64,000 nt of DNA. Source: Clostridium sp. MB40-C1. GTDB lineage: Bacteria; Bacillota; Clostridia; Clostridiales; Clostridiaceae. The notes beneath the pieces are model-generated. The model worked only from the letters and a program-made list of their open reading frames with translations. It ran no database searches and had not been told where the DNA came from. Position numbers and translations under genes: made by a program. Every line of letters begins with the position of its first letter. The first letter of the stretch is position 1. The stretch is from NCBI RefSeq assembly GCF_030913655.1, contig NZ_CP133189.1, positions 3,310,501 to 3,374,500 on the forward strand, given 5' to 3'. Shown piece by piece: positions 1-64,000 of the stretch.

Positions 1-35
1 CAGTTTAATGGCTGAGATTTAAGTTTTATTTCACT

Positions 36-70
36 TTAACTATAAATGTAATTATATATTTATAGTTAAA
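36..70 (-). terminator. hairpin downstream of the chemoreceptor gene
   Basis: A 13-bp perfect inverted repeat (TTTAACTATAAAT / ATTTATAGTTAAA) lies 43 bp past the stop of the minus-strand chemoreceptor gene. There is no clean U-run in that direction, so it may be a weak terminator or only a 3'-end stabilising hairpin. Confidence 0.4.
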
Positions 71-112
71 ATGAATTATTAGATAATCTAAATATAACAA
101 ACTGGAACTTAG

Positions 113-1849
113 TTATTGTAGTTTTAAGTTTGACAGCTTATCACTTAAATATGAGGATACAGCACTTAGTTCTTCTACCATTTTCATTAAATTGTTCATA
201 GAGTTAGCTTCATTATCAATACCTGCTGAAATTTCTTCTGCAGAAGAATTATTTTCTTCAGATATCATAGCTAAGTTTTCAATTTCTTCAGTAATTACAG
301 AGGTATTGGCAGAGATTTCTTCGGTAGAAGAAGATACCTCTTCAACCTTGGTTGATACATCATTAATAGAAGAATTAATAGCATTAAATCTTTCTATAAC
401 TTTATCAATAAAACTATTTTGTTCTAAAGTCCTTTTAGCTACATTCTGCATAGATTCACCTGAATTTTCTATGCCTTTTTGTATATTACTAACTAATTTT
501 GAAATTTCATCTGCCCATCTAGCGGACTCTTCTGCTAATTTCCTAACTTCTTCAGCTACTACAGCAAAACCTTTACCATGTTCACCAGCACGCGCGGCTT
601 CAATACTAGCATTTAAAGCCAAAAGATTTGTCTGTTCTGCTATAGAAGATATAGCAACTATTATATTATTTATTTCTTTTGATTCTTTAACTAAGTTTTC
701 AACTATTTCTGAGGTACTATTTACTACATTTACTATATCTTTTGAGTTTATATCGAGATTTTCCATAACCTTACTACCTTCTATAGCACTTTCATTTGTT
801 TTTATAGCTTCTTCAGTTACTAGTTGGGAAGTGTTTGCGATTTGCACTATAGTTTCATTTACTTCACGAATTTTGTCACTGGTACTAGATAATTTTTCTG
901 TCTGCTGTGTAATTCTTGTAGTTATATCTTTTGTAGAAGCGTCCATTTGGTCAAATTCTATCCTTGCAGTATTGAATGAATCTTTGAAATTTTCATTTGT
1001 ATCTTGAAGCTTTTTAGAGATATTACTAATGTTAATTAATACATCTTGGAATGTATCTAGCATTTTATTTGTATAGTTAGCTAACTCTCCAATTTCATCA
1101 TTACTGTTAATTTTAATTCTTTTAGTTAAGTCTCCCTCTAAATTAGAAATGAGCTTCATATTTTCAACTAATTCATCAATAGATTTAGTTTGATGTTTAG
1201 TCATTAATCCAACTAATAATCTAACTACTATTAAAGCTGCGATCATTATACCGATTAATACGGATATAATTATAACTTCAAATTTGATAAATTTACTGTT
1301 ATTTAATTCAATTCCTACAACTACTTCTTTATTTTCTAATTTTAAAGGAACGTAAACTTGAGAAGCAGAAGTTTTTTTCTTTAAATTATGCTTTATGTTA
1401 TCCACATATATTTCTTTAGTTTCAAGGGATTTATTTATTTCATCTAAATGTATAGTTTTTGTAAATTCATCGCCATATTTAGCGGCATTTTCTTGGGATT
1501 TATCAATTACATATGACCATTTTCCATTGGTATTGGAAATTATAAAAATGTCTTTTACAAAACCATCAGATTTATTTTGAAGAACTCCAAGAGCTTTATC
1601 AATTTCTTTATACATGGTACTGTTTTCCTTCTCTTTGTCAAGACTTGAAAAATCAACTTTTTCAATTTTGCTAGTTATACCGTTAGTAATGGTAGGAATT
1701 GCTATATTGATAGTACTTTTAATAGAATTAATAATACAAAGATACATTGTTATATCGATTATTACAAATAATGATATTATAAGAAGCATTATATTCCTTG
1801 TCCATTTCTTTCTTAAAGTAGTTGTTTTTGTGGTGTTTAGTTCTTTCAC
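113..1849 (-). CDS. methyl-accepting chemotaxis protein
   Basis: Membrane chemoreceptor of 578 residues that would signal to CheA through CheW. Transmembrane segment 1 is at about residues 19-40, an extracellular Cache-like sensor at about 45-185, transmembrane segment 2 at about 188-213, HAMP at about 214-270, and the cytoplasmic signalling domain to the end. The hairpin tip is recognisable ([19 protein letters not shown]). The start is GTG at 1847-1849, with an AGGGGGG ribosome binding site 8 bases upstream. It is transcribed away from the sigma-54 activator gene to its right, and no che genes are nearby. The ligand is unknown. The receptor class is certain; the sensor subtype is only inferred from topology. 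Confidence 0.93.
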
Positions 1850-2101
1850 TTATGTATCCCCCCTGTAAATATTACAAAATATATAATAAAATAATTATAG
1901 CATGAATAAAGAAAATACAAGATAAATATTCAGTAAATTTTCATTATTATAATTTTTTTTGCGATTTAACGTGTATACAGTTGTAATTACAGTTTTTTTT
2001 AATATCATATTAGTATATAATTAATGTAGGGTTTATTTTTTATATAAACTAATTATAAAGTTAAGCCTTAGTATTTTATAGTTAATATAAGGGTGATAAA
2101 T

Positions 2102-3679
2102 ATGAAAAATTTTATTAGGCTCGAAATAATTACAAGAGACAGAATTGGAATGACATTAGATATAGTAGCTCAAATATATAAATTCAATATAAACGTACAT
2201 TCATTAGAAGTATTTCCTAAAAAAGTTTGTGTAAAGGTAGAAGAAATAAATAAAGATATAAAGCAATATTTAAGTGAGTCTTTATATAGTTTGGAAGGAG
2301 TTATTAGTGTAAAAGAAGTAGGGCTATTACAACAGGAAAAGAATGAAAGAAAAATTCTTGCAACAATAGATTCTGTTGATGAGGGTATAATGGCTATAAA
2401 TAATAAATTAGAAGTAGAAATTTTTAATAGCTATTGTGAAAAAATTTTTAGATGTAAAAGAGAAGATATAATTGGAAGCGATATAAATAATTTTTTAAGC
2501 ATAAATGCGCCAATGATAACTTTGCTTAAAACAGGTGAAAAGTATGATAATGTTGAAATTAACATAAAGGGTGATGGAGGAGAGGGAGATATACATTATC
2601 TTACAACAGGTAGACCGGTTAAGGATGATAACAATAAAACTATTGGTGTTGTTGCTTCAATAAAAGATATTAAGCAAGCGATAGAGATTGCTAATATAGT
2701 TTCTTCTACTGAAGCAGGGGCTTTTAATGAAGTTATAGGTAATAGTTTTCCAATGGAAAGAGCAAAAAAATTATGTGCCTCTGTAGCTAAAAGCAATTCT
2801 ACAATCCTTCTAAGAGGCGAGAGTGGTACTGGTAAAGAAGTGTTTGCTAAAGCAATACAAAAACTCAGTGAGAGAAAAGATAAAAACTTTGTTACTATAA
2901 ACTGTGCTGCACTTCCTGATAATTTAATAGAAAGTGAATTGTTTGGTTATGAAAAAGGAAGTTTTACTGGAGCAAATGTATTGGGAAAAGAAGGACTTTT
3001 TAAAGAGGCTGATGGTGGAACTCTATTCTTAGATGAAATAGGAGAAGTATCGCTAGTGCTTCAAGCGAAATTACTTAGAGTTCTTCAAGAAGGGGTTATT
3101 AGAAAAATAGGAAGTAATAAAGAGGAAAAGGTGGATGTTAGGATAATTGCAGCTACTAATAGAAATTTAGAAGAAATGATTAAAAGAGAAGAGTTTAGAG
3201 AAGATTTGTATTATAGATTAAACGTAATACCTATATTCATACCTCCGTTAAGAGAAAGGCTTGAAGATATACCTAATTTAGTGAGTTTCTTTATAAATAA
3301 ATTAAATAAAAGATTAAATAAAAATATTTTAGGGGCAGAAATAGAATTTATAAATGCATTAATGGAATATAATTGGCCTGGTAATGTAAGAGAATTAGAA
3401 AATGTAATAGAACGAGCTATGAATTTATGTTTTAATAATTTATTAAAATTAGAACATTTAATAATTGATTTTAAAGGCTATAATAAGCCAAGTGTTCAAA
3501 ACTTTGAATTAGATGGGGATATGAAATTAAAGGATGTAGTGGAGATATGTGAAAAAGAGGCAATAATAAAAGCACTAGAAAAGTATAAAAGTTGTCGTAA
3601 AGCTGCAAAAGTTTTAGGAGTATCCCATACTACTATAATAAATAAAACAAAAAAGTATAATATAAATTGTAAAATATAA
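2102..3679 (+). CDS. TyrR-like sigma-54-dependent transcriptional activator (ACT-PAS-AAA+-HTH)
   Basis: Enhancer-binding protein that remodels sigma-54 RNA polymerase. In order it has an N-terminal ACT domain (about 1-75, amino-acid binding in this fold), a PAS domain (about 80-190), and a sigma-54 AAA+ domain with Walker A GESGTGKE, the sigma-54 contact loop as GSFTGA (usual GAFTGA) and Walker B-type LFLDEIGE. A TyrR/Fis-type C-terminal helix-turn-helix follows ([18 protein letters not shown]). The start ATG at 2102 has AAGGG 8 bases upstream; an in-frame GTG at 2093 is less well placed. The gene lies just upstream of the -24/-12 promoter of the first methionine gamma-lyase, which makes it the obvious regulator of both lyase copies. 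An ACT-sensed amino acid such as methionine is an inference. Confidence 0.92.
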
Positions 3680-3686
3680 TATACAC

Positions 3687-3779
3687 TCGGAAAGAAAAAT
3701 ATACATACGGAAAGAAAAATTTACGAGTGGAAAGAATATTTTACACAAAAAAGGCGAATGTGGTTTAAAATGTTTAAAT
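3687..3779 (+). promoter_or_regulatory. cluster of upstream activator sites for the TyrR-like protein
   Basis: Three imperfect palindromes follow at exact 20-bp steps: CGGAAAGAAAAATATACA at 3688, CGGAAAGAAAAATTTACG at 3708 and TGGAAAGAATATTTTACA at 3728. Each fits the shape of the known TyrR box, TGTAAA-N6-TTTACA. A fourth, GTGGTTTAAAATGTTTAAAT at 3760-3779, closely matches the site before the second lyase promoter. The spacing puts all three on one face of the helix, 118-175 bp upstream of the -24 element, a normal distance for an enhancer. Binding by the adjacent regulator is inferred. Confidence 0.65.
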
Positions 3780-3861
3780 TTTAGTTGATTAATTAAAGTT
3801 TAAACGTTTTTCTTTTTGCCATAAGGGGTAGGTATAGGCTTTTGATAATCCAAAATAAAAT

Positions 3862-3877
3862 TGGCATGGTATTTGCT
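3862..3877 (+). promoter_or_regulatory. sigma-54 (-24/-12) promoter of methionine gamma-lyase copy 1
   Basis: TGGCATGGTATTTGCT matches the sigma-54 consensus TGGCAC-N5-TTGCW, with exactly 10 bases between the invariant GG (3863-3864) and GC (3875-3876). It lies 71 bp before the lyase start codon and downstream of the activator-site cluster. Confidence 0.85.
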
Positions 3878-3948
3878 TGTATAATATTGTGTAAAAAACA
3901 AGATGTATTAAGTTAATATAAATAGATTAATCAAAAGGAGAGGTATAA

Positions 3949-5157
3949 ATGAATAGAGAACATATGGAAAAAATGGGAGTAGCAACACAAGCAATACATG
4001 GTGGACATGTAGGAGATAAACAATTTGGATCATTAGCAACTCCTATATTCCAAACTTCTACATTTATCTTTGATTCAGCAGAACAAGGTGGAAAAAGATT
4101 TGCATTAGAAGAACCAGGATATATATATGGAAGACTTGGAAACCCAACAGCTACTGAACTTGAAGAAAAACTTGCTTTATTAGAAGGAGCAGAAGCTGCA
4201 GTAGTTACATCATCTGGTATAGGTGCTATATCTTCATCATTATGGACAGCATTAAAAGCTGGAGATCATGTAGTTGCATCTGATACACTTTATGGATGTA
4301 CTTTCGCATTATTAAGCCACGGACTTACTAAATTTGGTGTAGAAGTTACATTTGTAGACATAACTAACCTTGAAGAAGTTAAAAAAGCTATGAAACCAAA
4401 TACTAGAGTAGTATATTTAGAAACTCCTGCTAACCCAACATTAAAAATTACAGACATAGAAGCTGTTTCTAAAATGGCTCATGAAAACAACAAAGATTGT
4501 TTAGTATTTGTTGATAATACATTCAATACTCCATACATCCAAAAACCATTAGAATTAGGTGCTGATGTTGTTCTTCACTCAGGAACTAAATACTTAAATG
4601 GACATGGAGATGTTATAGTAGGATTTGCAGCAGGTAAAGCAGACTTTATAACTCAAGTTAAATTAGTTGGAGTTAAAGATTTAACAGGAGCAGTTTGCAG
4701 CCCTATGAATGCTTATTTAGTAATCAGAGGAATGAAAACTTTAGAAGTAAGAATGGAAAAACATAGTGCAAATGCTATGAAAGTTGCTGAATTCTTAGAA
4801 GCTCATCCAGCAGTTGAAAAAGTATACTATCCAGGACTTAAGAGTTTTGAACAATATGATTTAGCTAAAAAACAAATGAGATTACCAGGTGGTATGATAT
4901 CTTTCGAAATTAAAGGCGGAGTAAATGACGGAAGAACTGTTATGAATAATGTTAAATTAGCTTCATTAGCAGTAAGCTTAGGAGATACTGAAACATTAAT
5001 TCAACATCCAGCTTCAATGACACACTCTCCATACACTGCAGAAGAAAGAGCAGCAGTAGGAATAAGCGATGGATTAATAAGATTATCTGTTGGTCTTGAA
5101 GATGCTGAAGATATAATCGCTGATTTAAAACAAGCTTTAGATTTAATAGTTAAATAA
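3949..5157 (+). CDS. mgl: methionine gamma-lyase (copy 1)
   Basis: PLP enzyme (402 residues) that splits methionine into methanethiol, 2-oxobutyrate and ammonia. It belongs to the Cys/Met-metabolism PLP family. Visible residues are the PLP lysine K214 in SGTKYLNGH, the active-site Y60 and R62 of YGRLGNPT, Y115, and C117 in LYGCTF. This cysteine is diagnostic of true methionine gamma-lyases, equivalent to C116 of the Pseudomonas putida enzyme. The KDLTGAV motif is also typical. The ATG has an AGGAGAGG ribosome binding site. The second copy differs at 14 of 402 residues. The lyase/transporter pairing and sigma-54 control point to inducible methionine fermentation. Confidence 0.95.
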
Positions 5158-5191
5158 TAAGATTTCATATATATTTAAATATTTTTTAAAT

Positions 5192-5233
5192 AGAAATCAA
5201 TTATAAAAGGAAATCCTTTTATAATTGATTTCT
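5192..5233 (+). terminator. 19-bp perfect hairpin between mgl and the NhaC-family gene
   Basis: Perfect 19-bp inverted repeat with a 4-base loop (AAAT), 34 bp after the lyase stop. No U-run follows, so it is more likely an RNA-stabilising or processing hairpin, or a partial terminator separating lyase and transporter expression, than a strong intrinsic terminator. Confidence 0.55.
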
Positions 5234-5308
5234 GTAGTTTATGAGAAAAATAAGAATATTTAAAACAAGAGACTAAATTTATTAAAATTAAGGGAGGACA
5301 AAAGATTA

Positions 5309-6673
5309 ATGAGCTCGAAAAAAAAGACGAATAGTATTATTGCTTTAATGCCTTTTGTAGTATTTATTGGAGTATATCTTGGAAGTGGACTTATACTACA
5401 AGCAAAAGGAGTTGAGATGGCGTTCTATCAATTTCCTGCACCAGTTGCTGTATTTATGGGTGTTATTTCAGCATTTATAATACTTAAAGGTTCAATAGAA
5501 GAAAAATTTGAAACATTTATAGATGGTTGTGGAAACTCAGATATAATTATAATGTGTATAATTTATCTATTAGCTGGAGCTTTTGCCGCAGTGTCTAAAG
5601 CGATGGGTGGAGTTGATTCTACTGTTAATTTAGGATTAACTTATATACCAGCACAATATATTATGGCTGGATTATTTATAATATCAGGATTTATATCTTT
5701 AGCAACAGGAACTTCTGTAGGAGCAATAGCTGCATTAGGACCTATAGCTGTAGGAGTTGCTACAAAAGCAGGATTATCAATGCCACTTACTATGGCTTCT
5801 GTATTAGGTGGAGCTATGTTTGGAGATAATTTATCTATAATATCAGATACAACTATTGCATCTACTAGAACGCAAGGTTGTGATATGAGGGATAAATTTA
5901 GAGTAAATGTTTACTTATCTATACCACCTGCTATTATAACAATAATATTATTACTTGTATTTGGAAAACCTACATCTATCACAACTTTACAAGCATGTGA
6001 TTTTAATATTGTAAAAGTATTGCCATATTTATTTGTATTAGTATTGGCTTTAATGGGAGCAAATGTATTTGCAGTTTTAACTGGAGGAATATTCTTATCA
6101 GGAGCAATTGGCCTATTTTATGGTGATTTGACTATAATGAGTCTTGCGAAAAATGTATTTTTAGGATTTACAAGTATGACTGATATATTCTTATTATCAA
6201 TGCTTACCGGTGGGCTTGCTGAACTGGTGACTAAGGCTGGTGGACTAGAATGTTTGTTAAATGGAATTCAAAAAATGGTGAAAGGCAGAAAATCAGCAGA
6301 ACTTGGAATAGCTGCACTTGTTTCATTAACTGATGCTGCTGTAGCAAATAATACTGTTGCTATAATTATAAATGGTTCAATAGCTAAAGAGTTATGTTAT
6401 AAATTTAAAGTTGATCCAAGAAAAAGTGCTGCTATATTAAGTACATACTCTTGCATAATTCAAGGATTTATACCATATGGAGCTCAAATGCTAGTTCTTA
6501 CAAGTTTTGCTAAAGGAGCAGTATCACCAATGCAGATAATTCCATTGGTATGGTTCCAGGAGTTACTTTTAGTAAGTGCAATAATAGCTACTTTTGTGCC
6601 ATTTGCAGATGGTTTCCTTAAGAAACATCCTTGGAATTGGGAAAAGGGAGAAGCAGAATCAGAAGTTGCTTAA
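5309..6673 (+). CDS. NhaC-family transporter (copy 1), probable methionine uptake
   Basis: Polytopic membrane protein of 454 residues with about 11-12 hydrophobic segments, in the Na+/H+ antiporter NhaC / ion-transporter superfamily. Conserved stretches include GNSDIIIMC, the glycine-rich TGTSVGAIAALGP, GAMFGDNLSIISDTT and SLTDAAVANNTVAI. The ATG has an AGGGAGGA ribosome binding site. Some members of this superfamily (the MetT type) are genetically linked to methionine uptake. Its placement behind methionine gamma-lyase, repeated in the second pair, supports import of methionine or export of a degradation product rather than plain sodium/proton exchange. Family assignment is firm; substrate is inferred. 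Confidence 0.85.
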   Translation: MSSKKKTNSIIALMPFVVFIGVYLGSGLILQAKGVEMAFYQFPAPVAVFMGVISAFIILKGSIEEKFETFIDGCGNSDIIIMCIIYLLAGAFAAVSKAMGGVDSTVNLGLTYIPAQYIMAGLFIISGFISLATGTSVGAIAALGPIAVGVATKAGLSMPLTMASVLGGAMFGDNLSIISDTTIASTRTQGCDMRDKFRVNVYLSIPPAIITIILLLVFGKPTSITTLQACDFNIVKVLPYLFVLVLALMGANVFAVLTGGIFLSGAIGLFYGDLTIMSLAKNVFLGFTSMTDIFLLSMLTGGLAELVTKAGGLECLLNGIQKMVKGRKSAELGIAALVSLTDAAVANNTVAIIINGSIAKELCYKFKVDPRKSAAILSTYSCIIQGFIPYGAQMLVLTSFAKGAVSPMQIIPLVWFQELLLVSAIIATFVPFADGFLKKHPWNWEKGEAESEVA

Positions 6674-6787
6674 TTTTAATAATATTTATTTCAAAACGGA
6701 ACAAAGATTTAAGAATTAGACAGTTTTAAGATAGAGTACAACTAATTATTCAAAAATTTTATTACAAATTATTCTTAAATTTAATAT

Positions 6788-6837
6788 AATGGCAAATTAA
6801 ATTTACATTTGGAAGTGTAATTTGCCATTATTTTATT
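6788..6837 (+). terminator. terminator after NhaC-family copy 1
   Basis: AATGGCAAATT / AATTTGCCATT form an 11-bp stem with a partly paired inner loop, followed by ATTTTATT. It separates the first lyase/transporter pair from the second promoter. Confidence 0.75.
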
Positions 6838-6841
6838 AAAT

Positions 6842-6861
6842 GTGGTTGTAAATGTTTACAC
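6842..6861 (+). promoter_or_regulatory. activator site before the second lyase promoter
   Basis: GTGGTTGTAAATGTTTACAC is palindromic (TGTAAA-TG-TTTACA core). It matches site 4 at 3760-3779 over most of its length and shares GTGG and TTTACAC with site 3 at 3727-3746. It ends 61 bp upstream of the -24 element. Only one clear site is present here, against four at copy 1. Confidence 0.5.
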
Positions 6862-6921
6862 AAGAATAATTACATATCTTAAAAGCGCATAAAATGACGA
6901 TTTATGAGTAAACGTTTAAAT

Positions 6922-6937
6922 TGGCACGCTAATTGCT
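6922..6937 (+). promoter_or_regulatory. sigma-54 (-24/-12) promoter of methionine gamma-lyase copy 2
   Basis: TGGCACGCTAATTGCT is a full match to TGGCAC-N5-TTGCW, with GG (6923-6924) and GC (6935-6936) ten bases apart. It lies 73 bp before the second lyase start codon, almost the same distance as at copy 1. Confidence 0.9.
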
Positions 6938-7009
6938 GTATAAAGTAATGTAAGGAATGCTAAAATATAATAGAACATTAAATAGATTAATTAAAAGGAG
7001 AGGTATAGA

Positions 7010-8218
7010 ATGAACAGAGAGCATATTGAAAAAATGGGAGTAGCAACACAAGCAATACATGGTGGACATGTAGGAGATAAACAATTTGGATCATTAGCAA
7101 CTCCTATATTCCAAACTTCTACATTTATTTTTGATTCAGCAGAACAAGGTGGAAGAAGATTTGCTTTAGAAGAATCAGGATATATATATGGAAGACTTGG
7201 AAACCCAACAGCTACTGAACTTGAAGAAAAACTTGCTTTATTAGAAGGAGCAGAAGCTGCAGTAGTTACATCATCTGGTATGGGAGCTATATCTTCAGCA
7301 TTATGGACAGCATTAAAAGCTGGAGATCATATAGTTGCATCTGATACACTTTATGGATGTACTTTCGCATTATTAAGTCATGGACTTACTAAATTTGGTA
7401 TAGAAGTTTCATTTGTAGATATAACTAACCTTGAAGAAGTTAAAAAAGCTATGAAACCAAATACTAGAATAGTATATTTAGAAACTCCTGCTAATCCAAC
7501 ATTAAAAATTACAGATATAGAAGCTGTTTCTAAAATGGCTCATGAAAACAACAAAGATTGTTTAGTATTTGTTGATAATACATTCAATACTCCATACATT
7601 CAAAAACCATTAGAATTAGGTGCGGATGTTGTTGTTCATTCAGGAACTAAATACTTAAATGGACATGGAGATGTTATAGTAGGATTTGTAGCAGGTAAAG
7701 CAGATTTCATAACTCAAGTTAAATTAGTTGGAGTTAAAGATTTAACAGGAGCAGTTTGTAGCCCTATGAATGCTTATTTAGTAATCAGAGGAATGAAAAC
7801 TTTAGAAGTAAGAATGGAAAAACATAGTGCAAATGCTATGAAAGTTGCTGAATTCTTAGAAGCTCATCCAGCAGTTGATAAAGTATACTATCCAGGACTT
7901 AAGAGCTTTGAACAATATGATTTAGCTAAAAAACAAATGAAATTACCAGGTGGTATGATATCTTTCGAAATTAAAGGTGGAGTAGATGACGGAAGAACTG
8001 TTATGAATAATGTTAAATTAGCTTCATTAGCAGTAAGCTTAGGAGATACTGAAACATTAATTCAACATCCAGCTTCAATGACACACTCTCCATACACTGC
8101 AGAAGAAAGAGCAGCAGTAGGAATAAGCGATGGATTAATAAGATTATCTGTTGGTCTTGAAGATGCTGAAGATATAATCGCTGATTTAAAACAAGCTTTA
8201 GATTTAATAGTTAAATAA
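7010..8218 (+). CDS. mgl: methionine gamma-lyase (copy 2)
   Basis: Second 402-residue PLP-dependent methionine gamma-lyase with the same reaction and the same key residues as copy 1: K214, Y60, R62, Y115 and C117. The 14 amino-acid differences are nearly all conservative (I/V, R/K, D/E) and none touches the listed active-site residues. DNA identity with copy 1 is very high across the coding region and the last 28 or so bases before ATG. It collapses immediately after the stop codon. The ribosome binding site is AGGAGAGG. It has its own sigma-54 promoter and is followed by a second NhaC-family gene. The tight limits of similarity suggest gene conversion or purifying selection after a tandem duplication. 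Confidence 0.95.
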
Positions 8219-8264
8219 TAAATTTAATATATAAACTACCCATATTAAGAATTAATAATATATA

Positions 8265-8287
8265 TTGGGGGGGATATCCCCCCCCAA
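8265..8287 (+). terminator. G7/C8 hairpin after mgl copy 2
   Basis: TTGGGGGGG pairs with CCCCCCCCAA around an ATAT loop, an exceptionally GC-rich stem for this genome. It is followed by an A-run rather than a U-run, so it may stabilise the lyase mRNA end rather than terminate transcription. Confidence 0.5.
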
Positions 8288-8456
8288 AAAATATCCTTAT
8301 TTACCAGTAAAAAATAAATTCATTTTTGTATTATAATATTGAAAAAAAATATATTTAATTTATAATAAGTATTAAGATCAGGTCCATACCATGAAAACCT
8401 TTTCGAATGTGAACTAATTAATTTCATACTATTTATAATCAAGAGGAGGAAAAATA

Positions 8457-9818
8457 ATGAGTGATAACCAAAGTAAAGTAAAAGCTAATGGAATTGCCCT
8501 CATACCTTTTTTAGTTTTTGTAGGTATTTATCTTGGCGCAGGACTTGTGTTACAAGCAAAAGGCACTAAAATGGCCTTTTACCAATTACCAGCACCAGTA
8601 GCTGCATTCTGTGGTATTATAATAGCTTTCTTTTTATTAAAGGGAACAATAAATGAAAAATTTGAATCTTTTGTAGAAGGTTGTGGAAACTCAGATATAA
8701 TTATAATGTGTATAATTTATCTATTAGCGGGTGCTTTTGCTACTGTATCTAATGCTATGGGTGGTGTTGATTCTACTGTTAACTTAGGATTAACTTATAT
8801 ACCAGCACAGTATATAACAGCAGGTTTATTTGTTATTGCATGTTTTATATCATTATCAACAGGAACTTCTGTAGGTGCTATTACTGCATTAGGACCTATA
8901 GCTGTAGGAGTTGCTACAAAAGCAGGGTTATCATTGCCTCTTACTTTGGCAGCTGTATGTGGTGGTGCTATGTTTGGAGATAACTTATCTGTAATATCTG
9001 ATACAACAATAGCTGCTACAAGGACTCAAGGCTGTGAAATGAGAGACAAGTTTAGACTTAATATATTTATAGCTTTACCAGCTGCAGTAATAACAGTAGT
9101 TTTACTTCTTATTTTTGGTCATCCAACTACTATACCAGCAATGCAAACTTATGATTTTACTTTAATAAAAGTTTTACCATATATATTTGTTTTAGTTTTA
9201 GCATTAGCTGGAATAAACGTTTTTGCGGTATTAACTGGTGGTATAATTCTTTCAGGTATTATAGGTCTTTCTTATGGAAATTTAACAGTTTTAACATTTT
9301 CACAACAAATATTTGAAGGTTTCAAAGGAATGATAGATATCTTCATCTTGTCAATGCTTACTGGTGGACTTGCTAATATGGTTACCAAAGCAGGTGGAAT
9401 TCAGTTCTTATTAAACGGAATTCAAAAAATGATAAAGGGAAGAAAATCTGCAGAAATAGGTATTGCTGCATTAGTTTCTTTAACTGATGCTGCTGTAGCA
9501 AACAACACAGTTGCTATAATAATAAACGGACCTATAGCTAAAGAAATTTGTGAAACATACAAAGTAGATCCACGTAGAAGTGCATCTTTACTAGATACGT
9601 TCTCTTGTATATTCCAAGGACTTATTCCTTATGGAGCTCAAATGCTTATTTTAACAAGCTTTGCTAAGGGAGCTATATCACCTATGCAAGTTATTCCATT
9701 ATTATGGTATCAACAATTACTAGCAGTATCTGCTATATTGTCAATATTTATTCCATTTGCTGATGGTGTAATTAGAAAAGAACCTTGGAATTGGGAAAAG
9801 GGAGAATCTGTACAATAA
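8457..9818 (+). CDS. NhaC-family transporter (copy 2), probable methionine uptake
   Basis: A 453-residue paralogue of the 5309-6673 transporter, with the same membrane topology and conserved blocks (GNSDIIIMC, GTSVGAITALGP, GAMFGDNLSVISDTT, LTDAAVANNTVAI). By eye it is only about 70-75 per cent identical to copy 1, much less than the two lyases are to each other. Differences are concentrated in the loops and the mid-protein segment. The ATG has AGAGGAGG 8 bases upstream. Because only one of the two genes in each pair has diverged, the two carriers may differ in affinity or substrate while the lyases are kept the same. That is inference. Confidence 0.85.
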   Translation: MSDNQSKVKANGIALIPFLVFVGIYLGAGLVLQAKGTKMAFYQLPAPVAAFCGIIIAFFLLKGTINEKFESFVEGCGNSDIIIMCIIYLLAGAFATVSNAMGGVDSTVNLGLTYIPAQYITAGLFVIACFISLSTGTSVGAITALGPIAVGVATKAGLSLPLTLAAVCGGAMFGDNLSVISDTTIAATRTQGCEMRDKFRLNIFIALPAAVITVVLLLIFGHPTTIPAMQTYDFTLIKVLPYIFVLVLALAGINVFAVLTGGIILSGIIGLSYGNLTVLTFSQQIFEGFKGMIDIFILSMLTGGLANMVTKAGGIQFLLNGIQKMIKGRKSAEIGIAALVSLTDAAVANNTVAIIINGPIAKEICETYKVDPRRSASLLDTFSCIFQGLIPYGAQMLILTSFAKGAISPMQVIPLLWYQQLLAVSAILSIFIPFADGVIRKEPWNWEKGESVQ

Positions 9819-9836
9819 AATTTAAAAAGACATTAT

Positions 9837-9875
9837 AAGAGCAAATCAAATATTTGATTTGCTCTTGTGTTTGTT
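9837..9875 (+). terminator. terminator after NhaC-family copy 2
   Basis: A perfect 30-base palindrome (9837-9866; left arm AAGAGCAAATCAAAT) is followed by a T-rich tail (TGTGTTTGTTT). Confidence 0.85.
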
Positions 9876-9936
9876 TCAATATTTTAGTAACATAAATTTA
9901 TAACAAAAACTTTAAAGGTATAGAAGGAGGGGCATA

Positions 9937-11931
9937 ATGAAGATAAAAAAGACCATGAAATCCCAAATAACGATACTACTGTTTTTAGCAGTAATCATAC
10001 CTACAACTATAATCTCATCTTTAAGCTACTATATCAACAACAAAGGTCTTAAGGAGAAGTTTGATAATGATATGGTTAACCAAACGTCAAATGTATCTTC
10101 TATTCTAAATGATATCATAAAGTATAATAAAGAAATTATAAATATGCTTAGTGAAAATTCAGATGCTAAAGATATACAAGCACATCCAGAATATGAAGGA
10201 CGTATGATGTCTTATTTTTATGAATGTAGGGATTCACACAAGGATATAATAACAATATATTATGGAGAATCTACAGGAAAACATCATGCTACAGTAGACA
10301 AAATACCAGATGGATTTGATCCTAGGACAAGGCCTTGGTATAAGAATGCCTTAAGTAATCAAGGTAAAGTTATTATTACTGAGCCCTATGAAGATGTAAA
10401 TAAAAAGGGTAGGTATGTTATAACTTTAGCGAAAAATGTTAAAAGCAAAGCAGGGCAATTGGCAGGGGTAGCAGGAATAGATATAACTTTGGATGACTTA
10501 TCTGAAAGAGTATCTAAAATAAATATAGGAAAGAATGGATTTACAACTATAATAGATAATACAGGAAATATAATAGCTTGTAAGGATAAAACATTAGTAG
10601 GTAAAAATTCAAAAGAAGAAAAATGGATTGATGAATTAATACAAAACAAATCTAAAGATAAAATAACACAAATAAAAGGTGAAAAATATATTACATATAC
10701 TATGAAAAATGAAGAGACAGGATATACTGTGGCAGCATTTGTTCCAGAAATTGAATTTAATCAAGCAGTTCAGAAAATTAGGAATACAATGGTTTTAATT
10801 ATAATAGTTTTATTAATTGTATCATTACTTGTTGGGAATTATACAGGTATAAGATTTTCTAAATCAATAGAAAAAATGGTTCAGGCAATAAAACATTTGG
10901 GAACCGGGGACTTCTCATTAAAAATTGTAAATAATAAGGATGATGTAGAAGAGTTAAAAACAATTGGAGATTCTTTGAATTTTATGATAGAAGATATGCA
11001 AGTTGTTATAAAAAACATAAAAGAATCATCTGAACAATTGCAAGATGCTTCTGCAAATATGGCAGCTATTACTGAAGAATCTAATGCAGCTTCTGAAGAG
11101 GTAGCAAAAGTGGTACAGAGTATATCAGAAAGTGCTTCGGAACAATCTACTGGTTTAGAGAATACTGAGGGATTAACAATTTCTTTAAATAAAGAAATTG
11201 ATAATACTATTATGAAAAGTAAAAAGATAAATGAAGCTTCAAAAAATGTAAAAGAAGCAGCAGATGAAGGTATTTTAGCGATAAATACTTTAAGAGAAAA
11301 TTACTCGAAAAATTTAGAAGCAAATGATACATTATTAGAAAATGTTAAAGTTCTTGCAAAAAGTTCTAAGGAAATACTAACTATTACAGATGCTTTAAAA
11401 GGAATAACTGAGCAGACTAATCTTTTAGCTTTAAATGCAAGCATAGAAGCAGCTAGGGCAGGAGAACATGGTAAAGGGTTTGCTGTGGTTGCAGATGAAG
11501 TTAGAAAGTTAGCTGAAGAATCTTCTAACTCAGCATATGAAATTAATAATGTATTAACTAATATGGAAAATAACATGAAAATAGTTTTAGAAGGTATTAA
11601 TCAAAGTAAAAACTTAAATAATTTGACAGGTAATAGTTTAGAAGTTACCAATACAAGCTTTAATAATATAATAGAGGAACTTAAAGCCTTAACAGAAAAT
11701 ATAAGTGATATGTACTTATCTCTTAACAAAGTAGACTTAAATAAGGTAGAGGTTGTAAAAAATGTTTCTGATGTAGCTGTTTTAGCTCAAGATATAGCTG
11801 CAGCAACAGAAGAAGCAAGTGCATCCTCAGAAGAGCAAAATTCTGGTATTGAACAGATAGCTAATTTTGCAGAAACACTTGTAGAACTTGCGATGAAATT
11901 AGAAGAAGATGCTAGAAAATTTAAGATATAG
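9937..11931 (+). CDS. methyl-accepting chemotaxis protein with dCache sensor, probable amino-acid receptor
   Basis: Chemoreceptor of 664 residues. Transmembrane segment 1 is at about 11-30, a double-Cache extracellular sensor at about 33-280, transmembrane segment 2 at about 283-304, then HAMP and a long methyl-accepting domain with the hairpin tip [19 protein letters not shown]. The sensor contains [12 protein letters not shown], then EPYED, then VAGIDI. This R-W-Y...D pattern is the signature described for amino-acid-binding dCache domains. The ATG has AAGGAGGGG upstream. It follows the methionine lyase/transporter pairs, so a role in swimming toward methionine or related amino acids is a reasonable but untested inference. 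Confidence 0.92.
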
Positions 11932-11941
11932 TTGAAAATAT

Positions 11942-11984
11942 AATGAAAAGGACACAGTTTGATTTTACTGTGCCTTTTTCATTG
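11942..11984. terminator. bidirectional terminator between chemoreceptor and decarboxylase
   Basis: AATGAAAAGG(A)CACAGT pairs with ACTGTGCCTTTTTCATT. There are runs of T on one side and A on the other, so it can serve both converging genes. Confidence 0.8.
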
Positions 11985-12065
11985 TATTAAGATTTGTTTT
12001 AAATTTAAAATTGTCTTTGAAATTATATGAAATCAAAAGTTTTTTAATATAGAATTATATTAAGG

Positions 12066-13490
12066 TTAATTGAATTTTTCAGCTATATCTGAAAGACATT
12101 TAAACACAAAGTTTAAATCTTCATAACTAGTTCTATGATTTGAAAAGCAAGCTCGTATAACAGTTTTATCCTTTATGATGGCAGGGGCAAGAAAAGCTTT
12201 CCCGCTTAATTCTAACTCGTATACTATTTTATTTTGAAGCTTATTTAATTCTTCATCACTATAGTTAGAATTGGGAATATACCTGAAACATACTGCTGAT
12301 GTTTGTACAGGAGTAACAAGCTGCCACTTGTCAGAAGTAGTTATCTTTCTTGCGAACTCTTCTGCCAAATCCATATTTTTATCTATGATTTGTTGGATTT
12401 TATTAAGGCCATAAGATCTAAAAGCAAACCAAATTTTAAAAGCTCTAGAAGCACGGGTAAATTGAATTCCATAATTCATATATTCTACTGGATCGTCAGC
12501 ATTAAAAGCTTTATTAGATGTTTTATAAGTATTATATAGATGTTCTTTATTTTTAATAAGAACACATCCAGCTTCTACAGGAATAAAGAACCATTTATGA
12601 GGGTCTGTAGAAATAGAATCCGCTTTTTCTATGCCTTTCATTAGTTTCTTTCCTCTTTCTGTTAAGATTGCTCCACCAGCAAAGGCAGCATCAATGTGAA
12701 GCCATATATTGTTTTTATTACAGAAGTTTGCTATTGTATCAATATCATCTACAGCACCTTCATTAGATGTACCAGCTTGTGCAACAACACAGAAGGGATA
12801 AAGCCCTAATGAAATATCTTTTTCCACTTGCTTTTCAAGCTCTTTAAAATCCATTCTAAAATTAGAATCCACTGGAATTTTCCTTACAAAATTACTTCCA
12901 ATACCAAGTACACTTGCTGCGGTTTCAACTGATTTATGGCTTATATTTGAAACATAAATCACTAAAGGCTTTTTTATATTTTGCAGACCTTTTTCCATAG
13001 TACCTGGTATGTGAGCCTCCCTAGCCACAGAAAGAGCAGTTAATGTCCCCATCGTGCCTCCACTTACTAGAATTCCTCCGCTTTTATCATTGTATCCAAA
13101 TAGAGTTTGAAGCCAATCTAGAACAATGTCTTCAATAACTGTGGCTGTTGGGCCAGACTTATAACAAAAAGGAACTTGATTTAGCCCTACATTCAAAATT
13201 TCTCCAATGGTTCCAGCTGGAGATGGACTTGTGATAATCCAAGAAAGAAATTTTGGATTTCCTATTTTACTGCAATAAGGTACAATGGTATTTTTTACAT
13301 CTTCAATAACATTTTCAACGCCAATTCCTTCAAACGGGATGTCTTTGTAAATTAAATTATTCAATTCTTCTCGTTGTATATTAGGAACAACAGGGTCTGT
13401 AGAAATATTTCTCATATAGTTTTCTACAACATTAAGAGCTTTGTTTAAACACACATCTAAATTTTCAATATCAAGAGATTCTATTTGCAT
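12066..13490 (-). CDS. group II PLP-dependent decarboxylase, aromatic-L-amino-acid type
   Basis: PLP enzyme of 474 residues in the glutamate/aromatic amino-acid decarboxylase family. It contains the PLP-lysine motif STDPHKWFF at about residue 300, LVSGGTMGTLTAL in the cofactor-phosphate region and LHIDAAFAGG, whose Asp contacts the pyridine nitrogen. Length and motifs match clostridial tryptophan/tyrosine/phenylalanine decarboxylases that make tryptamine-type amines; substrate cannot be read from the sequence. ATG at 13490 is preferred, although an in-frame GTG at 13502 also exists and neither has a strong ribosome binding site. It is a single gene between convergent and divergent neighbours. 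There is no antiporter beside it, unlike acid-resistance decarboxylase systems. Confidence 0.88.
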   Translation of the reverse strand: MQIESLDIENLDVCLNKALNVVENYMRNISTDPVVPNIQREELNNLIYKDIPFEGIGVENVIEDVKNTIVPYCSKIGNPKFLSWIITSPSPAGTIGEILNVGLNQVPFCYKSGPTATVIEDIVLDWLQTLFGYNDKSGGILVSGGTMGTLTALSVAREAHIPGTMEKGLQNIKKPLVIYVSNISHKSVETAASVLGIGSNFVRKIPVDSNFRMDFKELEKQVEKDISLGLYPFCVVAQAGTSNEGAVDDIDTIANFCNKNNIWLHIDAAFAGGAILTERGKKLMKGIEKADSISTDPHKWFFIPVEAGCVLIKNKEHLYNTYKTSNKAFNADDPVEYMNYGIQFTRASRAFKIWFAFRSYGLNKIQQIIDKNMDLAEEFARKITTSDKWQLVTPVQTSAVCFRYIPNSNYSDEELNKLQNKIVYELELSGKAFLAPAIIKDKTVIRACFSNHRTSYEDLNFVFKCLSDIAEKFN

Positions 13491-13502
13491 ATTTATACCC
13501 AC

Positions 13503-13899
13503 TTTCTCTATACTTATCTAGATCAAAAACTTAAAATAAAACTACAATATAATTACTTATTAAATATTCTTAATTATCTATACACTAAGTATATATTGAT
13601 GGAAAATAATTCTCAATAATTAATAACTAAAATAGTATATAATTAAATTTAGATTTGATTTGAAAAGTTTACTAAGTTAACAATTTCTTAAAGGATAACT
13701 GAATTTAAGTATGTAATATATATGTTATTATATGGTATAATATATCTTGTATTATTATTTTATACGATTACAATTAGCAAAGCTCAAGAGGACAATATCT
13801 GTTACTTTACCTTTATAACCTTTTTAAGTATAAACTTTTATAAATTGTATTAATAAATATAATAGAGTAATGAAAAGTAAATAATAAGGAGATAAGAAA
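13503..13899. other. gene-free interval (397 bp)
   Basis: Divergent promoter region between the decarboxylase and acetyltransferase genes. It is strongly AT-rich, with several TATAAT-like hexamers. No RNA gene, repeat or riboswitch motif was recognised. Confidence 0.6.
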
Positions 13900-14382
13900 A
13901 TGATACAAATATATGATGACAAATATAAGCAAGAAGTGATTGATTTAATCTTGCATATACAAAATGTAGAATACGGAGTTGGAATATCTATTGAGGATCA
14001 AACTGATCTTCTTGATATAAATAGAAATTATATAGAATGTGGTGGGTGTTTTTGGGTGGCACTAAATGAGGAAGGTAAAGTAGTAGGTTCTATAGGTGTA
14101 CAAATTAAAACTAAAGAAATAGCAGTATTAAAAAAGCTTTTTGTATATAAAGAATATCGTGGGAAAGAAATTGGAATAGGACAAAAGCTTTATGATTTAG
14201 TAATAGATTTTGCTAAATCTAAAAATATTTCTACAATATTTTTAGATAGTCCTGATAAAACTAAGAGAGCTCATAATTTTTATAGAAAATCAGGATTTGT
14301 AGAAATAGGAAAAGAAGAATTACCTATTGCATATGATTACCCAGATAGAAATTCGTTAATTTTTAGGTTGGATTTGATATAG
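13900..14382 (+). CDS. GNAT-family N-acetyltransferase
   Basis: Acetyl-CoA-dependent acetyltransferase of 160 residues. The acetyl-CoA-binding stretch follows the GNAT motif A pattern (KKLFVYKEYRGKEIGIGQKL, with R-G-x-x-I-G). Motif B has AHNFYRKSGFVEIG, the usual Y-K-x-G-F end of the fold. The ATG has an AAGGAGA ribosome binding site. The substrate is unknown; the family contains enzymes acting on amino acids, polyamines, drugs or protein N-termini. It stands alone between a gene-free interval and the thioesterase gene about 100 bp downstream. Confidence 0.85.
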   Translation: MIQIYDDKYKQEVIDLILHIQNVEYGVGISIEDQTDLLDINRNYIECGGCFWVALNEEGKVVGSIGVQIKTKEIAVLKKLFVYKEYRGKEIGIGQKLYDLVIDFAKSKNISTIFLDSPDKTKRAHNFYRKSGFVEIGKEELPIAYDYPDRNSLIFRLDLI

Positions 14383-14481
14383 TATATTACAGAAAATTAT
14401 TTTAGTGAATTCATAAAGATATGGAATATTATCTTTTTTATGTTTACAGTTATTAACTTAAGTAAAGAGGAGGGGGCTTAC

Positions 14482-14904
14482 ATGCATTCTAATAAATCAA
14501 AAGTAAAGGTTCGTTATGCTGAAACGGATAAAATGGGAGTTGTTCATCATTCAAGATACTATCCTTGGTTTGAAGTAGGTAGAGGGGAATTTATAACAGA
14601 GAGTGGTATGACGTATAGAGATATAGAAGAAAAAGGTGTGATGATGCCATTAGTGGAAAGTGGATGCAAATATATAGAAGGTGCAAAATATGCAGATGAG
14701 CTTATAATTGAAACTTTCATACAAGAGTTAAATGGAGCTAAAGTTATTTTTAGTTATAATGTTATTAGAGAAAATGACAATAAATTATTAGCTAAAGGGA
14801 CTACTACACACGTTTTTGTAAATAATGAGTTTAAAATTATTAATATAAAGAAAAAACACCCAGAAATATGGGAGAAAATTAATGAATTATATGATAAAGA
14901 ATGA
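14482..14904 (+). CDS. acyl-CoA thioesterase, YbgC / 4-hydroxybenzoyl-CoA thioesterase family
   Basis: Hot-dog-fold thioesterase of 140 residues. The catalytic-region motif is RYAETDKMGVVHHSRYYPWF, which corresponds to the family pattern Y-x-D-x-x-G-x-V-x-x-x-x-Y, with E-T-D carrying the usual aspartate. I set the start at ATG 14482 because AGGAGGGGG lies just upstream. An open frame begins earlier at 14440, but those 14 codons precede the ribosome binding site and are not family-like. The substrate is probably a short acyl-CoA. No Tol-Pal genes are nearby, as expected in a Gram-positive. Confidence 0.85.
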   Translation: MHSNKSKVKVRYAETDKMGVVHHSRYYPWFEVGRGEFITESGMTYRDIEEKGVMMPLVESGCKYIEGAKYADELIIETFIQELNGAKVIFSYNVIRENDNKLLAKGTTTHVFVNNEFKIINIKKKHPEIWEKINELYDKE

Positions 14905-15005
14905 TATTTTATTTATTGGCTATAAAATAGATGTTGATTGCATGCCATAGGTAATAAAAAATTTTTTCTTGTTATCATAGAATATTTAAATGAAACTAAA
15001 ACAAT

Positions 15006-15050
15006 AAAAGGCCAGTGAAATTAAATTTTTTTCACTAGCTTTTGTTTATT
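15006..15050 (+). terminator. terminator after the thioesterase gene
   Basis: AAAAGGCCAGTGAAA / TTTCACTAGCTTTT form an imperfect stem followed by TGTTTATTTT. Confidence 0.75.
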
Positions 15051-15136
15051 TTAGTTTAAATATGTTCTATAAAATGACAATATTTATATATACTATTATC
15101 GCTATTAGTATATAAATAAGTTTGCATACAATGCTA

Positions 15137-16210
15137 TTATAGTGTGTTTAAGGTATCTATAATAAATAGAGTTGTTTCTTGTGATAAATCTAATTGTCTA
15201 GGCTCTTTTAGTTTAACTCCATCTTTATCAACTAAAATATTTATAATTGGTCTTGATGGTAATTGTTTATTTTGTTTTAATACTATTCCTTTTTCATCTG
15301 TATTAAGAATAATAAGTGTTCCAGAAGGATAAGCAGCTACATTTTTAACAAATATATCTACTAATTTTTTATCAAATAATATGTTGCTCATAGCTGTAAT
15401 GTATTCTAGAGCTTCATATACTTCCATTTTTTTCTTTCCAGGAAAATCGGAAATAAGGTTATCAAAAGTATTACAAATAGACACAAGTTTAACAGTCTCA
15501 TGAAGTTTATCATCTTTTAATCCTAAAGGATAACCAGTTCCATTATAATGTTCATGGTGCATAAGTATTATAGCTTTAGATATATAACTTATACCAGATT
15601 TTTCATTTAATATTTCATATCCATCTAAAGGGTGTTTTTTTATAATGTCCATCTCATCTTTAGAAATTTCGCCCGTCATGTATTTATTAAGAATATCTTC
15701 AGGGGTTATTAATTTGCCAAGGTCATGAAGAAGAGCACCTACAGCCAATTCTTCAAGGTGTGATTTTGAATAGCCTAGATGAATACCCATTATTATAGAT
15801 AGACCACAAACGTTAACACAATGCTCATAAATATATTGATCTTTAGATTTTATATCACAAATATTTATTATTACCTCGTCCCTTGAAAGTATTTCATCTA
15901 TTACTTTACTAACAGTATTAATAATTTTAGTAGAAGAAGTATTACTATTAGTTAAAAAGTTTTTAAATTCTTTTCTTATTATCCCTTTAGTTTCTTCTCT
16001 TGTTTCTTCAGAAAGGAAATCTTTCATTTCCACTCCCTTTGAAAGTTCATCGTCTATGTAAACTGATAATATACACATTTGGGTTAATCTCATTTTATAA
16101 CCTGGTTTTAAAATAATACCTTTGGCTAATAAAATTCTTCCATGATCATCATATAGAGGCTTTCCAAGTATTTCCCCGCCTTGTATTTGTGAAACAGATA
16201 TTTTTCGCAT
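15137..16210 (-). CDS. HD-GYP domain protein, probable c-di-GMP phosphodiesterase
   Basis: Cytoplasmic protein of 357 residues. Its N-terminal part (about 1-105) resembles the short domain often found before HD-GYP. The C-terminal HD-GYP metal-hydrolase domain has EHCVNVC, LLHDLGK (the HD dyad), KHPLDGYEIL, and HHEHYNGTGYPLG, close to the canonical HHExxDGxGYP with N for D. NTFD supplies a later aspartate. The signature residues for di-iron c-di-GMP hydrolysis are mostly present. Start ATG at 16210 has AAGGAG about 11 bases upstream; the in-frame TTG at 16219 sits too close to that site. It probably lowers c-di-GMP and so affects motility. Confidence 0.88.
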   Translation of the reverse strand: MRKISVSQIQGGEILGKPLYDDHGRILLAKGIILKPGYKMRLTQMCILSVYIDDELSKGVEMKDFLSEETREETKGIIRKEFKNFLTNSNTSSTKIINTVSKVIDEILSRDEVIINICDIKSKDQYIYEHCVNVCGLSIIMGIHLGYSKSHLEELAVGALLHDLGKLITPEDILNKYMTGEISKDEMDIIKKHPLDGYEILNEKSGISYISKAIILMHHEHYNGTGYPLGLKDDKLHETVKLVSICNTFDNLISDFPGKKKMEVYEALEYITAMSNILFDKKLVDIFVKNVAAYPSGTLIILNTDEKGIVLKQNKQLPSRPIINILVDKDGVKLKEPRQLDLSQETTLFIIDTLNTL

Positions 16211-16367
16211 ATTAACCAAATCTCCTTGCGTATTAGAATGAAGTAATTTTACTTGGATTTAATTAGAAGTATTACTATATTTATTATGATATCATAAAAC
16301 CAATGTGATAAAAACACTTTTATAGGGTGTTTTACAAGTTTATTACTATAATTCATTTATTTTATGT

Positions 16368-16946
16368 CTATTTCAAAGAAGAAAGTGATGTAATAAAAGT
16401 TTCAGCCATAATTTTATGACCTTTAGAAGTTAGATGTATTCCATCTAAATATAATTCATTTTCCTTATATGTTAACAAGGATTTTTGAATTACATCGTAG
16501 AAGTTTATGTAAATAAGACTATTTTGCATTGAATAAGTTAACAACCAATTTTTATATTGTTGTATCCTATCATTTACTTTAGCGTAATCACTACACATCC
16601 AGTATTTATTAGCTAATTGAGGAATAACAGCAGGTTGAATACCTAGAATAACTTCTATGTTGTTTTTTTTAGCTTCAATTAACATGGATTCCATATTGTC
16701 TATAACATTATTTACAGAATAATTTAATAAAAAATCATTTGTTCCACCCATTATAAATGCATATTTAGGAGAGTTTAAAGTTACATCTTCGTAAAATCTA
16801 AAAAGCATACCTGCAGTTGTATCGCCATTGAAGCCTTTATTAGTAAGAGATAGATTTAGATTGCTGTTGACTAGATGTATCCAGTTTTCATTGGAATTAA
16901 CTCCGTATCCAAAGGTTAAACTGTCGCCTATACATACTATATTCAT
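16368..16946 (-). CDS. SGNH/GDSL-family esterase
   Basis: Serine hydrolase of 192 residues. All SGNH blocks are visible: I, CIGDSLTFGYG with the nucleophile serine; II, the glycine in NKGFNGDTT; III, GGTNDF; V, DGIHLTSKGH with the Asp-His pair. Similar proteins are arylesterases, lysophospholipases or acyl-carbohydrate deacetylases, so the substrate is open. There is no signal peptide, so it is cytoplasmic. The ATG has a GGAGG ribosome binding site 7 bases upstream. It is probably expressed separately from the HD-GYP gene about 150 bp downstream. Confidence 0.9.
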   Translation of the reverse strand: MNIVCIGDSLTFGYGVNSNENWIHLVNSNLNLSLTNKGFNGDTTAGMLFRFYEDVTLNSPKYAFIMGGTNDFLLNYSVNNVIDNMESMLIEAKKNNIEVILGIQPAVIPQLANKYWMCSDYAKVNDRIQQYKNWLLTYSMQNSLIYINFYDVIQKSLLTYKENELYLDGIHLTSKGHKIMAETFITSLSSLK

Positions 16947-17191
16947 AATAAGCCTCCATAAGTTTTAAGTTTATATTATAATTATTAATACCGAGATTAT
17001 ATGTGAAAGGGTATGTTTATATTTTAACATATAAGAAATGAAATATAGTATAGTAATATATTAAATAACCTATTAATAGAAAAAGTTCTAGTAAATTATA
17101 TTCATAATAAAACTTTTCAAATAGAATTTTTGATCGATATTATTAAAATAAGTCAAAGTACAAGAAAAAATATGAAATTAAGGAGAAAATA

Positions 17192-17959
17192 ATGTTTATT
17201 GATGCTCATAGTCATTTAGAACACTATAATAGTGAAGAGATAGATAAAGTTCTTGAACAGATTAATAATGAAAAAATAATAACGATATCAAACTCTATGG
17301 ATATTAGCTCATATATGGAGAATTTAAATATAAGTGGGAAAAGTGATTTTATAATACCCACTTTTGGGGTACATCCATGGAATGCTTTTAAATATTCTGA
17401 TAAACTGAATGAAATAGAAAAATTCATATATGAAACACCTATAGTTGGAGAAGTTGGGCTGGATTTTTATTGGGTTGAAGATAAGACACAGTTTGATTCT
17501 CAGATAAAAGTGTTTAAATTTTTTTTAGAAAAGGCAAAGGAACAAAATAAAATAATTAATATTCATACTAAGGGAGCGGAAGGAGAGGTTTTATATCTAT
17601 TAGAACGCTATAATATAGAGCGAGCTATAATTCATTGGTATTCGGGGCCAAAAGATATTTTATTTAAAATGATTGAAAGAGGATATTATTTTACAGTAGG
17701 TGTTGAAATTTTTTACTCAGATAAGATAAAGTCTATTGCTAAAAACATTCCTATAAATAGGATTTTAACAGAAACAGATGGCCCAAGTTCACAAGAATGG
17801 TTAGTAGGGGAAAGAGGTATGCCAATAGATATTGATAGAGTTATACAGAATTTATCTGAAATAAAACAAGTAGATTATTTAGAAATGAAAAATATAGTTT
17901 TTAAAAATTTAAAAGATTTGTATTATGAAAAGGATTTATCAAAAATGTTTGACATGTAG
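17192..17959 (+). CDS. TatD-family metal-dependent hydrolase
   Basis: TIM-barrel hydrolase of 255 residues, a probable DNase of the amidohydrolase-like TatD family. Metal ligands visible: IDAHSHL (HxH), GEVGLDFYW (Glu), NIHTKGAEG (His), IIHWYSG (His) and ETDGP (Asp). It is slightly divergent from the housekeeping TatD, which in Clostridium usually lies near metS in the near-origin region, so this may be an accessory paralogue. The ATG has an AAGGAGA ribosome binding site. It is followed directly by the thiamine riboswitch leader, with no shared operon. Confidence 0.88.
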   Translation: MFIDAHSHLEHYNSEEIDKVLEQINNEKIITISNSMDISSYMENLNISGKSDFIIPTFGVHPWNAFKYSDKLNEIEKFIYETPIVGEVGLDFYWVEDKTQFDSQIKVFKFFLEKAKEQNKIINIHTKGAEGEVLYLLERYNIERAIIHWYSGPKDILFKMIERGYYFTVGVEIFYSDKIKSIAKNIPINRILTETDGPSSQEWLVGERGMPIDIDRVIQNLSEIKQVDYLEMKNIVFKNLKDLYYEKDLSKMFDM

Positions 17960-18003
17960 ACCTTTATTCTGTAACATTATAATTATAAAAAATAATATAA
18001 AAA

Positions 18004-18090
18004 CAGGGGAGTCTATGAATAGGCTGAGAGGAAATTTTAAGATTTCGACCCTTATGACCTGAACTGGGTAATGCCAGCGAAGGGAGGACA
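18004..18090 (+). promoter_or_regulatory. TPP (thi-box) riboswitch
   Basis: The conserved core is clear: CAGGGGAGTC, GGCTGAGAGG, ACCCTTATGACCTGAACTGG and GTAATGCCAGCGAAGGGAG. It lies 220 bp upstream of a thiamine-precursor transport operon and is followed by a terminator hairpin, which fits transcriptional attenuation when thiamine pyrophosphate is bound. Confidence 0.95.
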
Positions 18091-18134
18091 TTTGAGAATT
18101 TTTTAGCACTTTGTTTAAGATATTTTTTGACGAT

Positions 18135-18174
18135 AACTCCCTTTATCTAATTCAGGATAAAGGGAGTTTATTTT
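18135..18174 (+). terminator. riboswitch-controlled terminator
   Basis: AACTCCCTTTATC / GATAAAGGGAGTT form a 13-bp stem followed by TATTTTA. The CTCCC arm is complementary to the AGGGAG at the 3' end of the aptamer, so the alternative pairing needed for attenuation is available. Confidence 0.85.
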
Positions 18175-18310
18175 ATGAAAGCTATTTTTAAAAGTATTTG
18201 AGAATGATTGTTTAAAACAAAAATTATCCACACATGTGCATTAAATTTAATAATTTTATATGTTAAATGTGGATAAATAATATTAAAAATAAAGGAGAGG
18301 TTGAAAAATT

Positions 18311-18601
18311 ATGAAAACTGTTAATGTAAGTTTACAAGTACTACCTGTAGTAGAAGAAAAACAAATATATTCAGTAGTAGATAAAGTTATTGAATACATA
18401 GATTCATGTGGAGTTAAGTATGAAGTAGGCCCTATGGAAACTACAATGGAAGGTGATTTAGATCAGCTTTTAGAAATAGTTAAAAAAGCTCATGATATAT
18501 GTGTTGAAGAGGGTGCAGCTAGAGTTGTATCAGTAGTAAAAATAGATTATAAACCTGAAGGCGTGACTATGAATGAAAAGACATATAAGTATAAAAAATA
18601 A
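18311..18601 (+). CDS. thiamine-binding protein of the MTH1187/YkoF-like (DUF77) family
   Basis: Small cytoplasmic protein of 96 residues with the ferredoxin-like fold of the DUF77 family. The family signature is visible in VSLQVLPVVEEK, YEVGPMETTMEGDL and GAARVVSVVKIDY. Members bind thiamine or its pyrimidine moiety and occur beside thiamine transport genes. Here it is the first gene after the TPP riboswitch and overlaps the permease gene by 29 bases, so it is co-translated with the ABC transporter. The ATG has an AGGAGAGG ribosome binding site. Its exact role, carrier or sensor of the pyrimidine, is not established from sequence. Confidence 0.85.
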   Translation: MKTVNVSLQVLPVVEEKQIYSVVDKVIEYIDSCGVKYEVGPMETTMEGDLDQLLEIVKKAHDICVEEGAARVVSVVKIDYKPEGVTMNEKTYKYKK

Positions 18602-19334
18602 GTTAATCCCTATAATATTTCAAGTAATTATAATAGGAATATGGCAATTTGTAGTGGATAAGGGAATAGTGGAAAGTTATATATTACCTTCACCAAAAGA
18701 GGTTGTAGTAACTTTATTTAAAATACTTCCTAATATAAAACAACATATATATGTGACATTAAAAGAGGCTATGTTTGGATTTAGTATATCAATTATTTTA
18801 GCTTTAATATTAGCTGTACTTATGGATAATATTAAAGTTATAAGGAATTCTATATATCCTATATTAGTTATATCACAAACTATACCTACAGTGGTTTTAG
18901 CTCCACTATTTGGAATGTGGTTTGGATTTGGTATGCTTCCAAAAGTAATTATTGTAGTTTTAGTATGCTTTTTCCCTATAGTTATAAGTCTTATGGATGG
19001 ATTAAACTCTGTAGATAAAGATATGGTTAATCTTTTAAAATCTATGGGGGCAAATAAGTTTCAAATTTTTAAGATAGTAAAATTCCCATCTTCAATGGTT
19101 AATTTTTTCTCTGGACTTAGAATTGCTGCAACTTATAGTATTATGGGAGCTGTTGTTGGTGAGTGGGTAGGAGCCAATGAAGGACTTGGATTTTATATGA
19201 TGAGAGTTAAGCATTCTTTTGCTATGGATAAAGTTTTTGCAGTAGTTTTAATAATTATATTTTTAAGCATGTTTCTTTTTGGAATACTATTTTTAATTCA
19301 ATATATGTTAACACCTTGGAATAGAAAAAACTAA
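18573..19334 (+). CDS. thiX: ABC transporter permease, thiamine-precursor (ThiX-like)
   Basis: Inner-membrane permease of 253 residues with about six transmembrane segments and the binding-protein-dependent transport motif (EAA-type loop around residues 155-175, [15 protein letters not shown]). It resembles the SsuC/TauC/ThiX group. The TPP riboswitch, the DUF77 partner and the THI5-like binding protein decide in favour of an HMP-type thiamine pyrimidine. It begins at ATG 18573 inside the end of the DUF77 gene. No strong ribosome binding site is seen, which suggests translational coupling. Confidence 0.85.
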
Positions 19335-19348
19335 TGGAGGTAATAAAA

Positions 19349-20362
19349 GTGAAGAAGAAAGTTATGGCTATTATATCAGCAGTTACTATTATGACTACAT
19401 TGTTTGCTGGATGCGGTAATACAAAGACAGAAGATAAAAAAGCTACAGAAAATAAGGAATTAAAAAAGGTAACAGTGGTACTTGATTGGGTTCCAAATAC
19501 AAATCATACAGGATTATATGTTGCGAAAGACAAAGGATATTATAAGGAAGAAGGTCTTGATGTAAATATAATTCAGCCTTCTGAAGGCGGAGCAGCAGAT
19601 TTAGTCGCAGCTAAAAAAGGTGATTTTGGAATTAGTTATCAAGAACAAGTAACTTATGCAAAAACAGCTGAAAAACCATTACCCATAAAGTCAATTGCAG
19701 CTATTATACAACATAATACTTCTGGTTTTGCTTCTCCAAAAGAGAAGAATATAATATCACCTAAGAACTTTGAAGGGAAAACTTATGGTGGATGGGGATC
19801 ACCATCAGAGCAGCAAATATTAAAGGCATTAATGGAAAAAGAGGGAGCAGATTTTTCTAAGTTAAAGATGGTAGATGCTGGTTCAGATGATTTTTTTGCA
19901 GTAACTAAAAAGAATATAGACTTTGAATGGATTTTCTATGGATGGACAGGAATACAAGCGGAGTTAAAGGGAGTTCCTATAAATTATATAGAATTACGAA
20001 AAGTAGACAATAGGATGGATTATTATACTCCAGTTATAATTGCAAATGATGATACAATAAAGAATGATCCAGAACTTGTTAAAAAATTCTTAAAAGCTAC
20101 TACTAAAGGATATAAATTTTGTATAGAAAAACCAGAAGAAGCAGGAAAAGTATTGCTAAAAGCTGCTCCTGAATTAGATGAGAAGCTTGTATTAGCAAGT
20201 CAAAAATATTTAGCTGATAAGTATCAAGATGATGCAAAAAGATGGGGAGAAATGAAGGAAGAAGTTTGGAATAACTATACTAAATTTTTATTAGAAAAGA
20301 AACTAATACCAAAAGATATGAATGCAAAAGAGGCTTTTACAAATGAGTATTTACCAGAGTAA
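19349..20362 (+). CDS. thiY: ABC transporter substrate-binding lipoprotein, NMT1/THI5-like (ThiY-like)
   Basis: Extracellular solute-binding lipoprotein of 337 residues. The signal peptide ends in the lipobox LFAGC at about residue 20. The mature part has the THI5/NMT1 fold ([23 protein letters not shown] and [15 protein letters not shown]). This family binds HMP or formylaminopyrimidine for thiamine synthesis. The start is GTG 19349 because GGAGG lies 8 bases upstream; the frame is open five codons earlier, but that lies before the ribosome binding site. It sits between permease and ATPase genes under the TPP riboswitch. Confidence 0.88.
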
Positions 20363-21092
20363 TAAGTTAAAGGTAGAGAATGTAAAAAAGAAATTTAATA
20401 ATATAACAATAATAGAAGATGTGGATTTTTATGTTAAAGAAAATGAATTTGTAAGTATATTAGGACCTAGCGGAAGTGGTAAAAGTACAATATTTAATAT
20501 TATAGCAGGCTTGATGCAACCCGATGGGGGGAAAGTTTTTATTAATGAAGAAGACTATACAGGGAAGGTTGGATATGTAAGCTATATGTATCAAAAAGAC
20601 TTACTTCTTCCTTGGAAAAAGATAATTGATAATGCAGCTATGCCACTTGTATTAAAAGGTGAGGATAAAAAAGTGGCAAAAGAAAAAGTAGCTAAATATT
20701 TTAAAACATTCGGACTAGAAGGTTTTGAAGATAAATATCCTCATCAATTGTCTGGGGGGATGAAACAAAGAGCGGCACTACTTAGAACATACATGTTTTC
20801 TCAGGATATACTGCTCCTAGATGAGCCTTTTGGAGCATTAGATGCTATTACAAGAAGTAAAATGCACTTTTGGCTTTTAGATGTTATGAAAAATTTAAAA
20901 TCTACAGTTTTATTTATTACTCATGATATAGAGGAGGCTATTTTTCTGTCAGATAGGATATATATATTATCAGATAAGCCTGCAGTTATAAAAGATGAGA
21001 TAGAAGTTAGTCTTATTGATAGAACTAGCAAAGATGTGGTTACAACTGAGGAGTTCAATAGTATAAAAAGAAGAATATTGAATGCTTTATAA
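20343..21092 (+). CDS. thiZ: ABC transporter ATP-binding protein, thiamine-precursor (ThiZ-like)
   Basis: ATPase of 250 residues that energises the ThiXY-type importer. Walker A is GPSGSGKST, the Q-loop region is [10 protein letters not shown], the ABC signature is LSGGMKQR, Walker B is [13 protein letters not shown], and the H-loop is [12 protein letters not shown] 20343 is preferred, with AGAGG about 10 bases upstream and a 20-base overlap with the binding-protein gene. An ATG at 20322 is also in frame. It is the last gene of the riboswitch operon, with a terminator just after it. Confidence 0.9.
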
Positions 21093-21100
21093 TATGGGCA

Positions 21101-21141
21101 AGGCTGTGTGGTATTTAATTACTGCACAGCCCTATTTTAAT
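21101..21141 (+). terminator. terminator of the thiamine ABC operon
   Basis: GGCTGTG / CACAGCC stem (21102-21108 with 21125-21131) followed by CTATTTTAATTG. Confidence 0.75.
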
Positions 21142-21346
21142 TGTATTTTTGCAGTTTGAGGTGAATTATAGTTAGGTTAAAAATTAATAACATATAAAAT
21201 AAATTTAACCAATCACCATATATATAATTTATGCATAGTATGTAATAGATATGAAAACAAGCCTTTTATTATAGGCTAAAGACTTGTTATATCTAATTTC
21301 AATAATATATTTTTGAGAAGCCTAAATTTTAAGGGGGAAATATATA

Positions 21347-22114
21347 ATGGAACACAAACCTAATAGACCATTTTGCGGCAATGTAGACGCTGAGACATTA
21401 ACATTATGTCAAGGAACTAATATGGAACCAAGTGGAACAAGCGATCCTGTAGTAGCTAAAATACCTGTTGTTTTAGCAGAGAGAACTATTCAGATAGATG
21501 TAGAGGCTGATATATGTTTACAGTATCCTTTCTATGATATAAAAAGAATTAAAAAAGATATATTTTTAACTCAATGTAAATTGATATTAACTACAGAAGG
21601 AACTAACACAGGAAAATTATTCTTAGAAGGATTTGTTAGAAAGAATATTGAATATACAACTGCTGACTGTGTAGATTGTGATGTAGTTAGTGGAGGAGTA
21701 CACCATACAACAGCAGATGTTCCTTTCAGATGTGCAACTGAAGTTGTATATAGTACACCACCAGTATTCTGTACTAGAACACCAGCAGAGTCAATAGAAT
21801 TAATTTGCAATAAAGGCTGTGGAGGCGGATGTTGCCATAAATGTGGAGAAGAAACATTAGGAACATTGCCATGTGAACAAAACTTTATAGATACTATTTG
21901 TTATACAGAAAAACCTTATTGTGAATTAGAAGAAGCAAGAATTTACGAAGCAGATATTCATAAGGAAAGACTTGACAAAGTTCCAGGTGCTCCTTATAAC
22001 AAGATTACTGAAAAAATGGTTATTTATTTAAGATTAAAAGTATTACAGAATCAACAAGTAAATATAAATGGAGTTGGAGTTGCAGATCCAGATACAAATA
22101 GACCTTGTAGATAA
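21347..22114 (+). CDS. Cys-rich SPOCS-like (DUF3794-type) protein, probable spore coat/exosporium component
   Basis: Soluble protein of 255 residues with no signal peptide. The core pattern (KIPVVLAERTIQIDVEA, GKLFLEGFVRKNIEYTT, DVPFRCATEVVY, ITEKMVIYLRLKVLQ) is that of clostridial spore-coat-type proteins with SPOCS-like repeats. It is rich in cysteine, with the cluster CNKGCGGGCCHKCGEE at about residues 162-177. Such residues could cross-link a coat or exosporium layer or bind metal. The ATG has an AAGGGGG ribosome binding site. A diverged paralogue follows about 200 bp downstream. I recognise the family only by pattern; a structural spore role is inferred. Confidence 0.6.
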   Translation: MEHKPNRPFCGNVDAETLTLCQGTNMEPSGTSDPVVAKIPVVLAERTIQIDVEADICLQYPFYDIKRIKKDIFLTQCKLILTTEGTNTGKLFLEGFVRKNIEYTTADCVDCDVVSGGVHHTTADVPFRCATEVVYSTPPVFCTRTPAESIELICNKGCGGGCCHKCGEETLGTLPCEQNFIDTICYTEKPYCELEEARIYEADIHKERLDKVPGAPYNKITEKMVIYLRLKVLQNQQVNINGVGVADPDTNRPCR

Positions 22115-22162
22115 TTTATAAATATAAGAATGGATAAAAATGTTGTATATAATTTAATTAAA

Positions 22163-22198
22163 ATGAGCTAGTCTTTTGGGACTTAGCTCATTTTTTAA
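22163..22198 (+). terminator. terminator between the two SPOCS-like genes
   Basis: AATGAGCTA-GTC / GGAC-TTAGCTCATT stem followed by TTTTT. Confidence 0.85.
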
Positions 22199-22323
22199 AT
22201 AAAGTTTTGGATTGAATAAATAGTGATTTTAAAAAATATCTTTAATGGTTCAATTTAAATTCCAATTATCTATAATCTGAATATAATAAAATTAAGCATA
22301 AGTAATTTAGAGGGGTATTTGTA

Positions 22324-23415
22324 GTGAATACGTATAATAATTGTTTGAATAATAATATATGTTTATTTTTAAAACTACTTATTATACTAGAGGTTTTAAA
22401 AATATATTATGAAGAATATGAAGGACAATATTGTAGTACAAGTAAAGTAAATAAAAAAAGAGATATAAGAGATGCAAAGAATACAAATAATGTAAAGAAT
22501 GCAAGAGATAAAGTTGTTAAAGGTAGCCTAGAATTAATAGATGTAAGTAATAAAACAAGTAATAAAACAAGTAATAAAACACAGGTGGCTACAAAAAATT
22601 CAATTAATAGTATAAGTAAAAATCAGGATAATAGTTCTATAAAACATAAGTGCAAAAATCAAAGAAATGATAGGAGTAATTATACTAAATCTACTAAAGA
22701 TGAAATTTATATAGAAAAATGTAATGGTAATAGTTTGATAAAGAATAAAGTAAAAGATAATATAAAATCCAATACAAAACCTAATATTAATATAGAGAGA
22801 AATATTAAAGGCAAATTTCCTATTATTATATCAGAAAAAAGTGTTTTTGTGCCGATAGAAACTGCATTAAATTTAGAAGAAAATGCATTGGAAATCAAAG
22901 AAATAGATAATAATGTATACTTAAATGAGAGTACGTTAATACCAATTGAAGGCGAAAATAAAAATTTAAAATACAGTACAGGAAAGCTTTTTTTAAAAGG
23001 ATTTATCAGAAATTGTATTAGGTATTCTACAGTGACATCTGTAGATGATATAAAAATTAAAGGGGATATTAAATATTGTATTAATTATATTCCGTTTAAA
23101 TGTACAACTTTAATTAATTATAATCATCATCCTAAGTTAACAAAACAACACAGTATAGAAAAGTTAGTAATAACAAGTCCTAAGGAATCCAAACTAAATG
23201 AATATAATTATAAAACTAAACATAATGAACCTATATATTGTAATCTAATAAAAGCAAAAATATTTGGTAATAGGGAATGTTGCAATAAAAATTCATTACA
23301 TGACAAGTTCCCTATGGAATCTACTTTTTCAATAATAAAAGAAAAAATGATAGTGCAGTTAGTATTGCAATTAATTCAAAAGCAGGAGATTAATATTAGT
23401 TATTCAGGTACTTAG
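22324..23415 (+). CDS. SPOCS-like protein with long low-complexity N-terminus, paralogue of the preceding gene
   Basis: 363 residues. The C-terminal half (about 155-363) aligns with the 21347 protein: FPIIISEKSVFVPIETALN, STGKLFLKGFIRNCIRYST, YIPFKCTTLINY, IIKEKMIVQLVLQLIQKQEI. It lacks that protein's Cys-Gly cluster and keeps only scattered cysteines. The N-terminal 150 residues are Asn/Lys/Ser-rich and include a short tandem repeat of SNKT around residue 78. Basic low-complexity tails of this kind are common in spore coat proteins. The start is GTG 22324 with GAGGGG 8 bases upstream. Function is not known; a coat role is inferred from the paralogue. Confidence 0.6.
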   Translation: MNTYNNCLNNNICLFLKLLIILEVLKIYYEEYEGQYCSTSKVNKKRDIRDAKNTNNVKNARDKVVKGSLELIDVSNKTSNKTSNKTQVATKNSINSISKNQDNSSIKHKCKNQRNDRSNYTKSTKDEIYIEKCNGNSLIKNKVKDNIKSNTKPNINIERNIKGKFPIIISEKSVFVPIETALNLEENALEIKEIDNNVYLNESTLIPIEGENKNLKYSTGKLFLKGFIRNCIRYSTVTSVDDIKIKGDIKYCINYIPFKCTTLINYNHHPKLTKQHSIEKLVITSPKESKLNEYNYKTKHNEPIYCNLIKAKIFGNRECCNKNSLHDKFPMESTFSIIKEKMIVQLVLQLIQKQEINISYSGT

Positions 23416-23532
23416 AGTTATATGCATATTGTCTTATAATTTGCCAAAATATAAATATAAATGGAACCCATCTTCAAATATTGAGATGAGTAAGTGATTT
23501 ATACAAAGTTAAAATTGTGGTTTACTGTTTAA

Positions 23533-23564
23533 GCTTTAGGGGAGTTTAAAACTCCGCCTGAAGC
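23533..23564. terminator. hairpin between SPOCS-like and SpoIID-like genes
   Basis: GCTTTAGG-GGAGTTT pairs with AAACTCC-G-CCTGAAGC with one bulge. It lies between convergent genes and lacks a strong U-run on either strand. Confidence 0.55.
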
Positions 23565-23572
23565 CAAGAATT

Positions 23573-25357
23573 CTATTTATATAACGTAGTAAAATCTATA
23601 TCTTTATAATAGGTATTTAATATTGTTTTAAAATCTACATTTTTTTTACCAAGGTACATTGCACCATATTGACTCATGCCTACTCCATGACCATAGCCAC
23701 CTCCGTAAATAGTAAAGGAATCTCCAATAGTTTCTATTGAAAAAAAAGATGAGGGAAGAGTATTCCAATTATCAATAAACTTTTTGTTTTGTAAAGATAT
23801 TTTAGGCGGAGAAGTGCATTTAAAGCTTCTCCTTATAAAAGAGTCGTTTTTTACATTTACTATAGCATTATCAAATAAAAATGATATTTCTATAATATTT
23901 CCACCATCGCTTCTAGTTAATACTTGTATATCTTTTAAATTCTTTAGTTTTTTAGGAAAACGGTTCAATTTCTTATTAGGATTATTCCTTTTAAATAAAG
24001 TTATGTAATCAGGTGAGTTCTTTTTTATTTGTTTTAGATTGTAGTTTAAATTATCTTCAATAGTTTTTTTGCCAAAGGTTACACTCCATCTAAAATAAGG
24101 GGAGTTTTTATCATAGGCTTGAATACTTTTATTTTTGTAAAATTCAAGCCACTCTCTTTCAGTAGAAGGAAGATTAGTATTATTGTTAAAAAATACATTT
24201 GTTTTTAAATATGGTTTTACATCACTTGAACCATCACTTTTAAACCATATATCTTTGTAGTTAACTCCAGTCCCACAAGAAGTAGAGTAGTACTTTGCAT
24301 CAATTGGAGATTTATCATAAGTCATTATAGTGCCAGTAGTTTCCTTTACAGCTTTGTTTGAGATATTTTGAGGGAGAGTATTATTGTAAACTTGACATCT
24401 GGTACTGTCATCTACATGAAATCCTAAATTGCTATATCGGTTTGAGAGCATATCTGACATTGCATAAGTTCTTGCAGCAACGGATTGGCATTTTAAAGCC
24501 TCAATACCACCCCAAACAGGCATTTCAGAAGGTACTACTTTGGTTAAATATTCTTCAACTTTAACTTCATTTATTATAATTAATCCTTTTTCTGATGGGT
24601 ATAGTTCTAAAATACCACTAAAACTTGGATTGAAAGTAGGGGAACCTCGCTTTATATTAGTTATTTCTATATTGCCTCCACTTATATATAGTCTATTTTT
24701 GCTTGTTATATGATTTCCATTAAGATAAACATTAATCTTACCTTTTGAAAATTTGAATTTAATGGTATAATATTTAGGAATGTCCAAATGGATATTTTCA
24801 GTTTTATTGTATATTTCACCAGCAGAATTAAACTGAAGATATGCCTCTTTATGGTATATAGAAGTAAAATTATTATCAGAAATACCGACTCTTATATTAG
24901 AATAATCTTTCATAGGATATATTACGAAAGTTTTCAATTCGTTTTTATTTAAAAAAGACTTTACATTATTTTTCCCTACTATTATATCTTTGCTTGTAGC
25001 TATAGTTATATTATTATTTTCATCTATTTTATAGAATGAAGGATTTTTAGATAAGTTTATTAAACCAATATGTTCCAATTCATATTTTTTTGATGTTTTC
25101 CTTAATATCCTATTAGAAGATGGAGTTACTATTTGGTAACTATATACTTTAAAATAATTAAATTTGAAATCTGCTACTGTATATTTATGAAGATTTGAGT
25201 TTTTAAATTTAATTTTTTTTATTTTATTATTTGTATATATAAGAGTGTAGTTAGGGGTGGATTCTAGTATAATGGCATGAGTTATTTTCCGTGGAAAAAA
25301 TAAAGTCACTATAATGATACTAAAAAGAATACTAACTATTACAAAAGGTTTTTTCAT
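23573..25357 (-). CDS. SpoIID/LytB-domain protein
   Basis: Exported or membrane-anchored protein of 594 residues with one N-terminal hydrophobic segment (about 5-22). The C-terminal 320 residues form the SpoIID/LytB domain: YLTKVVPSEMPVWGGIEALKCQSVAARTYA, CQVYNN, DAKYYSTSCG, and the end motif YGGGYGHGVGMSQYGAMYLG. SpoIID itself is a lytic transglycosylase that acts on denuded peptidoglycan during engulfment. This protein is longer by about 250 residues, so it is probably a paralogue acting in cortex or wall remodelling, not SpoIID proper. The ATG has a GAGGTAA ribosome binding site. Confidence 0.85.
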   Translation of the reverse strand: MKKPFVIVSILFSIIIVTLFFPRKITHAIILESTPNYTLIYTNNKIKKIKFKNSNLHKYTVADFKFNYFKVYSYQIVTPSSNRILRKTSKKYELEHIGLINLSKNPSFYKIDENNNITIATSKDIIVGKNNVKSFLNKNELKTFVIYPMKDYSNIRVGISDNNFTSIYHKEAYLQFNSAGEIYNKTENIHLDIPKYYTIKFKFSKGKINVYLNGNHITSKNRLYISGGNIEITNIKRGSPTFNPSFSGILELYPSEKGLIIINEVKVEEYLTKVVPSEMPVWGGIEALKCQSVAARTYAMSDMLSNRYSNLGFHVDDSTRCQVYNNTLPQNISNKAVKETTGTIMTYDKSPIDAKYYSTSCGTGVNYKDIWFKSDGSSDVKPYLKTNVFFNNNTNLPSTEREWLEFYKNKSIQAYDKNSPYFRWSVTFGKKTIEDNLNYNLKQIKKNSPDYITLFKRNNPNKKLNRFPKKLKNLKDIQVLTRSDGGNIIEISFLFDNAIVNVKNDSFIRRSFKCTSPPKISLQNKKFIDNWNTLPSSFFSIETIGDSFTIYGGGYGHGVGMSQYGAMYLGKKNVDFKTILNTYYKDIDFTTLYK

Positions 25358-25537
25358 ATAATTTACCTCGTTTACATACTAAAGATTTAACTATATACTT
25401 AATTTATATCCATATGTTTGTGAAGATATTACACATATGGGTCTGTAATATAAATATTAACAAAAAGTAAAAAATACTGTATAATATTTAATAAAAATAA
25501 TTAATTAATAATAATTTTAATTTAGGGGAGGGTTACA

Positions 25538-27337
25538 ATGAAAGGGACAGTAGTTGCTACTTGGATTAAAACTTGTAGGAAACTTTATAATGATGATGTT
25601 GTAGACAGAGCTATGAGCTCTATTGGATGGAAAAATAGTAAGATATTTAGTCCAATAGAAAATGTTGATGATGATGATGTAAAAAAGGTAATGTCATATA
25701 TATCAAATGATGTAAATGTTAGTTTAGGTCAATTGTGGAGAAATATAGGAAAAGATAATATACAGTCGTTTTTTAATGATTTTCCTTCATTTTTTGAGCA
25801 TGAGAATTTATACTCATTTCTTAGATCTTTATATGATATTCATTTAGAGATGGTGAAAAAATTTCCAGGAGCAAAACCACCATTAATAAGCATAGAACCA
25901 ATATCAGATAGAAAAGCTATTTTTACATATAAATCAAATAGAGAAATGTTTGATTATGCTTTTGGACTTATTGACGGAAGCGCAGAGTTTTTCAAGGAGA
26001 AATTGAACATAAAAGAGATAGAAAGAAAATCAGGATTTTTAAAACTCGAATTTAACTTTGAAAAAGACATTTATTATAAAAAAGTTTATAATTTTAACAA
26101 ATTATTATCTTTCGGTTTTGTAAAGAGTATTCCTGCAAAAGTTGGAATATTTACAATAATAATATCAATTATTAGTAATATATTTTTAATAGGAGTAAAA
26201 AATATTCCGGTATTTTTATTAGCAACTATAATTCCTCCAGTAGCATCTGCTTTAGCAGTATCTTTGCTTATGAGACCTAAGGATTTAATAAAAGAAGAAA
26301 TAAAAATAATTAATGATAACAATTATACAGAAGAAAAGAGAATAGTTACAGGAGACTTTTTTGAAGATATATTTGAACTTTTAAAAGAACATAGGAATGT
26401 AATTAGAGCTGATTTTACAAATTTTAAAGGTGTTACAGATGAAATGAATACATTTGTAGCAAATATTAACAACATATCTGATTCTATGAAAGCAACTTCA
26501 GAAGATATTTCTGGAGTAGTGGAACAGATGGCAGATGGAGCTGTAAGTCAAGCCGAAATGACTCAAGAAGCGGCTTCTGCATTAAATAATAATGTTGAAA
26601 CTTTAAAAAATATTGTAGATAGTGAAAACAACAATAAAGAGGAGCTTGAAAAAGCTGTTCATAAGATCAATAACAGTTATGAAAATGTAGAAAACTCAAG
26701 TAAGAATATTTTTGAAACTTTACAAAAATTCCAAGAGGTAAAGAATAAAGGAATAGAATTAGAAGAAAAGGCTAAAAATATTAATAATATAGTTTCTATA
26801 GTTTCTGGAATCTCTGAGCAAACAAATCTTTTGGCTTTAAATGCGTCTATTGAGGCTGCTCGTGCAGGAGAAGCAGGAAGAGGATTTACTGTTGTAGCTG
26901 AGGAAGTAAGAGAACTTGCAGAGGAAACACAAAATGCCGTTAAAGATATAAATCAAAATTTAGCAGAGTTTGTAAGTGAAATAAAGCTTTTGGTAGAGAA
27001 AATAGGAAATCAATATAATGTATTAGAAAATGAGACAATAAGTTTAGAAAAGGTTAGAGATATAAGCTTAGATGCAGCTAATTCTATTCAAGAAGTATCT
27101 TCCACAATGATAAAAACGATCAATGATTTAGATAAGGAATCAGGATATATTCTAAAAATTTCTGATAATATTGAATCTTTATCAGCTATTGCAGAAGAAA
27201 ATTCTGCATCTTCAGAAGAAGTAAGCGCTAGTGTATCAAGTTATACTAGTGAAATAAAAAATTTAATAGGAAATATATCTAATTTCAAGAAAACAACTGA
27301 AGAATTTAAAAATGAACTTAGCAAGTACAAAATTTAA
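25538..27337 (+). CDS. H-NOX heme sensor fused to methyl-accepting chemotaxis domain
   Basis: Chemoreceptor of 599 residues with a cytoplasmic heme nitric-oxide/oxygen-binding domain (1-185), two transmembrane segments (about 205-248), and a signalling domain with the tip [19 protein letters not shown]. Proximal heme ligand H102 (YDIHLEM), P115 and the Y131-x-S133-x-R135 heme-propionate motif (YKSNR) are all present. The distal pocket residues W9, N74 and Y140 are also present, at the same numbers as in the O2-binding Caldanaerobacter Tar4 H-NOX. Known relatives are the clostridial SONO sensors. It would steer cells away from oxygen or nitric oxide. The ATG has an AGGGGAGGG ribosome binding site. 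The next gene starts 35 bp downstream. Confidence 0.95.
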
Positions 27338-27372
27338 AAGAGTATAATCAATAGTTTGCCAGGAGGGTTGAT

Positions 27373-28032
27373 ATGCAACGTGAGTGGGAAGAAAGTGATT
27401 ATCAAGTACGAAGTATTATAAAAAAAGGTATCTTAATGGCTACTATTCCTGTTACAAGCATCTTATACCCAACGTTAAATGTATATAGAGAAGATATAAA
27501 TGTTATGAAAATGCCTATAGATAATATTATTTCATTTAATAAGTATTTTGTTATACCATATGTAGGATGGTATGCCTATATATTCTTCTTCTTGCTTTTG
27601 CTTTGTATATTAGATTCTGATGAATATTTTAAATTATTAATAGCTTTAAATATAGGATTATTAATTTGCTATGTAATTTATTATTTTTATCCTACCTATG
27701 TTGCAAGACCTACTATTGAAGATAAAGATATTTTTAGTAGATTAGTGCTATGGGTATATGGAAGAGATAATCCTTATAATTGTATGCCAAGTATACATGT
27801 CTTAAATTCTATGCTAGTTTTGTTGTTTGTAAATAATTCTAGTAAGATTAGCTCGTTTTTTAAGATGACAACAGATATAATAACTATTTTAATAAGTTTG
27901 TCTACTATGTTTATAAAACAGCACTACTTTATAGATGTTATCGTATCTATAGGATTATCATTAGCATTATTTTATTCAATAAATTGGATATGGGCATTTA
28001 TTAAAGATAAGAATGAAAAGGTAAAAATTTAA
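27373..28032 (+). CDS. PAP2-family membrane protein
   Basis: Membrane protein of 219 residues with about five hydrophobic segments. The phosphatase core shows CMPSIHVLNS (the PSxxH motif) and KQHYFIDVI (HxxxD). The first PAP2 motif, KxxxxxxRP, is represented by VARPTIED. Such proteins remove phosphate from lipid phosphates or act as inositol-phosphotransferase-like enzymes. It follows the H-NOX chemoreceptor by 35 bp with its own CAGGAGGG ribosome binding site, so the two are probably co-transcribed. A functional link between a heme sensor and a lipid phosphatase is not known to me. Confidence 0.8.
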   Translation: MQREWEESDYQVRSIIKKGILMATIPVTSILYPTLNVYREDINVMKMPIDNIISFNKYFVIPYVGWYAYIFFFLLLLCILDSDEYFKLLIALNIGLLICYVIYYFYPTYVARPTIEDKDIFSRLVLWVYGRDNPYNCMPSIHVLNSMLVLLFVNNSSKISSFFKMTTDIITILISLSTMFIKQHYFIDVIVSIGLSLALFYSINWIWAFIKDKNEKVKI

Positions 28033-28053
28033 TAGCTTAATAAGGTCAAAGTT

Positions 28054-28108
28054 TAAAGAGCTAAAGAAAAAATCCGATAAATTTCAACGGTTTTCTTTAA
28101 CTCTTTAT
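28054..28108. terminator. bidirectional terminator
   Basis: AAAGAGCTAAAGAAAA...CCG / CGG...TTTTCTTTAACTCTTT stem between converging genes, followed by ATTTTAATT. It probably serves both directions. Confidence 0.75.
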
Positions 28109-28109
28109 T

Positions 28110-29165
28110 TTAATTAGTGGATTTTTGTTTGAAATAAAATATAATGCATTGTATTATAAAAACAAAACTTATAGCGCCAAAAGCAGGATATACATACGTT
28201 ATTAGATTTACAAATCCAAGTTGAGATATAGGTATCGCTATTAAAATGATTAGAATAACTGATTTTTTATAAGGAATATTAAATACATTTTCAATGGTTT
28301 TACCTAAACTGTATATATCAGAAACTTCAGTAGAAAACATTTCTAGCCACATTACACAAAGCAGTAATATTTGAATTAGTTTTCCAAAACGATCTGCAAT
28401 ATACAAAAGAGGAATGTCGTATTGAAATATATTTGGAATATTAAGCATTAGCATAAGATTAATCATAAATGCTATTACAGTAAGTACTATGGAACCTAAA
28501 AGAACTCCAAGCTTTAAAGGAGTTTTTGATTTTATTTCTGAACTTAAAGGAACTAGTACACCGCTACAGGATATTATATTGAAGCCTGCATATAAAAGAG
28601 TAGAAATAAACCAATTATATTTTGAGTCAGCTATATTCATTATGTATGGAATATTTACTATATCTTTTGATAATCCTATAAACAAAATAAATATGGTGGT
28701 TATGATTATTATTAAACAAGGAACTATAAATGAATTTATTTCTAACAATCCTTCTGTGTCTTTTAATAGTATATATATGGAAAGACAACACATCAATATT
28801 ATCCCTATCCATTTAGATACATGAAAAAACTGACTTATCAAGGCTCCACTTCCAGCTAAGATTATTGCAGAACCACTTAAAAGAAAAATACTTGTTAATA
28901 TATCTGTTACTTGTCCTAAAAAACCAGGACTTACTAATCTAATGAATTCGTTATAGGAATTTAAATTATACTTAGTACTTATATGTATTATTATAAATCC
29001 CATAATCACATAAATTAACATGCATATTAGTAAGCCTATAAAGCTTTTGCAACCATATCTTGAAAAGAATAATGTTATTTCTTCTCCAGAAGCAAGACCG
29101 GCGCCGACTATAGTGCCAATGAATACAGCAGCTAATTGAAAACTTAAACTTAAATATTTTTTCAT
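28110..29165 (-). CDS. YkvI-family membrane protein, putative transporter
   Basis: Polytopic membrane protein of 351 residues with about ten hydrophobic helices. The first helix starts LAAVFIGTIVGAGLASGEEI, a broken helix with the G-A-G-L-A-S-G-x-E signature of the APC/LeuT-like superfamily. It resembles uncharacterised YkvI proteins of Bacillus and Clostridium. The start is ATG 29165, with GGGGG 7 bases upstream; an open frame extends 33 codons further but has no ribosome binding site. The substrate is unknown; amino acid or sodium-coupled transport is a family-level guess. Confidence 0.8.
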   Translation of the reverse strand: MKKYLSLSFQLAAVFIGTIVGAGLASGEEITLFFSRYGCKSFIGLLICMLIYVIMGFIIIHISTKYNLNSYNEFIRLVSPGFLGQVTDILTSIFLLSGSAIILAGSGALISQFFHVSKWIGIILMCCLSIYILLKDTEGLLEINSFIVPCLIIIITTIFILFIGLSKDIVNIPYIMNIADSKYNWFISTLLYAGFNIISCSGVLVPLSSEIKSKTPLKLGVLLGSIVLTVIAFMINLMLMLNIPNIFQYDIPLLYIADRFGKLIQILLLCVMWLEMFSTEVSDIYSLGKTIENVFNIPYKKSVILIILIAIPISQLGFVNLITYVYPAFGAISFVFIIQCIIFYFKQKSTN

Positions 29166-29310
29166 GTAATACCCCCATAAAATTGATAATAAGGTTCTTT
29201 TTATAAATATATATAAATTAATAAAAATAATGATTGGATAAATTAAATTTTTATTTAGTGGCAAAATAAAAATAAGAAATAAAGTTAACTATGGATAGGT
29301 GATAAATAGT

Positions 29311-30417
29311 ATGAAGAAATATATTAGAAATATATTAACTATATTAGTAACTATATCAATATTATTAAGCTTTATATCATGTGGGCAAAAAAAAGCAGAG
29401 GATGTGAAGGAAAAAGATAATTTTGATATGAAGATGGCTAGTTTAACTGTAGAGAATTACGTAAAGTTCACGAAAAATCAACAGTATGACCAAGCTAACA
29501 GTCTTGTAAGTGACAGTGTAAAAATAAACAAACAAGATTTAACGCAAAATGGATTAAAAATAACTGGATATAAAATGTTAGAGATGAATGAGTCAAATGA
29601 AGGAGGAAATTTTAAAATAGAAGTTATTAAAAGCAATGAAAGCAAACCAGAAACATTAATAACAGAATCAGAAATAATTGTAAAAAAAGAAGGAATTGAT
29701 TATAAAATAAATAAAATAAATACTGACATAAAGAAAGAGATTTTTTTTAATGATGGAATGCTTCGCTTGAGAAAAGAAAATGAAGTTGATACTAATTTAG
29801 TAACAGATATGCAAGGTCTCCCTAAATATGCCTATTCAAAAGATGATAAAGCAAAAATGAAAATGAATATAGTACCTAAAACAAATTTTGGGATTATAGA
29901 GTTTGGATATGAAGGGACTAGTATAGCGATGACTACTTTTGATAGTGATACTTTTATTGCTATTTTAATGTTAGACGATACTATGACAACTCAAGGGAAT
30001 AATGATAATCCACAAGATCAACAAAGTACTGGAGACCAGAAGGGAAAAAATGGAGGCAAGATTTTAAAAGAAGTACCTCTGGGCAAGAAAATTACATCAT
30101 GTGATATATTAACTAATTCTAAGGTAGAATTTATGCGGTTTTCTCTTGATGAAAAATATCTGGCTGTTCAATATATTGCCAATGACAATAGTAAAAGAGC
30201 TATTAGACTTTATGATACTTCAAATGGAGATATACTATCTGTTAATTTTGAAGAGGAATATCCTTTGAATAAAGTTCAAGTTATTTTAGGAGAATTCCAA
30301 AATGAAAAAATGAAGTATAAAGTAATACCTAAAAGTGAAAGCGATAAAAGTAATGATTATGTTGGTGAGTGGGAAATGGATTTAAAAGAGTTAAAATTAA
30401 AAAAAATAAGTAAGTAA
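29311..30417 (+). CDS. uncharacterised lipoprotein
   Basis: Secreted lipoprotein of 368 residues. The signal peptide is followed by the lipobox SFISC at about residue 22-26. A charged linker follows, then a region (about 35-130) that resembles DUF4878/NTF2-like secreted domains in arrangement. The second half has beta-rich repeats and a Gln/Asn/Asp-rich linker around 225-245. The ATG has AGGTGA about 8 bases upstream; an in-frame GTG at 29299 lacks a ribosome binding site. I do not recognise a family with confidence. It stands alone, with a terminator after it. Confidence 0.7.
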   Translation: MKKYIRNILTILVTISILLSFISCGQKKAEDVKEKDNFDMKMASLTVENYVKFTKNQQYDQANSLVSDSVKINKQDLTQNGLKITGYKMLEMNESNEGGNFKIEVIKSNESKPETLITESEIIVKKEGIDYKINKINTDIKKEIFFNDGMLRLRKENEVDTNLVTDMQGLPKYAYSKDDKAKMKMNIVPKTNFGIIEFGYEGTSIAMTTFDSDTFIAILMLDDTMTTQGNNDNPQDQQSTGDQKGKNGGKILKEVPLGKKITSCDILTNSKVEFMRFSLDEKYLAVQYIANDNSKRAIRLYDTSNGDILSVNFEEEYPLNKVQVILGEFQNEKMKYKVIPKSESDKSNDYVGEWEMDLKELKLKKISK

Positions 30418-30442
30418 ATTGATATGAAGCAGTTTTGTTATG

Positions 30443-30486
30443 AAAGTGTCTATAGTGTATAATAGCTAGAGACACTTTTATATATT
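30443..30486 (+). terminator. terminator after the lipoprotein gene
   Basis: AAAGTGTCT / AGACACTTT stem followed by TATATATTT. Confidence 0.7.
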
Positions 30487-30500
30487 TAAAGGAGAAAATT

Positions 30501-31427
30501 ATGAAAAGAACTTGGGGAGATAAAAGATATTATTCTTTAAATTATTTTTTAAGAAATAGATTTGGAGAAAAGGTATTTAAAATATCATTAGATGCAGGTT
30601 TCTCATGTCCTAATAGAGATGGAACTATAAGTCATGGAGGCTGTGTTTATTGTAGTGAGAGAGGTTCAGGAGATTTTGCAGGAGACAGAAATTTTTCTAT
30701 TTCTAGTCAATTTGAAGATATTAAATTAATGATGAATAAAAAGTGGAAAAGTGGAAAATATATAGCTTATTTCCAAGCTTATACAAATACTTATGATAGT
30801 ATTGACAGGTTAAAAGAGAAATATGATGAAGCGGTAAGGCAAAATGGAGTTGTGGCTTTGGCTATTGCTACTAGGCCTGATTGTTTGAGTGAAGAGGTTA
30901 TAGAATTAATAAGTTCTTATAATAATAAAGTATATACATGGGTTGAATTGGGTCTTCAAACTGCTAATGAAGAAATAGCTAAGGTAATAAATAGAGGATA
31001 TACTTTAGATGTTTTTGAAGATGCTTTATCGAGACTAAGAAAAAGGAATATTGATGTTGTTGTACACACTATTTTAGGGCTGCCAGGAGAAGAGGAAGAA
31101 GATATAATAAATACTATAAGATATCTATCACATAAAGATATACAGGGAATTAAGCTACATCTCCTTCATTTACTTAAGGGAACTCCTTTAGTTAAATTGT
31201 ATGCGGAAGGCAAATTGACATTTTTTAGTCAAGATGAATACATAGACTTAATTTGTAAGCTTATAACACTTATTCCGCAAAACATTGTTATACATAGGTT
31301 AACAGGAGATGCTCCAAGAAATCTTTTAATTGAACCTGTATGGAGCTTAAAAAAATGGGAAATTTTAAATGCAATAGATAAAAAGTTGGAAGAAGAAGAT
31401 TTGTATCAAGGGAAGTGTTACCAATAA
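30501..31427 (+). CDS. TIGR01212-family radical SAM protein (YtqA-like)
   Basis: Radical SAM protein of 308 residues. The iron-sulfur motif is variant: C-x14-C-x2-C in FSCPNRDGTISHGGCVYCSERG at residues 34-55, the spacing typical of this family. Further family blocks are LGLQTANEEIA and VHTILGLPGEEEEDI. The reaction is not established for this family as far as I know; relatives of the Elp3-like group act on tRNA. The ATG has an AAGGAGA ribosome binding site. It is transcribed toward the HAD-phosphatase gene with a shared terminator between. Confidence 0.85.
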   Translation: MKRTWGDKRYYSLNYFLRNRFGEKVFKISLDAGFSCPNRDGTISHGGCVYCSERGSGDFAGDRNFSISSQFEDIKLMMNKKWKSGKYIAYFQAYTNTYDSIDRLKEKYDEAVRQNGVVALAIATRPDCLSEEVIELISSYNNKVYTWVELGLQTANEEIAKVINRGYTLDVFEDALSRLRKRNIDVVVHTILGLPGEEEEDIINTIRYLSHKDIQGIKLHLLHLLKGTPLVKLYAEGKLTFFSQDEYIDLICKLITLIPQNIVIHRLTGDAPRNLLIEPVWSLKKWEILNAIDKKLEEEDLYQGKCYQ

Positions 31428-31463
31428 TATAATTAAAGAATTTTAATAATATTATAATGAAAA

Positions 31464-31520
31464 AAACTTGCATATAACCAGAATAAATTGAAAAATTTAT
31501 CTTGTATATATGCAAGTTTC
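31464..31520. terminator. bidirectional terminator with long stem
   Basis: ACTTGCATATA / TATATGCAAGT outer stem and AATAAATT / AATTTAT inner stem, with A-run before and TTTC after. It lies between convergent genes. Confidence 0.8.
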
Positions 31521-31523
31521 GGA

Positions 31524-32177
31524 CTAGATAGCTTTAATTAATTCTGAATATTCATAAATATATTTATCAGCTACACTTATCATATCTTTTTCTTGATTTT
31601 TAGAATACTCATCATGTATTCCGACTACTTTCATGCCAGCAGCTTTAGCACCGATTATAGCGGGTAAAATATCTTCAAAGACAATACATTCTTCTGGTTT
31701 TACACCAAGTTTTTGAGCTGTTAATAAGTAAACATCAGGAAATTGTTTGCCGCGAGAGACTTCATCGGTGGTTGTAATCACATCAAAATACTCATATATA
31801 CCATTTACTTTTAAGCCAGTTTCAAGGAGTAGTGTACAATTGCTAGTAGCAAGCCCTATTCTTATTCCCGCAGATTTTAATATATCTAGGTATTTTTTTG
31901 CTCCGTATTTTAATTTAACGTTTAGCTTATATTCCTTAAAAGCCATATCATTCCATTCATCCATAATTTCTTGTATACTTTCTTCTAAGTTAAAGTTTTT
32001 TTTAAAGTATATAGCAGTTTGTTCAAAAGACAAATGCTCTATTTTTGATTTTAAGTTTTTGGGACATTCTAAATTTCTTTTTTTTAGAAAATCTATATCT
32101 ATTTTTGTCCAAACCCACATAGAGTCTATTAAAGTACCATCCATATCGAATATGGCGGCTTTTATATTATTTAACAT
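31524..32177 (-). CDS. HAD-superfamily hydrolase, beta-phosphoglucomutase/phosphatase-like
   Basis: Cytoplasmic hydrolase of 217 residues. HAD motif I is FDMDGTLIDS (nucleophile Asp and acid Asp), motif II IGLATSNC, motif III lysine around RGKQFPD, and motif IV VFEDILPAI. A C1-type helical cap occupies about residues 18-85. The substrate is a phosphorylated sugar or similar small molecule. The ATG has an AAGGAGTGA ribosome binding site. It lies 39 bp after the PAP2 gene on the same strand, so the two probably form an operon of phosphatases. Confidence 0.88.
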   Translation of the reverse strand: MLNNIKAAIFDMDGTLIDSMWVWTKIDIDFLKKRNLECPKNLKSKIEHLSFEQTAIYFKKNFNLEESIQEIMDEWNDMAFKEYKLNVKLKYGAKKYLDILKSAGIRIGLATSNCTLLLETGLKVNGIYEYFDVITTTDEVSRGKQFPDVYLLTAQKLGVKPEECIVFEDILPAIIGAKAAGMKVVGIHDEYSKNQEKDMISVADKYIYEYSELIKAI

Positions 32178-32216
32178 ATAATATTCACTCCTTATTTGGT
32201 AATATAACTTAAAGTC

Positions 32217-32741
32217 TTATATAAAAGTATAGACTAAAAATGAGCAAAGGCTGCCTAAAAACATTCCAGCTAATACATCAGTTGGATAATGAACGCCTAG
32301 ATATATTCTAGATATACCAACCATAACAGCAAGCCCTATATACATAATTACATGGTTATGATAAAAAAATGAGGTTGTAATAGCTATTGAAAAAGCAGCA
32401 GTAGTATGTCCAGAAGGAAATGAGTGCTTATCTATTCCTATTTTTTTTATATTTAAATTAGTTACTTTTAAAAAAGGACGTATTCTGCTAACAGAAGTTT
32501 TTATTATTTGAACCATTGAGGCACTAAAAGCTAAGGTTATGCAAGTACTTATTCCTAAATTGTGAATGGTTTTGTTAGGATTGATTATAGTAAATATACA
32601 GAATAAAATTGAAAATGACAGAGAACCCAAATAGGTAATAGGAGTCATTATGAAATCTAAAATTTTGCAACTTAGTGAATTGTTTATTGATTTTAAAATA
32701 GCAATATCTTTTTTTTCAATTCTCTTTAAAAAAGTATTCAA
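32217..32741 (-). CDS. PAP2-family lipid phosphatase
   Basis: Membrane phosphatase of 174 residues with five or so transmembrane segments. All three catalytic motifs are present: KTSVSRIRP (KxxxxxxRP), FPSGHTTAA (PSGH) and SRIYLGVHYPTDVLAG (SRxxxxxHxxxD). Relatives dephosphorylate undecaprenyl pyrophosphate or phosphatidylglycerol phosphate; which one applies here is open. Unlike the PAP2-like protein at 27373, this copy has a complete active site. It is followed closely by the HAD hydrolase gene. Confidence 0.88.
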   Translation of the reverse strand: MNTFLKRIEKKDIAILKSINNSLSCKILDFIMTPITYLGSLSFSILFCIFTIINPNKTIHNLGISTCITLAFSASMVQIIKTSVSRIRPFLKVTNLNIKKIGIDKHSFPSGHTTAAFSIAITTSFFYHNHVIMYIGLAVMVGISRIYLGVHYPTDVLAGMFLGSLCSFLVYTFI

Positions 32742-33044
32742 AAAACTAGTCCCCCCATATAATATCAGTAATATTATTCTAACATAAGATTTTAAGTTGT
32801 AATATATAAAATCAGTATTATTTTAATTTTACATAATCAATATTAACATTATGTTTAGATTATTTTAAAGAATGGTTAAAATCATAAAAAATATAAGCGA
32901 TTCTAAGTTATAGATAAAGAAAATTATTCTTATAAGGAAATTACATCTGAACCTTAAAATCACTTAATTGAGGAAATTGTATCATTAAAAATTTGAAATA
33001 CGTAATGCAAGTTTTATACTTATGGAATCATCTAAGTTTCTCAA
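32742..33044. other. gene-free interval (303 bp)
   Basis: AT-rich region upstream of the PAP2 gene and downstream of the hydrogenase-like gene, both on the minus strand. No gene or RNA motif was recognised. A short plus-strand frame from 33022 overlaps the hydrogenase gene and is only a shadow. Confidence 0.55.
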
Positions 33045-34391
33045 TTATAAGTTTCGTTTGAAAATATTGACTTTTTCTTTTACAGATAAATCTTCAACAG
33101 AATTAATACCTAGCTGTTTGAGAACTTTATCCATACATTCATTGTCCAAAGAAATTTTAACTTCTGAGTTTTCAGCAAATTTATCAACTAATTCTTGGCC
33201 TTTTTCTCTATCAATATTTACTTTAGGACCTCCAACACATCCTTTAATACAACCCATTCCTTCTATAAAATTTGCGTCGATTTCTTTTTTTTGTAGTTTA
33301 TCTAGTATATTTCTACATTCTTTAATACCGTCTCCTTTTACTGTTTTCAAAAATTTAGATTTTTCTGGAAAAAGACGATGGATTGCTTCGGTGATTGCCA
33401 TAGAAACCCCACCAGTACGAGCATATATTCTACCTTCTCTTGAAGCATATTCTGTTGAAATATCTTCTTTAAGATCCTTGGGATTTATGTTTAAAGCATT
33501 AAATATGTCTTTAAGTTCTTGAAATGTTAAAACATAGTCTATGATACCTATTAAATCCTTTTCTTTTGCTTCAGCTTTTTTAGCAATACAAGGTCCGATA
33601 AAAACAACTTTACAATTAGGATTTAGAGTTTTTAAAACTTTTCCAGATGCAATCATAGGAGAGACAGAAGGGGATACATGGTCTAATAGATTATTATATA
33701 CTTTCTGTAACATGCCTATCCACATAGGACAGCAGCATGAGGTAATCATAAAGTCATCTTTTGTTTTTACAAGATGATTAAATTCTACGGCCTCTTTAAT
33801 AGTTAATATATCTGCAAAAAATGCCACTTCAACCATATCTGTAAAGCCAAGTTGTTTAAAAGCCGTTCTAAGTTGATGAATAGTTACATCTTCTCCAAAT
33901 TGACCTATTATTGAAGGAGCAACTGCGGCAATTACCGTAGCTTTTTTATTTAATAAGTCTATAAGAGGCATGAATTCTACTTTATCAATAATACTGCCTG
34001 TTGGACATGCTTCTACACAAAAGCCACAGTCAGTACATTTATCATTACTAATATAAGTTTTATGTGTATATTTATCTAAAAGTATTGCATTAAAGGGACA
34101 AGATTTTTGACAAAGTGTTTTACCAGTAGAATCTGCGCAATCCATGGAACAATCTCTTATTTTATGAACTACTTTATGATGTATCTCATAATTAGCTATA
34201 GCATTTTTTAAATGATCAATATAATTACTATCATATTGAACATCTACTCCGCAAAGGGAAGAAACTAGATTACTTAAATAGTTTTTATCAATAGAATCAT
34301 TTGATATTAATTTGGAAACAGTTTCTTCAAAATTTTCTTTGTAATATGCTTTTACTAAAGAACTAAATAATTCTTTATAATCAGTATTCAT
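33045..34391 (-). CDS. [FeFe]-hydrogenase-like iron-sulfur protein
   Basis: Cytoplasmic protein of 448 residues. The N-terminal ferredoxin part has CSMDCADSTGKTLCQKSC and CTDCGFCVEACPTGS, ligating two 4Fe-4S clusters. The C-terminal part is the hydrogenase large-subunit domain with H-cluster motifs L1 ITSCCCPMW, L2 FIGPCIAKKAE and L3 GMGCIKGCVGGP, so all four H-cluster cysteine positions can be filled. The L2 motif has G-P-C instead of the M-P-C of the main hydrogenases. It lacks the long N-terminal extra clusters of HydA. This resembles the clostridial 'group B' type, whose physiological role is uncertain. The ATG has an AAGGAAGAG ribosome binding site. Confidence 0.88.
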   Translation of the reverse strand: MNTDYKELFSSLVKAYYKENFEETVSKLISNDSIDKNYLSNLVSSLCGVDVQYDSNYIDHLKNAIANYEIHHKVVHKIRDCSMDCADSTGKTLCQKSCPFNAILLDKYTHKTYISNDKCTDCGFCVEACPTGSIIDKVEFMPLIDLLNKKATVIAAVAPSIIGQFGEDVTIHQLRTAFKQLGFTDMVEVAFFADILTIKEAVEFNHLVKTKDDFMITSCCCPMWIGMLQKVYNNLLDHVSPSVSPMIASGKVLKTLNPNCKVVFIGPCIAKKAEAKEKDLIGIIDYVLTFQELKDIFNALNINPKDLKEDISTEYASREGRIYARTGGVSMAITEAIHRLFPEKSKFLKTVKGDGIKECRNILDKLQKKEIDANFIEGMGCIKGCVGGPKVNIDREKGQELVDKFAENSEVKISLDNECMDKVLKQLGINSVEDLSVKEKVNIFKRNL

Positions 34392-34743
34392 GAAACTCTC
34401 TTCCTTTCAAATAAGTAATTGTTAAATAAAATCTCAGTAATAAGTTTATTTTTTGCAATAGAAGAGAAGTATATACCAATTACTTTAGAGAGGGGAGGTA
34501 TTAATAATATGAAATATATAATAAAGGCAAGAATTAATACAATGAATTCAACAATTTAAAGTGGATACTTAGGAATACTAAAGGAAGTTTTAAAAGAGTG
34601 TAAAACAACACTATTTTAAAAAAGAACACTGATATAAAAGAAGTTGCAGCAACTAATTGCGTAGTGTAAAAGGATACTATTTAAAAACAGAATTTTATCT
34701 AAAAGTAAGCATAAAAAAAGAAGTTATTTTATAAATAACTTCT
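34392..34743. other. gene-poor interval with one possible small ORF
   Basis: At 34509-34559 there is ATG...TAA coding for 16 residues (MKYIIKARINTMNSTI), 8 bases after an excellent GAGGGGAGG ribosome binding site. The same frame stays open for another 19 codons after the stop, then ends again. It could be a leader peptide, a small protein, or the start of a decayed gene. Nothing else was seen; the tRNA-Pro gene begins at the right edge. Confidence 0.3.
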
Positions 34744-34819
34744 TGGTCGGGGTAGCAGGGCTCGAACCCGCGGCCTCATGGTCCCAAACCACGCGCGCTA
34801 CCATCTGCGCTATACCCCG
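34744..34819 (-). tRNA. tRNA-Pro (TGG)
   Basis: Reading the minus strand, the 7-bp acceptor stem CGGGGTA / TACCCCG, the D and T arms (GGTTCGAGCCC) and the anticodon loop TTTGGGA with anticodon TGG are all present. The CCA end is encoded at 34744-34746. It is 76 nt. Confidence 0.95.
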
Positions 34820-34954
34820 TCAACGAAGTATATTATATAACTATATTGTGAAAAAGTCAATAAGTATTTTATATTTAAAACCATACAACCATATAATTAT
34901 TAATATATAGACTTAAATGTATTTTAATCGGAGTCGTATTATAAGGAGGATTTT

Positions 34955-35170
34955 TTATTTTGGAGCTAAAAATAGCAAGTAAATATTGCAAATGATATTT
35001 ACTAACCAGCTTATAGAAAAGAATATACATAGGGGAGCTATTAGTTTTTCCATATTCCTAATTTTAAAGAGTTTTAATGCCAAAAACATTAATAATACGA
35101 TTATTGTTCCTACAACACTTATTCCTAAAAAAAAGTTTGAGAGTATATTTACTATATCAGACATAGACAT
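34955..35170 (-). CDS. small membrane protein, uncharacterised
   Basis: 71 residues with two hydrophobic helices (about 10-32 and 43-67) separated by a basic loop (KLFKIRNMEK). The ATG at 35170 has AGGAGA 8 bases upstream, which supports expression. No family was recognised. It lies alone between tRNA-Pro and another small membrane protein on the same strand, and may be a holin-like or accessory membrane component. That is a guess from size only. Confidence 0.6.
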   Translation of the reverse strand: MSMSDIVNILSNFFLGISVVGTIIVLLMFLALKLFKIRNMEKLIAPLCIFFSISWLVNIICNIYLLFLAPK

Positions 35171-35504
35171 ATTATTTCTCCTATGAATTTTTAATTATAA
35201 GGGCATTAATGTAATCATTATTCAATAAAATACAGTTAAATTTAAATAAAAGCAACATATAAATAAATTATATAACATAGAATTATATTATGGTATATAA
35301 TTTTTAAAATTGTGAAGTAAATAATAAAAAATAGGCTATGCTTAGGATGAGATAATTAACATCTACAAGTATAGCCTACTTTTTATAACTGCAAAATTTC
35401 ATAATTTTTAAAATGTACAATTGATTATAAGTACTATTTGAAAAATTTAAAATAAATTATTATCTCATACCTAGATTTTTAATGTATAAATCTAAAATAA
35501 AAGA
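35171..35504. other. gene-free interval (334 bp) with one terminator
   Basis: Contains the terminator at 35331-35385. The remainder is very AT-rich and shows no further recognisable feature. Confidence 0.6.
35331..35385. terminator. terminator after the 102-residue membrane protein gene
   Basis: TAGGCTATGCTT / AAGTATAGCCTA stem with A-run on the left and CTTTTTAT on the right. It reads as a terminator in both directions; the nearest upstream gene is on the minus strand. Confidence 0.7.
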
Positions 35505-35813
35505 CTAGTTATCTTTGTCTCCAATCCCTCTTGTAGGAACAGTAGAAGTTATAAATCCAACAAAAATTGATACTACGGCAGGTGCAATTACATTTAGCTG
35601 ACCTATAAAACGAGTTTTGTAAAAAATAAGAGCTGTAACACCTGTTATAATAACTGTGCCTAAAAAGATGTATATTACAAATTTTGCAAATGAGCTAAGA
35701 AACTTTTCATATATTTTATGTCTTGTGGGTCCACTTATTACTGTTTTAAAAAGATAATAAGAAACAAATATAATAACTATATCTACAACTCCAGATATTA
35801 AAAAATTTTTCAT
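35505..35813 (-). CDS. small membrane protein, uncharacterised
   Basis: 102 residues with three hydrophobic stretches (about 5-23, 43-64, 75-92), ending in a hydrophilic, charged tail (RGIGDKDN). A strong AGGAGG ribosome binding site lies 8 bases before ATG. I recognise no family. Because it lies about 330 bp beyond the 71-residue membrane protein and has its own terminator, the two are probably expressed separately. Confidence 0.65.
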   Translation of the reverse strand: MKNFLISGVVDIVIIFVSYYLFKTVISGPTRHKIYEKFLSSFAKFVIYIFLGTVIITGVTALIFYKTRFIGQLNVIAPAVVSIFVGFITSTVPTRGIGDKDN

Positions 35814-35866
35814 TATTAAAACCTCCTAAAAATATTCAATGATAGTTTTACCCTATTTTAGAATTT

Positions 35867-36008
35867 TATCCGATGTCTACCGCCACTAATGGTTCAGCAC
35901 ATTCTGTGAAAATAATTTAAATTAAATCAAAGATTTCAATTGTCTGCTTTTGTACAGAGGGTGAGTTGAGCGCTGGTATGCTAATGAACTGGGATTTTTA
36001 GATAATGG
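35867..36008. repeat. imperfect inverted-repeat element, possible decayed interspersed repeat
   Basis: A stretch of unusually high GC for this genome. The left arm runs from ATCCGATGTCTACCGCCACT through GCACATTCTGTGAAAA. The right arm runs from TTTTGTACAGAGGGTGAG through GAACTGGGATTTTTAGAT. The arms can be paired imperfectly over about 45 bases. The outer ends (ATCC / GGATTTTTAGA) recall the inner ends of the 45210-45455 element. No ORF runs through it. Confidence 0.35.
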
Positions 36009-36038
36009 TATAGTATTATGTATTAAGATTAGAATTTA

Positions 36039-36067
36039 TTGACAATAATTAGTAAGGGAAGTATAAT
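36039..36067 (+). promoter_or_regulatory. sigma-A promoter of the metal ABC operon
   Basis: TTGACA at 36039-36044 and TATAAT at 36062-36067 with exactly 17 bases between: a full consensus promoter about 64 bp upstream of the ATPase start codon. Confidence 0.85.
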
Positions 36068-36080
36068 TATAAAGAATCTT

Positions 36081-36105
36081 AATAATGCAAATGATATGCA
36101 TTATT
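36081..36105 (+). promoter_or_regulatory. candidate metalloregulator operator
   Basis: AATAATGCA and TGCATTATT form a perfect 9-bp inverted repeat with a 7-base spacer. It starts a few bases past the predicted transcription start, a position where a bound repressor would block the promoter. A Fur/Zur-family protein is the likely ligand given the transport genes; the exact regulator is unknown. Confidence 0.55.
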
Positions 36106-36130
36106 ACTAAAATTAATATGAGGAGGGTAT

Positions 36131-36895
36131 ATGAAAGATATAATTGAAATAAATGAAGTAAGCGTGTATTATGATAAATTTTGTGCTTTAAATAATGTAA
36201 ATTTAAAAGTAAAGGAAAAGGAGTTCTTGGCTATTTTAGGCCCTAATGGCGGAGGGAAAAGTACTCTATTAAAACTTATATTAGGATTTAAGGAACCCAA
36301 ATGCGGCAAGATAAAAGTATTAAATAATAAGCCTAAGGATGCTAGAAATAACATAGGATACGTTCCTCAATCTTCAAAGTTTGACAAGGAATTTCCTATT
36401 AATGTTGAGGATGTAGTTTTAATGGGAAAATTAAATAATAAGGTTAGTCCCTTTTTTAGATTTACTAATAAAGATAAAGAAAAAGCTTATGGAGTTATGG
36501 AAAAACTTGATATATATAATTTAAAAGATAGACAGATAGGGCAGCTATCAGGAGGACAGCTTCAAAGAGTATTGATTGCTAGAGCACTTGTATTACAACC
36601 TAAAATTTTACTTTTAGATGAGCCTACAGCAAGTTTAGATGCTCAAGCTAAGATAGATATATATAATTTGTTAAGAGATCTTAATCGAAATATAACTATA
36701 GTATTAGTTACACATGATATAGAGATAATTTCTAATTATGCTACAAACATAGTTTGTATAAATAAAGAATTGTACTATTCTGGTGAAATTGAAAAAGATA
36801 CTGAAATCAGCACAAATTTTTTTAAGTGTCCTACAAATTTTATAGAGCATATGAATGCCAAACAATATTCTAAAACCTTATACGGAGGAATCTAA
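36131..36895 (+). CDS. metal ABC transporter ATP-binding protein (ZnuC/MntB-like)
   Basis: ATPase of 254 residues. Walker A is GPNGGGKST, the Q-loop YVPQSSKFD, the signature LSGGQLQR, Walker B ILLLDEPTASLD, and the H-loop LVTHDIE. Placement with an ABC-3 type permease marks it as a zinc or manganese importer subunit. The ATG has AGGAGGG upstream, and the stop overlaps the permease start (TAATG). The operon has no binding-protein gene, so the ZnuA-type receptor must be encoded elsewhere or be shared. The promoter has a palindromic operator, consistent with control by metal level. Confidence 0.92.
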   Translation: MKDIIEINEVSVYYDKFCALNNVNLKVKEKEFLAILGPNGGGKSTLLKLILGFKEPKCGKIKVLNNKPKDARNNIGYVPQSSKFDKEFPINVEDVVLMGKLNNKVSPFFRFTNKDKEKAYGVMEKLDIYNLKDRQIGQLSGGQLQRVLIARALVLQPKILLLDEPTASLDAQAKIDIYNLLRDLNRNITIVLVTHDIEIISNYATNIVCINKELYYSGEIEKDTEISTNFFKCPTNFIEHMNAKQYSKTLYGGI

Positions 36896-37713
36896 TGATT
36901 AATGCATTTATACAATATGCCTTTATACGACATGCTGTATTTGGAATTGTTCTTGCAAGTATAGTATGTGGAATAATTGGTACGATTATAATAGAAAAAA
37001 AGTTAGTAATGATGAGTGGTGGAATAGCTCATACTGCTTTTGGCGGAATAGGTATGGGATATTTTTTAGGAATAGAACCTATTATAGGAGCACTTATTTT
37101 TTCAATTCTATCTTCACTTGGTATTGCAAAAATAAACAGAGGAAGTAATACTAATTCAGATACACTAACAGCTATGTTTTGGTCTCTTGGAATGGCTCTT
37201 GGAATATTATTTATAGCTTTTACCCCAGGATACCCTCCGGACATGACATCTTATTTATTTGGTGACGTTTTAAAAGTTTCAAAATTGGATATAAAAGTTA
37301 TGATTATAATTAATATACTAGTAGTGTTTATAATTACAATGTTTTTTAATTATTTCAAGTTTTATTTATTTGATGAGGAATTTACAAGTGTTTTAGGAAT
37401 TAACACTATTTTTTTTGAATATGTACTATATATTCTTATTGCTTGTACAATAGTAGTTTTAATAAGAGTTGTAGGAATAATATTAGTAATAGCATTACTT
37501 ACTGTCCCACCAGCTATTGTAAAACAATTTACTTATGATTTAAAGAAAATTATGATTATATCTATAATTTTAGGAGCTATATTTGGATTAACAGGATTAG
37601 TATTTTCTTATTACTTTAATATAGCTTCAGGAGCCTCTATAATTATTTTTGCTGTAGGAAGTTACATGATTACTTATTTCATAAATTATAGTTTGAAAAA
37701 ATGTCATAATTGA
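36895..37713 (+). CDS. metal ABC transporter permease, ABC-3 family (ZnuB/MntC-like)
   Basis: Membrane permease of 272 residues with about eight hydrophobic helices. The conserved ABC-3 blocks are visible: MSGGIAHTAFGGIGMGYFLG, DTLTAMFWSLGMALGI and VGIILVIALLTVPPAIV. The start codon overlaps the stop of the ATPase gene, so the two are translationally coupled. The selective metal, zinc or manganese, cannot be told from the permease alone. No third gene for the binding lipoprotein follows. Confidence 0.92.
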   Translation: MINAFIQYAFIRHAVFGIVLASIVCGIIGTIIIEKKLVMMSGGIAHTAFGGIGMGYFLGIEPIIGALIFSILSSLGIAKINRGSNTNSDTLTAMFWSLGMALGILFIAFTPGYPPDMTSYLFGDVLKVSKLDIKVMIIINILVVFIITMFFNYFKFYLFDEEFTSVLGINTIFFEYVLYILIACTIVVLIRVVGIILVIALLTVPPAIVKQFTYDLKKIMIISIILGAIFGLTGLVFSYYFNIASGASIIIFAVGSYMITYFINYSLKKCHN

Positions 37714-37779
37714 AAAATGTTGTAGTTTAATGAATGGCATCAGAGAAAGATGTTTTCAAAAATATATGTTGCATCTATT

Positions 37780-37813
37780 ACACCTTCAGTATGTAAAGAA
37801 ATACTGAAGGTGT
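37780..37813 (+). terminator. hairpin after the metal ABC operon
   Basis: ACACCTTCAGTAT / ATACTGAAGGTGT give a 13-bp perfect stem with an 8-base loop. No U-run follows, so termination efficiency is uncertain. Confidence 0.55.
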
Positions 37814-37886
37814 AGGTTTAAAGAAATGTTATTATTGCTATTGAATCCTTTTCTAGCGTGTCTAAAGCAAGATCTTTTACTCTTAG

Positions 37887-38933
37887 TCAATTTTCATTTA
37901 AAATTCTAGGTATACTACTATCTAATAAAATTGGACTTATAGGTATTTCAACAACAATATTATTACGAATTTCGTATCCAATTTTATCTAAAGATATTAT
38001 TGAACAATTCATGTTTGGCGTGCATAATAATTCTAATGCAATTTTATTATAAAAAACATTATTATGTGGTTTAAATGATTTTTTTATTGCTTTTAATATG
38101 TTAATTATAAAACTATTTTTTATTTCTAAAGTGCATCCAAATTTATTGATGATACCACATTCAATTATTCCAACCCTAGTTCCCTTTTTTATTTTAAACT
38201 TTGATCCATATCCAATATATCCATTCTCTTTTATAAAATATTCTTTTACTACTTTTGCTTTAATATTAAATACTTTTTTGAAGCCATGAGAAATACCATC
38301 ATATCCATATAGGATATTTCCTGCTCTAACCATCGTTGTCCAGCTTGCATATTCACGTAATTTTTCTATTAAAATACCTTTAGAGTTTAAACAATGCCAA
38401 TGTTTAATTTCTGGCATAGAATTATATAACTCTTTTAGGATGTCTATTTGTCTCATAGTTTTTTTTATATTGTTTGTATTATGTAAATGAGTATATATTC
38501 CTTCTATAATGATGTTGTTTTTTTCTTCTTTAATTTTTTTTATTATTTTATACACTTCGCTGTAAGATAATCCTAACCTATTCATTCCAGTATCTATGTA
38601 TATATGAACTCTATATGTAATGTCTCCATTAAATAAATCTATATCATTTGTGCTATCAACAGTATAGATATAATTATTACGATGAATTTCTGATAAAGTA
38701 CAGACTGGAGTCATTATTAAAATATCTTTATTTGTATCTAAGGCTTTTGCTTCTTCAAGTGAAGCTACGGCAAAAACATCAATATTTTCTTCTATAGCTT
38801 TAGAAACGTTTTTAATTCCTAAACCGTATCCATTTGATTTAACTACACTTATAAGAGGTTTATTAGTAAGTTCTTTAATTCTTTTTATGTTTTCATTAAG
38901 TAAATTTTTATCTATGTCACACCACAAATTCAT
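37887..38933 (-). CDS. alanine-racemase-family PLP protein
   Basis: 348 residues with the fold-type III racemase architecture. The PLP lysine is in SVVKSNGYGLG (canonical VVKANAYGHG), followed by IDTGMNRLGL and the cofactor-contact MVRAGNILYGYDG. The second-domain tyrosine is in GYIGYGSKFKI. It is somewhat short (usual 370-390) and divergent, with mostly N/I/K-rich sequence. The housekeeping alr in Clostridium is normally better conserved, so this may be a spore-type or secondary alanine or serine racemase. ATG at 38933 has GAGG 7 bases upstream; the frame is open from a TTG at 38939. It could alternatively be a YggS-like carrier protein, but the second domain argues against that. Confidence 0.8.
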   Translation of the reverse strand: MNLWCDIDKNLLNENIKRIKELTNKPLISVVKSNGYGLGIKNVSKAIEENIDVFAVASLEEAKALDTNKDILIMTPVCTLSEIHRNNYIYTVDSTNDIDLFNGDITYRVHIYIDTGMNRLGLSYSEVYKIIKKIKEEKNNIIIEGIYTHLHNTNNIKKTMRQIDILKELYNSMPEIKHWHCLNSKGILIEKLREYASWTTMVRAGNILYGYDGISHGFKKVFNIKAKVVKEYFIKENGYIGYGSKFKIKKGTRVGIIECGIINKFGCTLEIKNSFIINILKAIKKSFKPHNNVFYNKIALELLCTPNMNCSIISLDKIGYEIRNNIVVEIPISPILLDSSIPRILNEN

Positions 38934-39403
38934 ATGCAAACCTCATTTCATTTTCAAACAATCGTAAAAATCCACACATATTTTACACCATACCTCTATG
39001 AAATATTAATAATAGTTATATGTTAATTAGTTGTTAACTTATAGCCAATATTAAATTTACAGTAAACAAATTTCAAACTTTGCTATAACTTGTTTCAAAG
39101 TTGTAAATTATTACTGGGGTTTATATACATATATAGTAGGAATGTGGAGCAATGTACTTAATAAAAATATAAAAATAATTGATTAATATTAGATAAATCA
39201 ATTATTAAAATTACATATATCCATGTTTTTGAAGATTATGAAAAGTAAATTTTTAAATTTACTAAAACTGAAAAATAAGTCCTTAACGAAAAAATTATTT
39301 TCGTTAAGGACTTATTTTTACTTCATTTAGAGATTTTCTAACCTAAGTAAGAAAACCACCATATTATGGTTATTAGCAATTATAATGAAAGAAAGGTGAT
39401 CCT
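38934..39403. other. gene-free interval (470 bp) with one terminator
   Basis: Holds the terminator at 39270-39320, in the 3' flank of murC. The rest is AT-rich; there is no RNA gene or repeat that I can recognise. The racemase-like gene promoter must lie in the left half. Confidence 0.6.
39270..39320. terminator. bidirectional terminator 3' of murC
   Basis: AAAATAAGTCCTTAACGAAAA pairs with TTTTCGTTAAGGACTTATTTTT, a 20-bp stem. There are A and T runs on the two sides. Confidence 0.85.
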
Positions 39404-40780
39404 TTATTTTGATAGGAACATTTCACCTACTTTATAAACATCTCCAGCACCTATAGTCATTAATAAATCGCCTTCTTTTAATTCATTTTTTAAGAATGTA
39501 GTTATATCTTGGAAGCTGTGTAGGTTTTTACAGTTTACACCATTTTTTCTGATTTTATTTCCAAGCTTATCCGAACTTACTATTCCGGTATCTTTTTCTC
39601 TTGCTGCATATATATCTGCTAAAACTAATGTATCTACATTAAAAAATGATTCAGCAAAATCATCAAATAAACTTATTGTCCTAGAATAAGTATGAGGTTG
39701 AAATACGCAAAAAATTCTATTATGAGGAAAATTTTTGGCAGCATTAAGAGCAGCTTTTATTTCAGTAGGATGATGAGCATAGTCATCAATTACTGTTATT
39801 CCATTTAGTTTACCTTTAATCTCAAAACGTCTATGAGTTCCAAAAAAAGTAGAAAGACCATTTATAATGGAATTTTTATCTATACCCAACCCTAAAGCAG
39901 CACTTATGCTAGCTAGAGAGTTTAGTATATTATGTTCACCAGGGACTTTTAAATTTATCTCAAATAATTTTTCGCCTTTATTGTACACATCAAAAGATGG
40001 AAGACCTTTTGAATTATATGATATGTTTTTAGCACAAATATCTCCTGAGTTTATACCAAAGGTAATTATGTTACAATCAACTTCCTTGCATACTTTTTCA
40101 GATCTAGTATCGTCTGAATTTATTACAAGATATCCGTCTTTAGGGATAAGCTTTGCGAATTTAATAAACGTATTTTCAATATCGTTAATATCTTTATAAA
40201 AGTCTAAATGATCTGCTTCGATGTTAAGTATTATACCTACATATGGATAGAACTTTAAGAAAGAAGCTTTATATTCACATGCTTCTGTAATAAAATAATC
40301 ACTATTTCCCACTCTAACATTACCATCTATTATATCTAGATTGCCTCCAACAAGTATTGTAGGGTCTAAATTTGCACTTAATGTTATATGAGAAACCATA
40401 GAAGTAGTTGTGGTTTTACCATGAGTACCTGAGATCGCTATATTATACTTATGACCTTTCATTATTTCACCAAGGAACTCTGCCCTGTCGCAAAGAGGTA
40501 TGTTTGATTGTTTTGCTTTAATTATTTCAGGGTTATCCTCAGAAATAGCAGCAGTATATACAACTAAGTCAACGTCTATAATATTTTCACTGCTGTGGCC
40601 TATATATATTTCAGCACCTTCCTCTCTAAGCTTAAGAGTAAGTTCTGATTCACTTCTATCAGAACCAGAAACTTTGTATCCGTTACTTAGTAATATTTCA
40701 GCAAGGCCACTCATACTTACGCCACCTATACCTATAAAATGTATTTTTTTGTGTGTATCTTTTAGAAAATTAAATGACAT
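39404..40780 (-). CDS. murC: UDP-N-acetylmuramate--L-alanine ligase
   Basis: Mur ligase of 458 residues that adds L-alanine to UDP-MurNAc with ATP, the first amino-acid step of the peptidoglycan stem. The UDP-binding Rossmann motif is [19 protein letters not shown]. The ATP-binding P-loop is [12 protein letters not shown], the central motif is [10 protein letters not shown], and the C-terminal region has [12 protein letters not shown] and FQPHTYSR. Length is normal. It is transcribed divergently from purR, as in other clostridia, with a GGAGTT-type ribosome binding site. Confidence 0.97.
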
Positions 40781-41114
40781 ATAATCAACTCCTTAAAAAA
40801 CAATACCTATTAAATCATTATATACAAAAATTTAAAAAAGCAATACATAATTATTGATAATAAATTTTAAATTTATGAAAATAACCCAAAAATAAATTTG
40901 AAATTGGATATATTTCAAAAAAATTTCATTTTCTATATTATATAGTATAATTACAAAAATGAAATTAATAATTTAAAATTCAACTTGAAAGGTGCTAATA
41001 TAAATATAAATAAGTGTAAAATTTTATTGATAATAAAATGATTTTGGAATAAAATATGAATAATAAGATGGAATTTTAAAAGAAAATTCGTGAAATTAAG
41101 GATAGGAGATAGAT
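40781..41114. other. divergent promoter region murC/purR (334 bp)
   Basis: AT-rich. It contains TATATAGTATAATT near 40940-40955, suitable as -10 elements, and an inverted repeat TTGAAAT-N7-ATTTCAA around 40900-40920. No PurBox (CGAA pair) could be recognised with confidence. Confidence 0.4.
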
Positions 41115-41933
41115 ATGCAAAAGTTTAATAGAAATCAAAGAATTACATCAATAACAAAAATATTAATAGAAAATCCTAATAAAATTATAAATTTAAATAG
41201 ATTTACACAATTATTTAATGCTGCTAAATCTACTATAAGTGAGGACATAGTAGTTATTAGGGAGACGTTTAGTAGACTTTCTTTTGGAAACATAGAGACT
41301 ATACCAGGAGCTGCTGGTGGTATTAAATACAATTGTGGTATATCTAAAGAAAAAACTTTAGAATTTGCCGAAGAATTATGTATAATTTTACAAGATAAGC
41401 AAAGAATAGTACCAGGAGAGTTTATGTATATAAGTGATATAATGTTTAATCCACAAATAATTCAAAATGCTGCTGTAATTTTAGCGTCTAAATTTAATAA
41501 AGATAATGTGGATTATGTTGTAACTGTGGAAACAAAGGGTATACCCTTAGCTTATGAAGTGGCTAAGATGTTGGGTGTTAATTTAGTCATTGTAAGAAGG
41601 GATAACAAAGTTACAGAAGGCCCCACAGTAGCTATAAATTATGTTTCAGGATCTAATAAAAGAATTCAAACAATGTCACTCTCTAAGAGATCAATAAAAA
41701 AAGGAAGTAGATGCATTTTTATAGATGATTTTATGAAGGCAGGAGGCACTGCTCTTGGTATAATAAATTTATTAAAAGAGTTTGAAAGTGAATTAGTAGG
41801 AATAGGAGTATTAATTGATAATATAGGTACTGAAAAGAAATTAGTTCGGGATTATACATCTATTATTAAGTTCAATGGAATAGATGAAGAAGATAATCCA
41901 ATATTATATCCAGATAAAAGTTTTAAAAAATAA
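41115..41933 (+). CDS. purR: pur operon repressor
   Basis: Transcription factor of 272 residues. The N-terminal winged helix is at about 1-75 (FNRNQRITSITKILIENP, NAAKSTISEDIVVIRE), and the C-terminal domain is a phosphoribosyltransferase fold with the PRPP-binding loop CIFIDDFMKAGGTA at about residue 200. PRPP prevents DNA binding in Bacillus, so this protein represses purine genes when PRPP is low. Gene order purR-spoVG-glmU-prs is conserved with Bacillus and other clostridia. The ATG has GGATAGGAGAT upstream. Confidence 0.95.
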   Translation: MQKFNRNQRITSITKILIENPNKIINLNRFTQLFNAAKSTISEDIVVIRETFSRLSFGNIETIPGAAGGIKYNCGISKEKTLEFAEELCIILQDKQRIVPGEFMYISDIMFNPQIIQNAAVILASKFNKDNVDYVVTVETKGIPLAYEVAKMLGVNLVIVRRDNKVTEGPTVAINYVSGSNKRIQTMSLSKRSIKKGSRCIFIDDFMKAGGTALGIINLLKEFESELVGIGVLIDNIGTEKKLVRDYTSIIKFNGIDEEDNPILYPDKSFKK

Positions 41934-42022
41934 AATTTTCTAAAAATTTATTCTTATTTTAGAAGGAAAAAAATAAATCATGGAGAATAGTATATGTAAA
42001 GCATCTTTGGAGGTGGAATTCT

Positions 42023-42328
42023 ATGCAAATTACTGATGTAAGAATTAGGAAAATTTCTGCGGAAGGGAAGATGAAAGCTATTGTATCTGTGACTTTTGAT
42101 AATGAATTTGTTGTTCATGATATAAAGGTTATAGAAGGTCAAAATGGTCTTTTCATAGCAATGCCTAGTAGAAAAACTCCTGCTGGAGAGTTTAAAGATA
42201 TAGCTCATCCAATCAATACTGATACTAGACAAAAGATTCAAAAGGCTATATTGGATGAATACGAAATCGTTAAAAATGAAACAGATACTGAGAATGGTGA
42301 AGAAATAGCATTTGAAAGTGAAGAATAG
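42023..42328 (+). CDS. spoVG: septation regulator SpoVG
   Basis: Small nucleic-acid-binding protein of 101 residues. The family pattern [20 protein letters not shown] and the sequence [20 protein letters not shown] are near-diagnostic. In Bacillus it affects asymmetric septation and is transcribed by sigma-H; related proteins bind RNA and DNA. The tail (85-101) is acidic and variable as in other members. The ATG has a GGAGGTGG ribosome binding site 8 bases upstream, and a terminator follows the stop almost at once. Confidence 0.97.
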
Positions 42329-42329
42329 A

Positions 42330-42360
42330 AGGGGGTATATACCCCTTTTTATTTCTTTTT
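42330..42360 (+). terminator. terminator after spoVG
   Basis: GGGGGTATATACCCC palindrome followed by TTTTTATTTCTTTTT, immediately after the spoVG stop codon. Confidence 0.9.
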
Positions 42361-42510
42361 GTAAGAATATAATAAATTATCCATTGTATAAACTGTATTA
42401 TATGGTTGAAAAAATCTATTATATAAAATATAATATAATAGGCGTGAACATTAAAAGTTACCACGTATATCTTAAAAAGATAATTAATACCATGTAAAGA
42501 GGTGTTAGAT

Positions 42511-43881
42511 TTGTATAAATGTTCTGTTATACTTGCTGCTGGAAAAGGTAAAAGAATGAAAACAAAGTTACCAAAAGTATTACATAAAGTTTGCGGCAAA
42601 GAAATGGTAAATCATGTTATAGATACTTTAAAAAAATGTGACATAGAAGATATAAATGTAGTTATTGGAAATGGAGCCGAAGAAGTAAAAAAAGCTACAG
42701 AAGATAGAACAGTTTATTATTCATTACAAACAGAACAGCTAGGAACAGGCCATGCCCTTATTTGTTCTAAAGACTTTTTTAAGGACAAGAAGGGGATTTT
42801 AACTGTTTTTACTGGGGATGCTCCTCTCATAACAGAGGAAAGTGTTAAAAAGCTTATGGAGTTTCATGTAAAAGGAAATTATAAAGCAACCATACTTACT
42901 TCTTTAGTGGAAGATGCAACTGGATATGGGAGAATAATAAGAAGTGAGAGTGGAGAAGTAGAAAAAATAGTTGAGCATAAAGACTGTACTGAAGAAGAAT
43001 TAAAGGTTAATGAAATAAATTCAGGAATGTACTGTTTTGACATAGAAGAACTTGTTACTAATCTAGATAAGTTAAGTAATAATAATTCCCAAGGAGAATA
43101 TTATTTAACTGATGTTATAGAAATATTAAAGAATGAAGATCATAAGGTCGGAGCTATAGATATTGATGCTGATGAAATCAAAGGGGTTAACTCAAGAGTT
43201 CAATTAGCTGAAGCTGAAGAAATAATGAGAAACAGGATTAATAAGAAGCACATGGAAAATGGTGTCACAATTATAGATCCTAGAACTACTTATATAGGTG
43301 ATGAAGCAAAGATAGGGGAAGATACAATAATATATCCTGGAAATGTAATTGAAGGAAAAACAATTATAAAGGGATACTGTGTTCTTTATCCTAATTCAAG
43401 AATAAAGGATAGTATAATTGAAGAGGGAGTTACAATCCAAAGTTCGGTTATATTAGAAAGCTGTATTGGAGAAAATACTACTGTTGGTCCATTTGCTTAT
43501 GTTAGACCAGAAAGCCAAATCGGTAAAAATGTAAGAATTGGAGATTTTGTGGAAATTAAGAAGTCTAAGATAGATGATAACACAAAAGTATCTCATCTAA
43601 CCTATATAGGAGATGCGGAAGTGGGAAGTGGATGTAATTTTGGATGTGGAACTGTAGTAGTTAACTACGACGGTAAACATAAAAATAAGACTATAATAGG
43701 GAATGATTCTTTTATAGGTTGCAATGTTAACTTAGTTTCACCAGTAGAAGTTGAAGATAATACTTATATAGCAGCTGGTTCAACTATTACTAAAAAAGTT
43801 CCTAGTGGAGCTTTAGCTGTTGCTAGAGCAAAACAAGTTAATAAAGAAGGCTGGATGGATAAAAGCGGACTAAAGAAATAA
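42511..43881 (+). CDS. glmU: bifunctional UDP-GlcNAc pyrophosphorylase / glucosamine-1-phosphate acetyltransferase
   Basis: Enzyme of 456 residues making UDP-GlcNAc for cell-wall synthesis. The N-terminal uridyltransferase has [25 protein letters not shown] and TGDAPL. The C-terminal left-handed beta-helix has hexapeptide repeats, with the catalytic and acetyl-CoA region [20 protein letters not shown] and [14 protein letters not shown] set the start at TTG 42511 because AGAGGTG lies 6 bases before it and the protein then begins [13 protein letters not shown] as in relatives. A GTG at 42502 overlaps the ribosome binding site. Confidence 0.96.
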
Positions 43882-43921
43882 AAAGTATAAAAAAGTGATA
43901 AAATTTCAAGGAGGTTTACAT

Positions 43922-44878
43922 ATGATAACCCATGGTAAAAATATAAAGATATTTACAGGTAATGCAAATCCAACTTTAGCTAAAGATATTGCTGAAAACT
44001 TAGGTATTTATGTAGGAGATTCTCAAGTTGGAAAGTTTAGTGATGGAGAGATAAGTGTAAATACTAATGAAACTGTTAGAGGAGCTGACGTCTTTGTTAT
44101 TCAATCAACAAATGCTCCAGTAAATGACAACTTGATGGAGTTATTAATAATGATAGACTCTTTCAAAAGAGCTTCTGCAGGTAGAATAACAGCAGTACTA
44201 CCTTACTACGGATATGCAAGACAAGATAGAAAAGCAAAGGCTAGAGATCCAATTACAGCTAAACTTGTTGCTGATTTAATAACTACAGCAGGTGCTGATA
44301 GAGTACTTACTATGGATTTACATGCAGCACAAATTCAAGGGTACTTTAATATACCAGTAGATAACTTAAGAGGGGCTCCAATACTTGCTAAATATTTCAT
44401 AGAAGAAGGATTTAAAGATCAAAATGATGTAGTTGTTGTATCACCAGATCTTGGTAGTGTTACTAGAGCTAGAGATTTTGCAGACAGATTAAATTGTCCT
44501 ATAGCAATAATTGACAAGAGAAGACCAAAGGCTAATGTTTGTGAAGTAATGAATATCATTGGAGATATAAAAGATAAGAAGGTTATATTAATAGATGATA
44601 TGATAGATACTGCAGGTACAATAACTAATGGTGCAAATGCGTTAATTGAAAGAGGAGCAAAAGAAGTTTATGCTTGCTGTTCACATGCTGTTTTATCAGG
44701 TCCTGCATTTGAAAGAATAGAAAGTAGTGCAATAAAGAAATTAGTTGTTTTAAATAGTATAGCATTACCAGAAGATAAAAAATCAGATAAATATGAAGTT
44801 TTATCAGTAGCTCCTATATTTGCAGAAGCTATCAAGAGAATTTATGAAGATGTTTCTATAAGCAAACTTTTCGTATAG
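43922..44878 (+). CDS. prs: ribose-phosphate pyrophosphokinase (PRPP synthase)
   Basis: Enzyme of 318 residues that makes PRPP from ribose-5-phosphate and ATP. Conserved parts: [13 protein letters not shown], the PRPP/Mg site [28 protein letters not shown], and the PRPP-binding loop [15 protein letters not shown]. Its product is the effector of PurR encoded just upstream. The ATG 43922 has CAAGGAGG 6 bases before it; an open frame begins 27 bases earlier, without a ribosome binding site. It is linked to glmU with a 40-base gap, so they probably form an operon. Confidence 0.97.
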
Positions 44879-44879
44879 A

Positions 44880-45149
44880 GGTTGATTTTCTTCCTGATGT
44901 TAGGAAATCTTTGAATTAAGTAAAAGAATAAGCTCATAATGAAAATTTAATTTTTCATTATGAGCTTTGTTTTTGACTTAAACAAAAGAGCTGGTAAGCT
45001 CTTAAAAGCGATAGCTTATGGGAGTCATCTCTTAACTTAAGATTAAAAGATAGTTGCTATAAAATACTGAATAAACATACATACTACCGATAAAAGTCTG
45101 AAAAAACGGTTTAGTTTAAAGATTTTCTGACGTTAGGAGGAAAATCATC
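44880..45149 (+). ncRNA. candidate structured RNA 3' of prs, closed by a 32-bp helix
   Basis: Bases 44881-44912 and 45118-45149 are inverted complements over 32 positions: 26 Watson-Crick pairs, 5 G-U pairs and 1 mismatch, with no gap. The five mismatched sites are G-U only in plus-strand RNA and would be C-A on the other strand. That points to pairing kept at RNA level. The enclosed 205 bases hold several hairpins: 16-bp AAGCTCATAATGAAAA at 44930-44967, AAGAGCT-GGTA-AGCTCTT near 44986-45003, and ATCTCTTAA / TTAAAAGAT near 45030-45055. No ORF fits. It could be a long 3'UTR or an ncRNA; no known class was recognised. Confidence 0.4.
44930..44975 (+). terminator. prs terminator
   Basis: AAGCTCATAATGAAAA / TTTTCATTATGAGCTT form a perfect 16-bp stem followed by TGTTTTTG, 50 bases after the prs stop. 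If it works fully, the larger structure around it would be made only by read-through or another promoter. Confidence 0.8.
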
Positions 45150-45209
45150 CTTTAGTAGTCCTCTTCTCCCAAATATGCATGTTAAACTGTATTAATTATA
45201 AAAAATCAA

Positions 45210-45455
45210 GGCATAGGAATAAGATTTTCTTATATATGTAGTTATCTGATTAAACTTTGAAGTAGCAATTAGAAGTACTTAAGGTGTAGAATTCTAAAAA
45301 TCCGTAATTACAGGAATGGACTCCTGCAGCCAAACTGCGTCATGGACGACGCATAGTGATGGTAGGATTTTTAGAAGGCTACGCCTTTAGTACTTCTTTG
45401 TGTGCTGAAGGTTTAATGGATAACTACATATATTTAGAAAATCTATTTCTATGCC
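45210..45455. repeat. long inverted repeat with twin-hairpin centre (MITE-like or structured RNA)
   Basis: Left arm 45210-45303 and right arm 45365-45455 are inverted copies, about 80 per cent matching by eye, starting GGCATAG and ending CTAAAAATCC. The 61-base centre holds two hairpins whose loops are identical: CAGGA-ATGGAC-TCCTG at 45311-45326 and TGCGTC-ATGGAC-GACGCA at 45336-45353. Some arm differences are G-U compatible on the plus strand. It has no ORF. It could be a non-autonomous palindromic repeat, common between clostridial genes, or a stable RNA. Confidence 0.6.
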
Positions 45456-45677
45456 GTTATTCATTATGTCATAATATTATTAAATTGTAACTTTTATTTA
45501 AACTTATTGTTTTAAAGGTTTAAAATATTATTAAATATGATAGAGTATTATTAGATAATTGTGCATAGGATAATATAATAAAAATATATTTATAAATAGT
45601 ATATTAGTTTTATTAATAAGAAAACTAATTTCATGTAAGGTATATTTTAATATTGTACAAATTTAGGGGGTAAGTTT

Positions 45678-46364
45678 ATGGATGGAATGTTGGGTAAAAT
45701 ATTGATTGTAGATGATGATGAGAATATATGTGAAGTAATAAAAATGTATTTAGAAAACTCAGGATACTCCACAAAGGTTTGCTATGATGGAAAAGAGGCA
45801 CAAGAAGCATTTGTACAGTATATGCCAGATTTGGTGCTACTTGATATTATGCTTCCTCATATAGATGGTATTGATGTGCTAAAGTGGATAAGAAAAGAAT
45901 ATGAGACTCCTGCAATAATGCTTACAGCTAAGGGAGAAACTTTTGATAAAGTTTTAGCATTAGAACTAGGAGCTGATGATTATATAGTAAAACCATTTGA
46001 ACCAAAGGAATTAATAGCTAGGGTTAAAGCTGTACTTAGAAGGTATAATGTTGAAAATGAAAATAAGGAAGTACTTAAATTTTCAGATCTTGTTATCGAT
46101 ATAAATTCATATAGTGTTACTTATGAAGGTAATGAGATTAAAATGCCTCCAAAGGAGTTTGAATTAGTATATTATCTTGCTAACAATAAAAATAGGGTTT
46201 TTACAAGAGAACAGCTACTTTGTGAAGTATGGGGATATGATTATCCAGGAGATTCAAGGACAGTAGATGTGCATATTAAAAGACTAAGAGAAAAGTTACA
46301 GGGTGGAGTAAATTGGCAGATAGAAACAGTCTGGGGTGTTGGATATAAGTTTGAGGTGAAGTAA
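45678..46364 (+). CDS. OmpR-family two-component response regulator
   Basis: DNA-binding regulator of 228 residues. The receiver domain is at about 4-120 with phospho-acceptor Asp in DLVLLDIMLPH, acidic pair VDDDE, Thr in AIMLTAKGE and Lys in YIVKPF. The C-terminal winged helix (about 130-226) has the OmpR pattern (PPKEFELVYYL, SRTVDVHIKRLREKL, WGVGYKFE). The ATG has AGGGGGTAA upstream. The cognate kinase gene begins at the base after its stop codon. The regulated genes are unknown; the htrA-like gene just downstream is a candidate target. Confidence 0.95.
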   Translation: MDGMLGKILIVDDDENICEVIKMYLENSGYSTKVCYDGKEAQEAFVQYMPDLVLLDIMLPHIDGIDVLKWIRKEYETPAIMLTAKGETFDKVLALELGADDYIVKPFEPKELIARVKAVLRRYNVENENKEVLKFSDLVIDINSYSVTYEGNEIKMPPKEFELVYYLANNKNRVFTREQLLCEVWGYDYPGDSRTVDVHIKRLREKLQGGVNWQIETVWGVGYKFEVK

Positions 46365-47783
46365 ATGAAGAAAAAGAGCTTATTTTCTAAAATGGTTGCT
46401 ACTTACACCATTATCATTACTATAAGCTTTGTTATTTTAGCTGCTTTTTTGTCTTTCTGGTTTCAAGGGTATTATTTTGAAGAAAGAGAAAAGCAGCTTT
46501 CTAGTGAGGCTCAATTAGTTGCAAATTCAGCAGTTCAGTATTTGTATGGAGAAATATCATTAAGTGAAATAAATGATGTTTTAATACATACTTCAAAATA
46601 TACCTCTTCTGACATAATGCTTTCGGATAACTATGGATACGTATATGCAGTATCCAGCCCAAAGCATAAGAAAATTATAGGTACTCAGTTGTTAACTGAG
46701 GATTTAAAAGAGCTGAGGATGGGAAAGGCAATTAAAAAAAAAGATATGTTTAATAATATATTTAGTGTTCCTGTACATATTTACGAGGTTCCTGTATTTT
46801 ATAGAGGTATATTTCAAGGAACGGTTTTTATCAGTACTAATATGAATGAAATAAAAGAGCCTTTAAATAGAGTTTATGTGATAATTTGGATATCTGCTAT
46901 CTTAGCTATAGTATTATCAAGTATTGTTATTTATTATTTTTCACAAAAGATAATAGTAAGTCCTTTAGCTAAGATTAATAATGTGGCAGATAAGATTTCT
47001 AAAGGTGAAGTAGGTAAGCGTGTAGATATAAACTCAAATGATGAGATAGGAGAGCTTGCAAATTCTTTTAATTCTATGGCAGATTCTTTAGAACGGGTAG
47101 AAGAGAATAGAAGGATATTTATTTCTAATGTTTCTCATGAACTTAGATCTCCAATAACATCTATTAAAGGATTTATAGGAGGCATTCTAGATGGGATTAT
47201 ACCAAAGGAAAAAGAAAATTATTATTTATCAGTAGCTTATGAAGAAATTCAAAGGCTAACAAGACTAATAAATGACCTTTTAGATTTATCTGCAATAGAA
47301 GCAGGAAAATTCACTTTGAATATCCAAAAATATGATATTAATGAAATTGTTCGCCTCTCTATAATTAAATTTGAAGCTATAATAAAATCAAAGAAATTAA
47401 ATGTAAATATATGGTTAGAGGATGAGGATATATTTGTCTTAGTTGATAGAGATAAAATTATACAAGTGTTAACTAATCTTATTGATAATGCAATTAAATA
47501 TGTTAGTGATGGTGGAAATATAGAGATAACTACTAAAGTAAAAGGACAAAAAGTTTTTGTATCAATATATAATGAAGGACCGTCTATTCCGCAAGAAGAA
47601 GTTAATCAAATATGGGAAAGATTTTATAAGAGTGATAAATCTAGAACATCTAAGATTAGCACGGGACTTGGACTTTCAATTGTAAGGCGAATTATAGTTC
47701 AACATGGGGAAGAAGTATGGGTAGAAAATGTTGATAAAAAGGGAGTAAAATTTATTTTCACTTTAAAAGTAGCACAAAAATAA
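46365..47783 (+). CDS. sensor histidine kinase
   Basis: Membrane kinase of 472 residues: transmembrane helix at about 13-32, extracytoplasmic sensor at about 33-165, transmembrane helix at about 167-190, HAMP at about 191-245, then HisKA with phospho-accepting His in FISNVSHELRSPITSIKGF and the ATPase with N box NLIDNAIKY, F box FYKSD and G box GLGLSIV. The arrangement is like ResE/WalK-type wall or stress sensors. Its ATG follows the response regulator stop directly, so translation is coupled. The signal is not known. Confidence 0.95.
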   Translation: MKKKSLFSKMVATYTIIITISFVILAAFLSFWFQGYYFEEREKQLSSEAQLVANSAVQYLYGEISLSEINDVLIHTSKYTSSDIMLSDNYGYVYAVSSPKHKKIIGTQLLTEDLKELRMGKAIKKKDMFNNIFSVPVHIYEVPVFYRGIFQGTVFISTNMNEIKEPLNRVYVIIWISAILAIVLSSIVIYYFSQKIIVSPLAKINNVADKISKGEVGKRVDINSNDEIGELANSFNSMADSLERVEENRRIFISNVSHELRSPITSIKGFIGGILDGIIPKEKENYYLSVAYEEIQRLTRLINDLLDLSAIEAGKFTLNIQKYDINEIVRLSIIKFEAIIKSKKLNVNIWLEDEDIFVLVDRDKIIQVLTNLIDNAIKYVSDGGNIEITTKVKGQKVFVSIYNEGPSIPQEEVNQIWERFYKSDKSRTSKISTGLGLSIVRRIIVQHGEEVWVENVDKKGVKFIFTLKVAQK

Positions 47784-47862
47784 TGTTATTAAAAATATTA
47801 TAGTTTATTAACAAATATGTAAAAAAGTTTTATTATAATGAATTTAGCAGGAGGTGAGATAT

Positions 47863-49044
47863 TTGTTTGGAAATGATGAAAATGTAAAAGATGTAGCATG
47901 GGAAAATGTTGAGAACAACAAATGTGGAACAATAAACTTTAGAAGGAAAAAAAATAAGATGAGAAGCGTATTAAAAGCAGTTTCTGTTATATTAATAGCA
48001 GCGGTATCAGGTGCTGTTACATCTTTATATATTATAAATAAAAGGTATCCCCAAATGCCTGATATTACTCAAAGCAAAAATTTGAGTGATAAAAAAATTA
48101 CAGCAAGCGCTAATGAAGAACATACTAACAATGTAATTACAAAAGTAGCTGATTCAGTTAGCCCTGCTGTTGTTGGAATAAGCAGTAACATTCAAAACTC
48201 ACCTAAGTCTATAAATAAAAGCATGGGATCTGGTGTAATATTTGACTCAAACGGATATATAGTTACAACCTACAACAATATCGAAGGAGCTAGAGAAATA
48301 AATGTTAAATTAGCTAATTCTGGGAAAGAGTTAAAGGCTCAGCTTGTGGGAGGAGATGTTACATCCGATTTAGCTGTAATAAAAATAAATGCTAAAAATT
48401 TACCTGTTGTAAAATTTGGAGATTCTTCAAAAGTAAGAGTGGGAGATTTAGCTATTGCCATTGGAAATTCTGTGGATGAGGAATTTACTGGCTATGTAAC
48501 TGCAGGTATAATTAGTTCTTTAAACAGGAAGGTTAAGGGTGTTAACTCATACTATAGAATTCTTCAAACAGATGCTGACATAAATCCAGCTAATAGTGGT
48601 GGAGCATTATGTAATGAGCGGGGAGATGTTATAGGGATTAATAGTATAAAAATAGGTAAAAATAGATCTAAAGAGATAGAAGGGATAGGATTTGCAGTTC
48701 CTTCTAATGAAGCAAATGAGGTGTTAAGTCAAATAGTTAAGTATGGGAGTCGTGTAAAACCTAGTATTGGGATACATGGTAAACACGTAGTTTTAGATAA
48801 CAAAAGTCATTTAAAAGGAATATATGTGCAAGAAGTTGTAAAGAAAAGCGGAGCAGAAGTTGCTGGAATAAGACCTACAGATATAGTGTTACAGGTAGAT
48901 AATCAGAAATTAAATGAATATAAAGATTTGGTTGGAATTGTAGAGAAACACAAAATAGGTGACAGTGTTAAGTGTAAAGTTTGGAGAAGTGGCAATACTA
49001 TGGATGTAAGTGTAGTTATAGGAGACGATGCTAAGGAGAGGTAG
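47863..49044 (+). CDS. HtrA/DegP-like trypsin-PDZ protein with catalytic His replaced by Asn
   Basis: Membrane-anchored protein of 393 residues: cytoplasmic tail about 1-33, one transmembrane helix at about 34-55, trypsin-like domain about 90-280, PDZ about 285-380. The catalytic Asp (TSDLAVIKI) and Ser (NPANSGGAL) are present. The block usually reading YIVTNNHV reads YIVTTYNNIEGA here, so Asn stands where the catalytic His belongs. Other family features (GSGVIFDSNGY, AIGNS, TAGIISSLNR) are intact, so it is a chaperone-like pseudoprotease or very weak protease. The start is TTG 47863, with AGGAGG 8 bases upstream. It follows the two-component genes with an 80-base gap. Confidence 0.88.
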   Translation: MFGNDENVKDVAWENVENNKCGTINFRRKKNKMRSVLKAVSVILIAAVSGAVTSLYIINKRYPQMPDITQSKNLSDKKITASANEEHTNNVITKVADSVSPAVVGISSNIQNSPKSINKSMGSGVIFDSNGYIVTTYNNIEGAREINVKLANSGKELKAQLVGGDVTSDLAVIKINAKNLPVVKFGDSSKVRVGDLAIAIGNSVDEEFTGYVTAGIISSLNRKVKGVNSYYRILQTDADINPANSGGALCNERGDVIGINSIKIGKNRSKEIEGIGFAVPSNEANEVLSQIVKYGSRVKPSIGIHGKHVVLDNKSHLKGIYVQEVVKKSGAEVAGIRPTDIVLQVDNQKLNEYKDLVGIVEKHKIGDSVKCKVWRSGNTMDVSVVIGDDAKER

Positions 49045-49056
49045 TTTAAATAATAG

Positions 49057-49094
49057 AAACTAAACTCATGAGTTTTTGTCATGGGTTTAGTTTT
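49057..49094 (+). terminator. terminator after the HtrA-like gene
   Basis: AAACTAAACTCATGA / TCATGGGTTTAGTTTT stem followed by ATG-TGCTTCTTT; the U-run is short. Confidence 0.7.
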
Positions 49095-49171
49095 ATGTGC
49101 TTCTTTATTTAATTTTATTTTTAATGTATTATATAAAAGTGGTCAATGTTAATTGTGTGGAGGTAGACAAG

Positions 49172-49741
49172 ATGTTTTTAGTGGTTGGACTTGGAAACCC
49201 TGGTAAAGAATATGAAAAAACTAGACATAATATAGGGTTTGATATGATAGATTTTATATCAGAAAAGTATAAGATTGAAGTCAATAGGAAAAAATTTAAA
49301 GGTATGTATGGGGATGGAAAAATAATTGATGAAAAAGTTATTTTACTTAAACCTGATACGTATATGAATTTAAGTGGAGAATCCGTTAGAGAGGCAGTAG
49401 ATTTTTATAAGATTCCCAATGAAAATATTATAATTTTATATGATGATATAAGTTTAGATGTAGGTAAAATTAGAATAAGACCAAAAGGAAGTGCTGGAGG
49501 ACATAATGGAATAAAAAACATTATCGCTAATCTTAATAGCGATATTTTTCCAAGAATCAAAATAGGAGTAGGACAGCCTTCCTATGATGACTTAGTTTCT
49601 CATGTTTTAGGAAAATTTTGTAAGGAAGATAGAGAAAAAGTTGAGAAAATTTTTCATATAATTGCAAAAGCGATTGAAACTATTATTGAAAGTGGAGTTG
49701 CTGAATCTATGAATAAGTTTAATGGGGTTAAAGTAGAGTAA
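49172..49741 (+). CDS. pth: peptidyl-tRNA hydrolase
   Basis: Enzyme of 189 residues that releases peptide from peptidyl-tRNA. Conserved residues: Asn and His of [18 protein letters not shown], the DTYMNLSG loop, [24 protein letters not shown], and the basic cleft RIKIGVGQP. The start is ATG 49172, with TGGAGGTAG 6 bases upstream; the open frame begins 25 codons earlier with hydrophobic, non-family sequence. mfd follows after 18 bases, the same order as in other Firmicutes. Confidence 0.96.
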
Positions 49742-49759
49742 TATGAGAGGTGTATACAT

Positions 49760-52700
49760 ATGAGACTAAAAGGGCTGATGCAGCCTTTATACGAGAGTAG
49801 TTCATTTAAAAGGATAATAGATAAGCTTGATGAAAATAAAGTTCCAATAGAAGTTTTAGGAGTTTCTGATTCAGCAAGAAGTTATTTTATAAATGGGTTA
49901 TATGAAAATGAGGAAAAATCTATCTTTATTTTTACTAATAGTGACGTAGATGCAAAAAATTTATATGAAGACATTTCTTTTTATATACCTAATGTGTACT
50001 ATTTTCCTATTAAAGAAGTAGTTTTCTATAACATATATGCTATTTCTGGTGATCTTAGGTGGGAAAGACTTAAAGTTATAAGGGAAATGCTAAAAAAAGG
50101 TAGAAAAATAATTGTTACCTCAATGGAAGCTCTAGCATCAAATTATATTCCACCAGAGATGTATTTAAAGTATACATTTAATTTTTCTGTGGGAGATAGT
50201 ATTGATTTAGAAGAATTAAGTGAAAAACTGGTTTTGAGTGGGTATGAAAGGGTTAGTATTGTAGAGGGTAAGGGAGAATTCTCTATAAGGGGTGGAATAT
50301 TAGATATTTATTCTCCAATAGAATCTGTACCATATAGGATTGAACTTTTTGGAGATGAAATAGATTCCATAAGAAGTTTTAATACGGATTCTCAAAGAAG
50401 TATAGAGAAATTTAGGAATATAGAAATTTTTCCTGCTAAAGAGATGGTATTTACTAAGGAGAGCTTGGAAACAGGTTATAATGGGATTCAAGAAGACTTA
50501 GAGAAAGCAAAAAATATTCTTAAAGATAATCCAGAGAGTTTAGAGAGATTAGAAAGCGCTACATTATCTAATTTAGAACTTCTAAAAGAAAATTGGAATT
50601 TTGAGAGTATAGATAGCTACTTACCTTATTTTTATGATAAATCACATTCTTTACTTCAATACATGAGAGATGCATTAGTGATTATTAATGATACTCAGAG
50701 GTGTACGGGAAAACTTGAAAGTTTATATTTGGAGTTTGAAGAAGATTACAAAGGATTTCTTCAGAGAGGTAGTATAATTTCAAAACAGTTAGGGCTACTT
50801 ATAGATAAAGACAGATTATACGAAGAACTCTTATCTAGAAGAATTATCACCATAAATGCAATAGCTAAAGAAGAAAAGAAATTTAAGGCAGTTATTAGTG
50901 AAAGTTTTTCACAAGTAAGTTTAAGTGGGTATGGTGGAAAATTAGATCTTTTAATTGAGGATATTAAAGATAAAAAAGCTAAGGGATATAAAACAGTTAT
51001 ATTAGCAGCAACAAGGCCAAGAGGACAAAGGTTAGTAGAAACTCTTAGGAATAGAGATATTGAGAGTGTATATAAAGATGTTATAGAGGATATACAATAT
51101 GGAGAAGTTGTAGTAACTTTTGGAAATCAAATTCAAGGCTTTGAATATCCTGAATTTAAAATATGTGTAATATCTGATAAAGAGGTATTTGGGAAATCAA
51201 GACGAAAGAGTACTCGTGTTAATAAAAAAGGTGTTGGGAAGATAAAGAGTTTTACAGAGTTAAAACCAGGAGACTATGTTGTACATACTAATCATGGTAT
51301 AGGTGTATATAAAGGTATAAAACAACTAGAAGTTCAGGGACATAAGAAAGATTATTTAGAGCTTAGCTATAATTCGGAAGATAAGTTATTTGTACCTGTT
51401 GAGCAACTTGATTTAGTGCAAAAATATATTGGAACCGAAGGAAAAGAACCTAAGGTAAATAAATTAGGTGGTAGTGAATGGGTCAAAGCTAAAAATAAAG
51501 TTAGAAAAGCAATAAATGAAGTGGCAGAAGATTTAGTTAAGCTATATGCTGTAAGATCTACATTAAAGGGACATAAATTTTCAAATGATACTGTTTGGCA
51601 AAAACAATTTGAAGACGAGTTTCCATATCAAGAAACTCCAGATCAGATTACTGCAATTTCAGAGATAAAAAAAGATATGGAATCTATGAAGGTTATGGAT
51701 AGATTGATTTGTGGAGATGTTGGATATGGTAAAACAGAGGTTGCTATAAGGGCAGCTTTTAAAGCTGTAATGGATGGCAAACAAGTAGCTATCTTGGTAC
51801 CTACAACTATTTTAGCTGAACAGCACTATAAAAATTTAGTTGAAAGATTTTCTGATTTCCCTATAAAAATTGATATGGTAAGTAGATTTAGAACTCCGGC
51901 AGTTCAAAAAGCTACTTTAAAAGAAGTGAAGGCAGGAAATATTGATATACTAATAGGTACTCATAGAATTCTTCAAAAGGATGTTCAATTTAAAGATTTA
52001 GGTTTGCTTATAGTAGATGAAGAGCAGCGTTTTGGAGTGACTCACAAAGAAAAGATAAAAAACATCAAAAAGAATGTAGATGTGTTAACTTTAACTGCTA
52101 CCCCTATACCAAGGACATTACATATGTCTCTCACTGGTATAAGGGATATAAGTGTTATAGAAACGCCACCTGAAGAAAGATATCCTGTACAAACTTATGT
52201 AGTGGAATTTAATGATCAACTCATTTCTGATGCAATAATGAGAGAAATAGATAGAGGAGGACAGGTTTATTTTGTATATAATAGGGTGGGTTCAATAAAA
52301 GAAGCTGCTGCTTATATAAAAAGATTATTGCCAGATATAAAAATAGGTATTGCTCATGGGCAAATGCCTGAAAGAGAACTAGAAAAAGTAATGCTTGACT
52401 TCATGAATAAAGAATATGATATGTTGGTTTGTACTACAATTATAGAAACAGGACTGGATATACAAAACGCTAACACTATGATAATATATGATGCTGATAA
52501 ATTTGGGTTGTCCCAATTATATCAACTTAGAGGAAGGGTTGGTAGAACTAATAGAATAGCCTATGCTTATTTAACATATAGAAAAGATAAAATGCTTACT
52601 GAGGTAGCTGAGAAAAGGCTAAAAGCTATAAAGGATTTTACAGAATTAGGCTCAGGATTTAAAATTGCTATGAGAGATCTTGAAATAAGGGGGTCAGGTA

Positions 52701-53272
52701 ATATTATTGGTTCTGCACAACATGGGCATATGGCTTCTGTGGGATATGATTTATACTGTAGAATGCTTGAGGACACTATAAGGTTAGTTAAGGGAGAAAT
52801 AGAAAGTGAACCTTTTGAAACAGTAGTTGATATAAAGATAGATGCTTATATTCCAAAGGAATATATTCAAGATGAAGTGCAGAAAATAGAGGTTTATAAG
52901 AAGATAGCTAGTATTGACTCAAAAGAAAGTATGATGGACATACAAGAAGAATTAGAAGATAGATTTTCTGATATACCTTCATCTCTTGAGAATCTTATTA
53001 ACATAGCTTACCTTAAGAGTATGGCGAATAAGGTTGGTATAGAAGAAATAAAAGAAAAAAGGCAAGAAGTTTTAATTAAATTTGAAAGTAAGAAATGGAT
53101 GACAGAGGAATTAATTAAATCAATAATGAAAAAATACAAAGGAAATATTATGTTTAAATTTGGAGAAGATCCTGTCTTAGGATATAATTTAAATAATGTA
53201 AAAAAAGAGGATTTGATTAATGAACTGATAGAATTAGTAGAATATATCAAAGGTATAGTTGAAACAAAGTAG
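49760..53272 (+). CDS. mfd: transcription-repair coupling factor
   Basis: DNA translocase of 1170 residues that removes stalled RNA polymerase and recruits UvrA. In order: UvrB-like N-terminal part (about 1-340), RNA-polymerase interaction domain (PGDYVVHTNHGIGVYKGI at about 511-528), helicase domain with Walker A CGDVGYGKTE, VDEEQRFGV and TLTATPIPRT, TRG region (RDLEIRGSGNIIG), and C-terminal UvrA-masking domain. The length is normal. The ATG has GAGAGGTG upstream. It lies in the pth-mfd-prsA-spoVT string. Confidence 0.97.
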   Translation: MRLKGLMQPLYESSSFKRIIDKLDENKVPIEVLGVSDSARSYFINGLYENEEKSIFIFTNSDVDAKNLYEDISFYIPNVYYFPIKEVVFYNIYAISGDLRWERLKVIREMLKKGRKIIVTSMEALASNYIPPEMYLKYTFNFSVGDSIDLEELSEKLVLSGYERVSIVEGKGEFSIRGGILDIYSPIESVPYRIELFGDEIDSIRSFNTDSQRSIEKFRNIEIFPAKEMVFTKESLETGYNGIQEDLEKAKNILKDNPESLERLESATLSNLELLKENWNFESIDSYLPYFYDKSHSLLQYMRDALVIINDTQRCTGKLESLYLEFEEDYKGFLQRGSIISKQLGLLIDKDRLYEELLSRRIITINAIAKEEKKFKAVISESFSQVSLSGYGGKLDLLIEDIKDKKAKGYKTVILAATRPRGQRLVETLRNRDIESVYKDVIEDIQYGEVVVTFGNQIQGFEYPEFKICVISDKEVFGKSRRKSTRVNKKGVGKIKSFTELKPGDYVVHTNHGIGVYKGIKQLEVQGHKKDYLELSYNSEDKLFVPVEQLDLVQKYIGTEGKEPKVNKLGGSEWVKAKNKVRKAINEVAEDLVKLYAVRSTLKGHKFSNDTVWQKQFEDEFPYQETPDQITAISEIKKDMESMKVMDRLICGDVGYGKTEVAIRAAFKAVMDGKQVAILVPTTILAEQHYKNLVERFSDFPIKIDMVSRFRTPAVQKATLKEVKAGNIDILIGTHRILQKDVQFKDLGLLIVDEEQRFGVTHKEKIKNIKKNVDVLTLTATPIPRTLHMSLTGIRDISVIETPPEERYPVQTYVVEFNDQLISDAIMREIDRGGQVYFVYNRVGSIKEAAAYIKRLLPDIKIGIAHGQMPERELEKVMLDFMNKEYDMLVCTTIIETGLDIQNANTMIIYDADKFGLSQLYQLRGRVGRTNRIAYAYLTYRKDKMLTEVAEKRLKAIKDFTELGSGFKIAMRDLEIRGSGNIIGSAQHGHMASVGYDLYCRMLEDTIRLVKGEIESEPFETVVDIKIDAYIPKEYIQDEVQKIEVYKKIASIDSKESMMDIQEELEDRFSDIPSSLENLINIAYLKSMANKVGIEEIKEKRQEVLIKFESKKWMTEELIKSIMKKYKGNIMFKFGEDPVLGYNLNNVKKEDLINELIELVEYIKGIVETK

Positions 53273-53329
53273 TTTTGTGATAAAATGGATTTATGACAAA
53301 AAAATACATGAAAAGAGAGGGATAATAAA

Positions 53330-54349
53330 GTGAAGAATATAAGAAAAATAGTTGCTTGTGCAGCCATATTTGTTTTTTCAGTATCAACAATAGGATGTAA
53401 AATGATAGAAAAGACTCCAGAAGCTATAGCTAAAACTGTAGTTGCTAAAGTGGGAGATAAAAACATAACAAGAGGAGAACTAGATAAAAATTACCAAACG
53501 GTAATGATGATTGAACAAGCTAAGCAAAAATATGGAGAAAAATATTATGAAAATGAAGAAGCAAAAGATCTATTGAAACAGCAAAAATCTCAAGTGCTAA
53601 ATGGAATGGCAATGGAAGAAGCTGTACTACAAGAAGCTGAAAAAGCAAAAGCGGTACCTAAAGAAGAAGATTTGAACAAAGAGATTCAAAAGAAAATAGA
53701 TGAATTTAAGAAAAGTCAAAATATTAAGGATGATAAGGCTTATCAAGAGTCGTTAAAGCAAAATAAATTAACACCTGATGAGTTTAAGACTTTAATTAAA
53801 AAAAATATTATAATTGAGAAATACCATAATCAAATTGTAAAAGCCATAAAAGTTGAAGATAAAGAAATGCAAGATTATTATAATAAATTAAAAGATAAGT
53901 ATCCTGCTAAAGAAACTGAACCTACTAAAGTACATTTAGCACATATACTTGTTGAAACAGAAGAAAAAGCTAAAGAAGTTAAAGCAAAATTAGATAAAGG
54001 TGAAGATTTTGCGAAACTTGCCAAAGAGTATGGAACAGATGGTACTAAGGAAAATGGTGGAGACTTAGGTACTGTAGTAGTTCCAGAAGGAAAAATGGAT
54101 GATGATTTCATGGCAGGTGCTATGAAACTTAAAGATGGTCAGATATCAGCTCCAGTTAAAACTCAATGGGGATATCATTTCATTAAAATGATAAAGAGAG
54201 AAGATAAACCTGCAAAAGCATTTGCTCAAGCAAAAGAGCAAATAAGAAAAGATTTAACAGAAAAGAAGACAGAAGATGTATGGAATAAGAAATTAAAAGA
54301 AATAAAAGATAATGCAAAAATTAAAATATATGAAGATAAACTAGTTTAA
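53330..54349 (+). CDS. PrsA-like peptidyl-prolyl isomerase lipoprotein
   Basis: Extracellular foldase of 339 residues. The signal peptide ends in the lipobox STIGC at about residue 19-23. The central parvulin domain (about 200-295) has HLAHILVETEEKAKEV, GEDFAKLAKEYGTDG, GGDLGTV and KTQWGYHFIKM. The flanking helical arms match the PrsA/SurA chaperone layout. The start is GTG 53330, with GAGAGGGA 8 bases upstream. It probably helps exported proteins fold at the membrane-wall interface. Confidence 0.93.
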   Translation: MKNIRKIVACAAIFVFSVSTIGCKMIEKTPEAIAKTVVAKVGDKNITRGELDKNYQTVMMIEQAKQKYGEKYYENEEAKDLLKQQKSQVLNGMAMEEAVLQEAEKAKAVPKEEDLNKEIQKKIDEFKKSQNIKDDKAYQESLKQNKLTPDEFKTLIKKNIIIEKYHNQIVKAIKVEDKEMQDYYNKLKDKYPAKETEPTKVHLAHILVETEEKAKEVKAKLDKGEDFAKLAKEYGTDGTKENGGDLGTVVVPEGKMDDDFMAGAMKLKDGQISAPVKTQWGYHFIKMIKREDKPAKAFAQAKEQIRKDLTEKKTEDVWNKKLKEIKDNAKIKIYEDKLV

Positions 54350-54361
54350 TTAAAAAATAGT

Positions 54362-54399
54362 TAAAAAGATGGTACTTGTCGTATCATCTTTTTTTTAGT
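54362..54399 (+). terminator. terminator after prsA-like gene
   Basis: AAAAAGATG-GTAC...GTAT-CATCTTTTTTTT stem-loop with eight T's. Confidence 0.9.
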
Positions 54400-54423
54400 A
54401 TTAAAATTAAAGCTATACATTTG

Positions 54424-54454
54424 TGTATAAAATTTCATATTTCGATAGATACTA
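54424..54454 (+). promoter_or_regulatory. candidate sigma-G promoter of spoVT
   Basis: TGTATA at 54424 and GATACTA at 54448 with an 18-base spacer resemble the sigma-G pattern (G-M-ATA, about 17-18, CATAMTA). The site ends 41 bp before the spoVT start; spoVT is sigma-G controlled in Bacillus. Confidence 0.45.
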
Positions 54455-54495
54455 ATATGGAAAAAAATATTTCTTGTGATAAGGAGGTAAACTTG

Positions 54496-55047
54496 ATGAA
54501 AGCAACAGGTATTGTTAGGCGTATAGACGATTTAGGAAGAGTAGTAATCCCTAAAGAAATTAGAAGAACTCTAAGGATTAGAGAAGGAGATCCTTTAGAA
54601 ATATTTACCGATAGAGAAGGGGGGGTAATATTAAAAAAGTATTCACCAATAGAAGAATTAAGCAATTTTTCAAAAGAATATGCTGAATCATTACAAACAA
54701 CAATTGGACACATAGTACTTATTTGTGATAAAGATAATATTTTATCTGTAAGTGGAACTTCTAAGAAAGAATATATGGATAAAAAAATAAGTTCGGAAAT
54801 TGAACAGATTATGGAAGAAAGAAAAGGAGCTAATCTTGGTGAAGGAGCAAATAAAATAATTCCTTTAATAGATGATGAAGAGGTAGAAGGGAAATACTCT
54901 GCACAGGTTATACATCCTATAATTGCTGAAGGAGATACAATAGGTGCTGTTATAATAGCTTCAAAAGAAGACAATGTTAAATTTGGAGAAGTTGAAGTTA
55001 AATTAGCAGAAACAGCCGCAGCATTTTTAGGAAAACAAATGGAATAG
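54496..55047 (+). CDS. spoVT: stage V sporulation protein T
   Basis: Forespore transcription regulator of 183 residues. The N-terminal AbrB-type swapped-hairpin DNA-binding domain (1-50; TGIVRRIDDLGRVVIPKEIR) is followed by a C-terminal GAF-like domain (about 60-183). In Bacillus it modulates sigma-G genes in the late forespore. ATG 54496 has AAGGAGG 8 bases upstream. A longer open frame begins at 54376 but its extra residues have no family similarity, and the candidate sigma-G promoter lies inside that stretch. Confidence 0.96.
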   Translation: MKATGIVRRIDDLGRVVIPKEIRRTLRIREGDPLEIFTDREGGVILKKYSPIEELSNFSKEYAESLQTTIGHIVLICDKDNILSVSGTSKKEYMDKKISSEIEQIMEERKGANLGEGANKIIPLIDDEEVEGKYSAQVIHPIIAEGDTIGAVIIASKEDNVKFGEVEVKLAETAAAFLGKQME

Positions 55048-55079
55048 TAAATGGCAGGAAGACTGCCATTTACTATTTA
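55045..55079 (+). terminator. hairpin at the spoVT stop codon
   Basis: AATAGTAAATGGCAG / CTGCCATTTACTATT, a perfect 15-bp stem that includes the stop codon; no U-run follows. Confidence 0.5.
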
Positions 55080-55140
55080 AGTAATAATATCTTCATTTTT
55101 AAAATATTTATATTTAAAGAGTAATAATGGAGGTATTATT

Positions 55141-56676
55141 TTGAAAAAACAATCATTATTGAGAGGAACATTTATTTTAGGTTTTGCAGGAATATTCTCT
55201 AGAGCACTAGGAATGCTGTTTAGAATTCCTTTAACGATTTTAATCGGGGATGAGGGGATTGGATATTATCAGATGGCATATCCGCTATATATGCTTTTTA
55301 TAGCAGGGGCATCGGGAGTGCCGCTTGCTATGTCAAAAATGATATCTGAAAAAAACGCAAAAGGGGATGATGTGGGGGTAATTCAAATTCTTAAACAAGC
55401 GCTTTTATTAATGGTTATATTTGGAATAACTATAAGTTTAATAATGTTTACATTCTCTAATGTATTCATTAAGCTTTTTAGATGGCATAAAAATTCATAT
55501 TATTCTTTGATAGCTCTTGCTACTGCACCAGTTTTTATTGCTATTATGAATGTATTTAGGGGGTTCTTTCAGGGACTTCAAAATATGACACCTACAGCTA
55601 TTTCTCAAATTTTAGAACAAATTGCAAGAGTAATCGTAGGAATTGGACTTGCTGTTATGCTTCTCCCAAAAGGAATTCAATACGCTGCAGGAGGAGCCAC
55701 ATTAGGAGCAGCTGCAGGTGGAATTCTAGGAACATTATATTTAATAAGTAGATATAAAAAAATAAGGTTTAAGATGGGAATTAGTGATGTTAAATATAAC
55801 CATGATATTATGGAGGATTTGATAAGACTTGCTGTTCCAATCTCTATAGGAGCTTGTGCAGGTACAATTATGAATGTAATAGATACAATTATTGTACCAC
55901 AGAATCTTCTTAAAGCAGGATATACAGCAAAGGAATCGGCTATATTATATGGACAACTTACAGGTAAAGCTGCAGTCCTTGTAAATGTACCTTTGACATT
56001 ATCAGCTGCATTATGTGCTGTAATTGTACCTATAATTTCTGAGGCCTACTTATTAAATGACAAGCATAAATTAAATAGAAATATTTTGTCTTCTATAAAA
56101 ATATCTTTAGTAGTTGCATTACCTTCTTTGTTAGGATTATACTTTTTAGCATGGCCTATACTGAACCTTATATTTAGTGGACAGGTATCAGGACATGAAA
56201 TATTAAAATATTCTTCACTATCAATCCCATTTATTATATTAGCTCAGACAACAACTGTTATATTACAAGCAACTACATCAAAAAAACTTCCTGTTATTAA
56301 TCTATTTATAGGGTGTATAGTGAAAATAATTGTAAGTAATATATTGATACCTATACCAAATGTGAATATCTATGGTGCTATCGCAGGAACTTTTTGTGCT
56401 TATGGTACAGCTACTGTGTTAAATATTAGGCTTCTAAAAAAGAGTTTAAATATAAGGATGAATTTATACGAAAGTTTAATTAAACCTGCCTATGCTTCTA
56501 TGATAATGATAGTTACGGTAGTTTTTATATACGTTAAGATATATAAGTATACTTTAAATAATTCTATTTCTTGTTTAATTGCGGTACTTATAGGTATAAT
56601 AATATATATGATTCTAGTTTTAGCATTTAAAGTAATGAATTTTAAAGAACTTATAGGTAAGAGGGGTAGGAAATGA
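55141..56676 (+). CDS. SpoVB/YabM-like MATE-fold polysaccharide-type flippase
   Basis: Membrane protein of 511 residues with about 14 hydrophobic helices, in the MVF/MOP flippase superfamily (polysaccharide biosynthesis / SpoVB group). It starts KKQSLLRGTFILGFAGIFSR. In Clostridium, relatives between spoVT and mazG are annotated stage V sporulation protein B, and some superfamily members flip lipid II or cortex precursors. The substrate here is an inference from family and location. The start is TTG 55141, with TGGAGGT about 7 bases upstream. mazG follows 22 bases later. Confidence 0.9.
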   Translation: MKKQSLLRGTFILGFAGIFSRALGMLFRIPLTILIGDEGIGYYQMAYPLYMLFIAGASGVPLAMSKMISEKNAKGDDVGVIQILKQALLLMVIFGITISLIMFTFSNVFIKLFRWHKNSYYSLIALATAPVFIAIMNVFRGFFQGLQNMTPTAISQILEQIARVIVGIGLAVMLLPKGIQYAAGGATLGAAAGGILGTLYLISRYKKIRFKMGISDVKYNHDIMEDLIRLAVPISIGACAGTIMNVIDTIIVPQNLLKAGYTAKESAILYGQLTGKAAVLVNVPLTLSAALCAVIVPIISEAYLLNDKHKLNRNILSSIKISLVVALPSLLGLYFLAWPILNLIFSGQVSGHEILKYSSLSIPFIILAQTTTVILQATTSKKLPVINLFIGCIVKIIVSNILIPIPNVNIYGAIAGTFCAYGTATVLNIRLLKKSLNIRMNLYESLIKPAYASMIMIVTVVFIYVKIYKYTLNNSISCLIAVLIGIIIYMILVLAFKVMNFKELIGKRGRK

Positions 56677-56698
56677 TTACGAAAAGGAGAAAGTTTAT

Positions 56699-58144
56699 AT
56701 GATAAAGGTTGTTGGATTGGGGCCAGGAAGTGTAGAAGCACTTACAATTGGGACTTTAGAAGCATTAAAGGATAGTAATAATGTGTATTTGAGAACAGAC
56801 AAACATCCCAATATTGATCATTTGAAAAAAATTGGAGTAGAGTTTAAATCTTATGATTATGTCTATGAAAAAGCAAGCAATTTTGATGATGTATATGAGT
56901 TTATTGCTCAAGATTTATTGGATAATTACAAAATATGTGGTGAACTTGTATATGCAGTGCCAGGAAATCCTTTCAAAGGAGAAAAGTCTGTTGAAATATT
57001 AGTAAAGCTTTGTGAAGAACAAGATATAGATATAGATATTTTGCCGGCAGTTAGTTTTGTAGATGCTATGGTTGAAAGTTTAAAAGTGGATCCATTTGAT
57101 GGATTAAAGATAATAGATTCTTTTGATATTAAAAATCAAATTTTAGATAAAAGAGTTGGAATAATAGTAGCACAAGTTTATAATAAGTTTATAGCATCAG
57201 AGGTTAAGTTAGCTTTATTAGAATATTATAATGATGAAACAGAAATATACTTTGTAAGAGCAGCAGGTGTTAAAGATGTTGAAAGTATTAGAAAGATAAA
57301 AATTTATGAACTTGATAGACAAGAAGACATTGATCATCTAACATCCATATATATACCCAAAAATGCAGAAGCTACAAAAGATTTTTATGATTTATTGGAC
57401 ATAATGGATACTCTAAGGGGAGAAAATGGATGCCCATGGGATAAAGAACAAACTCATTTATCATTAAAAAAGTGTTTAATAGAGGAATGTTATGAGGTCT
57501 TAGAGGCAATTGATGAAGAAGATGAGGATAAAATAATAGAAGAGTTAGGTGATGTCCTTCTTCAAGTTGTATTTCATGCACAAATAGGAAAAGAAGATGG
57601 ATATTTCAATGTAAATGATATTGTACAAGGAATTTGCACTAAGCTAATTCAAAGACATCCTCATGTATTTGGAAAAATTACTGTTGGCAATTCTAGTGAA
57701 GTTTTGGTAAACTGGGATAAAATAAAGAAAATAGAAAAAGGGTTCGATAAATACACTGATGAGTTAAAACATGTACCTAAAAATTTGCCTGCTTTAATGA
57801 GAGCAGATAAGGTTCAAAAGAAAGCTGCTAAAGTTGGGTTTGATTGGAATGATGTTAAACCAGCTATGAATAAAGTAATTGAAGAATTAAATGAGATAAA
57901 ACAGGTATATAAAACCCAAAACAAGGAAAAAATAGCAGGTGAAATAGGAGATTTAATATTTAGTAGTGTAAATATCGCAAGATTGCTTGACATTGACCCT
58001 GAGCTTGCATTAAATTATACTATAGACAAATTTATTAATAGATTTGAATACATAGAAAAAAGTGCTTTAAAAGATGGAAAAAAATTAGAAGAAATGTCTT
58101 TGAATGAAATGGATGAATTGTGGGAAGAATCAAAGACAAAATAA
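56699..58144 (+). CDS. mazG: tetrapyrrole methylase-like / MazG nucleotide pyrophosphohydrolase fusion (YabN-like)
   Basis: Fusion of 481 residues. The N-terminal half (about 1-220) resembles SAM-dependent tetrapyrrole methylases, with VVGLGPGSVEALT and the YAVPGNPFKGEKSVEIL block. The C-terminal half (about 235-481) is a duplicated MazG all-alpha NTP pyrophosphohydrolase with metal-binding EECYEVLEAIDEED and ELGDVLLQVVFHA. The MazG part hydrolyses house-cleaning NTP substrates; the methylase-like part has no assigned reaction. The ATG has AAAGGAGA upstream. The order yabM-yabN-hup-yabO is that of the Bacillus near-origin region. Confidence 0.95.
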   Translation: MIKVVGLGPGSVEALTIGTLEALKDSNNVYLRTDKHPNIDHLKKIGVEFKSYDYVYEKASNFDDVYEFIAQDLLDNYKICGELVYAVPGNPFKGEKSVEILVKLCEEQDIDIDILPAVSFVDAMVESLKVDPFDGLKIIDSFDIKNQILDKRVGIIVAQVYNKFIASEVKLALLEYYNDETEIYFVRAAGVKDVESIRKIKIYELDRQEDIDHLTSIYIPKNAEATKDFYDLLDIMDTLRGENGCPWDKEQTHLSLKKCLIEECYEVLEAIDEEDEDKIIEELGDVLLQVVFHAQIGKEDGYFNVNDIVQGICTKLIQRHPHVFGKITVGNSSEVLVNWDKIKKIEKGFDKYTDELKHVPKNLPALMRADKVQKKAAKVGFDWNDVKPAMNKVIEELNEIKQVYKTQNKEKIAGEIGDLIFSSVNIARLLDIDPELALNYTIDKFINRFEYIEKSALKDGKKLEEMSLNEMDELWEESKTK

Positions 58145-58250
58145 TTACTTAAGTTTTTAGTTAAAAGTTCTTATAAAAAAGGATTTTTAATTTAAATGAA
58201 GAATAAACTTTATATCATTATTTGATAATAATTTAAGGGAGGTAACAAAG

Positions 58251-58529
58251 GTGAATAAAGCAGAATTAATTGCAAGTATGTCAGAAAAAACTCAATTAAC
58301 TAAAAAGGATGCAGAGGCAGCTTTAAAGGCATTCATAGAAAGTGTTGAAGAAGCTTTAGGAAAAGGTGAAAAAGTTCAATTAATTGGATTTGGTACTTTC
58401 GAAACTCGTGAAAGAGCAGAAAGAAAAGGAAGAAACCCAAGAACTAAGGAAGAAATAGTTATACCAGCATCAACAGTTCCTGTATTTAAAGCTGGTAAAG
58501 AATTTAAAGATATAGTTAATAATAAATAA
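58251..58529 (+). CDS. hup: HU-type nucleoid protein
   Basis: DNA-binding dimer of 92 residues. Conserved features: [39 protein letters not shown] (beta-arm with the proline-tipped RNPRT) and [12 protein letters not shown]. It binds DNA without clear sequence specificity and compacts the nucleoid. The start is GTG 58251, with GGGAGG 8 bases upstream. A terminator just after the stop isolates it from rqcP. Confidence 0.97.
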
Positions 58530-58537
58530 CTTAAATA

Positions 58538-58573
58538 AAAAACCTGGGTGCAAATCTAGGTTTTTTATTTTTA
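58538..58573 (+). terminator. terminator after hup
   Basis: AAAAAACCTGG / CTAGGTTTTTT with a TATTTTT tail. Confidence 0.9.
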
Positions 58574-58606
58574 AGAATAAAAATAAATAAGAATCTGGAG
58601 GTTATT

Positions 58607-58864
58607 ATGAGATTAGACAAGTATCTGAAAGTTTCAAGAATAATCAAGAGAAGAACTATTGCAAAAGAAGCTTGCGAAAGTGGTAGAGTTTTTATTAATG
58701 ATAAAGTTGCTAAACCAAGTACAGAAGTTAATGAGAATGATATAATAGAGGTTAAATTTGCAAACCGTTCATTAAAAGCAAAAATCGTAAATATAGCTCA
58801 GCATGTAGCTAAAGCTGATGCAAAAGAGATGTATGAGATAATATCTGGAGAACAAGACCAATAA
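58607..58864 (+). CDS. rqcP: S4-domain RNA-binding protein, RqcP/YabO
   Basis: Small protein of 85 residues, almost all of it the S4 fold (MRLDKYLKVSRIIKRRT, AKEACESGRVFINDKVAKPS, IEVKFANRSLKAKIV). In Bacillus this YabO homologue, RqcP, stabilises the peptidyl-tRNA on stalled 50S subunits while RqcH adds alanine tails. Location after hup matches that gene. The ATG has a TGGAGG ribosome binding site. It ends 250 bases before yabP, which has its own sporulation promoter. Confidence 0.92.
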   Translation: MRLDKYLKVSRIIKRRTIAKEACESGRVFINDKVAKPSTEVNENDIIEVKFANRSLKAKIVNIAQHVAKADAKEMYEIISGEQDQ

Positions 58865-59060
58865 TAGGATTCTGCTTCAGGTAAAGCTTTAAGCTTCATT
58901 TGAGGCTTAGAAAGCATTATTAAGGGGTTGTGACCACTTATCGCAAAACTATTCAAGAGTGAAGTATTAGTGGCATTAGAAATGGGACAAAAGTAGAAAA
59001 GAAATAATATTAATTTTATGATTAACGTTGTTTCTTGCCACGAGCTTCTCTTTTTATAGT

Positions 59061-59089
59061 GAATATTCATTAATATTTAGGCATATATA
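59061..59089 (+). promoter_or_regulatory. candidate sigma-E promoter of yabP
   Basis: GAATATT at 59061-59067, a 14-base spacer, and CATATATA at 59082-59089 fit the sigma-E pattern KMATATT-N14-CATACAMT in its -35 half and the CATA-A part of the -10. It lies 24 bp before the yabP start; yabP is a mother-cell sporulation gene in Bacillus. Confidence 0.55.
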
Positions 59090-59112
59090 TTTACATATAA
59101 GGAGGGGAGTTT

Positions 59113-59403
59113 ATGGAGACAAAAAAAGAAAGTGGAGAAGGTAAAAAGAGTAATTTAACTCTTGAAGATAGAAAAAGAATGGTATTGTCAGGTGTATTAG
59201 AAGTAATATCTTTTGATGATAAGTGCATAGCATTAGATACAACTCTTGGCACATTAACGGTTAAAGGACAAGAATTAAAAATGAATAAATTAGATGTGCA
59301 AAATGGAGATATTATAATACTAGGTCAAATAAATTCCTGTGTGTATACTACTACTGAAAGTAAAAAAGATAAAGAAAGTATAATTGCAAGGTTATTTAGG
59401 TAG
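59113..59403 (+). CDS. yabP: sporulation protein YabP
   Basis: Small soluble protein of 96 residues. The family pattern is LTLEDRKRMVLSGVLEVISFDD then TTLGTLTVKGQELKMNKLDVQNGDIIILG, a compact beta domain shared with YqfC. In Bacillus YabP and YabQ are sigma-E products needed for normal cortex formation. The ATG has AAGGAGGGG upstream. yabQ begins just 4 bases after its stop codon. Confidence 0.92.
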   Translation: METKKESGEGKKSNLTLEDRKRMVLSGVLEVISFDDKCIALDTTLGTLTVKGQELKMNKLDVQNGDIIILGQINSCVYTTTESKKDKESIIARLFR

Positions 59404-59407
59404 AGCT

Positions 59408-59803
59408 ATGATTATACCTATGAATGTACAAGTCAATATAATAATTAATAGTATACTTGCAGGAATATTAACGGGGATATTGTTTGATATATATAGAATC
59501 ATAAGAGGATTTGAGAATCCAAATGTAATTATAACTTTAATTGAAGATATACTATTTTGGATTTTAGCAGGTATATTAGTATTTATATTTCTACTCTACA
59601 ATAGTTATGTTTATATAGGACCGTATTTGTTTCTATATATTGCATTAGGATTATATATACATTTAAAGCTTCTAAGCAAATACTTTTTAAAAGCTCAATA
59701 TAAATTTATATTAGTATTTTTTAAAACATGGAGAATTCTAAAGAATTTAATTCTTTATCCAATAGAATTAATAGTATATAAGATTATTCGTAAAAATAAA
59801 TAA
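59408..59803 (+). CDS. yabQ: spore cortex biosynthesis membrane protein YabQ
   Basis: Membrane protein of 131 residues with three or so helices (about 8-26, 46-65, 68-85) and the family start NIIINSILAGILTGILFDIYR. Its basic C-terminal tail is typical. It probably acts with YabP in the mother cell during cortex assembly. I set the start at ATG 59408, with AGGTAGAG upstream; ATG 59420 is also possible, and the earlier in-frame ATG at 59384 would overlap yabP. Confidence 0.88.
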   Translation: MIIPMNVQVNIIINSILAGILTGILFDIYRIIRGFENPNVIITLIEDILFWILAGILVFIFLLYNSYVYIGPYLFLYIALGLYIHLKLLSKYFLKAQYKFILVFFKTWRILKNLILYPIELIVYKIIRKNK

Positions 59804-59879
59804 AAATTGCTTGAATAAAACTTAAAACAAAACTAAAATATAGATATGAATTAAAAATAAACTTTTCGAGGGAATTTAT

Positions 59880-60152
59880 ATGAGGAAAAAGTTTAAGTTT
59901 AAAAACATATTGATTTGTTGTGTATTAATTTACATTGGCTACACATTAGTAAGTCAGCAATTAACGATAAGAAATAAGAAAACTCAATTAGATAAACTTA
60001 ATATTGAATTAAAAGAAGCAACCAAAGAGAATCAAAGCTTGTTAGATAAAACTAAAATGTCTAAGACTTACAGATATGTGGAGAAGCTAGCAAGGGAAAG
60101 GCTTGATTATATAAAACAAGGAGAAAATGCTGTTATGCAAAAACAAGATTAG
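59880..60152 (+). CDS. divIC: septum formation initiator, DivIC/FtsB family
   Basis: Bitopic division protein of 90 residues: short basic cytoplasmic tail, one transmembrane helix (about 10-27), and an extracytoplasmic coiled coil (about 30-68; TQLDKLNIELKEATKENQSL) ending in YVEKLARERLDYIKQGE, the FtsB/DivIC signature. It joins FtsL and DivIB in the divisome. The ATG at 59880 has TCGAGGGA upstream. It follows yabQ in the same order as Bacillus. Confidence 0.93.
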   Translation: MRKKFKFKNILICCVLIYIGYTLVSQQLTIRNKKTQLDKLNIELKEATKENQSLLDKTKMSKTYRYVEKLARERLDYIKQGENAVMQKQD

Positions 60153-60224
60153 GCCTTGCTTATTTTTTATGCTGCGATAAATAAATTAATTATATAAACA
60201 TATTTAAGGAGGAAGTTTATTAAC

Positions 60225-60629
60225 ATGGCCTTACAGGTAGGAAGTATTTTAGAAGGGACAGTAGTAAATATCACTAAATTTGGAGCATTTATAGAAGTGG
60301 AGGGAAAGACAGGGTTAGTACACATATCTGAAGTTGCAGACACATATGTTAAAGATATAAGTCAGCATCTTAAGGAAAAAGATAAGGTTAAGGTTAAAGT
60401 GATTTCTGTAGATGATAGTGGAAGACTAAGTTTATCAATAAAACAAGCAATGATAAAGAAAAAGTCTTCAAAACCAGTAGAAATTGATTGGAGCAAAGAA
60501 AAGTCTAAAGTTAATAATGATAATTTCGAAGATGCAATTTCTAAATTTCTAAAGGAAAGTGAAGAAAGATTTCAAGATTTGAAAAAGCATCAAAACGTTA
60601 AAGGAAATAAATATTCTAAAAAAGGTTGA
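60225..60629 (+). CDS. yabR: S1 RNA-binding domain protein, YabR-like
   Basis: Protein of 134 residues. The S1 OB fold is at 1-75 (GSILEGTVVNITKFGAFIEVEGKTG, GLVHISEVADTYV, DSGRLSLSIK); a charged Lys/Glu/Ser tail follows. It probably binds RNA or the ribosome. The Bacillus YabR homologue occupies the same place between divIC and spoIIE. The ATG has AAGGAGGAAG upstream, and a terminator follows. Confidence 0.9.
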   Translation: MALQVGSILEGTVVNITKFGAFIEVEGKTGLVHISEVADTYVKDISQHLKEKDKVKVKVISVDDSGRLSLSIKQAMIKKKSSKPVEIDWSKEKSKVNNDNFEDAISKFLKESEERFQDLKKHQNVKGNKYSKKG

Positions 60630-60639
60630 TGAAATATAT

Positions 60640-60672
60640 AAAAGGGCTTAAAATAGCCCTTTTTAAATTTTA
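60640..60672 (+). terminator. terminator after yabR
   Basis: AAAGGGCT / AGCCCTTT stem with a TTAAATTTT tail. Confidence 0.85.
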
Positions 60673-60692
60673 AAAAAAGTTAAAAAAAACAG

Positions 60693-60721
60693 TTGACAAC
60701 TATAGATCATTAATATATAAT
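60693..60721 (+). promoter_or_regulatory. sigma-A promoter of the tRNA array
   Basis: TTGACA at 60693-60698 and TATAAT at 60716-60721, with a spacing of exactly 17, about 50 bp before the first tRNA. A stable-RNA-grade consensus promoter. Confidence 0.9.
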
Positions 60722-60772
60722 AGTCTATGTCGCTAAGGAAAACATCTAAGCGGCAAGCAAGAAGGCAAACAA

Positions 60773-60861
60773 GCCGGAGTGGCGAAATCGGCAGACGCAC
60801 AGGACTTAAAATCCTGCGGAGCTAACACTCCGTACCGGTTCAAGTCCGGTCTCCGGCACCA
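60773..60861 (+). tRNA. tRNA-Leu (TAA), copy 1
   Basis: Class II tRNA with an 89-base sequence including encoded CCA. Acceptor stem GCCGGAG / CTCCGGC, anticodon loop CTTAAAA giving TAA, long variable arm and GGTTCAAGTCC T arm. Confidence 0.96.
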
Positions 60862-60865
60862 ATAT

Positions 60866-60941
<76 letters not shown>

Positions 60942-60949
60942 TTTGATGT

Positions 60950-61026
60950 GGCGGAATAGCTCAGCTGGCTAGAGCATTCGGTTCATACCCGAAGTGTCGT
61001 AGGTTCAAGTCCTATTTCCGCTACCA
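60950..61026 (+). tRNA. elongator tRNA-Met (CAT), copy 1
   Basis: Acceptor GGCGGAA / TTCCGCT, anticodon loop TTCATAC giving CAT, T arm GGTTCAAGTCC, encoded CCA. No initiator features. Confidence 0.94.
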
Positions 61027-61047
61027 TTTAAAAACAAATACTAATAC

Positions 61048-61136
61048 GCCGGAGTGGCGAAATCGGCAGACGCACAGGACTTAAAATCCTGCGGAGCTAA
61101 CACTCCGTACCGGTTCAAGTCCGGTCTCCGGCACCA
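61048..61136 (+). tRNA. tRNA-Leu (TAA), copy 2
   Basis: Identical in sequence to the copy at 60773-60861, including encoded CCA. Confidence 0.96.
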
Positions 61137-61141
61137 AGTAT

Positions 61142-61217
<76 letters not shown>

Positions 61218-61224
61218 TTTGTTT

Positions 61225-61309
61225 TTTGGGGAATAGCTCACTAAGCTAGAATGTAATGTTAGGTTTGCTTTACTGATATAGTTGGAATTTAGTATTAAAC
61301 ATATAATAT

Positions 61310-61310
<1 letters not shown>
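61225..61310 (+). pseudogene. decayed tRNA-Met remnant
   Basis: Between two initiator tRNA genes, at the place where an elongator tRNA-Met stands in the other units, lies GGGGAATAGCTCACTAAGCT. It matches the D-arm half of tRNA-Met (GGCGGAATAGCTCAGCTGGCT). After that similarity is lost; there is no anticodon stem or T arm. Confidence 0.65.
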
Positions 61311-61385
<75 letters not shown>

Positions 61386-61393
61386 TTTGATGT

Positions 61394-61470
61394 GGCGGAA
61401 TAGCTCAGCTGGCTAGAGCATTCGGTTCATACCCGGAGTGTCGTAGGTTCAAGTCCTATTTCCGCTACCA
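61394..61470 (+). tRNA. elongator tRNA-Met (CAT), copy 2
   Basis: As the copy at 60950-61026 except for one A-to-G change (CCCGGAG for CCCGAAG) that turns a T-A pair of the anticodon stem into T-G. It is still foldable. CCA is encoded. Confidence 0.93.
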
Positions 61471-61511
61471 AAAGTCTACAAGGTAACTTGTAGACTTTTA
61501 TTTTTTTTGTT
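61471..61511 (+). terminator. terminator of the tRNA array
   Basis: AAAGTCTACAAG-GTAA-CTTGTAGACTTT, a 12-bp perfect stem followed by TATTTTTTTT. Confidence 0.95.
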
Positions 61512-61557
61512 TTATCTCATACAAATTTTAAATTTGTGACATAAAAAAAAGAAAAAG

Positions 61558-61662
61558 TTCGTCAATGGTAAAAAAATACAAAAACATAAAATTAAATGTC
61601 TTACGAAAGATATATGTTTGTTCCAATAAATTACATATTTTCCCAGTGAGTTTTGCTATAAT
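61558..61662 (+). promoter_or_regulatory. candidate spoIIE promoter with Spo0A box
   Basis: TGCTATAAT at 61655-61662 is an extended -10 element about 40 bp before ATG. TTCGTCA at 61558-61564 is the complement of TGACGAA, fitting the Spo0A box (TGNCGAA). No -35 consensus is evident, as expected for a Spo0A-activated sigma-A promoter. Confidence 0.5.
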
Positions 61663-61701
61663 AAATACTATCACATAGAAAGAGTTTAGGGGGGAGCGGT
61701 A

Positions 61702-64000
61702 ATGCAGTATGGAGCAGATATATTTCCTTACAAAAGGATAAGGAAAACTAATAAAGATAAAAAAAATTTAAAAAGCATTGAGCAATATGATATATTCAAT
61801 AGTTTTGCTTACTTTATAATATGTTTATTAGTAAGTAGAGTTATTATGCTAAATTTGGAAAATTCAATGGCTCCTTTTGGAGTGGCATTTTTGATAGTTA
61901 TTTCCCTACATAAAAAGGAATTTTTCTTTATTTCTGTTTGTGGCACTATAGCTGGATACTTATCTATATATAATAAATTAAGTAATTTACCTGGATATTT
62001 AATTATAATTGGAACTATAGCTATTTCAGCTTATATGTTAGAAGAAAAATCAAAAAATACAAAGTTATTAGTTATATTTTGCACTATATTTAGTGAGTTA
62101 ATTGCAAGTGAATTTTGGATAAAGAGCTTAACTTTTAAAGTGGCATTTTTATTTGCATTTCTCCAAATAATCTCTATCATCCCAGTATATTTTATTCTTG
62201 AGCGTTCTATAATATGCATAAATAAATTTAAGACAAAACATTTATTTAGTAGTGAAGAAGTTATAAGTATGACTGTTGTATTTGCATTAGTTATATCTGG
62301 AACATGGGGCATTAGTATAGCAAAAATTTCTATAATGAATATTTTAGCTTTAGGTTTTATATTAATACTTAGTTATATAAATGGAAGTACAGTGGGAGCC
62401 ACAAGTGGAATTGCCATTGGAGCAATAACAGGGATGTGTTCTAATAATATACTTATCTATGTAAGTGTCTATGGTTTGTGCGGATTTTTTGCAGGACTTT
62501 TTAAAGATATGGGAAAATGGCTGACGGGGACTACATATATAATAACATTCTTAATACTAATACTTTATTCTAATATAAAATCAGAGTTTAATTTTATAGA
62601 GGTTATAGTTGCTTCAGGGGCTTTTGTGGCTATACCAAATGAATTCTATACCAAGTTAAATTTAGAGTTGGATTGGGAAAAAAAACAGGAGTATTTGAAT
62701 AAAAGCATAGCTTCTAACATTAAGAGTTTAATTGTTAATAGATTAGATAGTTTTTCTGAAGTTTTATATGGTATGTCAAATACTCTTGAAGAATTATCAG
62801 ATAATGATAAGTTATTAATGAAAAGTAAAAGCAGTGGATTAATCGAAAATCTTGCGGATAGGGTCTGCAGTAATTGTAGCATGAATACTACGTGTTGGAA
62901 AAAAGAAATATATTGTACTTATGCTGCGTTTGGAGAACTCATACAGAATTATCAAGAGCAAAGAAGAAAAATCATGCCTAAAGAAATAGAAAGAAAGTGT
63001 ATAAAGAGGACATTACTTTTAAAAAACACTCAAGATATTGTTAATAATTATATGGTAAAAGAAATGTGGAGAGAGAGGCAAAGTGAAGGTAGAAAAATTT
63101 TATCTCAACAAATAAATAGTATGGCTGATTCTTTTAAAGAAATAATGAAGGAGTTTAATTGTGATATTAAAATAGATACGGATATTGAGAAAAAGCTTAG
63201 AAAGATTTTGGGAGATCAAAATATTAAGTATGAGGATATATTTTGTTTTGAAAATAAAAATAACAGATTAGTAATAAAGATGACTTTAAAAGCTTGTGGA
63301 GGTACTCAATTGTGTGTAAAAAAAATATTGCCTTTTATAAATGAAGTTGTAGGTAAACTTATGTGTGTTAGTGACGAGGGGTGTGTTATTAATCCAAAAA
63401 CAAGTGAATGTAATATCACTTTTGAAGAAGCACCACGATATTATATTGCATCTTATGCTAACAAAATATGTAAGGAAGGGGAAAAATATAGCGGAGACAG
63501 TTATAGTTTTGGCAAGATTCTTCAGGGTAATTATATGTGTATTATAAGTGATGGAATGGGCTCAGGACCTGAAGCTGGAAGAGAAAGTAAAGCAGCTGTT
63601 GACATGGTAGAAAAATTTATTAATTCAGGTATAAGCAAAATTAAAGCTGTAGATGCAGTTAATACAATAATGACTTTAAGATTTCCCCAAGAGGAAAAGT
63701 TCTCAACATTAGACTTATGTGATGTGGATTTGTACTCAGGAGATGTGAATTTTATGAAGATAGGATCTGTTTGTAGTTTTATAAAGTCTGGCACAAAAGT
63801 TGAAGTGATAAGATCTAAGACTTTGCCAATAGGGGTTTTGGACAAGGTGGATGTAGATGTAGCAAATAAAAAGGTTAAAAATGGAGATTTTATTATTATG
63901 TTAAGTGATGGCGTTGTGGATTATGATATAGATAATACGGGTAATATTGATTGGGTATTAGATTATCTGCAAAAAAACAATACTAATAATCCTAAAGAGC
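61702..64000 (+). CDS. spoIIE: stage II sporulation protein E (partial, runs off the right edge)
   Basis: Serine phosphatase that dephosphorylates SpoIIAA and so activates sigma-F in the forespore; it also acts at the polar septum. About 766 codons are inside the window. The N-terminal part (about 30-310) is a block of hydrophobic helices (about 10). A central cytoplasmic region follows, and the PP2C-type domain begins at about residue 560, with metal-binding ISDGMGSGPEA, TLDLCDVDLYSGDVNFMKIGS and IMLSDGVVDY near the end of the window. The ATG 61702 has a TTAGGGGGGAG ribosome binding site. The last 30-60 residues are missing. Confidence 0.96.
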   Translation, partial: MQYGADIFPYKRIRKTNKDKKNLKSIEQYDIFNSFAYFIICLLVSRVIMLNLENSMAPFGVAFLIVISLHKKEFFFISVCGTIAGYLSIYNKLSNLPGYLIIIGTIAISAYMLEEKSKNTKLLVIFCTIFSELIASEFWIKSLTFKVAFLFAFLQIISIIPVYFILERSIICINKFKTKHLFSSEEVISMTVVFALVISGTWGISIAKISIMNILALGFILILSYINGSTVGATSGIAIGAITGMCSNNILIYVSVYGLCGFFAGLFKDMGKWLTGTTYIITFLILILYSNIKSEFNFIEVIVASGAFVAIPNEFYTKLNLELDWEKKQEYLNKSIASNIKSLIVNRLDSFSEVLYGMSNTLEELSDNDKLLMKSKSSGLIENLADRVCSNCSMNTTCWKKEIYCTYAAFGELIQNYQEQRRKIMPKEIERKCIKRTLLLKNTQDIVNNYMVKEMWRERQSEGRKILSQQINSMADSFKEIMKEFNCDIKIDTDIEKKLRKILGDQNIKYEDIFCFENKNNRLVIKMTLKACGGTQLCVKKILPFINEVVGKLMCVSDEGCVINPKTSECNITFEEAPRYYIASYANKICKEGEKYSGDSYSFGKILQGNYMCIISDGMGSGPEAGRESKAAVDMVEKFINSGISKIKAVDAVNTIMTLRFPQEEKFSTLDLCDVDLYSGDVNFMKIGSVCSFIKSGTKVEVIRSKTLPIGVLDKVDVDVANKKVKNGDFIIMLSDGVVDYDIDNTGNIDWVLDYLQKNNTNNPKE

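What the first reader, a model, noticed from the sequence alone, without database searches (positions are those of the whole stretch)
25538..27337. H-NOX chemoreceptor with every residue of an oxygen-ligating distal pocket
Counting from Met1, W9, N74, H102, P115, Y131, S133, R135 and Y140 fall at exactly the numbers known for the Caldanaerobacter (Thermoanaerobacter) Tar4 H-NOX. W9-N74-Y140 is the hydrogen-bond network that lets that protein bind O2. Many other bacterial H-NOX proteins lack Tyr140 and bind only NO. A strict anaerobe with an O2-competent heme chemoreceptor would have a direct oxygen-avoidance sensor.
Basis: partly seen in the sequence, partly recalled or inferred. Interest (0 to 1): 0.7.

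Follow-up and report, generated by a model that had tools for sequence, protein, structure and literature searches.

The report
Ordinary clostridial H-NOX oxygen/NO chemoreceptor

Summary
The ORF at 25538-27337 (+), 599 aa, is an H-NOX domain (HNOB, residues 2-159, E 2.7e-46), a hydrophobic stretch (about 194-246) and an MCP signalling domain (387-569). W9, N74, H102, P115, Y131, S133, R135 and Y140 sit at those numbers, and the alignment to the solved Caldanaerobacter H-NOX is gap-free through residue 163.

The set is not special. In a class-wide sample 38 of 391 genomes (own genome included) carry an HNOB match. Position 140 was readable in 37 of the 38 and is Tyr in all 37; N74 is present in all 37. 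That Tyr-bearing, MCP-fused H-NOX proteins of obligate anaerobes bind O2 and likely serve oxygen-directed chemotaxis is in print (PMC8738867, PMC9814294; passages read). A Clostridium H-NOX with the same residues nearest the ligand binds O2 about 1,200 times more weakly than the Caldanaerobacter one (53 uM against 44 nM; PMC7356049, passage), so these residues suggest O2 competence but do not set affinity or function; NO remains a possible physiological ligand.

Verdict: new member of a known kind, low interest. O2 avoidance here is reasonable but untested.

The parts
25538..27337 (+). H-NOX/MCP fusion chemoreceptor, 599 aa, ATG start
   Evidence: ORF, translation, Pfam
25541..26014 (+). H-NOX (haem NO/O2-binding) domain, residues 2-159; carries W9, N74, H102 (proximal haem ligand, role recalled), P115, Y131-S133-R135 (haem propionate contacts, role recalled), Y140
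   Evidence: HNOB E 2.7e-46; gap-free match to 1xbn/1u4h through residue 163; residues checked
26117..26275 (+). hydrophobic stretch, residues about 194-246, read as two membrane helices with a short loop
   Evidence: Kyte-Doolittle 19-residue windows above 1.6; number of helices is inference
26696..27244 (+). MCP signalling domain, residues 387-569
   Evidence: MCPsignal E 1.2e-31
25457..25485 (+). possible sigma-70-type promoter (TTAACA-17-TATAAT, 11 of 12)
   Evidence: consensus scan; 18 sites found against 19.4 expected in shuffles, so not evidence by itself
27373..28032 (+). PAP2-superfamily membrane protein starting 35 bases after the receptor stop codon; possible operon partner, role unknown
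   Evidence: Pfam PAP2_3 E 3.8e-11; adjacency also in L002 and, by coordinates, G005

Best explanation
A membrane-anchored chemoreceptor with an N-terminal cytoplasmic H-NOX domain that binds b-type haem through His102. Its Trp9-Asn74-Tyr140 triad lets the ferrous haem bind O2 as well as NO and CO. Ligand binding changes haem and domain geometry, is passed through a short membrane segment to the MCP domain, and changes CheA activity, most likely steering the cell away from O2. It is a clostridial relative, probably an orthologue, of the Caldanaerobacter H-NOX/MCP (Tar4, name recalled) and of the C. botulinum H-NOX. Shown here: the sequence, the domains, gap-free homology to a solved O2-binding relative, the pocket residues, and CheA, flagellin and MCP domains in the genome. 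Inferred: haem binding, O2 binding, membrane topology, signalling and direction of taxis. My estimates: the domain binds O2 measurably, about 0.85; O2 is the main physiological ligand, about 0.55. The overall figure below is for the first two sentences and the family placement.
For: HNOB and MCPsignal domains; solved-structure homologue, gap-free through residue 163; triad present and kept in relatives; 36 MCPsignal stretches above cut-off, 2 CheA dimerisation domains and 7 flagellin domains in the genome; published O2 binding by Tyr-bearing H-NOX of obligate anaerobes (passages: PMC8738867; PMC9814294; PMC7356049).
Against: The H-NOX domain is only 38% identical to the Caldanaerobacter one. 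A Clostridium homologue binds O2 about 1,200 times more weakly (PMC7356049). The title of Nioche 2004, seen only in a reference list, names the C. botulinum protein an NO sensor of femtomolar sensitivity. I saw no in vivo O2-taxis test of such a receptor in the listings. No structure prediction could be run. NCBIfam gave no family above its cut-off for this protein.
Confidence: 0.8

Rival explanations
1. It is mainly an NO chemoreceptor: O2 can bind in vitro but weakly, and the ligand that matters in the cell is NO, bound extremely tightly.
For: C. botulinum H-NOX with the same residues nearest the ligand has KD(O2) 53 uM (PMC7356049, passage) and is called a femtomolar NO sensor in a title seen in a reference list. 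The genome has two Prismane-family matches; that family includes hybrid-cluster proteins tied to NO stress but also CO dehydrogenases (recalled; not separated here).
Against: The distal Tyr described as requisite for O2 binding is kept in 37 of 37 readable genomes of the class sample; facultative anaerobes whose H-NOX proteins exclude O2 belong to the other group (PMC8738867).
Confidence: 0.3
2. The receptor senses O2 as an attractant, or as one input among several, rather than as a repellent.
For: The sign of the response cannot be read from sequence; the genome has 36 MCPsignal stretches above cut-off and two hemerythrin-family matches that could also deal with O2.
Against: The clostridial setting makes avoidance the simpler expectation (inference).
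Confidence: 0.12

Closest known systems
Caldanaerobacter subterraneus subsp. tengcongensis H-NOX/MCP (Tar4, name recalled; PDB 1u4h, 1xbn)
   Same: H-NOX fused to MCP (PMC9814294); W9, N74, H102, P115, Y131, S133, R135, Y140; no gap through residue 163
   Different: 38% identity in the domain; the window protein has V5, L98, I101 where that protein has I5, M98, V101
Clostridium botulinum H-NOX (SONO, name recalled)
   Same: Clostridium H-NOX with a distal Tyr, described as O2-binding (PMC7356049)
   Different: Its sequence was not compared here; its O2 affinity is about 1,200 times lower than the Caldanaerobacter protein's (PMC7356049)
Clostridium brassicae H-NOX/MCP (L002)
   Same: 96% identity in the H-NOX domain, same length of 599 aa, same neighbouring genes on both sides
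   Different: No difference of note seen at the positions tabulated
H-NOX of facultative anaerobes (Vibrio, Shewanella)
   Same: Members of the H-NOX family (PMC9814294, PMC8738867)
   Different: Do not form a stable O2 complex (PMC9814294); genes usually next to histidine kinases or diguanylate cyclase/phosphodiesterase enzymes (PMC8738867)

Membership tests
H-NOX (Pfam HNOB, PF07700) | Match to the curated profile above cut-off over the whole domain | tested here: met
   157.9 bits against 25.5, profile 1-162 of 163
H-NOX (Pfam HNOB, PF07700) | Proximal His102, P115 and Y-x-S-x-R haem motif (definition recalled) | tested here: met
   H102, P115, Y131-S133-R135
H-NOX (Pfam HNOB, PF07700) | Binds haem | not testable with these tools
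   Needs purified protein
O2-binding H-NOX subfamily of obligate anaerobes | Distal Tyr140, with Trp9 and Asn74 | tested here: met
   W9, N74, Y140; gap-free alignment to a solved O2-binding relative through residue 163
O2-binding H-NOX subfamily of obligate anaerobes | Membrane-bound and fused to an MCP domain (PMC8738867) | tested here: met
   MCPsignal 387-569; hydrophobic 194-246; actual membrane insertion not tested
O2-binding H-NOX subfamily of obligate anaerobes | Stable ferrous-oxy complex | not testable with these tools
   Needs spectroscopy; nearest residues do not set the affinity (PMC7356049)
O2-binding H-NOX subfamily of obligate anaerobes | Tyr140 points into the distal pocket in three dimensions | not tested
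   Structure prediction was not accepted and I did not try again; only the sequence alignment supports it

The most novel reading that the evidence does not exclude
The paired change M98 to L and V101 to I, beside His102, found together in only 4 of 41 distinct clostridial loci including this one, may retune O2 against NO affinity from the proximal side while the distal pocket stays fixed.
Probability: 0.07. Interest if true: 0.35.

Novelty: new member of a known kind. Interest (0 to 1): 0.12.

Why it matters
It shows that the W9-N74-Y140 pocket is the default in the clostridial H-NOX proteins sampled, so its presence in one genome is not a discovery. The open question, whether these receptors steer anaerobes away from O2 or respond to NO, belongs to the whole family and could be tested in this or many relatives.

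Tried and rejected
Considered that the matching numbers might be chance or misalignment: rejected by the gap-free homology. Considered a linked partner gene: the downstream PAP2 protein is adjacent here, in C. brassicae (L002; the same contig as G003 by length and coordinates) and in G005 (by coordinates), so 3 of 6 H-NOX carriers in the genus sample show it and the other 3 (G002, G004, G007) do not. G001 has a 58% identical homologue but no H-NOX match, so no functional link is claimed. The promoter and terminator scan gave nothing above shuffled expectation. The NCBIfam scan gave 13 matches for this protein, all listed far below their cut-offs. The first residue table was wrong for loci held on the minus strand, which were not turned; it was replaced, and only its L009 row is still used. 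The primary paper on O2 binding by C. botulinum H-NOX is not held; its values are taken from a passage of PMC7356049.

Full report
Observation. The ORF at 25538-27337 on the + strand has an ATG start, GGGGAGGG ending 5 bases before it, and 599 codons before the stop. Pfam finds HNOB at residues 2-159 (E 2.7e-46) and MCPsignal at 387-569 (E 1.2e-31); a third match, ATG17_like, is below its cut-off. NCBIfam gives no family above its cut-off. Residues about 194-246 are strongly hydrophobic. The best solved relatives are the H-NOX chains 1xbn and 1u4h (E about 1e-47), aligned with no gap through residue 163. Equal numbering is therefore homology and not coincidence.

Baseline. To see whether the pocket is unusual I searched for HNOB in other genomes. 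In the genus sample 6 of 8 genomes, own genome included, have a match. In the class sample 38 of 391, own genome included, have one. The 30 best-scoring of those 38 were read; I then fetched the remaining 8 (nine stretches) so that weaker matches were not left out. Position 140 was readable in 37 of the 38 genomes and is Tyr in 37 of 37; N74 is present in 37 of 37; His102 is present in 36 of 37, the exception being L051 (G369), where the position falls in an alignment gap. The genome not readable at 140 is G231, a fragment with an internal TAG. Trp9 was readable in all 38 genomes and is Trp in 38 of 38, one of them (G175) on a separate short contig. Across the 41 distinct loci (43 rows; L011 and L023 dropped as copies of L002 and L003; the window's own L001 included; L002-L010 chosen by similarity to the window), N74, H102, P115, Y131, S133, R135 and Y140 are each 41 of 41. 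W9 is 40 of 41 there; in the remaining one, L009, the start lies in another frame and shows Trp at that place.

Fusion. A text pattern for the MCP hairpin was found in 38 of 43 rows of the set. Of the five misses, L019 and L017 end in MCP-like C-terminal sequence, L006 runs into the contig end, and L013 and L036 have shortened open frames. Among the nine stretches a pattern for the same hairpin was found in five (L045-L049); L044 is cut by the contig end, L050-L052 have short open frames.

Setting. The window lies in a 3.89-Mb single-contig genome; the window has 28.8% G+C. The genome has one HNOB match. The nearest named locus is Clostridium brassicae, 96% identical in the H-NOX domain, with the same neighbours on both sides. 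The genome has 36 MCPsignal stretches above cut-off among 39 listed, two of the 36 with internal stops, two CheA dimerisation domains and seven flagellin N-terminal domains, so a chemotaxis pathway is likely present for the receptor to feed. It also has two hemerythrin-family and two Prismane-family matches, which do not decide between O2 and NO.

Literature. [quoted passage not shown] PMC9814294 (passages) says an O2-sensing role was proposed for the Caldanaerobacter protein, that it is not yet demonstrated in correlation with living conditions, and that it should allow metabolic adaptation or O2 avoidance. PMC7356049 (passages) reports that the C. [quoted passage not shown] A passage of PMC9592903 adds that putting a distal Tyr into full-length soluble guanylate cyclase gave no O2 binding, again showing that the Tyr alone does not decide. 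The original study of C. botulinum H-NOX (doi 10.1021/acs.biochem.5b00994) is not held; I saw only its title in reference lists. Four searches (6, 20 of 25, 5 and 15 papers listed) showed no paper that I recognised from its title and the start of its abstract as an in vivo O2-taxis test of such a receptor; I did not read them through, and most subscription papers are not held.

Conclusion. The protein is a new member of a known kind. The two steps that go beyond the evidence are the strength and selectivity of O2 binding, which the distal residues do not fix, and the behavioural role. One small feature that separates this protein from most relatives is L98 with I101 next to His102, found together in L001, L002, L014 and L040, 4 of 41 distinct loci; its effect is unknown.

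Noticed in passing
window 3949-9818: A two-gene cassette present twice in tandem: Cys/Met PLP-dependent enzyme (402 aa each) then Na+/H+ antiporter-family protein (454 and 453 aa), next to a sigma-54 activator at 2093-3679.
   Followed up: no
window 27373-28032: PAP2-superfamily membrane protein starting 35 bases after the receptor gene; adjacency seen in 3 of 6 H-NOX carriers of the genus sample, but a homologue also occurs in G001, which has no H-NOX match.
   Followed up: partly
L051 (G369): An H-NOX with Trp9, Asn74 and Tyr140 kept but an alignment gap at the proximal His102; open frame of 199 aa in a draft genome.
   Followed up: no
L052 (G231): A truncated H-NOX remnant (75-aa open frame, internal TAG) inside a 106-kb contig of a 99% complete genome; possibly a lost receptor.
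   Followed up: no
window 25829-25840 (residues 98 to 101): L98 and I101 replace M98 and V101 beside the proximal His; the pair occurs in 4 of 41 distinct loci.
   Followed up: partly
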